The notes beneath the pieces are model-generated. The model did not search any database, was not told the DNA's origin, and saw only the letters and a list, made by a program, of their open reading frames with translations. Source: an uncultured Lachnospiraceae bacterium (lineage in GTDB: Bacteria > Bacillota > Clostridia > Lachnospirales > Lachnospiraceae). From it: 35,866 nucleotides of DNA. This document shows, in pieces, positions 1-35,866 of this stretch (positions are counted from its first letter, which is position 1; each line of letters begins with the position of its first letter). A program made the position numbers and the translations under genes. The DNA is taken from assembly GCA_947566705.1 (NCBI GenBank), contig CANOLA010000026.1:1-35866 (forward strand), in the 5' to 3' direction.

Positions 1-36
1 CATTACTATTTGTGCCGCCAACTGAAAGGCGGCGGA

Positions 37-515
37 ATGGAGATTTATATGGAAAAGGTTTATACGAAAGAAGAGGAGAACAAAATACAATGGCATCAGG
101 CATTTGTAGGAGCGATGTATTGTGAAAAAGTTTACGAAAAATGGTGTTCCGGTAGAGTTGTCCAGCAGTATAGGGAAAATGAACGAAAGGACAGGGATAT
201 AACAGTTATGCTTGTTAAACAGAGATATCCTCTGTCACTTGTTCGTTATCTGGAAAGCAGGGGCTGCGTTATTACAGAAAAGCTGCCCGGTATCAGTACG
301 GTTTCTGGAAGCCAATTTTTTAATATTGTCATTTTTACTACCGGAAGAATGAGTCCTGAGAATAATATGTGGCTGAATGCGCTGCGTAGAAATATGGAAC
401 GTGAAAACTATGGCCGACTTGCTCGGGAAAGCAGCAGGGAATACAGCAGGTTGCGATTGGAATGTTAAAAGCCAACAAATTATCTGGGAAAGGAGTTGCC
501 ATATATTACTGTTGC
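37..515 (+). pseudogene. Rpn-type PD-(D/E)XK nuclease-like gene, decayed by internal deletions
   Basis: This is a reduced paralogue of the gene at 1996-2757. It keeps the family's N-terminal IQWHQAFVGAM motif, which the second copy lacks, then jumps straight to sequence matching 2041 onward, then loses about 118 bp corresponding to roughly 2093-2211, and later loses about 140 bp corresponding to roughly 2470-2608. The stretch at 122-172 is read out of the ancestral frame; the second deletion restores the frame, giving RENERKDRD and onward as in the other copy. The third deletion shifts the frame again and makes the stop at 466-468, while the ancestral frame (QQGIQQVAIGML) can still be followed to about 515. 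The EYK catalytic segment is gone, so nuclease activity is not expected. The family is often linked to recombination-promoting nucleases; that assignment is from general knowledge and is moderate. Confidence 0.7.
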
Positions 516-548
516 AAAATGTACATTATTATGCTATTATAATGCACA
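512..548 (+). promoter_or_regulatory. Promoter and overlapping inverted-repeat operator of the toxin-antitoxin pair
   Basis: A -35 TTGCAA at 512-517 and a -10 TATTAT at 535-540 are separated by 17 bp. An imperfect inverted repeat, TGTACATTAT at 520-529 and ATAATGCACA at 539-548, overlaps the promoter core (one mismatch between arms). Phd-type antitoxins usually repress their own operon by binding such palindromes, so autoregulation is inferred. Confidence 0.55.
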
Positions 549-567
549 AAGAAAGAGAGGTGTGCAT

Positions 568-831
568 ATGCCGCAGATTAGACCAATTACTGATTTAAGA
601 AATACAAATGATATATCAGATGTCTGCCATGCAGCGAAGGAGCCTATTTTTATTACAAAGAATGGATATGGTGATTTGGTTGTAATGAGTATAGAGACAT
701 ATGAACAGATAGTGGAAACACAGCTTATAGATAATGCAATTTCAGAAGCTGAGGAAGAATACGGAGCGACAGATATTTTACTTGACGCAAAAGAGACATT
801 AGCATCACTTAGGAGAAAACATTTTGGCTAA
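568..831 (+). CDS. Type II antitoxin, Phd/YefM family
   Basis: An 87-residue protein with the Phd/YefM fold signature: N-terminal PITDLRN, then EPIFITKNGYGDLVVMSIETYE, which matches the conserved strand-turn-helix (PV.iTknG....vvms.e.ye) of this DNA-binding antitoxin family. It is expected to neutralise the toxin encoded immediately downstream and to repress the shared promoter. The ATG at 568 is chosen because AGAGG lies just upstream at 556-560 and the homology starts there; a longer open frame back to 496 would run through the promoter. It overlaps the toxin start by 8 bp. Length is normal for the family and no residue looks broken. Confidence 0.88.
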   Translation: MPQIRPITDLRNTNDISDVCHAAKEPIFITKNGYGDLVVMSIETYEQIVETQLIDNAISEAEEEYGATDILLDAKETLASLRRKHFG

Positions 832-1126
832 ATATAGTGTAAAGTTGATGCAAAGAGCATACAGTGACCTTGATGATATTTACAATCATATTGCAGATGA
901 TTTTAAAGAAATAGATACGGCAGAAAAAATGGCAGATACTTTAGAAGATGCTATTCTGAGTCTGGCTGAGATGCCTTATCGGGGTTCCATAAGAAGAACA
1001 GGGGCTTTTGCTAATAGGGGGTATCGTCAGCTTTTGGTAAAGAATTTTACGCTTGTGTATCGTATTGATGAGGCTGGAAAGGTGGTTATTGTTGTTACTG
1101 TCAGATATACACCGAGTAGTTTTTAA
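824..1126 (+). CDS. Type II toxin, RelE/ParE family
   Basis: A 100-residue RelE/ParE-superfamily protein. The N-terminal part YSVKLMQRAYSDLDDIYNHI is the typical beta strand plus long helix, and the C-terminal part RQLLVKNFTLVYRIDEAGKVVIVVTVRYTPSSF is the sheet with the conserved Y-R-I and V-R motifs. RelE members cut ribosome-bound mRNA and ParE members poison gyrase; sequence alone does not decide, though the -YRI-/-VRY- pattern resembles ParE-like toxins. The start is a TTG at 824 inside the antitoxin gene, preceded by AGGAG at 811-815, so translation is coupled. The gene looks intact. Confidence 0.85.
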   Translation: MAKYSVKLMQRAYSDLDDIYNHIADDFKEIDTAEKMADTLEDAILSLAEMPYRGSIRRTGAFANRGYRQLLVKNFTLVYRIDEAGKVVIVVTVRYTPSSF

Positions 1127-1330
1127 TATGCTGACATCCCGGCAATGGTTTTTGATAAGCCGGTTTTTGAATTGCAGGATGGAATTGTTAAATTTAAGAA
1201 TTTTTAGAGCAAGTGTTTTTAGTATAGAGATTGAAAATGGAAGATATAGGCTGGTACAAAAAAAATATTTTTGAAAAATTTTGTAAAGCTTATCCTCGGT
1301 TTTTTATCATTATTTTTAAACTATTTACTT

Positions 1331-1563
1331 GTAATTTTTGATGAAGATTATTTTGAGCATTTAATTTCCGAGATTCAGGAAATCCGTGCCAGTGAAAGAC
1401 GTTTTTATCAAAAGATTACAGATATCTATGGGACAGCGGCGATTGCGCAGGCATTTGCAGAGAGTGAGTTCGAGCAATATCGGGTGCTCCAGGATCAGTT
1501 GTATCAAAGTGATTTTGACCGGCTGATGGAGGCAAAAGCCAATAAATTATCGAGACTTATCCC
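1331..1563 (+). pseudogene. RhuM family remnant (N-terminus and middle lost)
   Basis: The frame from 1331 reads VIFDEDYFEHLISEIQEIR, then ASERRFYQKITDIY, a hallmark of RhuM-type proteins, followed directly by AIAQAFAESEFEQYR and LQDQLYQSDFDRL, which in intact family members is the extreme C-terminus. About 200 residues normally lie between these blocks, so an internal deletion has joined them in frame. The N-terminal helix-turn-helix-like region is also absent: 1127-1330 is AT-rich and I recognise nothing in it. The open frame formally runs 1271-1717, but sequence after about 1563 belongs to another remnant. RhuM genes are often found with restriction or defence loci; here nothing functional is expected. 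Confidence 0.6.
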
Positions 1564-1799
1564 AAAGACTTCAGATTTCTTCTATACTTCTGCATCTCAC
1601 TTTCGTCCGTGTTATCTAAAACTGACTGTAGTTCACGGATACGTTCTTTTTCCTCGGCGGGTACAAACAAGCCCTGCTGTGCCATCTGGTACAGCCCGGT
1701 ATCCGGGAAAAGCGTGAGAGAGTCCACGGAAATAAAATATGGATTAAGCTGACTGAACAGATCTGCAATCGCAGCTAATTTGTTATAGGATAAGTCGTG
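1557..1799 (-). pseudogene. Radical SAM protein C-terminal remnant
   Basis: On the minus strand the frame carries LFSQLNPYFISVDSLTLFP, then DTGLYQMAQQGLFVPAEEKE, which resembles the post-barrel segment of Elp3-like or B12-type radical SAM proteins (NP.fi.v.sLTlfPgT.LY....G.F). The CxxxCxxC cluster and the rest of the barrel are absent, and there is no credible start signal. It abuts the RhuM remnant tail to tail. It is best read as a fragment left by deletion. The family assignment rests on one motif block, so it is moderate. Confidence 0.45.
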
Positions 1800-1995
1800 G
1801 CTTAAAATATTTTTTTCATTGCATTTCTTCCCTCTGGTTGTTATAATTTCTCCAAAGCATATTTTCACACCGCCACTGCCATGGCGGCATATCCGGATTT
1901 TCATTTCACAGAGCTGACAGATTGCAGGTCCCGAAAATTCATGCTTTTATAACCAACAGTTTACAATCAGAATAAAAGCAGGAAGCTGACGGGAG

Positions 1996-2757
1996 ATGCC
2001 GGAATATACCGGAAAACCGCTGCAGATGGATCTTCTGATCGTCAAAAAGCTTATGAAAAACGGTGTTCCGACAGAACTGTCCAGCAGTATAGGAAAACTG
2101 TTCAACGTGTATAATATCATCGAATACAAGTCACCGGATGATGCGCTTGGGATAGATGCATTCTTTCAGGCGTACACCTATGCCTGCTATTACAAAAGCA
2201 GCGCTGGCCGGGAAAATGAACGGAAGGACAGGGACATAACAATTATATTTGTCAGGCAGGGCTATCCCGTAACGCTTGCCCGGTATCTGGAAAGCAGGGG
2301 CTGTGTGATTGCGGAAAAGCTGCCCGGTATCAGCTCGGTTTTCGGGAGCCGGTTTTTTAACATTGTTATTTTTACTACGGGGAGAATGAGCCCGGAGAAC
2401 CATATGTGGCTGAATGCGCTGCGTGGAAACATGGAACGTGAAAACTATGGCAGGCTGGCACGGGAAAGCGCCAGATTAAAAGGGAAGGCGGCCGAGTACG
2501 GGGAGGCTGTACTGTCAGTTGTGGATCAGGTCAATTTTAAGCAGGTTCAGAGGTGGAAGGAGGACGAGGAGATGGCATCATTATTATATGAGGCAAGGAT
2601 GGAGGGGATGCAGCAGGGAATAAAACAGGTTGTAATCGGGATGTTGAAAACAGGTAAATTATCCGTAAACGAAATAGCCATGTATTCCGGTCTTTCTGTA
2701 GGAGAGGTTGAAATGATTGCAGATAAATTAAACAATGATTCAGATGAATTTGTATAA
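1996..2757 (+). CDS. Rpn-type PD-(D/E)XK nuclease-like protein, N-terminally short
   Basis: A 253-residue protein. KPLQMDLLIVKK followed by YNIIEYKSPDD fits the D...ExK core of PD-(D/E)XK nucleases, as in Rpn-type proteins, and a C-terminal tail (IKQVVIGMLKTGKLSVNEIAM, read as part of a longer segment) resembles the helix-turn-helix-like end common in these families. The usual N-terminal W-H-x-x-F block, still present in the decayed paralogue at 37-515, is missing, and an in-frame TGA sits at 1987-1989. The nearest ribosome site, AGGAAG at 1980-1985, is 10 bp from the ATG. It may therefore be a 5'-truncated gene with an adopted start. It may or may not be active. Confidence 0.6.
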   Translation: MPEYTGKPLQMDLLIVKKLMKNGVPTELSSSIGKLFNVYNIIEYKSPDDALGIDAFFQAYTYACYYKSSAGRENERKDRDITIIFVRQGYPVTLARYLESRGCVIAEKLPGISSVFGSRFFNIVIFTTGRMSPENHMWLNALRGNMERENYGRLARESARLKGKAAEYGEAVLSVVDQVNFKQVQRWKEDEEMASLLYEARMEGMQQGIKQVVIGMLKTGKLSVNEIAMYSGLSVGEVEMIADKLNNDSDEFV

Positions 2758-2778
2758 TATTTCCTTTTGTGATATGAT
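2750..2778 (+). promoter_or_regulatory. Candidate sigma-70 promoter for the zinc-ribbon membrane protein
   Basis: TTGTAT at 2750-2755 and TATGAT at 2773-2778 are separated by 17 bp, upstream of the gene starting at 2854. The -35 overlaps the end of the previous gene. Based on match to consensus only. Confidence 0.4.
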
Positions 2779-2853
2779 AACTGTGTCTGGCTATGGAAAT
2801 ACCATGAATCCTGCGCCATATACAGAATCACGATACAAAAGAAAGGGAAAAAG

Positions 2854-3798
2854 ATGTTTAGAAAACAAGAGTTAAACCAGCTTCTCGGCGGATGCCTGAC
2901 GGATTATAATACCTATGCCCGCGGTACATACCGGGGATACCAGGTGATATTCGATCTGCGTGAATCGAATGCATCCGCATATTATGTCACAATCAACGCA
3001 ACTGCCCCGAATCAGGAGGCTTTTTCAGCGCTTACCAGGTTTCTGGAGGAGCAGAAGGCGAATAATAAGAACTTCGATAATTTTACCTGCTTTGAGCATT
3101 ATATCAGGCTGGAGCTGCTTTCGTTTGCATTCGTAAAGAAAATACCGCCTGTCTTTAACGCAATAATTGATTCCGTTATCCAGTATATCACAATGCAAGG
3201 GTTCACTGCCGGCTGTCCGAACTGCGGTGATGCCACGGCGGTTCTGGACTGTTACCGGATCAACGATATGCACCAGATGCTTTGTGAGAACTGCTCCCAT
3301 GAGGTTGAGACGCTTCTGGAAGATGCCAGAACCGTTACCAGAAAGCAGAAAAGCTCCCTGGTTCCCGGTCTGGTCGGTGCATTTCTCGGAGCATTGATCG
3401 GCGCAGCTCTGTGGATTGGAATTTATAAGCTTGGATACATAGCAGGAATCGCAGGCGCTGTGACGATCATCTGCGCTTTAAAAGGGTATGAAAAGTTCGG
3501 CGGCGCAATGGACGTCAAGGGCGTACTTGCCAGTGTTGTTCTTTCAGTGGTCATCATTTATTTTGCAAACAATATCGCTTGGGCATGGGAGGCATACGAT
3601 GCGCTTAAAGCATATGGCTGTACCTTTTCAGATGCATACCGGGGACTCCATGATATTTTAGTTGAGTCAGATTCGCTCAGAAGTTACTATGCAGATCTTG
3701 GCATCGGATATTTTCTGACGCTCATCTGTTCACTTGGAACGATTGTCAACGCATTCCGTGCCAGTACGGGCAGCTATAAAATGAAAAAAGCACAGTAG
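2854..3798 (+). CDS. Membrane protein with a four-cysteine zinc ribbon
   Basis: A 314-residue protein I cannot assign to a named family. Residues 1-115 form a soluble mixed alpha/beta region. A probable zinc ribbon follows, with Cys121-x2-Cys124 and Cys144-x2-Cys147. Four hydrophobic segments at about 168-190, 192-208, 222-240 and 282-302 indicate an integral membrane protein with the N-terminal part on one side, probably cytoplasmic. GGGAAAAAG sits just before the ATG. The gene stands alone on the plus strand, convergent with the metallophosphoesterase; their stops are only about 10 bp apart, so it is not part of that operon. It looks intact. Confidence 0.75.
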   Translation: MFRKQELNQLLGGCLTDYNTYARGTYRGYQVIFDLRESNASAYYVTINATAPNQEAFSALTRFLEEQKANNKNFDNFTCFEHYIRLELLSFAFVKKIPPVFNAIIDSVIQYITMQGFTAGCPNCGDATAVLDCYRINDMHQMLCENCSHEVETLLEDARTVTRKQKSSLVPGLVGAFLGALIGAALWIGIYKLGYIAGIAGAVTIICALKGYEKFGGAMDVKGVLASVVLSVVIIYFANNIAWAWEAYDALKAYGCTFSDAYRGLHDILVESDSLRSYYADLGIGYFLTLICSLGTIVNAFRASTGSYKMKKAQ

Positions 3799-3808
3799 CC
3801 GTCTGCGG

Positions 3809-4615
3809 CTAAAGCAGTTCGGCCGGTCCTGATATTACTTCGCGCTCCACATACAGAATGCTGTCAGGGCGGGCATTCATGCTCCATTTTACCAGCGTCA
3901 TTTTTCCGCATTCTATTTCAATGCAGGTAATGCAGCGCGGATGGACGCAGCTTCCCGTATTACAGTAGTATCCAATATCCTCTGATAGGACGGGACGGTG
4001 CGTGTGCCCGGTGATTAAAATGTGGCGGCGGTCTGCAGCCCAGCGTTCCAGGCCTTCTTCACATTTTTCTTTTACGGTATAGTTTTTGGCGGCGCTGGTG
4101 GGGTCTAAAACACCCATATTTTCCAGCGGGCTCCATACGTACCGGACAAGAAAACGCGCCAGCGGCCAGAATACGGAATTGAGCAGGCTCGCCTGGTGTC
4201 CGTGTGTTAAATACAGGGAGCGTTCCGGCTTTTCTTTTGCATATAAAATAATGCCTTCCTGGTAGGCCGGATTTTTTTTCATTACAATATTGTGGTTTCC
4301 GTAAATCAGATAAAGCCGGTTCCGGCTTTCAAACTTTTGAAACATGTCGTATACATCTTTATGAATATCAGAAATATTGTGCATGCACCGGTTTTCCCAC
4401 AGTTCTTCCCCGTCGCCCAGTTCAATATAAGTAAAACCATCCCGGTAATAACGTTCCATTGCAGCAAAATACAGATGCTGGTTTTTTAAAAAATTATCTG
4501 ACGAAGTACCTACGCCCCTGTGACAGTCACTCACAAGGGCGTATTTTGAGCATTTGTTCAGCGGCAGGACGGATGCCTGCGCAAACGCGCGGTCTAAACG
4601 GTTTGAAATACTCAT
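3809..4615 (-). CDS. Calcineurin-like metallophosphoesterase
   Basis: A 268-residue protein with all the metal-binding blocks of the calcineurin-like phosphoesterase fold: SDCHRG (Asp30, His32), GDGEELW (Asp68), GNHN at 106-109, THGH near 137-140 and GHTH at 203-206. The order and spacing resemble LpxH-like and Firmicute stand-alone phosphoesterases; the substrate cannot be told from sequence. The start is placed at 4615 (MSISNRL) because GGAG lies 9 bp upstream, while the longer ATG at 4630 has no ribosome site. It is the downstream partner of the DUF4474 gene on the minus strand, separated by about 95 bp that contain a hairpin. Confidence 0.85.
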   Translation of the reverse strand: MSISNRLDRAFAQASVLPLNKCSKYALVSDCHRGVGTSSDNFLKNQHLYFAAMERYYRDGFTYIELGDGEELWENRCMHNISDIHKDVYDMFQKFESRNRLYLIYGNHNIVMKKNPAYQEGIILYAKEKPERSLYLTHGHQASLLNSVFWPLARFLVRYVWSPLENMGVLDPTSAAKNYTVKEKCEEGLERWAADRRHILITGHTHRPVLSEDIGYYCNTGSCVHPRCITCIEIECGKMTLVKWSMNARPDSILYVEREVISGPAELL

Positions 4616-4661
4616 ATACAGTTTCTCCATTAAATGTAATGCCCTAAAAGGGTATTGCCTC

Positions 4662-4703
4662 GCAAATCACCTTGCCCGACAAGGCAAATTTAATGTGATT
4701 TGC
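4662..4703 (-). repeat. Intergenic hairpin between DUF4474 and phosphoesterase genes
   Basis: GCAAATCAC at 4662-4670 and GTGATTTGC at 4695-4703 form a perfect 9-bp outer stem; TTGCC and GGCAA inside form a 5-bp inner stem. There is no clear T-run on either side, so it could be an mRNA-processing or stability element rather than a terminator. Confidence 0.4.
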
Positions 4704-4710
4704 TCCAGTC

Positions 4711-5658
4711 TCAGCGACAGCGGCAGTTTTTTTTGCAGCAGCGTTTTTTTGGCGGCCTGCAGCCATGCTTTTTGTGGCAGTGCCTGTGGAATCTGTGCAG
4801 CCGCAGAATCCTTCGGAAAATTACTGGGAGGAAATAGTAAAGGTAAAGAATCCGGTCCGCTGTGCAGGTAAACGGCTTTGTCACCTGGATATAGAGTTTG
4901 CAGTATATGCGGTTCAGGCACTGTGAAAGCCAGCGGTGGAAACGTGTCAGAGGACCAAAATGCCCGTCTGCGGCTGCGTGGAATACAAAGGAAACACTGC
5001 ATCCCTGCACACAGATTTTTTCTGCATCAAAACCCGTCTGGCACAATCCCCGGCAGAATGCCTCGCACATCTTTTCGTCCGGAAAACAGATAGATGCTTC
5101 CAGACAGAGTTCTGCAGGTTTTGAGAAACATCCCGGCAGAAACGCGGTCAGCCACCAGTGGCGCTCAGAGATTCTGGCAAGTTCCTCACCATTTTTATAC
5201 AGCCGCAGGGTACACGGCAGCATTTCTTTTTCTTCTGCAGCAGCAAAAACAGTCGTTTTGTATTCTCCTTTGGAGAGGATTCTGTCTGCGTGGTAGATAC
5301 CGATTTCTGCGCCGGTATTGATGCCGTACTGGCCTTTCCAGAATTCAACCAGCCAGGTTTTTCCCTGATAGTCAAAATACACCGGAAGGGCATCAAAGAC
5401 CATGTTAAACCGCGGTGCCATGTAGTCGTACAGCCAGGTGTAACCGGCAGTTTTCTGCCATGCATCAACTGTGGAAGAGAAAAAGCCGCCGTTGCAGCGG
5501 TAGTCGTAACCAAACGGCTCTCCCAGTTCATCCAGCAGCGCGCATTTCTGGCATTTATCCATGCATCTGACGCGGCAGATAATCTTTTTCCTGCGGACAA
5601 TACAGAAGATGGAGCAGAAAAGAACGAGCAGAAGTAAGATTAACAGAGCGTAATACAT
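4711..5658 (-). CDS. DUF4474 domain protein with membrane anchor and Cys-rich basic tail
   Basis: A 315-residue protein. Residues 2-21 form a hydrophobic N-terminal anchor (YYALLILLLLVLFCSIFCIV), followed by the DUF4474 block with GYDYRCNGGFFSSTVDAWQK, then GYTWLYDYMAPRFNMVFDAL and a stretch containing WLVEFWKGQYGINTGAEIG. The family is common in Clostridia and has no established function. The last 35 residues are unusual, rich in His, Lys, Arg and Cys (for example HRHCHKKHGC, KRCCKKNCRCR), which could bind metal or nucleic acid, or could be a new tail made by a frameshift in the nearby homopolymer runs at about 4720-4755. It is probably co-transcribed with the phosphoesterase downstream. Confidence 0.75.
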   Translation of the reverse strand: MYYALLILLLLVLFCSIFCIVRRKKIICRVRCMDKCQKCALLDELGEPFGYDYRCNGGFFSSTVDAWQKTAGYTWLYDYMAPRFNMVFDALPVYFDYQGKTWLVEFWKGQYGINTGAEIGIYHADRILSKGEYKTTVFAAAEEKEMLPCTLRLYKNGEELARISERHWWLTAFLPGCFSKPAELCLEASICFPDEKMCEAFCRGLCQTGFDAEKICVQGCSVSFVFHAAADGHFGPLTRFHRWLSQCLNRIYCKLYIQVTKPFTCTADRILYLYYFLPVIFRRILRLHRFHRHCHKKHGCRPPKKRCCKKNCRCR

Positions 5659-5778
5659 AACCTATAATCCTATGATGTTTTATTCTATTTTATGCCGGGA
5701 AATTTGAGGGGTGTATGAAAACAGACAGCATATAAAACACTTTTCGTGAATGAAAAAATGTCATATTGCCCCAGACTA

Positions 5779-5869
5779 TGGTATAATAAGCAGAAAACGC
5801 TTATTATACTGTGCAGAAGAAAATTGCACATATCGTATCATCAATCAGAGATTGATGACATGGTATAAT
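5779..5869 (+). promoter_or_regulatory. Two extended -10 promoter-like sites and inverted repeats upstream of the purine permease
   Basis: ATGGTATAAT occurs twice; both give a TGnTATAAT extended -10 (5779-5787 and 5861-5869). The first lies in a perfect 11-bp inverted repeat, GTATAATAAGC at 5781-5791 and GCTTATTATAC at 5799-5809. A second repeat, TCATCAATC at 5838-5846 and GATTGATGA at 5850-5858, sits just before the second site. No purine-riboswitch core was recognised in 5659-5906. A repressor site over the first promoter is possible. Confidence 0.4.
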
Positions 5870-5906
5870 TAATCTGTTTTTAAATTTTTTGTATGGAGGA
5901 ATGAAA

Positions 5907-7265
5907 ATGTTAGAGAAACTGTTTCACCTAAAGGAAAACAACACAACTGTCAGAACAGAAGTTATCGCCGGAATCACCACGTTTATGACGATGGCATACA
6001 TTCTGGCAGTAAATCCAAATCTGCTTTCTGCGTCAGGAATGGATGCGACGGCAGTACTGATTGCAACCTGTCTTGCATCCTTTATCGGTACGCTGGCGAT
6101 GGCGCTGCTGGCAAACTATCCGTTTGCACTGGCGCCGGGCATGGGACTGAATGCATACTTTGCATTTACGGTATGCGGAACGATGGGATATTCCTGGAAA
6201 GTTGCACTGGTTGCCGTGTTTATTGAAGGTATTATTTTTATTGTGCTGTCACTGACAAATGTCCGTGAGGCGGTATTCAATGCTATTCCAATGTCGCTGA
6301 AAAAAGGTGTGGGAGCCGGAATTGGCCTGTTTATTGCCTTTATCGGACTGCAGGGGGCGCATATTGTTGTGGACAACTCTTCAACGCTGCTTTCCTATGT
6401 GGATTTCAGGGAAAACTGGCATACAGAAGGAATCTGCGCGCTGCTGGCGTTAATTGGGCTTCTTCTGACCGCAGTTTTGTATATTAAGAAGATAAAGGGT
6501 TCGATTTTGATTGGAATTCTTGCAACATGGATTCTTGGCATGTTATGTCAGGCAGCGGGGATTTACCAGGTGGATGTGGAAACCGGTTTTTATTCCCTGT
6601 ACCCGTCCCTTGCCCTGACAGATTTTTCAAAAATCGGGGAAACCTTCGGACAGTGTTTTACTGCTGATTTCAGCGGTGTCGGTGTACTGAATTTTATCGT
6701 TGTGCTGCTGTCGTTTTTATTTGTGGACATGTTTGACACGATTGGAACCCTGATTGGTGTGTCGGATAAAGCCGGGATGCTGGATAAGGACGGGAAGCTT
6801 CCGCGTGTGAAGCAGGCATTGCTTGCGGATGCGATTGCAACCTCTGCAGGTGCGGTGCTCGGAACTTCAACAACAACTACTTTTGTGGAAAGTTCCGCCG
6901 GAGTTGGCGCAGGAGCCAGAACAGGACTGGCTTCCGTTACCACAGGCTTCATGTTTTTACTTGCCATTTTCTTTGCCCCGGTATTTACCGCGATTCCGGG
7001 ATTTGCAACGGCACCGGCGCTTATCTTCGTGGGATTTCTGATGGTATCTGCAATTGTAAAAATTGATTTTGAGGATATGTCAGAGGCAGTTCCGGCGTAT
7101 CTCTGCCTGATTGCAATGCCGCTTATGTACAGTATTGCGGAAGGAATCGCAATTGGTGTCATTTCCTATGTTATCATTAACCTGGTATGCGGAAAGGCAA
7201 AGAAAATCACACCACTTATGTATGTTTTGGCGGTGCTGTTTATCTGCAAGTATATTTTCCTGTAA
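5907..7265 (+). CDS. NCS2 family purine permease, AzgA-like (guanine/hypoxanthine)
   Basis: A 452-residue integral membrane protein with about 12-14 hydrophobic segments. Landmarks are VIAGITTFMTMAYILAVNP near the N-terminus, LAPGMGLNAYFAFTV, a segment VDMFDTIGTLIGVSDKAG, and GTSTTTTFVESSAGVGAGAR, which are diagnostic for the AzgA branch of nucleobase:cation symporters rather than the UraA/PbuX branch. It should import hypoxanthine, guanine or adenine. The start at 5907 is chosen over a TTG at 5889 because GGAGGA lies at 5895-5900, 6 bp upstream. The stop is 15 bp before the response regulator gene, so read-through into it is likely. Confidence 0.9.
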   Translation: MLEKLFHLKENNTTVRTEVIAGITTFMTMAYILAVNPNLLSASGMDATAVLIATCLASFIGTLAMALLANYPFALAPGMGLNAYFAFTVCGTMGYSWKVALVAVFIEGIIFIVLSLTNVREAVFNAIPMSLKKGVGAGIGLFIAFIGLQGAHIVVDNSSTLLSYVDFRENWHTEGICALLALIGLLLTAVLYIKKIKGSILIGILATWILGMLCQAAGIYQVDVETGFYSLYPSLALTDFSKIGETFGQCFTADFSGVGVLNFIVVLLSFLFVDMFDTIGTLIGVSDKAGMLDKDGKLPRVKQALLADAIATSAGAVLGTSTTTTFVESSAGVGAGARTGLASVTTGFMFLLAIFFAPVFTAIPGFATAPALIFVGFLMVSAIVKIDFEDMSEAVPAYLCLIAMPLMYSIAEGIAIGVISYVIINLVCGKAKKITPLMYVLAVLFICKYIFL

Positions 7266-7280
7266 ACAGGAGTCATAAAT

Positions 7281-7985
7281 ATGCAGAAGTATAAGATTAT
7301 GATAGTTGATGATGAGCCGGATATTCTGGATTTACTTGAAAAGACTCTGATGACAGAGGGAGATTATACAATTATAAAAGCGGAAAATGGTATTTCCGCT
7401 GTAAACATCTGCAGGGAAACCAGCCCTGATGTTATGATTCTTGACGTTATGCTTCCTGACATGGACGGCTATGAAGTCTGTAAACAAATCCGGGGATTCT
7501 CCCTCTGCCCGGTTATGTTTCTTTCCTCAAAAGATGATGAGCTGGATAAAATACTTGGACTGGCAGTCGGCGGGGATGATTATGTAACAAAGCCGTTCAG
7601 CCCGAAGGAAGTGGCATACCGAATAAAAGCACAGCTTCGGCGCGCCGGCTATAAACAAAACCCTTCTGAAAACCATGTTCTTAAAATCGGGAACCTGGCA
7701 ATTGATACAGAAGGATGCAGGGTACAAAAAGGCGGTGCACCCGTAGAATTAACGGCGCGTGAATATGAAATCCTGCTTTATCTGGCGGAAAATAAAGGGC
7801 GGGTCATAAGCCGTGAACGTTTATATGAAACCATCTGGGGTGAAGACAGCTTTGGCTGTGATAATACAGTTATGGTGCATATCCGCCACCTGCGTGAAAA
7901 GCTGGAGGATAATCCCGCGGTTCCGGAGTATATTATCACAATGAAAGGTCTGGGTTATAAGCTGGTGGAACCATATGAAAAGTAA
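7281..7985 (+). CDS. OmpR/PhoB-type response regulator
   Basis: A 234-residue regulator. The receiver domain (1-120) has the acidic pair Asp10/Asp11, phospho-acceptor Asp55 (VMILDVMLP), Ser82 and Lys104 (DDYVTKPF). The C-terminal winged-helix domain includes LTAREYEILLYLAENKGRV and ends TMKGLGYKL. AGGAG at 7268-7272 precedes the ATG by 8 bp. Its 3' end overlaps the kinase gene by 11 bp, so the two are a cognate pair. The ABC exporter that follows, after an interrupting hicB gene on the other strand, is the obvious candidate target; see the direct repeats at 9958-9988. Confidence 0.93.
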   Translation: MQKYKIMIVDDEPDILDLLEKTLMTEGDYTIIKAENGISAVNICRETSPDVMILDVMLPDMDGYEVCKQIRGFSLCPVMFLSSKDDELDKILGLAVGGDDYVTKPFSPKEVAYRIKAQLRRAGYKQNPSENHVLKIGNLAIDTEGCRVQKGGAPVELTAREYEILLYLAENKGRVISRERLYETIWGEDSFGCDNTVMVHIRHLREKLEDNPAVPEYIITMKGLGYKLVEPYEK

Positions 7986-9363
7986 GACAGGAGTTAATCC
8001 ATTTTTTCGCATATTTATTTTTGCGGCAGTTCTGGTTCTGACAGCAGCCGTTGCCGCGCTTGGCTTATTTTATTATATATTTGGGATAACGGAGCCGGAA
8101 GGTCTGAGTCTGGCGTCATGGCCAAAGAACTTTACGGACAGTTTTTCGGTATGGATGGAAAATAGGGATGGAACTCTTTATATTGATGATATTGCAATTG
8201 ACCGCCTGGATGAGTACGGGCTGTGGCTCCAGGTCATCGATGAAAACGGGCAGGAGGTCTTTTCACATAAAAAGCCGGCGGATTATCCCACTGGCTATTC
8301 TGCGTCCGAGCTGACTGTATTATCCGCAAGTGCTTATGAAAACGGTAATACTGTTTTCGTGGGCAGCTTTGAAAAATGGAGCTATCTGATTGGATTTCCT
8401 TATCCTATAGGAAAATATATGCTTTATTATAACGGGGAACATGTGAAACGTCTTTTTCCTGTTTTCAGCATGGGATTATGTTTCGTATTAGTTATCATCA
8501 CTATCTCTGTGCTTGTGTACGGCTTCTGGCTCACGGGGCGTATGTCAAAGATTACAAAAGGGATTGGCAGAATAGCACGCCGTTCTTATTCGCCAATTCC
8601 GGAAAAAGGAATGTTTTGTGAAGTATATTTGGAACTCAATAAAATGAATACGGAAATCGAAAACAGTGATAAATTGCAGAAGGACACCGACCGGACACGC
8701 CAGGAATGGATTTCTAATATCACACATGATTTAAAGACCCCGCTTTCTCCAGTGAAAGGCTATGCAGAGCTGCTTTCAGACGGTTCTGCGTCGGACAGTG
8801 AAACTGTGCAGGAATATGGAAGAATTATTTTAAAAAATATCAGTCATGCGGAAAGGCTGATTAATGATTTAAAACTGACTTACCAGCTTGAAGCAGGCGT
8901 TATACCGTTTCACCCGAAAGAGACAGGGTTTGTCCGTTTTCTCCGGGAGGTGGTAATTGATATTGTGAACGACCCGGCATTCTGCAGCCGCAGTATAGAG
9001 TTTTACAGCGATACGGAGGAAATTACTGTAAATATTGATGCAGATTTGTTCCGCCGTGCCATGGGAAACCTTATTGTGAATGCCCTTACGCACAACCCGC
9101 CCGAAACGAAGGTCACGGTGGCTGTAAGTGCAGGACCAGAAGGAGAAGTATCCGTTACCGTGAAAGACAACGGGGCTGGGATGGACAATGGGGAAGTGGC
9201 AGAGATGTTTAACCGGTATTACAGGGGGACAAGTACAAAAGAAAAGCCGGAAGGCAGCGGTCTTGGACTTGCGATTGCGAAGCAGATTGTAACACTGCAC
9301 GGAGGGGATATTTCGGTAATGAGCAGTGGGGAGGGGACAAAGATAAAATGTCGGATTTCCTAA
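7975..9363 (+). CDS. Sensor histidine kinase (HisKA type), two membrane segments
   Basis: A 462-residue kinase. Hydrophobic segments near 12-35 and about 163-188 enclose an extracytoplasmic domain of roughly 125 residues, followed by a HAMP-like linker. The dimerisation box is WISNITHDLKTPLSPVKGYA with phospho-accepting His251. The ATPase domain has the N box (NLIVNALTHNPP), G1 box (VKDNGAGMDNG), F box (MFNRYYRG) and G2 box (GSGLGLAIAKQIV). All catalytic motifs look intact. The extracellular domain, its sensing part, is not one I recognise. The domain order resembles kinases next to peptide or antibiotic ABC exporters. A terminator follows directly. Confidence 0.92.
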   Translation: MKSKTGVNPFFRIFIFAAVLVLTAAVAALGLFYYIFGITEPEGLSLASWPKNFTDSFSVWMENRDGTLYIDDIAIDRLDEYGLWLQVIDENGQEVFSHKKPADYPTGYSASELTVLSASAYENGNTVFVGSFEKWSYLIGFPYPIGKYMLYYNGEHVKRLFPVFSMGLCFVLVIITISVLVYGFWLTGRMSKITKGIGRIARRSYSPIPEKGMFCEVYLELNKMNTEIENSDKLQKDTDRTRQEWISNITHDLKTPLSPVKGYAELLSDGSASDSETVQEYGRIILKNISHAERLINDLKLTYQLEAGVIPFHPKETGFVRFLREVVIDIVNDPAFCSRSIEFYSDTEEITVNIDADLFRRAMGNLIVNALTHNPPETKVTVAVSAGPEGEVSVTVKDNGAGMDNGEVAEMFNRYYRGTSTKEKPEGSGLGLAIAKQIVTLHGGDISVMSSGEGTKIKCRIS

Positions 9364-9368
9364 AAAAT

Positions 9369-9408
9369 ACTCCCATTGGACACATCGCGGAGAGGTGTGG
9401 GAGTTTTT
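9369..9408 (+). terminator. Intrinsic terminator after the histidine kinase gene
   Basis: ACTCCC at 9369-9374 pairs with GGGAGT at 9399-9404, with ACAC/GTGT pairing inside, and a T-run at 9404-9408. It ends the permease-regulator-kinase transcript before the convergent hicB gene. Confidence 0.75.
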
Positions 9409-9439
9409 CTTAAAATGCGCAGGAAGCCTGATGATGGAA

Positions 9440-9853
9440 CTATCCTTGTTTCATATGCAAATATTCCATAAGAGCGTTTTGAAATACTTTTGAGCAGTTT
9501 ACACCGTCTTCATCAGCCTTTGCAGCAAGCCATGCGGGAAGTGAAAGTGTTTTCTTCACAAATTTACTATTGATGCGTTCTCTGACGGGAGGCATAAAAA
9601 CCTCAATAAGCACAGGCACCTGGTTAGGGGCAAGGGTAATACTGGTAATTGGTGTTGGAACAGGCAGCTCCTCATTGTCCTGCTCCATACCCCAGATGTG
9701 AAGTCCCATCGCTTCCCTGGCATTTTTCAGTGCCATGTCAGTATCACCAGCATCAGCGCAGGGACAGCATCCCGGTAAATCCGGAAATTCAATGCATATA
9801 CCATCAGTGTCATAAGAAAATACCGCAATATATGAATACCTGTCTTTTATCAT
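9440..9853 (-). CDS. HicB family antitoxin-like protein, no HicA partner beside it
   Basis: A 137-residue HicB-type protein. The N-terminal part YIAVFSYDTDGICIEFPDLP and GCCPCADAGDTDMALKNARE matches the degenerate RNase-H-like HicB fold (f.DlPGc.t.gdt.eeA..na.eal). The C-terminal 45 residues (RINSKFVKKTLSLPAWLA, then ADEDGVNCSKVFQNALMEYL) form a ribbon-helix-helix-like DNA-binding domain. CCTCCT at 9861-9866 on the plus strand is the ribosome site, 7 bp from the ATG. No HicA toxin is encoded on either side: the 195 bp upstream contain only regulatory DNA. It may be a solitary regulator or a remnant of a pair. Confidence 0.8.
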   Translation of the reverse strand: MIKDRYSYIAVFSYDTDGICIEFPDLPGCCPCADAGDTDMALKNAREAMGLHIWGMEQDNEELPVPTPITSITLAPNQVPVLIEVFMPPVRERINSKFVKKTLSLPAWLAAKADEDGVNCSKVFQNALMEYLHMKQG

Positions 9854-9898
9854 TAAGATCCCTCCTTATATACAGAAATTAATACATAATAAATTACG

Positions 9899-9904
9899 TG
9901 TCAA
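9899..9904 (-). promoter_or_regulatory. Candidate -35 element of the hicB promoter
   Basis: Read on the minus strand this is a perfect TTGACA, about 45 bp upstream of the hicB start. The matching -10 is weak (TAATTT at 17 bp spacing), so the promoter may be poorly active or regulated. Confidence 0.35.
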
Positions 9905-9957
9905 TATAAAATATAAATTTGCTCTTTCCAATTCAAGGGCATTGAAATTAATATAAA

Positions 9958-9988
9958 CTTAAGACACAGAAAATCCCGGCTTAAGACA
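9958..9988 (+). promoter_or_regulatory. Direct repeats CTTAAGACA, candidate response-regulator site
   Basis: CTTAAGACA occurs at 9958-9966 and again at 9980-9988, a 22-bp period equal to two helical turns, upstream of the ABC exporter genes. A possible -10 (TATGCT, 9996-10001) follows without a good -35, a pattern usual for activator-dependent promoters. Binding by the OmpR-type regulator at 7281 is inferred. Confidence 0.45.
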
Positions 9989-10025
9989 GATGGCTTATGC
10001 TTTAAAGCAGTAGTCATCTGTTTTT
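9986..10025 (+). terminator. Attenuator-like hairpin in the leader of the ABC exporter
   Basis: ACAGATG at 9986-9992 pairs with CATCTGT at 10015-10021, the palindrome TGCTTTAAAGCA at 9998-10009 forms an inner stem, and a T-run follows at 10021-10025. It lies 11 bp before the ribosome site of the first ABC gene. If transcription starts upstream of it, it could attenuate the operon. Confidence 0.45.
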
Positions 10026-10048
10026 ATATTTTATCCGGAGGTTTTCAT

Positions 10049-10924
10049 ATGGAATTACAGTTACAGAATTTAAGCAGACAGTTTGGCAGGAAATGTGCGG
10101 TTGACAATATAAATGCCACCCTGGCGCCGGGGGTCTATGGTCTGCTTGGTGCAAACGGCGCAGGAAAGACAACCCTGATGCGGATGATATGCGGCGTGTT
10201 AAAAGCCACTTCCGGAAATATCCGCCTGAACGGGAAAACGATGCAGGAGCTGGGAGAACGTTATTATACACGGTTAGGGTATATGCCGCAGGATTTTGGT
10301 TTTTATCCTGATTTTACTGCCCGTGAATTTATGCTGTATATGGCGGCGGTAAAAGGTCTGGACAAAAAAAGTGCAAAATCCCGGACGGAGGAACTGCTTT
10401 ATATGGTGAATCTGCAGGAAGCAGCAGATAAAAAAATCAGGTCTTATTCGGGAGGTATGAAGCAGCGTCTGGGAATTGCACAGGCAGAACTGAATCATCC
10501 GTCTGTACTGATACTTGATGAGCCAACCGCGGGACTTGACCCTAAAGAAAGGGTACGTTTTCGAAATCTCGTTTCCGGTTTTGCAAAGGAAAAAATCGTG
10601 ATTTTGTCAACACATATTGTATCTGATGTTTCCAGTATTGCAGATACCATTCTGATGATGAAAAACGGCAGGTTTTTACTGCAGGAACCAATGGACGCGG
10701 TTACAGACAGCATCAGGGGAAAGGTGTGGGAAGTGCTTGCAGATGAACGGGAGGCGGCGGAATATGGCAGGAGATTTTTGGTTGTCAGCCTGCACCATGA
10801 AAACAATATGGTACGGCTGCGGATTGTTAATGAAACTTCACCGGCAGCAGGCGCTGTTTCCGTGGAGCCAGGGTTGGAGGATTTATTTCTGTATCATTTT
10901 GGGGATGTGTCAAGTTTTCTATGA
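10049..10924 (+). CDS. ABC transporter ATP-binding protein (ABC-2 exporter type)
   Basis: A 291-residue ATPase with Walker A GANGAGKT at 34-41, signature SYSGGMKQR, Walker B LILDEPTAGLDP and the switch histidine in LSTHIVSD. The C-terminal 80 residues after the switch are a short accessory region. CGGAGG at 10036-10041 is 7 bp before the ATG. It should power the ABC-2-type permease encoded downstream, probably exporting a peptide, antibiotic or lipid. The preceding two-component pair suggests a detoxification or sensing role; the substrate is unknown. It is separated from its permease by about 130 bp of palindromic sequence. Confidence 0.92.
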   Translation: MELQLQNLSRQFGRKCAVDNINATLAPGVYGLLGANGAGKTTLMRMICGVLKATSGNIRLNGKTMQELGERYYTRLGYMPQDFGFYPDFTAREFMLYMAAVKGLDKKSAKSRTEELLYMVNLQEAADKKIRSYSGGMKQRLGIAQAELNHPSVLILDEPTAGLDPKERVRFRNLVSGFAKEKIVILSTHIVSDVSSIADTILMMKNGRFLLQEPMDAVTDSIRGKVWEVLADEREAAEYGRRFLVVSLHHENNMVRLRIVNETSPAAGAVSVEPGLEDLFLYHFGDVSSFL

Positions 10925-10944
10925 AAACTTGACATGCAGCGTGT

Positions 10945-11030
10945 GTCGTACATCTAAGATGTATGACTATCGCTCATTTGCTGACTGTCGTGCATCTTTG
11001 ATGTACGGCCCGGCAAATTTTGCATGAGCG
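10945..11030 (+). repeat. Nested palindromic repeats between the two ABC genes
   Basis: A 23-bp imperfect palindrome lies at 10945-10967 (arms GTCGTACATCT and AGATGTATGAC). A related one is at 10987-11009 (arms GTCGTGCATC and GATGTACGGC). The second sits inside a longer stem formed by CGCTCAT at 10971-10977 with ATGAGCG at 11024-11030 and TTTGC at 10977-10981 with GCAAA at 11013-11017. There is no T-run. It resembles a REP-like intergenic unit or an mRNA-processing element. Confidence 0.6.
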
Positions 11031-11054
11031 GATGTTCAAAGGGGAGGAAAAAGG

Positions 11055-12275
11055 ATGTTAATAAAATATGAGTTTTTAAAAATTCTGCGTAAGAAGTCCA
11101 CATTAATTGTGATGTGTTTTAGTCTGGTTTTAACAGCGTTTTTATTCGGTCTGCCCGTCCTGCAGTATCAGACATATAATCAGGACGGTGTGCTTAAAGG
11201 GAGAGAGGCTATTGCCTATGATAAAGAACAGTATGCAGAGGTTACCCTGACAGAGGATTATATTACCGGAACCATTCTCGGAGTACAGCAGCTTTTTGAA
11301 AATCCGGACAATGTCGGTTACGATGGAAATGAGAAATTTCTGATCGGGGATGCTTACTGGAATGAAATTGCACCGAGAGAACATCTGCTGAATATAATAG
11401 CGAAAACCTATGACAGTCCGAATGAAAACTCAGGGTACAGCAGGCTTTCTGATTTAGATATCACAGACGGAGCAAATTTCTATAAAGCGCAAAAATCCAA
11501 AATTAAAAAGCTGCTGGATACCCCTTCCCGTGAATTATCAGAAAGGCAGAAAGAATACTGGAACCATATGGCAGGAAGGGTCAGCACTCCCCTGCAATAC
11601 GGGTATTTTAAGGGCTGGGAGATTATCATAAGCAGCTTTGAACTTTTAATGTTTGCCGTACTTGCCGTTTGTATTGTGCTTGCCCCTGTATTTTCCGGGG
11701 AATACCAGTCAGGAACAGATGCTGTAATTTTATCAGGCAGGTATGGAAAAACAAAACTCATAAAAGCAAAGATTTTGGCGTCATATCTGTTCGGGTTTCT
11801 TGCATTTACGCTGCATATTGCTGTGGCATTCGGACTGCCGCTTGCCGCTTTTGGCACAGACGGCTGGGAGCTTCCCGTGCAGATAGCAAATACAGTAATA
11901 CCGTATCCGTTTACATTTTTGCAGACAGTACTTGTAAACACAGGTGTTATTTATCTGATACTGTTTGCCATGATAAGCCTGACGCTTCTTCTGTCGTCAG
12001 TAATGAAAACGCCATATCCTGTGCTTATCGTACTTGTGCCGGTTCTTTTTATCCCGGTGTTTCTGACTCCGGATGGAACGGCAGGAGTATATAACCTGAC
12101 ACTGTTTTTACTGCCATACCGGGCTGCAATGCCTGAAATAGGCAAATATATTTCGTACCAGTTTGGCGGTGTGGTAATGGATGCGTTTTTGGTAAGGGCG
12201 GTTTTGTATACGGTTCTGACTGTGGTTTTGCTGCCGTTTGCAGGGATGGGATTTAAAAACCATCAGGTTGTGTAA
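11055..12275 (+). CDS. ABC-2 type transporter permease
   Basis: A 406-residue membrane protein. A first hydrophobic segment lies at about 15-37 after a short basic N-terminus (LIKYEFLKILRKKSTL), then a long soluble loop of about 150 residues, then roughly five segments between 190 and the end (for example LLMFAVLAVCIVLAPVFSGE and VNTGVIYLILFAMISLTLLL). This is the usual layout of ABC-2 permeases with a large extracytoplasmic loop. GGAGG at 11043-11047 is 7 bp from the ATG. It is paired with the ATPase upstream. Its stop is 14 bp from the convergent CysA stop. Confidence 0.85.
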   Translation: MLIKYEFLKILRKKSTLIVMCFSLVLTAFLFGLPVLQYQTYNQDGVLKGREAIAYDKEQYAEVTLTEDYITGTILGVQQLFENPDNVGYDGNEKFLIGDAYWNEIAPREHLLNIIAKTYDSPNENSGYSRLSDLDITDGANFYKAQKSKIKKLLDTPSRELSERQKEYWNHMAGRVSTPLQYGYFKGWEIIISSFELLMFAVLAVCIVLAPVFSGEYQSGTDAVILSGRYGKTKLIKAKILASYLFGFLAFTLHIAVAFGLPLAAFGTDGWELPVQIANTVIPYPFTFLQTVLVNTGVIYLILFAMISLTLLLSSVMKTPYPVLIVLVPVLFIPVFLTPDGTAGVYNLTLFLLPYRAAMPEIGKYISYQFGGVVMDAFLVRAVLYTVLTVVLLPFAGMGFKNHQVV

Positions 12276-12289
12276 AATTAAAATGGAAA

Positions 12290-13363
12290 TTACCCGTTTT
12301 CCCTCCTCAGCGACTCATCCACCGCAATTGTCACACTCTCACCGTCAGCGCCAATAAGGTAAATTCTCTGCAGAAAAACATTTACATTTTCCCCTTCGTG
12401 AATGAGTTCCTGACCGAGCTGGCGGTAGGCTGTCAGGTGTTGGCCATGTACACGGACAGTAAGCTCCATAACATTTCCCCGGAATGCCACCCGTTCCACG
12501 ATTCCTTCTTCCGTGGTGGCAGGATGGGGACAGGGCTCGTTCTTCTTCCGCACTGTAATATATTCCGGACGGATAACAGCCGAAGCGTCTGCTGTGGTAT
12601 CACGGAATCCTTTGAAGCGGGTATGGTCTATGGATATCGGATTACCAAGAAACTGCACGACAAACGGGGTCCTAGGATTATTGTAAACTTCTACCGGGGA
12701 GCCTGTCTGCTCAATTCTGCCATGGTTTGTGATAATAATTTTATCTGCTACTTCCACAGCCTCGTCCTGGTCGTGGGTGACAAAGATGCTGGTAATTCCC
12801 ACCTGGTTTATTAATTCACGCAGCCATTCCCGCAGTTCCTTTCTTACTTTTGCATCAATTGCGGCAAAAGGCTCATCCAGCAGCAGAAGCTGCGGCTGGA
12901 CAGCGAGCGCCCGTGCAAAAGCAACGCGTTGTCTCTGACCGCCGGAAAGCTGTTTGGGATAACGCTCTTCCAGTCCGGTTAATCCGACCAGTTCCATTAA
13001 TTCATCCACACGGTACTGAATGTCCCCTTTTTTCCAGTGGTTTATTTTTAATCCAAATGCAATATTATCAAATACGGTTTTGTGGCGGAAAAGGGCATAA
13101 TTCTGGAAAACGAACCCAATGCCGCGTTTTCCCGCCGGAATCTGGCTGACTGGTTTTCCGTCAATATAGATTTCTCCTGAATCAGCAGTTTCCAGGCCGG
13201 CAAGAATCCGGAGTATCGTGGTCTTTCCGCTTCCGCTTGGTCCCAGCAGTCCGATTAATTTTCCTTTTTCCACAGAAAAACTGATATCATCTGCTGCCTT
13301 AAAGTTTTTAAATGTTTTACTGATATGTTTCAGTTCCACGTATGTCTGTGTATGGTCTGGCAT
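12290..13363 (-). CDS. cysA: Sulfate ABC transporter ATP-binding protein
   Basis: A 357-residue ATPase with Walker A GPSGSGKT near 41-48, QNYALFRHKTVFDNIAFGL after the Q loop, signature LSGGQRQRVAFARAL, Walker B LLLLDEPFAAID and the switch FVTHDQDEAVE. The C-terminal 110 residues form a TOBE-like regulatory domain. FRHKTVFDNIAFGL is typical of CysA rather than sugar importers. The start is placed at 13363 (MPDHTQ) because AGGAGG lies 9 bp upstream, at 13373-13378, overlapping the CysW stop; the longer frame to 13411 has no such site. It is the last gene of the sulfate operon. Confidence 0.93.
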   Translation of the reverse strand: MPDHTQTYVELKHISKTFKNFKAADDISFSVEKGKLIGLLGPSGSGKTTILRILAGLETADSGEIYIDGKPVSQIPAGKRGIGFVFQNYALFRHKTVFDNIAFGLKINHWKKGDIQYRVDELMELVGLTGLEERYPKQLSGGQRQRVAFARALAVQPQLLLLDEPFAAIDAKVRKELREWLRELINQVGITSIFVTHDQDEAVEVADKIIITNHGRIEQTGSPVEVYNNPRTPFVVQFLGNPISIDHTRFKGFRDTTADASAVIRPEYITVRKKNEPCPHPATTEEGIVERVAFRGNVMELTVRVHGQHLTAYRQLGQELIHEGENVNVFLQRIYLIGADGESVTIAVDESLRRENG

Positions 13364-13376
13364 GGCAGGGTTCCTC

Positions 13377-14201
13377 CTAAGTTTCAAGCTCTTTTTTTCC
13401 GCGGTATTCAAGCAGGTTGCGGAGTATCAGAATAATCACAGCCATGACAATTAAAATGGAAGACATGGCAAATGCTCCGGTAAAGTCAAATCCCTGGTAC
13501 AATAGTTCAATATGCAGCGGCATGGTGTTGGTGAGTCCCCGCAGGTGTCCGGACAGTACCGAGACGGCTCCGAATTCCCCCATTGCCCTTGCGGAACAGA
13601 GTACAACTCCGTACAGGAATGCCCAGCGGATGTGCGGGAATGTAATCTGCGTAAAAATCTGGAATCCATTCGCTCCCATCAGTGCTGCGGCTTCTTCCTC
13701 CTCATTTCCGATGACCGTAAGAACCGGAATCAGTTCCCTTGAAATAAAAGGAAGTGTGACAAAAACCGTTGCAAGAATGATACCCGGCTGTGCAAAAATA
13801 ATCTGGATATCATGGGCTTCCAGAAACGGATAAATGATGCTCTGCCGTCCAAATGTCAGCAGAAAAACCAGTCCTGCAATAACTGGTGAAATGGAAAGCG
13901 GCAGGTCCATAATGGTGGAAATGATTTTTTTTCCCCGGAACTGGAAACGGGTAATCAGCCATGCGGCAAAAAGACCAAAAACAGAATTGACAATTACTGT
14001 AATTACAGTTACTTTTACAGTCAGTCCGATGGATTTTAATGCATAAGAGTCTGTGACCGCGTTTTGGTATGCGGCAAAGCCGTCACGCAGTGCCGTAATA
14101 ATAACATACAGAAGCGGAAGAACCAGCATGGTGATTAAAAAAAGAGCGCTGATTCCAATTAAAATCCATTTTATGATTCCTTTATCGTTGCGAACCTGCA
14201 T
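13377..14201 (-). CDS. cysW: Sulfate ABC transporter permease
   Basis: A 274-residue permease with about six membrane segments. The cytoplasmic EAA loop is EEAAALMGANGFQIFTQITF, and the family block MGEFGAVSVLSGHLRGLTNT follows, as in CysW. The start at 14201 (MQVRND) is chosen because GGAGGG is 9 bp upstream at 14211-14216; the longer frame to 14261 would overlap CysT. With CysT it forms the membrane channel for sulfate or thiosulfate. It follows CysT after about 25 bp and its stop overlaps the ribosome site of cysA, so the genes are translationally close. Confidence 0.92.
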   Translation of the reverse strand: MQVRNDKGIIKWILIGISALFLITMLVLPLLYVIITALRDGFAAYQNAVTDSYALKSIGLTVKVTVITVIVNSVFGLFAAWLITRFQFRGKKIISTIMDLPLSISPVIAGLVFLLTFGRQSIIYPFLEAHDIQIIFAQPGIILATVFVTLPFISRELIPVLTVIGNEEEEAAALMGANGFQIFTQITFPHIRWAFLYGVVLCSARAMGEFGAVSVLSGHLRGLTNTMPLHIELLYQGFDFTGAFAMSSILIVMAVIILILRNLLEYRGKKELET

Positions 14202-14226
14202 AGTGTTATTCCCTCCAAAGAGTTCT

Positions 14227-15042
14227 TTACCGTTTACTGGCACGGTTTTGTACAATGGCATTTACAAACAGGATGAGAAATGAAAAAAGCAGCATAACCA
14301 GTGCTATGGCCGTAGAGCCTTCATAATCAAATTCCTGAAGTTTTGCCATAATAATGAGCGGTGTAATTTCAGTCTGGTATGGTGTGTTTCCGGCAATAAA
14401 TACAACGCTTCCGTATTCACCGATGCACCTGGCAAATGCCATGGTAAAGCCTGCGGTCAGTGCCGGAAAAATTTCCGGCAGGATAACCTGGAAAAATGCC
14501 TGTGTGCGGGAAGCGCCAAGCATGGCTGCGGCTTCCTCGTATTCCGGTTCCAGTTTTTCCAGAACCGGCTGGATACTTCGTACAACAAACGGGATGCCGA
14601 TAAAAACCAGTGCAGCCGTAATTCCGATTCTGGTGTAGGCAATCTGTATTCCGTTCTTTGCAAACAGACTGCCAATCCATCTTTCCGGTACGGTAAGATG
14701 TGTCAGGGAAATTCCCGCGACTGCCGTTGGAAGGGCGAATGGAAGTTCAATCATGCCGTCCATCAGCCGTTTTCCCGGAAAGCGGTAGCGTACCAGCACC
14801 CATGCAATAATAAGACCCATCACGGCATTGATAAGTGATGCTGTAAACGAGGTTAAAATACTGACCCTGTAGCTTGCCAGAACACGCGGATTTGTTACGG
14901 TTGCAATAAATTCAGCCCCTGTCAGTTTCAGTGAAAAAACGGCAAGTGAACAGAGGGGAATCACAACGCCCAGACCAAGCATGGCCGTTACAATTCCAAA
15001 TGAAAGGGAAAATCCGGGAATCACACGTTTCTTTTTCTTCAT
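14227..15042 (-). CDS. cysT: Sulfate ABC transporter permease
   Basis: A 271-residue permease with about six membrane segments. It carries IELPFALPTAVAGISLTHL, the EAA loop EYEEAAAMLGASRTQAFFQV, and ARCIGEYGSVVFIAGNTPYQ, which is diagnostic for CysT (CysU) proteins. A basic N-terminus (MKKKKRVIPGF) precedes the first helix. The start follows the binding-protein stop by 20 bp. A weak AAGGGCGG ribosome site is present. It is the partner of CysW. Confidence 0.92.
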   Translation of the reverse strand: MKKKKRVIPGFSLSFGIVTAMLGLGVVIPLCSLAVFSLKLTGAEFIATVTNPRVLASYRVSILTSFTASLINAVMGLIIAWVLVRYRFPGKRLMDGMIELPFALPTAVAGISLTHLTVPERWIGSLFAKNGIQIAYTRIGITAALVFIGIPFVVRSIQPVLEKLEPEYEEAAAMLGASRTQAFFQVILPEIFPALTAGFTMAFARCIGEYGSVVFIAGNTPYQTEITPLIIMAKLQEFDYEGSTAIALVMLLFSFLILFVNAIVQNRASKR

Positions 15043-15062
15043 TGTTTTTTGCCGCCCTTCTG

Positions 15063-16145
15063 TTATTTTTCGTAAACAGAGTCAAATATTCCATGGTCGG
15101 AAAAATGTTTTTCCGTTGCACTGGTCCATCCGCCGAAATGTCCGATATCCGTAAGGTCAATATCAGGGATAATCCATTTATGGTCTTTGGGAAGTTCTGT
15201 AATAGTGTTATTACTTCCCTCATAGACGTACTCGTTTAAAATTTCTTCATTTGACGGACGGTAGTACCAGTCTGCTTCCAGCCTCTGGGCTTCATCTGAA
15301 TACAGATAGTTTAAGTATTCATTGCAGACTTCCCTGGTCCCGTTTTTATCGGCAACTTTGTCAACAATGGCAACGGTCGGCTGGCAGAGAATGGATACGG
15401 ACGGCACGACAATTTCGTATTCGCCCGGATGTTCATCAAGAGTAAGAAAGGCCTCGTTTTCCCATGCAAGAAGCACATCCCCCTGTCCGTTTTCCACAAA
15501 AGAAGTAGTAGAACCCCTTGCACCGGAATCCAGTACAAGGACATGCTCAAAGATGGTTTTAATGTTTGCTGTAATTTCTTCTTCACTTAATCCCTGTTTT
15601 TCAAAATAGTACCATGCGGCAAGGTAGTTCCATCTTGCGCCGCCGGAGGTTTTCGGGTTTGGTGTTATAATGCCCACGTCATCAGACAGCAGGTCATCCC
15701 AGTCGGAAATATTTTTGGGATTATCCTTTCGGACCAGAAAAACGATGCAGGAAGTATATGGAGAGCTGTCCAGCGGAAATTCTTTCACATAACCGTCCTC
15801 AATCAGTCCGGCGTTTTTTACGGCATCCACATCTCCTTCCAGGGCAAGCGTTACAACATCCGCCGGAAGACCGTTTGCAACCTCCAGCGCCTGTTTGCCG
15901 GAGCCGCCATGGGACTGGGTGATGTTTACATCCTGTCCGGTCTGTTCTTTCCAGTGTTTCTGGAAAAGTTCGTTATATGCAGCGTACAGTTCCCGTGTCG
16001 GGTCATAGGAAACATTGGTGATTTCCACAGGATTTTTTGAAGTGCCGTTTTGTGTATTGTCTGCAGCGCTGCCAAAACCGCAGGCAGTAAGTGTGGCGCA
16101 GATAAGTGCGGCGGCAGCCAGTTTGGAGATTTTTCTTCTGTTCAT
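15063..16145 (-). CDS. Sulfate-binding lipoprotein of the ABC importer
   Basis: A 360-residue extracellular binding protein. The N-terminus is a lipoprotein signal (ICATLTAC, lipobox cysteine at residue 22). The mature part has the Sbp/CysP signature: SYDPTRELY, the block SHGGSGKQALEV, ADVVTLALEGDVD, then LVRKDNPKNISDWDDL and PNPKTSGGARWNYLAAWYY. These residues form the anion pocket in the family. It should deliver sulfate (or thiosulfate) to CysT/CysW. It is the first gene of the importer half; 60 bp separate it from the sulfotransferase, including a short inverted repeat GTATA/TATAC at 16179-16196 that could mark a promoter or operator. Confidence 0.93.
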   Translation of the reverse strand: MNRRKISKLAAAALICATLTACGFGSAADNTQNGTSKNPVEITNVSYDPTRELYAAYNELFQKHWKEQTGQDVNITQSHGGSGKQALEVANGLPADVVTLALEGDVDAVKNAGLIEDGYVKEFPLDSSPYTSCIVFLVRKDNPKNISDWDDLLSDDVGIITPNPKTSGGARWNYLAAWYYFEKQGLSEEEITANIKTIFEHVLVLDSGARGSTTSFVENGQGDVLLAWENEAFLTLDEHPGEYEIVVPSVSILCQPTVAIVDKVADKNGTREVCNEYLNYLYSDEAQRLEADWYYRPSNEEILNEYVYEGSNNTITELPKDHKWIIPDIDLTDIGHFGGWTSATEKHFSDHGIFDSVYEK

Positions 16146-16205
16146 GAATTTTAATCCTCTTTTCTAGTATTTAATTATGTATATCTGATGTTATACCCCA
16201 AAGCA

Positions 16206-17378
16206 TTATGTAAATGATTCATGGTGAAAAATCCGGTTCCATAGTGTGCAAAACGGATGTTTCAGCTTGTTCTTAAATATACGTAAAACCTTCTGTTCGT
16301 CTTTCACTGTCTGGCGTAAATCCTTAAGTTCCTGCCGGAGGATTTCGTTCTCACGGCGTAAATCGATTGAAACCAGAGAAAAAAAACGGATGATATCTTC
16401 TGTCATGTACGGATTGTCTTTTTCCCATCTGGGTAAATCCGGAATATCATCAGTAAACAGGGGACAGTTGTCCTTTATATACTCGGATGCAACCCTGGCA
16501 TTTCCTGCGGCGTATTTGTTTAACAGAGTACGTGTTTCTTCTCTGGAAAGCATACTGCATGGATAACGTTCGCCGGATTCCGGGGAAAGTGTTTTTAAAA
16601 ATGTCGTGAGAAACGTATTTTCCTCTTTGGAAAAAGAAGATTCTTTATTAATAATGCGCTTGATTTCTGCATTGTTTCCGGACAGTCCTGGGTTTACCAT
16701 ACGGGAAGGAAGAATAAAATCCTCGGTCAGTTCCAGCCCGATGCAGTCCATGAAATCATGGATGATGGAGTGGCGTACCCAGCTTCCGGGATCAAATCTG
16801 CGTACAATCAGGTTTTCTTTTCCGAACAGTTCAGCCATCCTGTCCAGTTTGGATGCATAATCCAGTACCAGCTTATATTTTTTCTGTGTCGTTTTTATAA
16901 AGCTTTCCAGTGTCTGTCTGCAGCTGGTCTTCCCCTGCTTGACGCACTGGTTCCAGTTAGAAACCAGAAACTGGTCCTGGCGGCGCAGATATACAATTAT
17001 TTTTATCTGATATCCCTGTTGTCTGGCTTCCTGTTCCAGATATGGAAAAAGTTCTTTGTGGGAATAACTGGATACGCGCCAGAGATTTTCCTCGGAAAGA
17101 ATGACATTGTCAAATTCTTTCATGCATTCAGCCACATTGTCCAGTCCTTCCCGCAGAAATTCCATTTCCAGCGGAAAATCCCTTGTACCATCCTCATAAT
17201 AAAGATTTTCCACCATAAAATGCGCATTACGGTTGGAGCAGACATAGGGATATTTATGAGGCAGCTTTGGAAAACAGCAGCCATGTTTTTCCAGTGTTTT
17301 ACGGTTAATCTGTAAAAATTCCTGGATGGAGGAGGTGGCTGTTTTCGGTGTGCCAATATGTAAATACAGGGTTTTCAT
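16206..17378 (-). CDS. PAPS-dependent sulfotransferase
   Basis: A 390-residue cytoplasmic protein. Residues 3-20 (TLYLHIGTPKTATSSIQE) match the 5'-phosphosulfate-binding loop of sulfotransferases, and residues 127-141 (IIVYLRRQDQFLVSN) match the 3'-phosphate-binding motif with the conserved Arg and Ser. ILSEENLW at 93-100 is a usual third block. The last 60 residues contain a short coiled coil (LRRENEILRQELKDLRQTV). It should move sulfonate from PAPS to a hydroxyl or amine of an unknown acceptor such as a glycan, lipid or small molecule. AAAGG at 17386-17390 supports the start at 17378. It lies 14 bp after cysNC, the gene for PAPS synthesis. Confidence 0.82.
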   Translation of the reverse strand: MKTLYLHIGTPKTATSSIQEFLQINRKTLEKHGCCFPKLPHKYPYVCSNRNAHFMVENLYYEDGTRDFPLEMEFLREGLDNVAECMKEFDNVILSEENLWRVSSYSHKELFPYLEQEARQQGYQIKIIVYLRRQDQFLVSNWNQCVKQGKTSCRQTLESFIKTTQKKYKLVLDYASKLDRMAELFGKENLIVRRFDPGSWVRHSIIHDFMDCIGLELTEDFILPSRMVNPGLSGNNAEIKRIINKESSFSKEENTFLTTFLKTLSPESGERYPCSMLSREETRTLLNKYAAGNARVASEYIKDNCPLFTDDIPDLPRWEKDNPYMTEDIIRFFSLVSIDLRRENEILRQELKDLRQTVKDEQKVLRIFKNKLKHPFCTLWNRIFHHESFT

Positions 17379-17392
17379 GTAAATGCCTTTCT

Positions 17393-19210
17393 TTATAAAT
17401 TCAGTTTCTGTATGATTGTCTGTACACATTCGTGAATGGTTTTTCCGGTTGTATCTATTGTGAGGTCTGCATGCTCCGGAATTTCATAAGGGCTGCCAAG
17501 TCCGGTAAAGTCCTCGATTTTTCCGGAACGGGCGCCAGCGTAAAGTCCTTTTACATCGCGCCGCATACATTCTTCCAGCGGGGTGCTGACATATACTTCA
17601 AAAAATCCTTCCCCGATAATTTCCTTTGCACGTCTGCGGTCGGCGGCAAACGGCGAGATAAATGAGGTAAGGACAATCAGCCCTGCGTCATTAAACAGCT
17701 TTGCCACTTCCGCAACGCGGCGGATATTTTCAATCCGGTCCGGTTCGCTGAAACCTAAATCCCTGTTTAATCCCATGCGGATATTATCACCGTCCAGAAG
17801 CATGGTATGTTTATTTAATCCTGCCAGATATTTTTCGAGCTCGTTTGCAAGTGTGGACTTGCCAGAGCCGGATAATCCGGTAAACCAGATGGTGCGTGCT
17901 TTCTGTCCAAGCTGGTTTTCGCGGAAGGAACGGGTGATATCCATATTTTGCCATGTAAGGTGGCTGTCCTGCCGCAGGGAACGTGTAATGGTTCCGCATG
18001 CCGAGGTCATATGGCTTACGCGGTCAATTAAAATAAAAGATCCCAGGGCTTTATTCTGTTCAAAAGTATCAAAGACAAGGTCCGTTCCTGCCATAATATC
18101 ACAGCAGGCAATTTCGTTTGTGTAAATAACACTGGCAGGCACTTCCTGCCCGGATACCACGTCTGTTTTATAGTGAATCCGAAGCACCGTGCAGGAAACT
18201 TTCTGCGTGCCAGTTTTGATGAAATAACTCTTCCCGGCAGCAAGCCTTGAATTATCCATCCAGAGTAATGAAACGGTTAATAGCTGGTTGACAAAAAGCT
18301 GGCTGTCTTTTGTAAGAACACAGCCGCGGGAGACATCAATTTCACGGTCAAGCTGAAGCGTAACGGCATGTCCCTCTGATGAAGTTTTGACAGGAAGACT
18401 GCCCTGCAGGATCGACCGCACGTTTGCGGATTCTTTGCTTGGAAGAACGGTAACAGTATCCCCCACTGAAACGGACCCGCTTTCAATCTGTCCCTGAAAG
18501 CCCCGGAAGTTCTGGTCAGGACGGCAGACACGCTGCACTGGCATGGTAAAGCCGGTTCCTGCATTCTGGGTTCCGGTATCAATGTTTTCCAGATACGCCA
18601 GAAGCGGCATACCATGATACCACGGCATATGGCTGGAGCATCTGGTAATATTGTCCCCGAACGTGGCGGATACCGGAATCAGTTCCACAGAATCATAAGG
18701 AAACTCAGCCATCAGAATCCGGATTTCTTTTTGCAGCTTTTTAAAACGTTCATGGGAAAAATCCACCAGGTCCATTTTATTTACTGCAAATACAAAGTGC
18801 CGGATACCCATAAGAGCGCAGATTCTTGTATGTCTGCGTGTCTGTGTCAGCACGCCCTTGCTGGCGTCTGCCAGAATTACGGCAAGGTCGGCAAAAGATG
18901 CGCCGACTGCCATATTCCGGGTATATTCCTCATGCCCCGGTGTATCGGCAACAATAAAGGAACGTGCGTCTGTTGTGAAATAGCGGTAGGCAACATCAAT
19001 AGTAATTCCCTGTTCACGTTCTGCAGTAAGCCCGTCCAAAAGCAGGCTGTAATCAATCCCGCCGTCTGCCGAACCAAGCTTTGAATCCAGCTTTAGCGCC
19101 TCTTTCTGGTCTGCAAAAAGAAGTTTGGCATCATAAAGCATATGCCCGATCAGGGTGGATTTTCCGTCGTCTACACTTCCGCAGGTAATAAATTTTAATA
19201 GTGTATGCAT
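17393..19210 (-). CDS. cysNC: Sulfate adenylyltransferase large subunit fused to APS kinase
   Basis: A 605-residue bifunctional enzyme. The N-terminal CysN GTPase has GSVDDGKS at 11-18, DTPGH at 89-93 and NKMD at 144-147, followed by elongation-factor-like beta domains. From about residue 430 an APS kinase domain follows, with P-loop GLSGSGKS at 445-452, DGDNIR at about 473-478 and FISPF at about 517-521. CysN with CysD makes APS from sulfate and ATP, driven by GTP hydrolysis; the kinase domain converts APS to PAPS. The start codon touches the cysD stop with no gap, so they are co-translated. The length fits CysNC fusions. Confidence 0.95.
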   Translation of the reverse strand: MHTLLKFITCGSVDDGKSTLIGHMLYDAKLLFADQKEALKLDSKLGSADGGIDYSLLLDGLTAEREQGITIDVAYRYFTTDARSFIVADTPGHEEYTRNMAVGASFADLAVILADASKGVLTQTRRHTRICALMGIRHFVFAVNKMDLVDFSHERFKKLQKEIRILMAEFPYDSVELIPVSATFGDNITRCSSHMPWYHGMPLLAYLENIDTGTQNAGTGFTMPVQRVCRPDQNFRGFQGQIESGSVSVGDTVTVLPSKESANVRSILQGSLPVKTSSEGHAVTLQLDREIDVSRGCVLTKDSQLFVNQLLTVSLLWMDNSRLAAGKSYFIKTGTQKVSCTVLRIHYKTDVVSGQEVPASVIYTNEIACCDIMAGTDLVFDTFEQNKALGSFILIDRVSHMTSACGTITRSLRQDSHLTWQNMDITRSFRENQLGQKARTIWFTGLSGSGKSTLANELEKYLAGLNKHTMLLDGDNIRMGLNRDLGFSEPDRIENIRRVAEVAKLFNDAGLIVLTSFISPFAADRRRAKEIIGEGFFEVYVSTPLEECMRRDVKGLYAGARSGKIEDFTGLGSPYEIPEHADLTIDTTGKTIHECVQTIIQKLNL

Positions 19211-20104
19211 TTAAAAATACCCCTCTCTTTTACGCTTCTCCATGCTTGCCGTTCCGCCGTCGCTGTCAATCATCCGGCTGGTGCGTTCGGATGATACCGC
19301 GCTTAAGGTTTCTTCGATTACGGCATCAATTGTACTGGCATCCGATTCGATTCCGCCGGAAAGCGGATAACAGCCGAGCGTGCGGAAACGGACTTTTTTC
19401 ATTACCGGTTTTTCACCGGGAAGCAGACGCATTCGTTCATCATCTACCAGAATCAGGTTTCCGTTTCTTTCCACAACCGGACGTTCGGCGGCAAAGTAGA
19501 GTGGTACGATTTCAATATTTTCTCGTTTGATGTACTGCCAGATATCGCTTTCCGTCCAGTTGGAAATTGGAAATACCCGGATGCTTTCCCCTTTATTGAT
19601 TTCGGTGTTATAAAGCTTCCACATTTCCGGGCGCTGGTGTTTCGGGTCCCATGCATGGTTTGGATTCCGGAAGGAAAATATACGCTCTTTTGCGCGGCTT
19701 TTTTCCTCATCACGCCGTCCGCCGCCGAATGCCGCAGTGAATCCGTATTTGTCCAGTGCCTGCTTTAAAGCCTGAGTTTTCATAATGTCAGTATAGGCAG
19801 AGCCGTGGTCAAATGGGTTAATGCCCTGTTTTAATCCGTCTTCATTTATGTATTCCAGCATTTGAATTTTGTATTTTGCTGTTGTTTTATCGCGAAATGA
19901 AATCATTTCCTTAAATTTCCATGTGGTGTTCACATGCAAAAATGGAAAAGGAGGTTTTTCCGGATAAAAGGCTTTCAGTGCAAGATGCAGCATGACGGAA
20001 GAATCTTTTCCAATGGAATAGAGCATAACCGGTTTTTCACATTCTGCAGCGACTTCGCGCATGATGTAAATAGCTTCTGCTTCAAGCTTGTCTAAATGAT
20101 TCAT
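19211..20104 (-). CDS. cysD: Sulfate adenylyltransferase subunit 2
   Basis: A 297-residue PP-loop ATP pyrophosphatase. SIGKDSS at 30-36 is the PP motif, and [40 protein letters not shown] and [15 protein letters not shown] are CysD hallmarks (the last is split across a longer block). It adenylates sulfate together with CysN. AGGAG (CTCCT at 20111-20115 on the plus strand) lies 6 bp upstream of the ATG. It is the first gene of the minus-strand operon and is divergent from a response regulator, with 121 bp between starts. No reductase (CysH, CysIJ, Asr) lies nearby. Confidence 0.95.
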
Positions 20105-20162
20105 GATGTACTCCTATCGCTTTTTCTGAAATACATAATAAAAAAGTTTTCTTGAAAAAAGA

Positions 20163-20190
20163 TTGAAATATGGATTTTTTTGTATATAAT
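20163..20190 (+). promoter_or_regulatory. Sigma-70 promoter of the second two-component operon
   Basis: TTGAAA at 20163-20168 and TATAAT at 20185-20190 with 16 bp spacing lie 35 bp before the regulator start, in the divergent gap shared with cysD. Confidence 0.65.
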
Positions 20191-20225
20191 GAAGTTCATA
20201 ACATTTTGGAATTGGAGAAGAGACT

Positions 20226-20906
20226 TTGAGAATTTTGGTTGTGGAAGATTCACTGCGGCTTGCGGATACACTGTCAGAGGCACTGTCGAAAGCAGGTTAT
20301 ACAGTTGATGTGGTTAATGACGGAAGGGAGGGGTATGAAAATGCGGTAAGCGGAATTTATGATATCGTGATACTGGATTTAATGCTTCCTACGATGAACG
20401 GATATGAGGTGCTCGCCGCTATCCGCAGGGAAGGACAGGAGGTTCCGGTGCTGATTTTATCTGCGAAAACGGAACTGGAAGACAAGGTGGAAGGCTTTAC
20501 GCTTGGCGCGGATGATTATGTGACAAAGCCGTTTGAAGTGAAAGAACTTCTGATGCGGATACAGGCAATCGTAAGAAGGCGCGCCGGGCAGGAAATTATA
20601 TCACTGCAGGCAGGAAACCTTATGCTTAATACGGCTGCCTGTGAGCTTTCCAATTCAGAAAGCAAAAAAACAATGAAAATTGCAGGAAAGGAAATGCAGC
20701 TTCTGGAATTTTTTCTTTTAAACCAGAACCAGGTGCTGGAAAAAGAGCAGATTGCGACAAAAATCTGGGGCTATGAATCAAACGCGGAATACAACAATGT
20801 CGAAGTCTATGTTTCCTTTCTGAGGAAAAAATTTAAGAATCTGCATGCGGACGTGCAAATTCGCGCTGTTCGCGGAATCGGGTATATTTTAGAGGTTATC
20901 AGATGA
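20226..20906 (+). CDS. OmpR-type response regulator (second system)
   Basis: A 226-residue regulator with Glu7/Asp8, phospho-acceptor Asp51 (IVILDLMLPTMNGYE), Ser79 and Lys101 (DDYVTKPFEVKELL), then a winged-helix domain ending VRGIGYILEV. The start is a TTG at 20226, supported by GGAG at 20214-20217 eight bases upstream and by the homology beginning exactly there. The stop overlaps the kinase start by 4 bp (ATGA). It resembles the CusR/QseB/RR02 group. Being divergent from the sulfate operon, it could control it, which is inference only. Confidence 0.93.
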   Translation: MRILVVEDSLRLADTLSEALSKAGYTVDVVNDGREGYENAVSGIYDIVILDLMLPTMNGYEVLAAIRREGQEVPVLILSAKTELEDKVEGFTLGADDYVTKPFEVKELLMRIQAIVRRRAGQEIISLQAGNLMLNTAACELSNSESKKTMKIAGKEMQLLEFFLLNQNQVLEKEQIATKIWGYESNAEYNNVEVYVSFLRKKFKNLHADVQIRAVRGIGYILEVIR

Positions 20907-22120
20907 TAAAAACGTTACGGAAAAAAATAAGTATTATATTTGCAAGTCTGCTGGGCGCGATTTGGGTCTTGATTATTGTGCTTTTTAACTGGTCAAATTA
21001 TAAGGGGCAGCTTCGGGAGCTGCGTTCCAGTGTACGTTTGGAAATTAAGGAATCTGGCTGGAACAAATTTTTGAAGACCGGGGGAGAGGATGAAGCATTT
21101 GACCTTAAAGACCTGGAATATTGTGTGGTCCAGTTAAAAGAAGACGGTACGGTGTCCGTACTGGCGAATCATTTTCCAAGTATACCGGAGGAGAGCCTGA
21201 CTGGGTATATTGTGGAGCAGAGGAAAAATAACTGGACGCTGGATGACGGGTTTTCAAAGATTACATATATCAGCAAATTTAAGAAAAAATATGGAAAATG
21301 TCTGGTTTTAATTAGTACAAAACCGGCGCTCAGGGCAGAGATGAAGCTTGCGGCAGTAAGCCTGGTTATTGCTGTGGCGGGGATATTTGTGCTTATTGCA
21401 GCTGTAAAATATCTGTCCGGCTGGCTGGTGCGTCCGGTGGAAGAATCCATTCAGTCCGAGAAAAAATTTATGTCCAATGCGAGCCATGAATTAAAAACCC
21501 CGCTGACTGTGATACGGACAAATATTGAATTATTATCGGATGAAATCGGGGGGAATAAGCATCTGCAGTATATCGGAATGGAGACGGAGCGGATGGTTTC
21601 CCTTGTAAATAAAATGCTGACGCTGGTTCGGCTGGATGCACATTACACGGAGCAGAAATTCCAGAAATTCCGTCTGGACGAAGCGCTTTTAAATGTGATT
21701 TATCCGATGGAAAGCGTGGCATATGAGAAGAATATCAGGATGGATATCCAGGTGGAGGAGGGGATGGGTTTTACTGGAAATGAGGAGCAGATTCAGAGCG
21801 TAATGTCCATTCTTCTGGATAACGCCATCAGCTATACCTCCGAGGGAGGAAGCATAGAAATCAGTGCAAAAATCCATTCCCGTAAATTTTATCTTATTGT
21901 GGCAAACACTGGAGATCCGATTCCGGCGGAGCTTAAGGATAAAATGTTTGAACGTTTTTACCGGCAGGATGAAGCGAGGGAAAGCACGTCAGAACATCTG
22001 GGACTGGGGCTTTCCATTGCCAAAAGCATTGTGGAAAAACATCACGGCAAAATCCGTGTGGAAAGCGTCGGCGGGATGAATATTTTCCATGTTGTGCTCC
22101 CGGTGGTAAAAAAGGGGTAG
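20903..22120 (+). CDS. Sensor histidine kinase (second system)
   Basis: A 405-residue HisKA kinase. Membrane segments lie near 10-32 and 155-178, enclosing an extracellular domain of about 120 residues. The H box is KFMSNASHELKTPLTVIRTN with His195. The ATPase domain has the N box (SILLDNAISYTS), a G1 region (IVANTGDPIP), an F box (MFERFYRQDEA) and G2 (LGLGLSIAKSIVEKHHGKI). The G1 box reads NTGDPI rather than the usual DNGxGI, a common variant. It is cognate to the regulator it overlaps. A strong terminator follows immediately. Confidence 0.92.
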   Translation: MIKTLRKKISIIFASLLGAIWVLIIVLFNWSNYKGQLRELRSSVRLEIKESGWNKFLKTGGEDEAFDLKDLEYCVVQLKEDGTVSVLANHFPSIPEESLTGYIVEQRKNNWTLDDGFSKITYISKFKKKYGKCLVLISTKPALRAEMKLAAVSLVIAVAGIFVLIAAVKYLSGWLVRPVEESIQSEKKFMSNASHELKTPLTVIRTNIELLSDEIGGNKHLQYIGMETERMVSLVNKMLTLVRLDAHYTEQKFQKFRLDEALLNVIYPMESVAYEKNIRMDIQVEEGMGFTGNEEQIQSVMSILLDNAISYTSEGGSIEISAKIHSRKFYLIVANTGDPIPAELKDKMFERFYRQDEARESTSEHLGLGLSIAKSIVEKHHGKIRVESVGGMNIFHVVLPVVKKG

Positions 22121-22123
22121 CAA

Positions 22124-22172
22124 AAAAGCCGCGATACATTCATCAGATTGTATGAAATGTATCGTGGCTTTT
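22124..22172 (+). terminator. Intrinsic terminator, probably bidirectional
   Basis: A 17-bp stem pairs AAAAGCCGCGATACATT (22124-22140) with AATGTATCGTGGCTTTT (22156-22172), with one G-U pair. T-rich on the right and A-rich on the left, it can serve both the kinase gene and the convergent FliD-like gene. Confidence 0.85.
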
Positions 22173-22205
22173 CGTTTAAGTTCACGTTGTTGCTTTTAGT
22201 ACGGG

Positions 22206-23369
22206 CTATACAAAATTAGAGAACTGGGAAATTCCCTGTACATTATATGTTCCCGCAGCCGTATAACCATTGGCATTATTTGCATTGGACTTTGAATAAT
22301 GATCTACGAGTGAAGCGTACGTTTTAACAGATGCTCCATAGTTTTTGAAAAACTTCTGTAATGCAGGCATATCGGACTTTTTCAAGGTGTCTTCATCAAC
22401 CTTCATTTTATTATTTTTGTCCAAAGTGATTCCAAACTGCTTCAGAGCATCTTTGTTTTGCTCTGTTTTATTCTGGATATTGGATAAATTTGTCACTACA
22501 CCGGCATTTTTGCTGAATTTGGCTGCTTCAAACATATTGTTGTAATTGCTTGCAAAACTCTTTACCGTGGCAAAAATTTTGTCAAGATTGTATCCTTCTT
22601 TGCCGTCTTTATCCTTCACCTTTTCGTACAACTGATCCGAAGCAAGCGCCTCGCTGTCTGTCTTTAAAGCAGCTGCAAAAGAAACAGAAGCGGAACTGGT
22701 ATCATCATCTTTGTTCGTACTGGCTGCAGCGCTGGCAGAAGTACCGCCGGCAAACTGAAGCCGGGACGCAACCGTTGAACCATAACTCAGGAGATTATCT
22801 GATGAAAACAGATCCTGTACTTTTGAAGTATCTGCGCTTTTCGCTTTCCCTTCATTAAACTGAAGCGTGCCGTTTGCATTAATCGTGATACCAATTTCTG
22901 CAAGCTTATCCTTATTTGCGGAGGTGCTTTTCATTGCACTTGCAATCAGTGAAGTCTTGTTGGAAAGCGTGGATTTTTTAGCTGCACTCACCACGTCATT
23001 ATAGCTTGAAACATAATTTTTCAGTGCAGAAACTACCTTATCGGACGCGGTTTTGCCTTCTTCTGCAGTATAGGTGTCTTTTTTCTGTAATGTTGCCACA
23101 GAACTTTTCAACGTTCCAATCCCTGCTGTCAGCTTTGAATTTGCCTCCTGCGCCTGTTTGGAAAGCGTGGGTTTTTTCCTCTCTTCAATAAGCTTGTCAA
23201 TGACATAGCTGGTTTTGCCTGCACCAGCTTTGGTTGCAGAGGAGGTGGAATTCTGATTCCCATAATACGCTTTCGTCAGCTTGGCATAACTGCCATTTTT
23301 AAGGCTGGCCCAGTCCGAGAAAAAATTAGAATTTTGGCCGAAAAAACTCTGGTTTGTGTTTATTGCCAT
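22206..23369 (-). CDS. FliD-like repeat protein of unknown role
   Basis: A 387-residue protein without cysteine and without membrane segments, rich in Ala, Ser, Lys and Asn. After an N-terminal block (FFSDWASLKNGSYAKLTKAY) seen in many Lachnospiraceae proteins, it has two copies of a module resembling flagellar cap FliD segments. The first includes YNDVVSAAKKS and KLAEIGITINANGTLQFNEG; the second includes YNNMFEAAKFS and ALKQFGITLDKNNKMKVDED, followed by LQKFF. No export signal is evident, but FliD-like proteins can use non-classical routes. No flagellar gene is nearby. The start at 23369 (MAINTN) has GGGG about 8 bp upstream. Single gene with its own promoter and terminator. Confidence 0.65.
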   Translation of the reverse strand: MAINTNQSFFGQNSNFFSDWASLKNGSYAKLTKAYYGNQNSTSSATKAGAGKTSYVIDKLIEERKKPTLSKQAQEANSKLTAGIGTLKSSVATLQKKDTYTAEEGKTASDKVVSALKNYVSSYNDVVSAAKKSTLSNKTSLIASAMKSTSANKDKLAEIGITINANGTLQFNEGKAKSADTSKVQDLFSSDNLLSYGSTVASRLQFAGGTSASAAASTNKDDDTSSASVSFAAALKTDSEALASDQLYEKVKDKDGKEGYNLDKIFATVKSFASNYNNMFEAAKFSKNAGVVTNLSNIQNKTEQNKDALKQFGITLDKNNKMKVDEDTLKKSDMPALQKFFKNYGASVKTYASLVDHYSKSNANNANGYTAAGTYNVQGISQFSNFV

Positions 23370-23413
23370 ATGAATCACCCCTTTACATAAAAATGGATAT
23401 TATATTCATCCTT

Positions 23414-23442
23414 ATTATAACATATCTTCCTTTAAATGGCAA
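23414..23442 (-). promoter_or_regulatory. Sigma-70 promoter of the FliD-like gene
   Basis: Read on the minus strand, TTGCCA (23442-23437) and TATAAT (23419-23414) have an exact 17-bp spacer, about 45 bp before the start codon. Confidence 0.75.
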
Positions 23443-23486
23443 TAAAGAATTGCCGTAGTGCAGACACAGCCTTGTTAATCAGAGAC

Positions 23487-23514
23487 GGCGGACCATACGG
23501 TCCGCCGCCTTTTT
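23487..23514 (+). terminator. GC-rich hairpin after cellobiose phosphorylase gene
   Basis: GGCGGACC at 23487-23494 pairs perfectly with GGTCCGCC at 23499-23506 around an ATAC loop. The T-run at 23510-23514 lies on the plus-strand side, so as a classical terminator it faces the plus strand; for the minus-strand phosphorylase transcript only the strong stem remains. It probably ends or protects that mRNA. Confidence 0.55.
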
Positions 23515-23539
23515 ATGGAGAAAACGAAATATAAGAAAA

Positions 23540-25984
23540 TTAACCCATAATTACTTCCACATCAACGGATGTTTTGCCATCCGGAAGTGGGATTGTATTG
23601 CCGCTTACGGCATTTCCATCAACTGTCATGGAAGCTACGCCTTTTTCTACATGGTTCGGGTTTTTGACAGTGATATTGTATGTGACGCCCCGGAAATCGC
23701 GTTTTGCTGTAAAGCCGTCCATGTCTGACGGAATACAAGGGTCAACTACAAGTCCGTCATAGTCCGGGCGGATACCAAGAATAAACTGGGACACATCCAG
23801 GAATGTCCATGCAGCAGTACCGGTCAGCCAGCTGTTTTTGGCTTCGCCAAAGTTTTTCGCATCTTTTCCGGCAATCATCTGTGAATACACATACGGTTCC
23901 GTACGGTGGATTTCACTGATATCCTCAATATATGCAGGACAAGTGCGGGTATATACCTGCCATGCGCGGCTGCCGCGTCCGACGACCGTTTCCGCAATTG
24001 AAATCCACGGGTTGTTGTGACAGAAAATACCTGCATTTTCCTTGTATCCCGGCGGATAGGAGGAAATTTCGCCAAGCTCCACATGGTATCTGCGGTATGG
24101 CGGCTGGAGCAGTACAATGCCGTACTGGGTATCCAGATGTTTCTCCACGGATTCCATGGCTTTTAGGCAGTTGCCCTCTTTCAGTCCGATTTCTGCCATG
24201 ACACAGAAGCCCTGCGGCTCAATGAAAATCTGTCCTTCTTCACATTCCTTTGAACCGATTTTGTTTTTATCGTTGTCATAGGCGCGTAAGAACCATTCAC
24301 CGTCCCAGCCTGCGTCAAGAACAGTATTTTCCATATCTGCAATTGCTTTTTCTGCAAAAGCGGCTTCATCGTCCAGTCCCCTGTGACGGCAGATTTGCAC
24401 GTAATCCTTTCCATAGCGGACAAACATTCCTGCGATAAATACAGACTCTGCATTAGGTCCTTCCGAAGGTCCGAATGTCTGGAAGGATTCTCCCGGCTCT
24501 GTGGAGAAACAGTTTAAGTTCAGGCAGTCGTTCCAGTCGGCACGCCCGATCAGCGGAAGCTTATGCGGTCCAAGGTGGTCAATCGTATAATGGAACGAAC
24601 GTCTTAAATGCTCCATAAAATCCGTGGCCTTTGACGGATCACTGTCATAAGGCGTCATCTCGTCGAGGATACTGTAATCCCCGGTTTCCTTGATATATGC
24701 AGCGGTACCGGCAATCAGCCAGAGCGGATCGTCATTGAAACCGCTTCCGATATCGGAATTTCCTTTTTTGGTGAGCGGCTGGTACTGGTGGTAGGCGCTT
24801 CCGTCTTCAAACTGTGTGGCTGCGATATCTAAAATACGTTCCCTTGCGCGGTCCGGAATCAGATGCACAAAGCCGAGCAGGTCCTGGCAGGAATCCCTAA
24901 ATCCCATGCCGCGCCCGATACCAGACTCAAAGTAAGAAGCGGAACGGCTCATGTTAAAGGTTACCATACACTGGTACTGGTGCCAGATATTTACCATGCG
25001 GTCCAGCTTTTCCTCGGAAGAGGAAACGGTAAAGTGTGACAGCAGCTTATCCCAGTAGGCTTTTAATTCCGTAAGGGCAGCGTCAGCCTTTTCCTTCGTG
25101 TCAAAATCCTTCATCAGGCTCTCGGCAGGGGCGCGGTTGATATTGCCGTCCTTCGGGTCGCCTGTCCATTTTTCTTCCGCCGGGTTTTCTATATACGCAA
25201 GCATAAATACGAAAGTTTTTGATTCTCCTGGTGCAAGCGAAACCTTTAAATGGTGGGAACCAACCGGCGCCCAGCCGCTTGCAACGGAATTTTTGGATTC
25301 TCCGGAAACAACGGCTTCCGGTGCGGAATTTTCGCCATATGCACCAAGGAAGGAATCACGGTCCGTATCAAAGCCGTCAATTTCTGCATTTACAGTATAG
25401 AGTGCATAATGGTTGCGGCGTTCCCGGTACTCGGTCTTGTGGTAAATGGCGGAACCATGGATTTCCACTTCACCGGTGGAGAAGTTACGCTGGAAATTTG
25501 TCATGTCGTCCATGGCATTCCACAGACAGAACTCCACATAGGAAAAAACGGAAAACTCTTTGGCATCTGTACCGTTGTTGGTCAGGGTCAGCTCGTTGAT
25601 TTCGCAGTTTCTTCCAACCGGAACAAAGGCGGTCAGTTCGGCGTGCAGGTTGTTTTTGCTGCTCTTAAATGTGGTGTAGCCCATGCCGTGGCGGCATTCA
25701 TAGGAATCAAGGTCTGTTTTGGCTGGCATCCAGCCCGGATTCCAGATGCTGTCCCCTTCTTTCATGTAATAATAGTGTCCGTTACTGTCATACGGGACAT
25801 TGTTGTAGCGGTATCTTGTCAGGCGCAGCAGTTTTGCGTCCTTGTAGAAGCTGTAGCCTCCGCAGGTGTTGGAAATCAGGGAAAAGAAGTTTTCAGATCC
25901 GAGATAGTTGATCCATGGGAGCGGTGTTTTCGGAGATGTAATGACATACTCCTTGTTTGCATCATCAAAATAGCCAAATTTCAT
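23540..25984 (-). CDS. Cellobiose phosphorylase (GH94)
   Basis: An 814-residue cytoplasmic enzyme, the usual length for cellobiose phosphorylase, which splits cellobiose with phosphate into glucose 1-phosphate and glucose. The N-terminal beta-sandwich domain starts [15 protein letters not shown] and the (alpha/alpha)6 barrel carries [20 protein letters not shown] and the catalytic block [20 protein letters not shown] (DWND at about 483-486), followed by [20 protein letters not shown]. These match cellobiose rather than chitobiose or cellodextrin phosphorylases, though the last is not fully excluded. The start at 25984 has GGAGG 8 bp upstream (CCTCC at 25993-25997). Gene and promoter stand alone; no sugar transporter is adjacent. 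Confidence 0.92.
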
Positions 25985-26063
25985 GTGTGCATCCTCCAAT
26001 ACAAGATTTGCTGGTTTGGGATTTCCGGTATATTTCCGGTAATCCGCCGGTTACGTGTGGTTA

Positions 26064-26083
26064 TTACGAAAACGTTTAAGTAA
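26064..26083 (-). promoter_or_regulatory. LacI-family/cre-like operator upstream of cellobiose phosphorylase
   Basis: TTACGAAAAC at 26064-26073 and GTTTAAGTAA at 26074-26083 form a 20-bp palindrome with 8 of 10 paired positions, centred on AAAACGTTT, as in LacI-family and CcpA sites. It lies about 10-30 bp downstream of the predicted transcription start, a blocking position. Confidence 0.55.
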
Positions 26084-26098
26084 CAATTTCTTAAAAAA

Positions 26099-26127
26099 AT
26101 TTTACTCTCATATGTGTGGAAATGCAA
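26099..26127 (-). promoter_or_regulatory. Promoter of cellobiose phosphorylase
   Basis: On the minus strand TTGCAT (26127-26122) and TAAAAT (26104-26099) are spaced by 17 bp, in strongly AT-rich DNA about 120 bp upstream of the start codon. Confidence 0.6.
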
Positions 26128-26298
26128 CAAAAAAATAAAAATTAGATAAAATTAACAAAAAAATAATTTTATGTTTGTGTACTTTTTTGTAGTAATTTGT
26201 ACCGTTCATTTCGTTATAATTAATGAGAGAAGATAAGTAACCTGCACAGAGAGTATATTAAAATACAAATCTAAAGGTCATAGGAGGCGTACATATAC

Positions 26299-26700
26299 AT
26301 GCGGTTTTACGGCAGACTGGAATCTGACCAGACGTTGGCTTTCTTGTATGAGAAACACAGGAAACTGCTGCTGAGGGTGGCATGGAATATCCTGCAGGAT
26401 TGGCAGCTTGCGGAGGATGCGGTGCAGAATGCATTCATCCGTGCAAACGGGCAGATGGACAGATTAAAGAGCATGGATACAGTTGCAGAAAAGCAGCTGC
26501 TGGTAATGCCGCTGGTGGATGTACAGGAAGATACGCTGAGAGCGGTATATATTTATAAAGATAAGGAGGGGCGGGAATTGTCATGCATACAGGAGAGGGT
26601 TTTAATTTGGTTATCTGGAATATATGAACTGCATTTTTTTTGTTGATGCGGTGGACATGGACACGGAAGAAATCAGAAATATCTATGACGGATGGCTTTA
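26299..26700 (+). pseudogene. ECF sigma factor N-terminus fused by deletion to an anti-sigma-like C-terminus, frameshifted
   Basis: Residues 1-55 (LAFLYEKHRKLLLRVAWNIL, then DWQLAEDAVQNAFIR) are region 2 of a Lachnospiraceae ECF sigma-70 factor. From about residue 62 the text changes to VYIYKDKEGRELSCIQERVL and WLSGIYELHFF, which looks like the C-terminal domain of a DUF4367-type sigma-associated membrane protein. Sigma region 4 and most of the partner gene are missing, consistent with one deletion joining two adjacent genes. A run of eight T at about 26633-26641 then shifts the frame: the shortened frame would read on as VDAVDMDTEEIRNIYDGWL to a stop near 26700. AGGAGG at 26282-26287 remains. 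It should be non-functional. Confidence 0.6.
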
Positions 26701-26789
26701 GTGAACGGGAAATGGAATTTGGAAAAACCATAATACAGAATTAGTACATTTAATACAACCAATAACGACTTATGCCATTTGCAGGATAA

Positions 26790-27503
26790 TTTGATTCCGG
26801 TCTGGGGAACTGGGGCAGTATAGCCAACGGGTTTTATGATGCGGAAACAAACAAAATCATTGACAATAAAACTGCAATCAGGATTCCGGGGGATACACTG
26901 CAGGGAAGAATCAGCTTTCAGCAGAATATTCCTGAAGAAAAAAGTTACCAGCTGGTCGTTTTAATTGATTATCTGCAGCATGAATTTTGTGCGGATGACC
27001 AGAAATGCCAGAACTATTCATTTAAATTAAAAGGGGAGGATGAATTTAACCTGAATATTTCAGTTGACCTGGCAAAAGACGAGGGAAAAGAGTTTTCTTA
27101 TATCATCTTTGAGAATGAACCGGATTACAAAGAATTTCAGACAGATGGATTTGTACGTGGAATTGAACTGGTAAAGAACAGGAAGGAACTGAGGCCTGTC
27201 GCAGAGGGAAAAGGAGGGCAGAAGGCAGAACTGGTAATGATGAACCAGGAAGAAGATTCAGATAAAAGAAGCTATGTGATTATGGGATTTGCAGACTGGA
27301 TCCAGACGCCTGTAATCGGGAGCCATCTGAAATATTATGTAACGGTTCCTGCCGGTACCTCATTATCCATTCCGATAACATTCCCGGATGTAAAGAAACC
27401 TACCGTCTTTCAGATAGTTGCATTTGGCAGTCCCGACACGGAATTTGGAAAGGAAAGGTATCCGGATGAATTCATTACGTTTCGTGTTCTTGTAAAACCC
27501 TGA
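26790..27503 (+). pseudogene. Headless open frame of unknown family
   Basis: A 237-codon open frame begins right after a TAA at 26787-26789 and has no start codon before the ATG at 27237. It opens FDSGLGNWGSIANGFYD and contains IPGDTLQGRISFQQ, LVVLIDYLQHEFCADD, YSFKLKGEDEFNLNISVD and WIQTPVIGSHLKYYVTVPAG, a beta-rich text suggesting an extracytoplasmic domain. Five codons before the TAA there is an ATG (26772), so a nonsense mutation or deletion of the front part are both possible. I do not recognise the family. If translated only from 27237, just 88 residues would be made, without a ribosome site. Confidence 0.5.
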
Positions 27504-27550
27504 CGGATATATAAGGGAGTATATGTCACAAAAAGAAAGGAGAAAGAACG

Positions 27551-27813
27551 ATGCAAAAAAGATTATGTATGTTAATAGCTTGTCTGATGTTTACAACAAG
27601 TACTGAAGTTTTTGCTGCTTCAAAGGATAATCAGAATCAAATGTGTTCTGATGATGGTAAGGCGGTTGAATCGGTTTATTATGAAATACAGTTACATACA
27701 CCATATATACCGTATATGCAGCTGTTATGCTGGTGATGTTTGTTCTGTATTTTTCCAAAAGAAATTCAAAGTAATATGCAGGTGATGACAATGCTTTTGG
27801 CATTGAAGGGGAG
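27551..27813 (+). pseudogene. Small secreted or membrane protein, frameshifted
   Basis: AGGAG at 27538-27542 and an ATG at 27551 start a 61-residue frame with a clear signal peptide (MQKRLCMLIACLMF, cleavage expected after VFA). The frame stops at 27736. Another frame over the same stretch continues from about 27690 with TYTIYTVYAAVMLVMFVLYF and then SKRNSK, a typical membrane anchor with basic stop-transfer tail. The natural reading is one small membrane-anchored protein broken by a frameshift near 27690. Family and function are unknown. The end coordinate is approximate and given within the second frame's downstream sequence. Confidence 0.4.
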
Positions 27814-27929
27814 AGAAGAGATCCGGGATTTTGCAGGATAAGAAATCAGAAGACGTTGTATTTTCAACGGATGATTTTGAAATGACCAGAGGGGAACTGC
27901 TGGCGGACGGGGAATCTGCCGTGGTGCAT

Positions 27930-28090
27930 AAGTCCCTGATTTCCAGGTCATCATAAATACATACCGGAATCACTTCATCAAAACTGTACTGCCTGGCGAA
28001 ACCACTTCAATAACCCAGTCCGGCGCACCGTTGCAGCCTCTGTCATCCAGCTTGTTCATATCACAGATAAATGAGTTCAATTATTTCTTG
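27930..28090 (-). pseudogene. Uma2 family (putative restriction endonuclease) remnant
   Basis: On the minus strand one frame reads ICDMNKLDDRGCNGAPDWVI and EVVSPGS, the metal-binding core of Uma2-type PD-(D/E)XK proteins, and stops at TGA. A second frame continues YSFDEVIPVCIYDDLEI, which in intact members is the C-terminus. About 40-50 residues between the two blocks and the whole N-terminal half are gone. This is a deletion remnant with a frameshift at the joint. Confidence 0.6.
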
Positions 28091-28150
28091 ATTTAATCAT
28101 ACACTGCCGAGATGAAACATGCAAGTAAAACCAAGCACGTCCGCTGCTGT

Positions 28151-28258
28151 CGGGCTTTTTGTATGGACAAAGAAATCGTTAAAAAAAGCGACGATGTATT
28201 TACCGGAGAGCAGGTTTATGTCATGGAGCAGGCAGATGGTAAAACTCTGTTATTTTGA
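28151..28258 (+). pseudogene. C-terminal tail of a third DUF6273 gene
   Basis: The frame reads RAFCMDKEIVKKSDDVFTGE, then QVYVMEQADGKTLLF and a stop. It matches the last 28 residues of the two DUF6273 lipoproteins at 30768 and 33228 (RPAFCMDKETVIKKSGDVIT). Similarity continues past their TAG stop, which is CAG here, so the frame runs eight residues further. Nothing of the front part remains. Confidence 0.65.
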
Positions 28259-28287
28259 TTGCAAGCATACCGCAAAACGGTTATACT
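28259..28287 (+). promoter_or_regulatory. Promoter of the LytTR/GHKL operon
   Basis: TTGCAA at 28259-28264 and TATACT at 28282-28287 are spaced by 17 bp. The spacer holds ACCG-CAAAA-CGGT, a small inverted repeat. The start codon is 138 bp downstream; the leader 28288-28412 shows no open frame I can support. Confidence 0.6.
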
Positions 28288-28424
28288 TAAAATAAAAACA
28301 TAAAGCTAACATATTACACAACATAGAATCATATGAAATACGCAGTAGAGCATTGCGTAATCGAAAAGCAGGGTGGGCAAAAGACCATGGAAAGAGAGGG
28401 ATATAGGTGTATGGGGGACTGCAG

Positions 28425-29144
28425 ATGATAAAAGTTGCAATTTGTGATGATGACATTAAAGTACAGTTTGCCATGGAGGAGTTTTTGCAGCGTATCCTTG
28501 GGGAGTATGGCATAGAGGCGGAAATAGAATGTTTCGACAGGGGGGACAAACTCTGCAGGGAGTACTGGAAGGGAAAATATGACCTGATTTTCCTTGATAT
28601 TCAGTATGAAGGAAAAAACGGGGTTGAAACTGGAAGGTATATAAGGGAAACTGCAGGTGACGAGATGGTGCAGATTGCATATATATCCGGAAACACGCAT
28701 TATGCCATGGATTTGTTTGAATACCGTCCAATCAATTTTCTGGTAAAACCGGTTTCAGAAGCAGATGTAAAGAAAGTTCTTGATAAATATCTGGTTATCA
28801 GCAGTCAGAAAATGGACAACTTTCAGTATAAAACAGGTTCGGATATTTGTCAGGTGGCATTATCGGAAATTAAATATTTTTCCAGCAGGGCAAGAAAAAT
28901 TACCCTGCATGGGAAAGAGTGGGAAGCGGAGTTTTATGGGTCTTTGGATTCAGTGTACAGCAGGGTTAAGGGAAAACAGTTTTTATATGTACATAAATCA
29001 TTTATTGTGAATTATCAGTATATTAGAAAAATGGAATATGAGCAGGTGATTCTGTATGATGGAGTTGTGATTCCTGTTAGCCAGTCAAGGCGTTCGGCGA
29101 TAAGGAAACAGTTTATGGATATAAAAAAGGGAGAACTGTATTAA
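28425..29144 (+). CDS. LytTR-family response regulator (AgrA-like)
   Basis: A 239-residue regulator. The receiver domain has the acidic triad Asp8-Asp10 (VAICDDD) and phospho-acceptor Asp58 (YDLIFLDIQYEG), with LVKPV near 105-110. Residues about 130-239 form a LytTR DNA-binding domain (EIKYFSSRARKITLHGKEWE, FLYVHKSFIVNYQYIRKM, PVSQSRRSAIRKQF). The ATG at 28425 with GGGGGA upstream is preferred over a GTG at 28407. The kinase start follows the stop with no gap. It is the likely regulator of the downstream surface genes, whose promoter has direct repeats of LytTR-like spacing. Confidence 0.92.
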   Translation: MIKVAICDDDIKVQFAMEEFLQRILGEYGIEAEIECFDRGDKLCREYWKGKYDLIFLDIQYEGKNGVETGRYIRETAGDEMVQIAYISGNTHYAMDLFEYRPINFLVKPVSEADVKKVLDKYLVISSQKMDNFQYKTGSDICQVALSEIKYFSSRARKITLHGKEWEAEFYGSLDSVYSRVKGKQFLYVHKSFIVNYQYIRKMEYEQVILYDGVVIPVSQSRRSAIRKQFMDIKKGELY

Positions 29145-30422
29145 ATGGTGGAAGTGATTCAGTTTTGCAATAAATTTGCCGTAAATGCCTTCGCCGTATA
29201 TATAACAGTGCGATTGCTGGGGGTGTTTTTTAAGGGCAGGCTGTACGATAAAAGATTTTTATATGCTGCCATATCAGGCAGCATGATTATAATGCTTTAT
29301 CTGGATTATTATGCGCCGTATGTATGGGCTAATTTTTTGATCAGTATGGGGCTGGTATTTATCCTTGCCGCCTGTTATGAGGCACAAATGTGGAAAAAGA
29401 TTGTGGTTACAGCCGGAATCAATCTGCTGCTGGCATTGTCAGAACTTGCGGTTGCTTTGTTTATGGGTATAGATGATTTAAGCTTTTTGGCGAAAGCTTA
29501 TAATGGGGAAAACATTGCATTATTTTTAAGCCGGATCGTTTTCTGGATTGCTGTAACCATGATTATGAAATTCACAGACCGGAATAATCCAAACAAATTT
29601 CCCTTCAAAGTGACGGTAATGGAAGTTCTTGTTTTCATGGGGCTGGTCGGCGTGCTTCTGGCGCTTTGTACCAGAAAACAGGAAAACATTCTTACTGAGT
29701 CCGCAGTTTTGTTTATATCAGAGGCGATTGTTTATCTGGTGATTTATTTACAGGACTGTCTGCTGGAACTGTTTGCAAGCAGGGAGCAGGCGGCCCTGCT
29801 TGCACAGGAGAAAGAATACTACCGGAGGGAAGCCGCCATTATCCGGCAAAAGCAGGAACAGCAAAGACAGTTCCGGCATGATTTAAAAAACCGGTTCCAG
29901 ATATTAAATGAGATTGCGGAACATGGAAATATACTGGAACTAAAAAAATACCTGTCGGAGATTGAAACAAAATACAGGGAACAGGAAACATTTTCAAATA
30001 CGGGAAACCTTATTGTTGACAGTATTATCAACAGCAAGCTTCAGGATGCTGTGGAAAAGAAGATAGAAGTAACGGCCAGTGTCATGCTTCCGGAAACCAT
30101 GGAAGTGAATACGGATGATATGGTCGTTATTCTGGGAAATCTTCTGGACAATGCCATAGAAGCCTGTGAAAGGGCGGAGTTTCCTAAATACATAAACCTG
30201 TTTATGAATTATGAAAAAGGCTGCCTTATTTTAAATGTCAGGAATAGTTTTGACAAAGTGATAAACAAGGAGTACGGGGAATTTGTAACAAGGAAAAAGG
30301 ACAAATCTTTACATGGCCTGGGATTAAAGAACGTTAAAAATACGGTTGGGAAATACAATGGAATGATAGAGTTTGCATCTGATGAAAAAGAATTTTCGGT
30401 GAATATCATTCTGTATTTGTAA
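29145..30422 (+). CDS. GHKL-type sensor histidine kinase (AgrC-like)
   Basis: A 425-residue kinase. The N-terminal 210 residues hold about six or seven hydrophobic segments with little outside sequence, like AgrC, ComD and BlpH. A helical linker (REQAALLAQEKEYYRREAAI) leads to RQFRHDLKNRFQILNEI with phospho-accepting His245, then N box (NLLDNAIEACE) and the G box (SLHGLGLKNVKNTVGKYNG). This class often senses peptides, but no agrB- or agrD-like gene was found. The ligand could be another peptide or a cell-surface signal. It is immediately followed by a terminator. Confidence 0.92.
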   Translation: MVEVIQFCNKFAVNAFAVYITVRLLGVFFKGRLYDKRFLYAAISGSMIIMLYLDYYAPYVWANFLISMGLVFILAACYEAQMWKKIVVTAGINLLLALSELAVALFMGIDDLSFLAKAYNGENIALFLSRIVFWIAVTMIMKFTDRNNPNKFPFKVTVMEVLVFMGLVGVLLALCTRKQENILTESAVLFISEAIVYLVIYLQDCLLELFASREQAALLAQEKEYYRREAAIIRQKQEQQRQFRHDLKNRFQILNEIAEHGNILELKKYLSEIETKYREQETFSNTGNLIVDSIINSKLQDAVEKKIEVTASVMLPETMEVNTDDMVVILGNLLDNAIEACERAEFPKYINLFMNYEKGCLILNVRNSFDKVINKEYGEFVTRKKDKSLHGLGLKNVKNTVGKYNGMIEFASDEKEFSVNIILYL

Positions 30423-30464
30423 AAAACGTGCCTTTGCCTCTTCTATGGGGCAGGGACGTTTTTT
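30423..30464 (+). terminator. Intrinsic terminator after the GHKL kinase
   Basis: AAAACGT and ACGTTTT arms with GCC/GGG(C) pairing inside, and a T-run at 30459-30464, form a terminator starting directly after the stop codon. Confidence 0.75.
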
Positions 30465-30767
30465 ACATTTTTATCTCAAAAACTTTAAATTTTTACAAAA
30501 ATGTATATGATTTTTTACAATCGAGTAATTAGAGGGTGTTTTTCTGTTATGATAGGTTTGTCTTTGAAAGGATCAGGCAAAGAGTGTAACCGGATGTTAT
30601 ATTATGACCGCAGGATCAGCGTTTATCATGTTTGTGGCGGCTGGTCTACCGGAGAAGGGCGGTCGTGGTCTGGATGCTGGAGAGGCGGGGCATGGTGAAA
30701 AGAGAGACTGCAGGAAACAAAGATATGCCGGAAGATGAAAGCAGTGGTGGAAGTGGGGGAAAAGATG
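30465..30767 (+). other. Regulatory leader upstream of the first DUF6273 gene
   Basis: This stretch holds the direct repeats at 30489-30520 and a -10 TATGAT at 30548-30553 with a poor -35 (GTAATT). Beyond it, to 30767, small open frames exist (for example one starting MTAGSAFIMFV around 30614) but none has a good ribosome site or recognisable family. A long untranslated leader is likely. Confidence 0.5.
30489..30520 (+). promoter_or_regulatory. 22-bp-spaced direct repeats, candidate LytTR binding site
   Basis: ATTTTTACAA at 30489-30498 and TTTTTTACAA at 30511-30520 repeat with a 22-bp period just upstream of a weak -35 and a TATGAT -10. LytTR regulators bind 9-bp direct repeats about 21-22 bp apart at this position. 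Control by the regulator at 28425 is inferred; the repeat text itself is not the textbook consensus. Confidence 0.45.
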
Positions 30768-31529
30768 ATGAAAAAAAGAATCCGCATATGCGCGTTGTGT
30801 CTTGCCATGATTTTTATTGCTGGCAGTTGCGGGGACAGGGAACTCACTTTGGAGAAAATTGCGTATGACAAATCTGCGAAGGATTATACGGTGTATTTAA
30901 AGGAAAACGGGGAATATGTGCCGTATCTGGTGCTTTCGTCAGATTATAATGGAAATGTGCTGCTCCTGCGAAAATATCTTCTGCCGGAGAATATGCAGTA
31001 CAAAAAACATAGTGAGTGGTGGACAAGGGATGAAAATGGTTCTTACTACGAAGAGAGCAGTGTTGATGACTTCCTGAATACGGAATTTTACGATAGTCTG
31101 AGTCCGTGTACAAAGGACAATATCCTGGAATGTGAAATTGAAGTTACCAGTAAAGAAAGCTACCAGGAAGACGATTTTACAACGCATTATATTCCCCGTA
31201 AAGTTTTTCTTTTATCCGCATTTGAACTTTATATAGGAGGGATGGAGTACTCGACGGCGGAGGAGGGGAAAAGGCTGAAGTATTTCAAAAAGATGATGGC
31301 AGCTGAAAAAAGTGCTTGTTTAGCAGATGGTAAAAAACTGCCCTACTGGACTCGGACGCCGTTTATTTATGAAACCTGTACGGTAGTTGTTGTCGGGACG
31401 GATGTGATTGGAGCTTCTACCGCAGATCTTTCTCTTGCAGTCCGTCCGGCATTTTGCATGGACAAAGAAACTGTTATTAAAAAAAGCGGGGATGTAATTA
31501 CCGGGGAGCAGGTTTATGTCATTGAGTAG
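30768..31529 (+). CDS. DUF6273 lipoprotein, copy A
   Basis: A 253-residue exported protein. The signal peptide ends IFIAGSCGD, a non-canonical lipobox whose Cys is probably lipidated. The mature domain has the DUF6273 pattern: SSVDDFLNTEFYDSLS, PRKVFLLSAFEL, LPYWTRTPF and AVRPAFCMDKETV; the family has a C-type-lectin/formylglycine-like look and unknown function. The start at 30768 has GGGGGA 7 bp upstream; ATGs at 30735 and 30765 are alternatives. Its first 190 bp and last 140 bp are almost identical to copy B at 33228, while the middle differs. The CBM2 gene follows after about 75 bp, probably in one operon. Confidence 0.8.
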   Translation: MKKRIRICALCLAMIFIAGSCGDRELTLEKIAYDKSAKDYTVYLKENGEYVPYLVLSSDYNGNVLLLRKYLLPENMQYKKHSEWWTRDENGSYYEESSVDDFLNTEFYDSLSPCTKDNILECEIEVTSKESYQEDDFTTHYIPRKVFLLSAFELYIGGMEYSTAEEGKRLKYFKKMMAAEKSACLADGKKLPYWTRTPFIYETCTVVVVGTDVIGASTADLSLAVRPAFCMDKETVIKKSGDVITGEQVYVIE

Positions 31530-31603
31530 GCAGGCTGAAAGAACAGGGATTCTGGAAGGTGGGACGGAAGATAAAAAATATGAATTGTAAAGGAGAAAGG
31601 AAT

Positions 31604-33094
31604 ATGTTGAAAAGAACGATAAGTTTTTTGCTGGCACTGTGTCTGTGCATAGGAATTACTGCTGGCACAGAGGTTTATGCGGGCGATGACAAGGGTACAA
31701 ATGATGAAGAAAATGTTGGAATGGGGAAAATGGAGGATATCAATTATACCACGTATGCCGGGCTTGGATTTTCTTCTGGAAAGTACCGCATTATCCGTAT
31801 CAATTGTCCGGTAGATGTTACGGTGTGTGATGCGGATGGAAATGTTTTGACGACGATTATAAATGATACTCCCCAGAAAGACGGAGAACTGGTTGCAGCG
31901 TTTAATGAAGATGGTGAAAAACTTGTCTATTTGCCTGTAAATGAAGATTATATGGTGAAGCTGACGGCTACTGGTGATGGGACAATGAATTATGGAATTC
32001 AGGAAATAGACCCTCAGGCAGGAGAAAGCAACCATATTGTAAACTTTAATGACATCTTGATTAGCAAGGGGCAGGAATATGTAGCGTATCTTCCGGGTTA
32101 CAGTCTGAAAGAAATTGAAGATGGTTCCGGAGAGGCGGCGAAAACAAAATATACGTTATTTCTTGATGATAAACAGATTTTACCTGATGAGGAGTTAAGT
32201 GGTAAAGATGCATTCGATGCATATTATTATGTGGATGCTGTGGCAGCAGATGAAACAAATGGATATGTGTTCGGCGGAGGTACACACCAGCTTGGCACTT
32301 TTACAAAGCTGACCGCAGTAGCGAATCAGGGATATGAGTTTGTGGGATGGTATGCAGATCAGGAGCTTGTTTCGAAAGAAACAGAATACAGAATCAGGGT
32401 TTCTAAAGATGTGAAGCTGGTTGCGGTATTTAAGCCTATTGAGGAAGGAAATGGGATTCAGGGGTCGTTTAAAGTGGTATCCCAGTGGAATGACGGATTC
32501 AATGGAGAAATTACTCTGGCAAACGAGACGGAGGAAGTAATTCACAATTGGATGGTAAAATTTGATTTACCTTATGAGATTACCAATATGTGGAATGGTT
32601 CCATTGTTTCTTATGAAAACGGGGTTTATACGGTTCGCAATGCATCTTATAATTGGGATATTAACCCAGGTGAATCTGTAACGATAGGGTTTACTGCACG
32701 CTGGGATGCTGCGGAAGAGGAAAAGGTTAAACAGCCGAATTATTATAACCTGGTACGAAAAAATGCAAATACCGTTACGGAGAATCTGGAGATTACCTAT
32801 AAAGTAAACAGTGATTGGGAAACTGCATTCAATGGGGAAATCCGGATAAAGAATACATCATCAAGTGATATGTCAGACTGGATGCTGGAATTTGATTTTG
32901 ATGGAGAAATTAAGGAATTTTGGAATGCAGAAATTGTTTCTCATGAAGGAAAACATTATGTAATTAAAAATAAAGGGTACAATGCAACGATTGGTGCAGG
33001 GCAGACACTGGTGCTGGGATTTGAGACAGCAGATGGGAACGGTACTGGTAAGGAACCATCAGGCTATCAATTTACAACTGTGAATTTAGATTAG
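31604..33094 (+). CDS. Secreted protein with InlB-like repeat and two CBM2-like modules
   Basis: A 496-residue protein with a signal peptide (cleavage after VYA, residue 26), an N-terminal domain to about 215 that I do not recognise, an InlB B-type repeat at about 218-278 (TAVANQGYEFVGWYAD, KDVKLVAVFK), and two family-2 carbohydrate-binding modules. The first, about 285-368, has QWNDGFNGEI, NWMVKF, MWNGSIV and WDINPGESVTIGF. The second, about 396-475, has DWETAFNGEI, DWMLEF, FWNAEIV and TIGAGQTLVLGF. Such modules bind cellulose or xylan through surface Trp. There is no catalytic domain and no sortase motif. AGGAG at 31591-31595 fixes the start. Likely a cell-surface or secreted glycan-binding protein. 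Confidence 0.85.
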   Translation: MLKRTISFLLALCLCIGITAGTEVYAGDDKGTNDEENVGMGKMEDINYTTYAGLGFSSGKYRIIRINCPVDVTVCDADGNVLTTIINDTPQKDGELVAAFNEDGEKLVYLPVNEDYMVKLTATGDGTMNYGIQEIDPQAGESNHIVNFNDILISKGQEYVAYLPGYSLKEIEDGSGEAAKTKYTLFLDDKQILPDEELSGKDAFDAYYYVDAVAADETNGYVFGGGTHQLGTFTKLTAVANQGYEFVGWYADQELVSKETEYRIRVSKDVKLVAVFKPIEEGNGIQGSFKVVSQWNDGFNGEITLANETEEVIHNWMVKFDLPYEITNMWNGSIVSYENGVYTVRNASYNWDINPGESVTIGFTARWDAAEEEKVKQPNYYNLVRKNANTVTENLEITYKVNSDWETAFNGEIRIKNTSSSDMSDWMLEFDFDGEIKEFWNAEIVSHEGKHYVIKNKGYNATIGAGQTLVLGFETADGNGTGKEPSGYQFTTVNLD

Positions 33095-33141
33095 CAGTAG
33101 TTTACAAAGCATCAGCTAATAAGCTGGTATTCCCTGGATGA

Positions 33142-33184
33142 CAGGATAAAGAACCGGATGATTCCTGGTTCTTTATCCTGATTT
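33142..33184 (+). terminator. Intrinsic terminator after the CBM2 gene
   Basis: A perfect 14-bp stem, CAGGATAAAGAACC (33142-33155) with GGTTCTTTATCCTG (33167-33180), followed by ATTTT. The T-run is short, so read-through to the next gene is possible. Confidence 0.75.
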
Positions 33185-33227
33185 TCATAAAACATAGAAA
33201 AAAATTTTAAAAAGGGAAAGAAATGGT

Positions 33228-33995
33228 ATGAGGAAAAGAAAGGGATTTATATGTGTGCTGCTTTTTGCCATGATTTTTATTGCTGGCAGTTGCGGGGACA
33301 GGGAACTCACTTTGGAGAAAATTGCGTATAACAAATCTGCGAAGGATTATACGGTGTATTTGAAGGAAAACGGGGAATATGTACCGTATCTGGTGCTTTC
33401 GTCAGATTATAATGAAAATGTGCTGCTCCTGCGAAAAAATTTACTGCCTGACCTTATGCCGTATAAAAAGCATAGCGAGTGGTGGGCATGGTATGAATAT
33501 GGTTCTTACTACGAAGAAAGCAGTGTTGATGATTTTTTAAATACGGATTTTTATAATTTCCTGAGTGAATATACAAAGGAGAAGATAACAGAAAGTGAAA
33601 TTGAAGTTACGGACAAAGAATGTTATAATAGCGATAGTCATAAAACGCATACGATTTCCCGTAAGGTTTTTCTCTTGTCCTCAGTGGAACTTGGAATAGA
33701 AGGATTTGATGGAAATATAACAACGAAGGAAGGGGAATCGTTGAAATATTTTAGAAAAAAAGAATTTGCGGAAAAAGGCGCTTATCTGGAGGATGGAAGA
33801 AAAATGCCTTATTGGACACGGACGCCTGACCTTTGGGAGTCGTGCATTGTAGTGGTAATAGGGGCGGAAATTATAGATACCGTGACGGCAGATTCTTCAA
33901 GCGGTGTCCGTCCGGCATTTTGCATGGACAAAGAAACTGTCATTAAAAAAAGCGGGGATGTAATTACCGGGGAGCAGGTTTACGTCATTGAGTAG
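33228..33995 (+). CDS. DUF6273 lipoprotein, copy B
   Basis: A 255-residue paralogue of copy A. The signal peptide (GFICVLLFAMIFIAGSCGD) and the first 65 mature residues are nearly identical, and so are the last 28 residues plus about 40 bp beyond the stop, while the middle (for example VTDKECYNSDSHKTH and GIEGFDGNITTKEGES) has drifted to roughly half identity with small indels. Key DUF6273 blocks (FLNTDFYNFLS, SRKVFLLSSVEL, MPYWTRTPD, VRPAFCMDKE) are kept. AAAGGGAAAG lies just before the ATG. It has its own spacing after the CBM2 terminator and may use a separate or read-through promoter. Confidence 0.8.
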   Translation: MRKRKGFICVLLFAMIFIAGSCGDRELTLEKIAYNKSAKDYTVYLKENGEYVPYLVLSSDYNENVLLLRKNLLPDLMPYKKHSEWWAWYEYGSYYEESSVDDFLNTDFYNFLSEYTKEKITESEIEVTDKECYNSDSHKTHTISRKVFLLSSVELGIEGFDGNITTKEGESLKYFRKKEFAEKGAYLEDGRKMPYWTRTPDLWESCIVVVIGAEIIDTVTADSSSGVRPAFCMDKETVIKKSGDVITGEQVYVIE

Positions 33996-34039
33996 GCAGG
34001 CTGAAAGAACAGGGATTCTGAAAGGAAGCCGGAAGATAA

Positions 34040-35635
34040 AAATATCAATTTGATGACGCTGAAACAGAGGAAAGTACTGCAGAACCGAACTGTTTTTCAA
34101 ATAAAGTGACGGATTTTGAGGATTTGGCACAGATGGCTGACATGTTAAAGCAGAAAGGCATTCGCACAAGCGTGGTAACAACTGCTTCATATTACAAAAC
34201 ATATGAAAGCCTGGCTGAAACCGCAGATGGGGACATGTTTTTGATGACAGGGGATTTTTGTGATGAAATGTTTGGGTTTATCTGCTACGGAACTCCAAAA
34301 ATGAATGTCGTTATTGCGGATAATATTGTGTCAGGTTACTTTAAAGAGCCGCTTGTGAAAGGCGGGGATTGTGATACGGATGGCGATACATTAAGTGACA
34401 GTGAGGAAGTTGACTGGGACAATGTAAAGGAAGTCCATGAAGACGGGACGTATGAGCTTTATACATGGAAAGAATTGTGCCAGAAAAGCAGGCTGTGGTT
34501 TTTGGAAGTGGAGGATTACGCTGGCGGCGAATCAAATCCGTTGTTTGAACTAATGGGTGGCATAGAGGTCATTCCGGCAACATCCAATCCTTTCTCTGCG
34601 GATACCGATAAGGATTATTATCCGGACAACCGGGATGAAGATATACTTGACACCAATCCTATGTATATTTATGATGCAGGCATTAATGACAGTGGTTTCC
34701 ATAAGGGAGTTTCTGTTGCGGTAAAGGAATCTGACAAATTTACGGATGGAAAACTGACCGTTAATAACAGCGAAAGTACTGCAAAATATTCATTTACAAG
34801 GCGGCCGGGAGATTTTGCGTATTTCACCCTGAAACCTGATGCTGTTTCTTATTATAAGTTTACGAATAAAGCGAATGTGGCAGCATCTGTTACAGTAAGC
34901 TATGAAAAGGGATGGGGGTTATGGGAGGAAACTGTTTATGTGGATCCGGACAGCAACGGAACATATTTGCTGGAACGGGGAAAAGAATATACGATTGAAA
35001 TTTATGGCGATGGTTATTCGGACTATGGGTTTACGGCGGAACAGGATAACTGGGTTTATGCGCCTGATGGAGGCGTGTGGGAAGCCAATGATGGGGAGCC
35101 TCTTTCAGAATATAAGCCTATAAAACAATACTACATTACCCCAAAGCTGCTTGCAGACTCGTTATATACTAAAATAGATAACGATTTTAAGATTACAACC
35201 ATTTATACTCAAAAGGATCTGGAAAATGTAATGAAGAGTCTTGAACCTGAATTGAGGTCGCAGCTTAGGGAAGAAATAAATACATTTTTAACGGCAGGTG
35301 GCTTTGTTGTTTTGATTATGGACGTATCTTCTCACGAAAAATACAAAATACTTAAGGTTGTTAGTAATATAATCACAGTATCAGGTGCTGGCATGCTTGG
35401 GAGTGAACGGATTGAAGATTTATACATTGAGCATATTGAGGATGTACTTAAAGAAGGAAACCTTCATATATGTTATTCAACGTATATGACCAAGTACTAT
35501 AACAATTATACTCCATGGACGACTGAACGGTATATACCCAAAATACAGTTTGATATTGCTGGAAGTGTGAATGATTCACTTTCATATAGAACCGTGCAGG
35601 ATGCCTGTGGTTTTCCCAGTTTTGATAATAGATAA
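34040..35635 (+). pseudogene. VWA/calcium-repeat surface protein lacking its N-terminus
   Basis: An open frame of 531 codons begins after a TAA at 34037-34039 without a ribosome site; possible starts are a GTG at 34106 and an ATG at about 34133. The text opens inside what looks like the end of a von Willebrand A domain (LAQMADMLKQKGIRTSVVTT, then YESLAETADGDMFLMTGDF). Two aspartate-rich, thrombospondin-3-like calcium motifs follow (CDTDGDTLSDSEEVDWD and SADTDKDYYPDNRDED), then beta-rich domains and a 170-residue C-terminal region of unknown type. The signal peptide and most of the VWA domain are missing, replaced by the duplicated tail of the DUF6273 gene. It is probably a broken surface protein. 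Confidence 0.6.
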
Positions 35636-35674
35636 ACCTGTGTTTGGTGTGAGGAGGTGGTGGAATACATAAAA

Positions 35675-35866
35675 ATGTTCCGTAATGAATTGAAATCAAT
35701 CAAAAGTTTATTTGGTAAAATAATATATGTTCTCGCAGTAGTATCAGGGGTATTTACGATTGTGCTGTGTTGTCTGGCATTATTTTATGAATTTGCTGCA
35801 TTAATTGCAAAATGCTGCCTTATATTTTCTATAGTAATGTTCCTCATTTGCATTGCCATGGAAACA
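35675..35866 (+). CDS. Membrane protein, incomplete at the window end
   Basis: The frame reads MFRNELKSIKSLFGKIIYVL and on through two hydrophobic segments (IYVLAVVSGVFTIVLCCLAL and a second containing CCLIFSIVMFLICIA) to the end of the window. GAGGAGG at 35651-35657 is 17 bp from this ATG; a GTG at 35660 in the same frame is too close to it, so the true start is uncertain. It follows the headless VWA gene by about 40 bp. No family recognised from 64 residues. Confidence 0.55.
   Translation, partial: MFRNELKSIKSLFGKIIYVLAVVSGVFTIVLCCLALFYEFAALIAKCCLIFSIVMFLICIAMET

What the first reader, a model, noticed from the sequence alone, without database searches (positions are those of the whole stretch)
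12290..20104. A self-contained sulfate-import-to-sulfonation operon
Seven minus-strand genes encode every step from outside sulfate to a sulfonated product: binding protein, CysT, CysW, CysA, CysD, CysN-CysC, and a PAPS-dependent sulfotransferase placed between PAPS synthesis and the importer. No PAPS reductase or sulfite reductase is in the window. In known assimilation clusters the PAPS or APS is reduced; here the tight order (0 bp cysD-cysNC, 14 bp to the sulfotransferase) argues that PAPS is made for sulfonation. PAPS-driven sulfonation is known in gut Bacteroides; a dedicated cluster with its own importer in a Firmicute would be notable. The acceptor is unknown.
Basis: partly seen in the sequence, partly recalled or inferred. 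Interest (0 to 1): 0.8.

Follow-up and report, generated by a model that had tools for sequence, protein, structure and literature searches.

The report
Gut bacterium's dedicated sulfate-attachment operon
A gut bacterium carries, beside its own sensor genes, a gene set that appears to import sulfate, activate it and attach it to a still unknown, probably cell-surface, molecule rather than use it for growth; gene sets of this kind are known from other bacterial groups.

Summary
In detail: seven minus-strand genes (CysD, CysNC, sulfotransferase, Sbp, CysT, CysW, CysA) with the stated spacing. The sulfotransferase matches no Pfam or NCBIfam model but keeps PAPS-binding motifs and a confident predicted sulfotransferase fold, closest to a bacterial sulfotransferase and to heparan-sulfate sulfotransferases. 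Comparison inside the genus supports the sulfonation reading: of 34 cysD loci, 15 have CysN without APS kinase, 14 of them beside APS reductase; 18 have kinase-bearing CysNC, none beside APS reductase and 8 beside this sulfotransferase; one is cut. The own genome (84% complete) shows no cysH or aprA. Relatives fill the importer slot with different transporter families; three fuse the sulfotransferase in frame to a substrate-binding lipoprotein; two add the PAP phosphatase CysQ. New here: an orthologous two-component system recurs in sulfotransferase loci, and a direct repeat lies in all 11 divergent promoter regions that I compared. The acceptor is unknown; a surface glycan is my best guess. 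Comparable importer-PAPS-sulfotransferase sets are published for Bacteroides and Cobetia, so this is a new variant of a known kind.

The parts
19211..20104 (-). cysD, ATP sulfurylase small subunit, first gene of the operon
   Evidence: NCBIfam NF009214 501.7 bits over a 413 cut-off
17393..19210 (-). cysNC, ATP sulfurylase GTPase subunit fused to APS kinase (PAPS synthesis)
   Evidence: NCBIfam NF004035 801.7 bits; APS_kinase PF01583 over residues 438-586
16206..17378 (-). PAPS-dependent sulfotransferase of an unnamed family; 5'-PSB HIGTPKTAT, 3'-PB YLRRQDxxxxS, C-terminal long helix and basic tail
   Evidence: Conserved motifs; model pLDDT 91.9; best fold matches are sulfotransferases
15063..16145 (-). 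sbp, sulfate-binding lipoprotein (lipobox LTAC, by eye)
   Evidence: NCBIfam NF008022 389.8 bits; hydropathy of the signal stretch
14227..15042 (-). cysT, sulfate ABC permease
   Evidence: TIGR02139 349.3 bits
13377..14201 (-). cysW, sulfate ABC permease (start re-set to the ATG behind GGAGGG)
   Evidence: TIGR02140 335.2 bits; sequence
12290..13363 (-). cysA, sulfate ABC ATPase (start re-set to the ATG behind AGGAGG)
   Evidence: TIGR00968 354.6 bits; sequence
20152..20168 (-). Direct repeat TTTCAA-N6-TTCAA between the two divergent operons; proposed response-regulator site
   Evidence: One copy in the window, 0.17 expected by chance, 15 of 100 shuffles hold at least one; present in all 11 divergent regions compared, one with a T for C in the second half
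20163..20190 (+). Promoter-like site of the regulator operon (TTGAAA-16-TATAAT); its -35 overlaps the repeat
   Evidence: Consensus scan only, 11 of 12 positions; 24 such sites found in the region against 13.7 in shuffles
20226..20906 (+). OmpR-type response regulator, divergent from cysD
   Evidence: PF00072 and PF00486; relatives 54-79% identical in nine named sulfotransferase loci
20903..22120 (+). Sensor histidine kinase
   Evidence: PF00512 and PF02518; full-length relatives 36-69% identical in nine named sulfotransferase loci

Best explanation
This is a dedicated sulfonation operon. Sbp, CysT, CysW and CysA import sulfate; CysD and CysNC turn it into PAPS; the sulfotransferase moves the sulfuryl group from PAPS to an acceptor. 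The divergent two-component system probably controls the operon through the direct repeat between the two promoters. The acceptor is most likely a surface glycan or wall polymer that is sulfonated at the inner face of the membrane before export. Shown by sequence: gene content, order, spacing, PAPS-binding motifs, predicted fold, co-occurrence, no linked APS reductase, a recurring regulator pair and a shared repeat. Inferred: PAPS use in vivo, regulation, membrane association, acceptor. The confidence is for the sulfonation operon as a whole; I put the surface-glycan acceptor at about 0.5.
Against: The assembly is 84% complete, so absence of cysH or aprA is not proof. A 513-aa NirA-like protein on contig C41 could be a sulfite reductase. 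Ten of 18 kinase-bearing genus loci have no adjacent sulfotransferase of this family, and G410 has no sulfotransferase by three searches. PF00685 was not searched in AprA genomes, so the 3-of-4 count has no control. Two relatives with the sulfotransferase (G445, G455) also hold a 588- or 626-aa PAPS-reductase-family protein. Stops lie inside 3 of 20 genus matches (G425, G398, a fragment of G437) and inside 6 of 45 family rows; I did not sort out which are true interruptions. The TauA-type importer scores as an aliphatic-sulfonate binder (TIGR01728), so in those relatives the imported compound may not be sulfate. Foldseek TM-scores are modest (best 0.39 by query length). No biochemical data were seen for this family, and nothing at the window names the acceptor.
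Confidence: 0.8

Rival explanations
1. Same operon, but the acceptor is a small molecule (steroid, bile acid, lipid, xenobiotic), as with BT_0416 in Bacteroides.
For: The Bacteroides cluster of comparable layout sulfonates cholesterol (PMC9417993, passages). I saw no glycan-polymer genes beside the window operon (ORFs read by eye; Pfam for a few).
Confidence: 0.3
2. Dual use: PAPS from this operon also feeds cysteine synthesis through a reductase missing from the assembly.
For: 84% completeness; NirA-like protein on C41; G445 and G455 hold a PAPS-reductase-family protein as well.
Against: The reductive loci seen in this genus use APS reductase with kinase-less CysN; G425 and G452 carry a separate locus for each task.
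Confidence: 0.12
3. Ordinary assimilation operon with a chance sulfotransferase neighbour.
For: CysDNC and SulT importers are standard assimilation genes; L114 lacks the adjacent sulfotransferase.
Against: Recurrent linkage in other genera, kinase/AprA exclusion, fusions, no AprA, AprB or genus-type sulfite reductase in 80 loci.
Confidence: 0.05

Closest known systems
Bacteroides thetaiotaomicron BT_0411-BT_0416 (PMC9417993; passages read)
   Same: Proposed sulfate importer (BT_0412), putative PAPS synthesis genes and a PAPS sulfotransferase side by side in a gut bacterium.
   Different: There the sulfotransferase makes cholesterol sulfate. Here the importer is a four-gene ABC system, the sulfotransferase has no Pfam model, and a two-component system recurs beside it.
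Cobetia marina KMM 1449 capsule cluster (PMC11766843; passages read)
   Same: cysN/C, cysD, cysQ and a sulfate permease in one operon, with sulfotransferase genes in the same capsule cluster; the capsule polysaccharide is reported as sulfated.
   Different: A capsule cluster of about 70 genes with one sulfate permease gene; the window operon has no such glycan cluster and has a regulator pair.
Rhizobial nodPQ-nodH (recalled; only a search listing seen)
   Same: CysD-like and CysNC-like proteins plus a sulfotransferase reserved for sulfonation (recalled).
   Different: No importer and a Nod-factor acceptor (recalled).
AprAB assimilation loci of the same genus (L094, L101, L104, L109 and others)
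   Same: Sbp-CysTWA importer (11 of 15 loci) and CysD-CysN.
   Different: APS reductase in place of APS kinase and sulfotransferase; a sulfite-reductase-like gene in 5 of 15 loci (the L094 protein holds PF01077).

Membership tests
PAPS-dependent sulfotransferase superfamily | 5'-phosphosulfate loop near the N terminus | tested here: met
   H7, G9, K12, T13 invariant and T10, T15 nearly so in 47 sequences; meaning of the motif recalled
PAPS-dependent sulfotransferase superfamily | 3'-phosphate motif Arg...Ser about 8 residues apart | tested here: met
   YLRRQDxxxxS: R132 nearly invariant, S140 invariant; meaning of the motif recalled
PAPS-dependent sulfotransferase superfamily | Sulfotransferase fold | tested here: met
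PAPS-dependent sulfotransferase superfamily | Sulfuryl transfer from PAPS | not testable with these tools
   Needs an enzyme assay
Pfam Sulfotransfer_1 (PF00685) / Sulfotransfer_3 (PF13469) | Score over the curated cut-off | tested here: not met
   No hit for this protein and none in the own genome
SulT sulfate ABC importer (Sbp-CysT-CysW-CysA) | All four components over an NCBIfam sulfate-transport cut-off | tested here: met
   NF008022, TIGR02139, TIGR02140, TIGR00968; CysT, CysW and CysA stay below NF008208, NF008620 and NF008105
SulT sulfate ABC importer (Sbp-CysT-CysW-CysA) | Transports sulfate rather than thiosulfate or another oxyanion | not testable with these tools
   Needs an uptake assay
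Assimilatory sulfate reduction operon | APS or PAPS reductase in the operon or genome | tested here: not met
   genome 84% complete
Assimilatory sulfate reduction operon | Sulfite reductase | tested here: inconclusive
   One NirA-like protein on contig C41 near a formate/nitrite-type channel
Dedicated sulfonation cluster (NodPQH / BT_0411-0416 kind) | PAPS synthesis and sulfotransferase genes adjacent | tested here: met
Dedicated sulfonation cluster (NodPQH / BT_0411-0416 kind) | PAP disposal | tested here: inconclusive
   CysQ in L138 and L044; the own genome has no match to that CysQ (no positive control) but has DHH-family proteins, one frame of 322 aa that may be NrnA
Dedicated sulfonation cluster (NodPQH / BT_0411-0416 kind) | Known sulfonated product | not testable with these tools
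   Acceptor unknown

The most novel reading that the evidence does not exclude
Lachnospiraceae sulfonate a cell-wall polymer or surface glycan under control of a dedicated two-component system, and the sulfotransferase works at the membrane beside the importer: in three relatives the two are one polypeptide, whose internal lipoprotein signal would put the transferase inside and the substrate-binding domain outside. This would be a regulated sulfated surface in Gram-positive gut commensals.
Probability: 0.3. Interest if true: 0.8.

Novelty: new variant of a known kind. Interest (0 to 1): 0.62.

Why it matters
Sulfated bacterial products can change host steroid levels (PMC9417993, passages). The gut sulfotransferase work that I saw concerns Bacteroides (that paper) and Sutterella (PMC10932419, search listing only). 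If this reading holds, gut Lachnospiraceae make sulfonated products with an enzyme family that current Pfam does not name, and probably control it with a sensor. Records with strain names carry related loci (Roseburia faecis M72, L125; Petralouisia muris NM01_1-7b, L170; Lachnospiraceae bacterium 3-2, L176; Anaerobutyricum hallii DSM 3353, L177), so the acceptor can be sought.

Tried and rejected
Sequence searches for the sulfotransferase: Pfam, NCBIfam and PDB gave nothing usable; PDB hits of the profile were mostly coiled-coil matches at E 0.075 and above. Regulon search with the repeat plus a trailing G in the own genome: 2 matches in 3.4 Mb, one here and one 3' of a gene that by eye looks like a cell-wall hydrolase; the control pattern read backwards gave 1, so the search shows no excess. 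Own-genome CysQ: no match to the L138 protein, with no positive control in that search. Paper searches for sulfonation clusters in Lachnospiraceae or other Firmicutes: nothing describing this operon in the listings shown. Model of the fused protein: mean pLDDT 79.7, two folded halves around a stretch under 50 at residues 384-421, so it says nothing on topology. Rows other than sulfotransferases in Foldseek (kinases, zeta toxins) I put down to a shared P-loop-like fold. Flagellin genes near CysDNC loci (L103, L110, L112) were a lead to a flagellin acceptor, but one AprA locus (L099) shows a flagellin match too.

Rows set aside: L117 (cut at cysD) from the kinase/AprA count. L038 from alignment A1. 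For alignment A2 I checked 50 of the 80 named loci; L124, L137, L142 and L158 were left out for a stop in the range, leaving 46 plus the window. L118, L122, L123, L128 and L140 have the contig lengths of genus loci L088, L086, L089, L087 and L100 and were dropped as duplicates from the CysD tree; five sets of identical rows stayed in it, four of them a family locus with a named locus. L148 has the regulator pair downstream and was not in the 11 regions.
Full report
OBSERVATION. Six are named by NCBIfam over curated cut-offs. The seventh, the sulfotransferase (16206-17378), has no Pfam or NCBIfam match. Its relatives keep HxGTPKT[AG]T at the N terminus and YLRRQDxxxxS in the middle, with few exceptions (15 sequences; 47 sequences). 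That these are the 5'- and 3'-phosphate motifs of PAPS sulfotransferases is recalled knowledge.

IS SULFATE REDUCED? PF01507 finds only this CysD in the own genome and no AprA is found at E 1e-30. The genome is 84% complete. PF01077 finds one NirA-like protein of 513 aa on contig C41 near a formate/nitrite-type channel, which may serve nitrite or sulfite.

The genus gives a natural comparison. CysD occurs in 31 of 62 genomes. I read 34 loci, the window included. Fifteen have CysN without APS kinase: 14 lie beside AprA, the 15th (L116) has only 35 bases upstream of cysD, and none has the sulfotransferase in the stretch. Eighteen have CysNC with kinase: none lies beside AprA and 8 lie beside the sulfotransferase. 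L089, L098 and L102 have under 1 kb upstream of cysD, but their genomes have no AprA match. One locus is cut. NCBIfam names the L094 protein adenylyl-sulfate reductase alpha (950.5 bits, cut-off 557). G425 and G452 carry one locus of each kind. At genome level, 15 of 62 have this sulfotransferase and all 15 have cysD (p 6e-6). Of 16 cysD genomes without AprA, 12 have it; of the other four, G412, G449 and G454 have a PF00685 sulfotransferase (in G412 just upstream of cysD), and G410 has none. AprA genomes were not searched for PF00685. Against the reading: G398 has AprA and a copy of the sulfotransferase with a stop inside, and G445 and G455 hold both the sulfotransferase and a 588- or 626-aa protein of the PAPS-reductase family.

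RECURRENCE. In 397 genomes of the family, 23 have a match, the own genome included. A scan of named genomes gave 365 relatives, of which the best 80 were kept. Of these 80, 41 have CysD, CysNC or CysC within the fetched stretch; 7 have SulT genes, 6 a TauA/SsuA-type importer and 11 a CHR-family transporter; none has a match to the genus AprA, AprB or sulfite reductase. A transporter of one of the three kinds is present in 19 of 41 linked and 5 of 39 unlinked loci; many stretches are cut by contig ends. The CysD tree puts the window in a clade of nine (support 100/93), all kinase-type, within which the neighbouring transporter is SulT, TauABC or CHR. So the core looks like CysD-CysNC-sulfotransferase with an exchangeable importer. 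That TauABC and CHR carry sulfate here is inference from position; the L181 binding protein scores as an aliphatic-sulfonate type.

PAP DISPOSAL. In L138 a CysQ lies between sulfotransferase and Sbp (TIGR01331, 232.4 bits, cut-off 228.8), and L044 has a 62% identical relative between CysNC and sulfotransferase. CysQ removes PAP, the by-product of PAPS use (stated in PMC11766843, passages). It matched no other of the 134 loci searched.

FUSIONS. In L118, L122 and L123 one reading frame runs from the sulfotransferase into a substrate-binding lipoprotein: Sbp-type in L118, TauA-type in the other two. The transferase's basic tail becomes the first part of the lipoprotein signal. In L118 there is no ATG, GTG or TTG in the 60 codons before the lipobox cysteine, so the binding protein has no usual start of its own; L122 and L123 do have in-frame ATG codons, so separate starts are not excluded there. 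These are metagenome assemblies, but the two TauA-type fusions come from two genomes. I read this as a sign that the two proteins act together at the membrane; topology is untested.

REGULATION. The window's divergent response regulator and kinase have close relatives in ten named sulfotransferase loci (kinase 36-69% identical over full length in nine, regulator 54-79% in nine; the other kinases match over the catalytic part only, at about 21-30%). A kinase or regulator gene of any kind lies within three genes of the core in 29 of 80 loci. In L119 and L120 the pair stands next to the sulfotransferase without CysD in the stretch; L146 is similar, with its sulfotransferase match in two pieces. 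I compared 11 divergent intergenic regions: all 11 hold TTTCAA-N6-TT[CT]AA in the same orientation, 10 of 11 the strict form, against 0.04 regions expected from shuffles; other spacings from 3 to 11 give 0 to 2. The motif was found in these same sequences and several regions are related, so the figure overstates the case. In the own genome the repeat followed by G occurs twice in 3.4 Mb, its backward control once.

ACCEPTOR. Unknown. Pointers to the surface: the fold; a TagF-like gene cluster (11 genes in 8 of 80 loci, one representative checked in Pfam) beside some sulfotransferases not linked to CysD; an acyltransferase-family gene upstream of the APS-kinase-linked locus L157; and glycosyltransferases near the CysDNC loci L091 and L107. 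None of this comes from the window itself, where I saw no glycan-polymer genes beside the operon.

PRIOR WORK. BT_0411-0416 in Bacteroides has a proposed importer, putative PAPS genes and a cholesterol sulfotransferase (PMC9417993, passages). Cobetia marina has cysNC, cysD, cysQ and a sulfate permease in the cluster of a sulfated capsule (PMC11766843, passages), and PMC11641403 calls PAPS plus sulfotransferase genes a hallmark of sulfated polysaccharide clusters (passages). In Vibrio vulnificus PAPS production is needed for rugose colonies (PMC6113621, passages). My searches listed no paper on such an operon in Lachnospiraceae.

VERDICT. The reading as a dedicated sulfonation operon is supported (about 0.8). 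It is a new variant of a known kind: another lineage, an unnamed sulfotransferase family, an exchangeable importer, fusions, and a linked sensor.

Noticed in passing
L118:8001-10196, L122 from 8001, L123 from 3649: Sulfotransferase and substrate-binding lipoprotein in one open frame, with two unrelated binding-protein types.
   Followed up: partly
L085:1873-3072; G398:C15:19077-20246: Sulfotransferase gene with an in-frame stop inside in two relatives; other family rows also show stops inside the match (6 of 45 rows).
   Followed up: no
L034:7389-8843 (own genome, contig C41): One 484-aa frame joins a formate/nitrite-type channel to a DJ-1 family domain, near a NirA-like reductase.
   Followed up: no
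L110, L112, L103, L139: CysD-CysNC loci with flagellin matches within the fetched stretch, which may point to sulfonated flagellin glycans; the AprA locus L099 has one too.
   Followed up: no
L153, L157, L159, L160, L179: Repeated order: gene of about 370 aa (acyltransferase family in L157), response regulator, kinase, stand-alone APS kinase, sulfotransferase.
   Followed up: partly
G405, G423, G441, G402, G418: Frames of about 590 aa in the PAPS-reductase family in genus members without a cysD match; their role is unclear.
   Followed up: no
window 496-1126: Small gene pair that looks by eye like an antitoxin/toxin pair of the Phd-ParE kind.
   Followed up: no
window 30735-31529 and 33228-33995: Two similar lipoprotein-like genes of unknown function (by eye).
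   Followed up: no
window 23540-25999: GH94 phosphorylase (PF17167).
   Followed up: no
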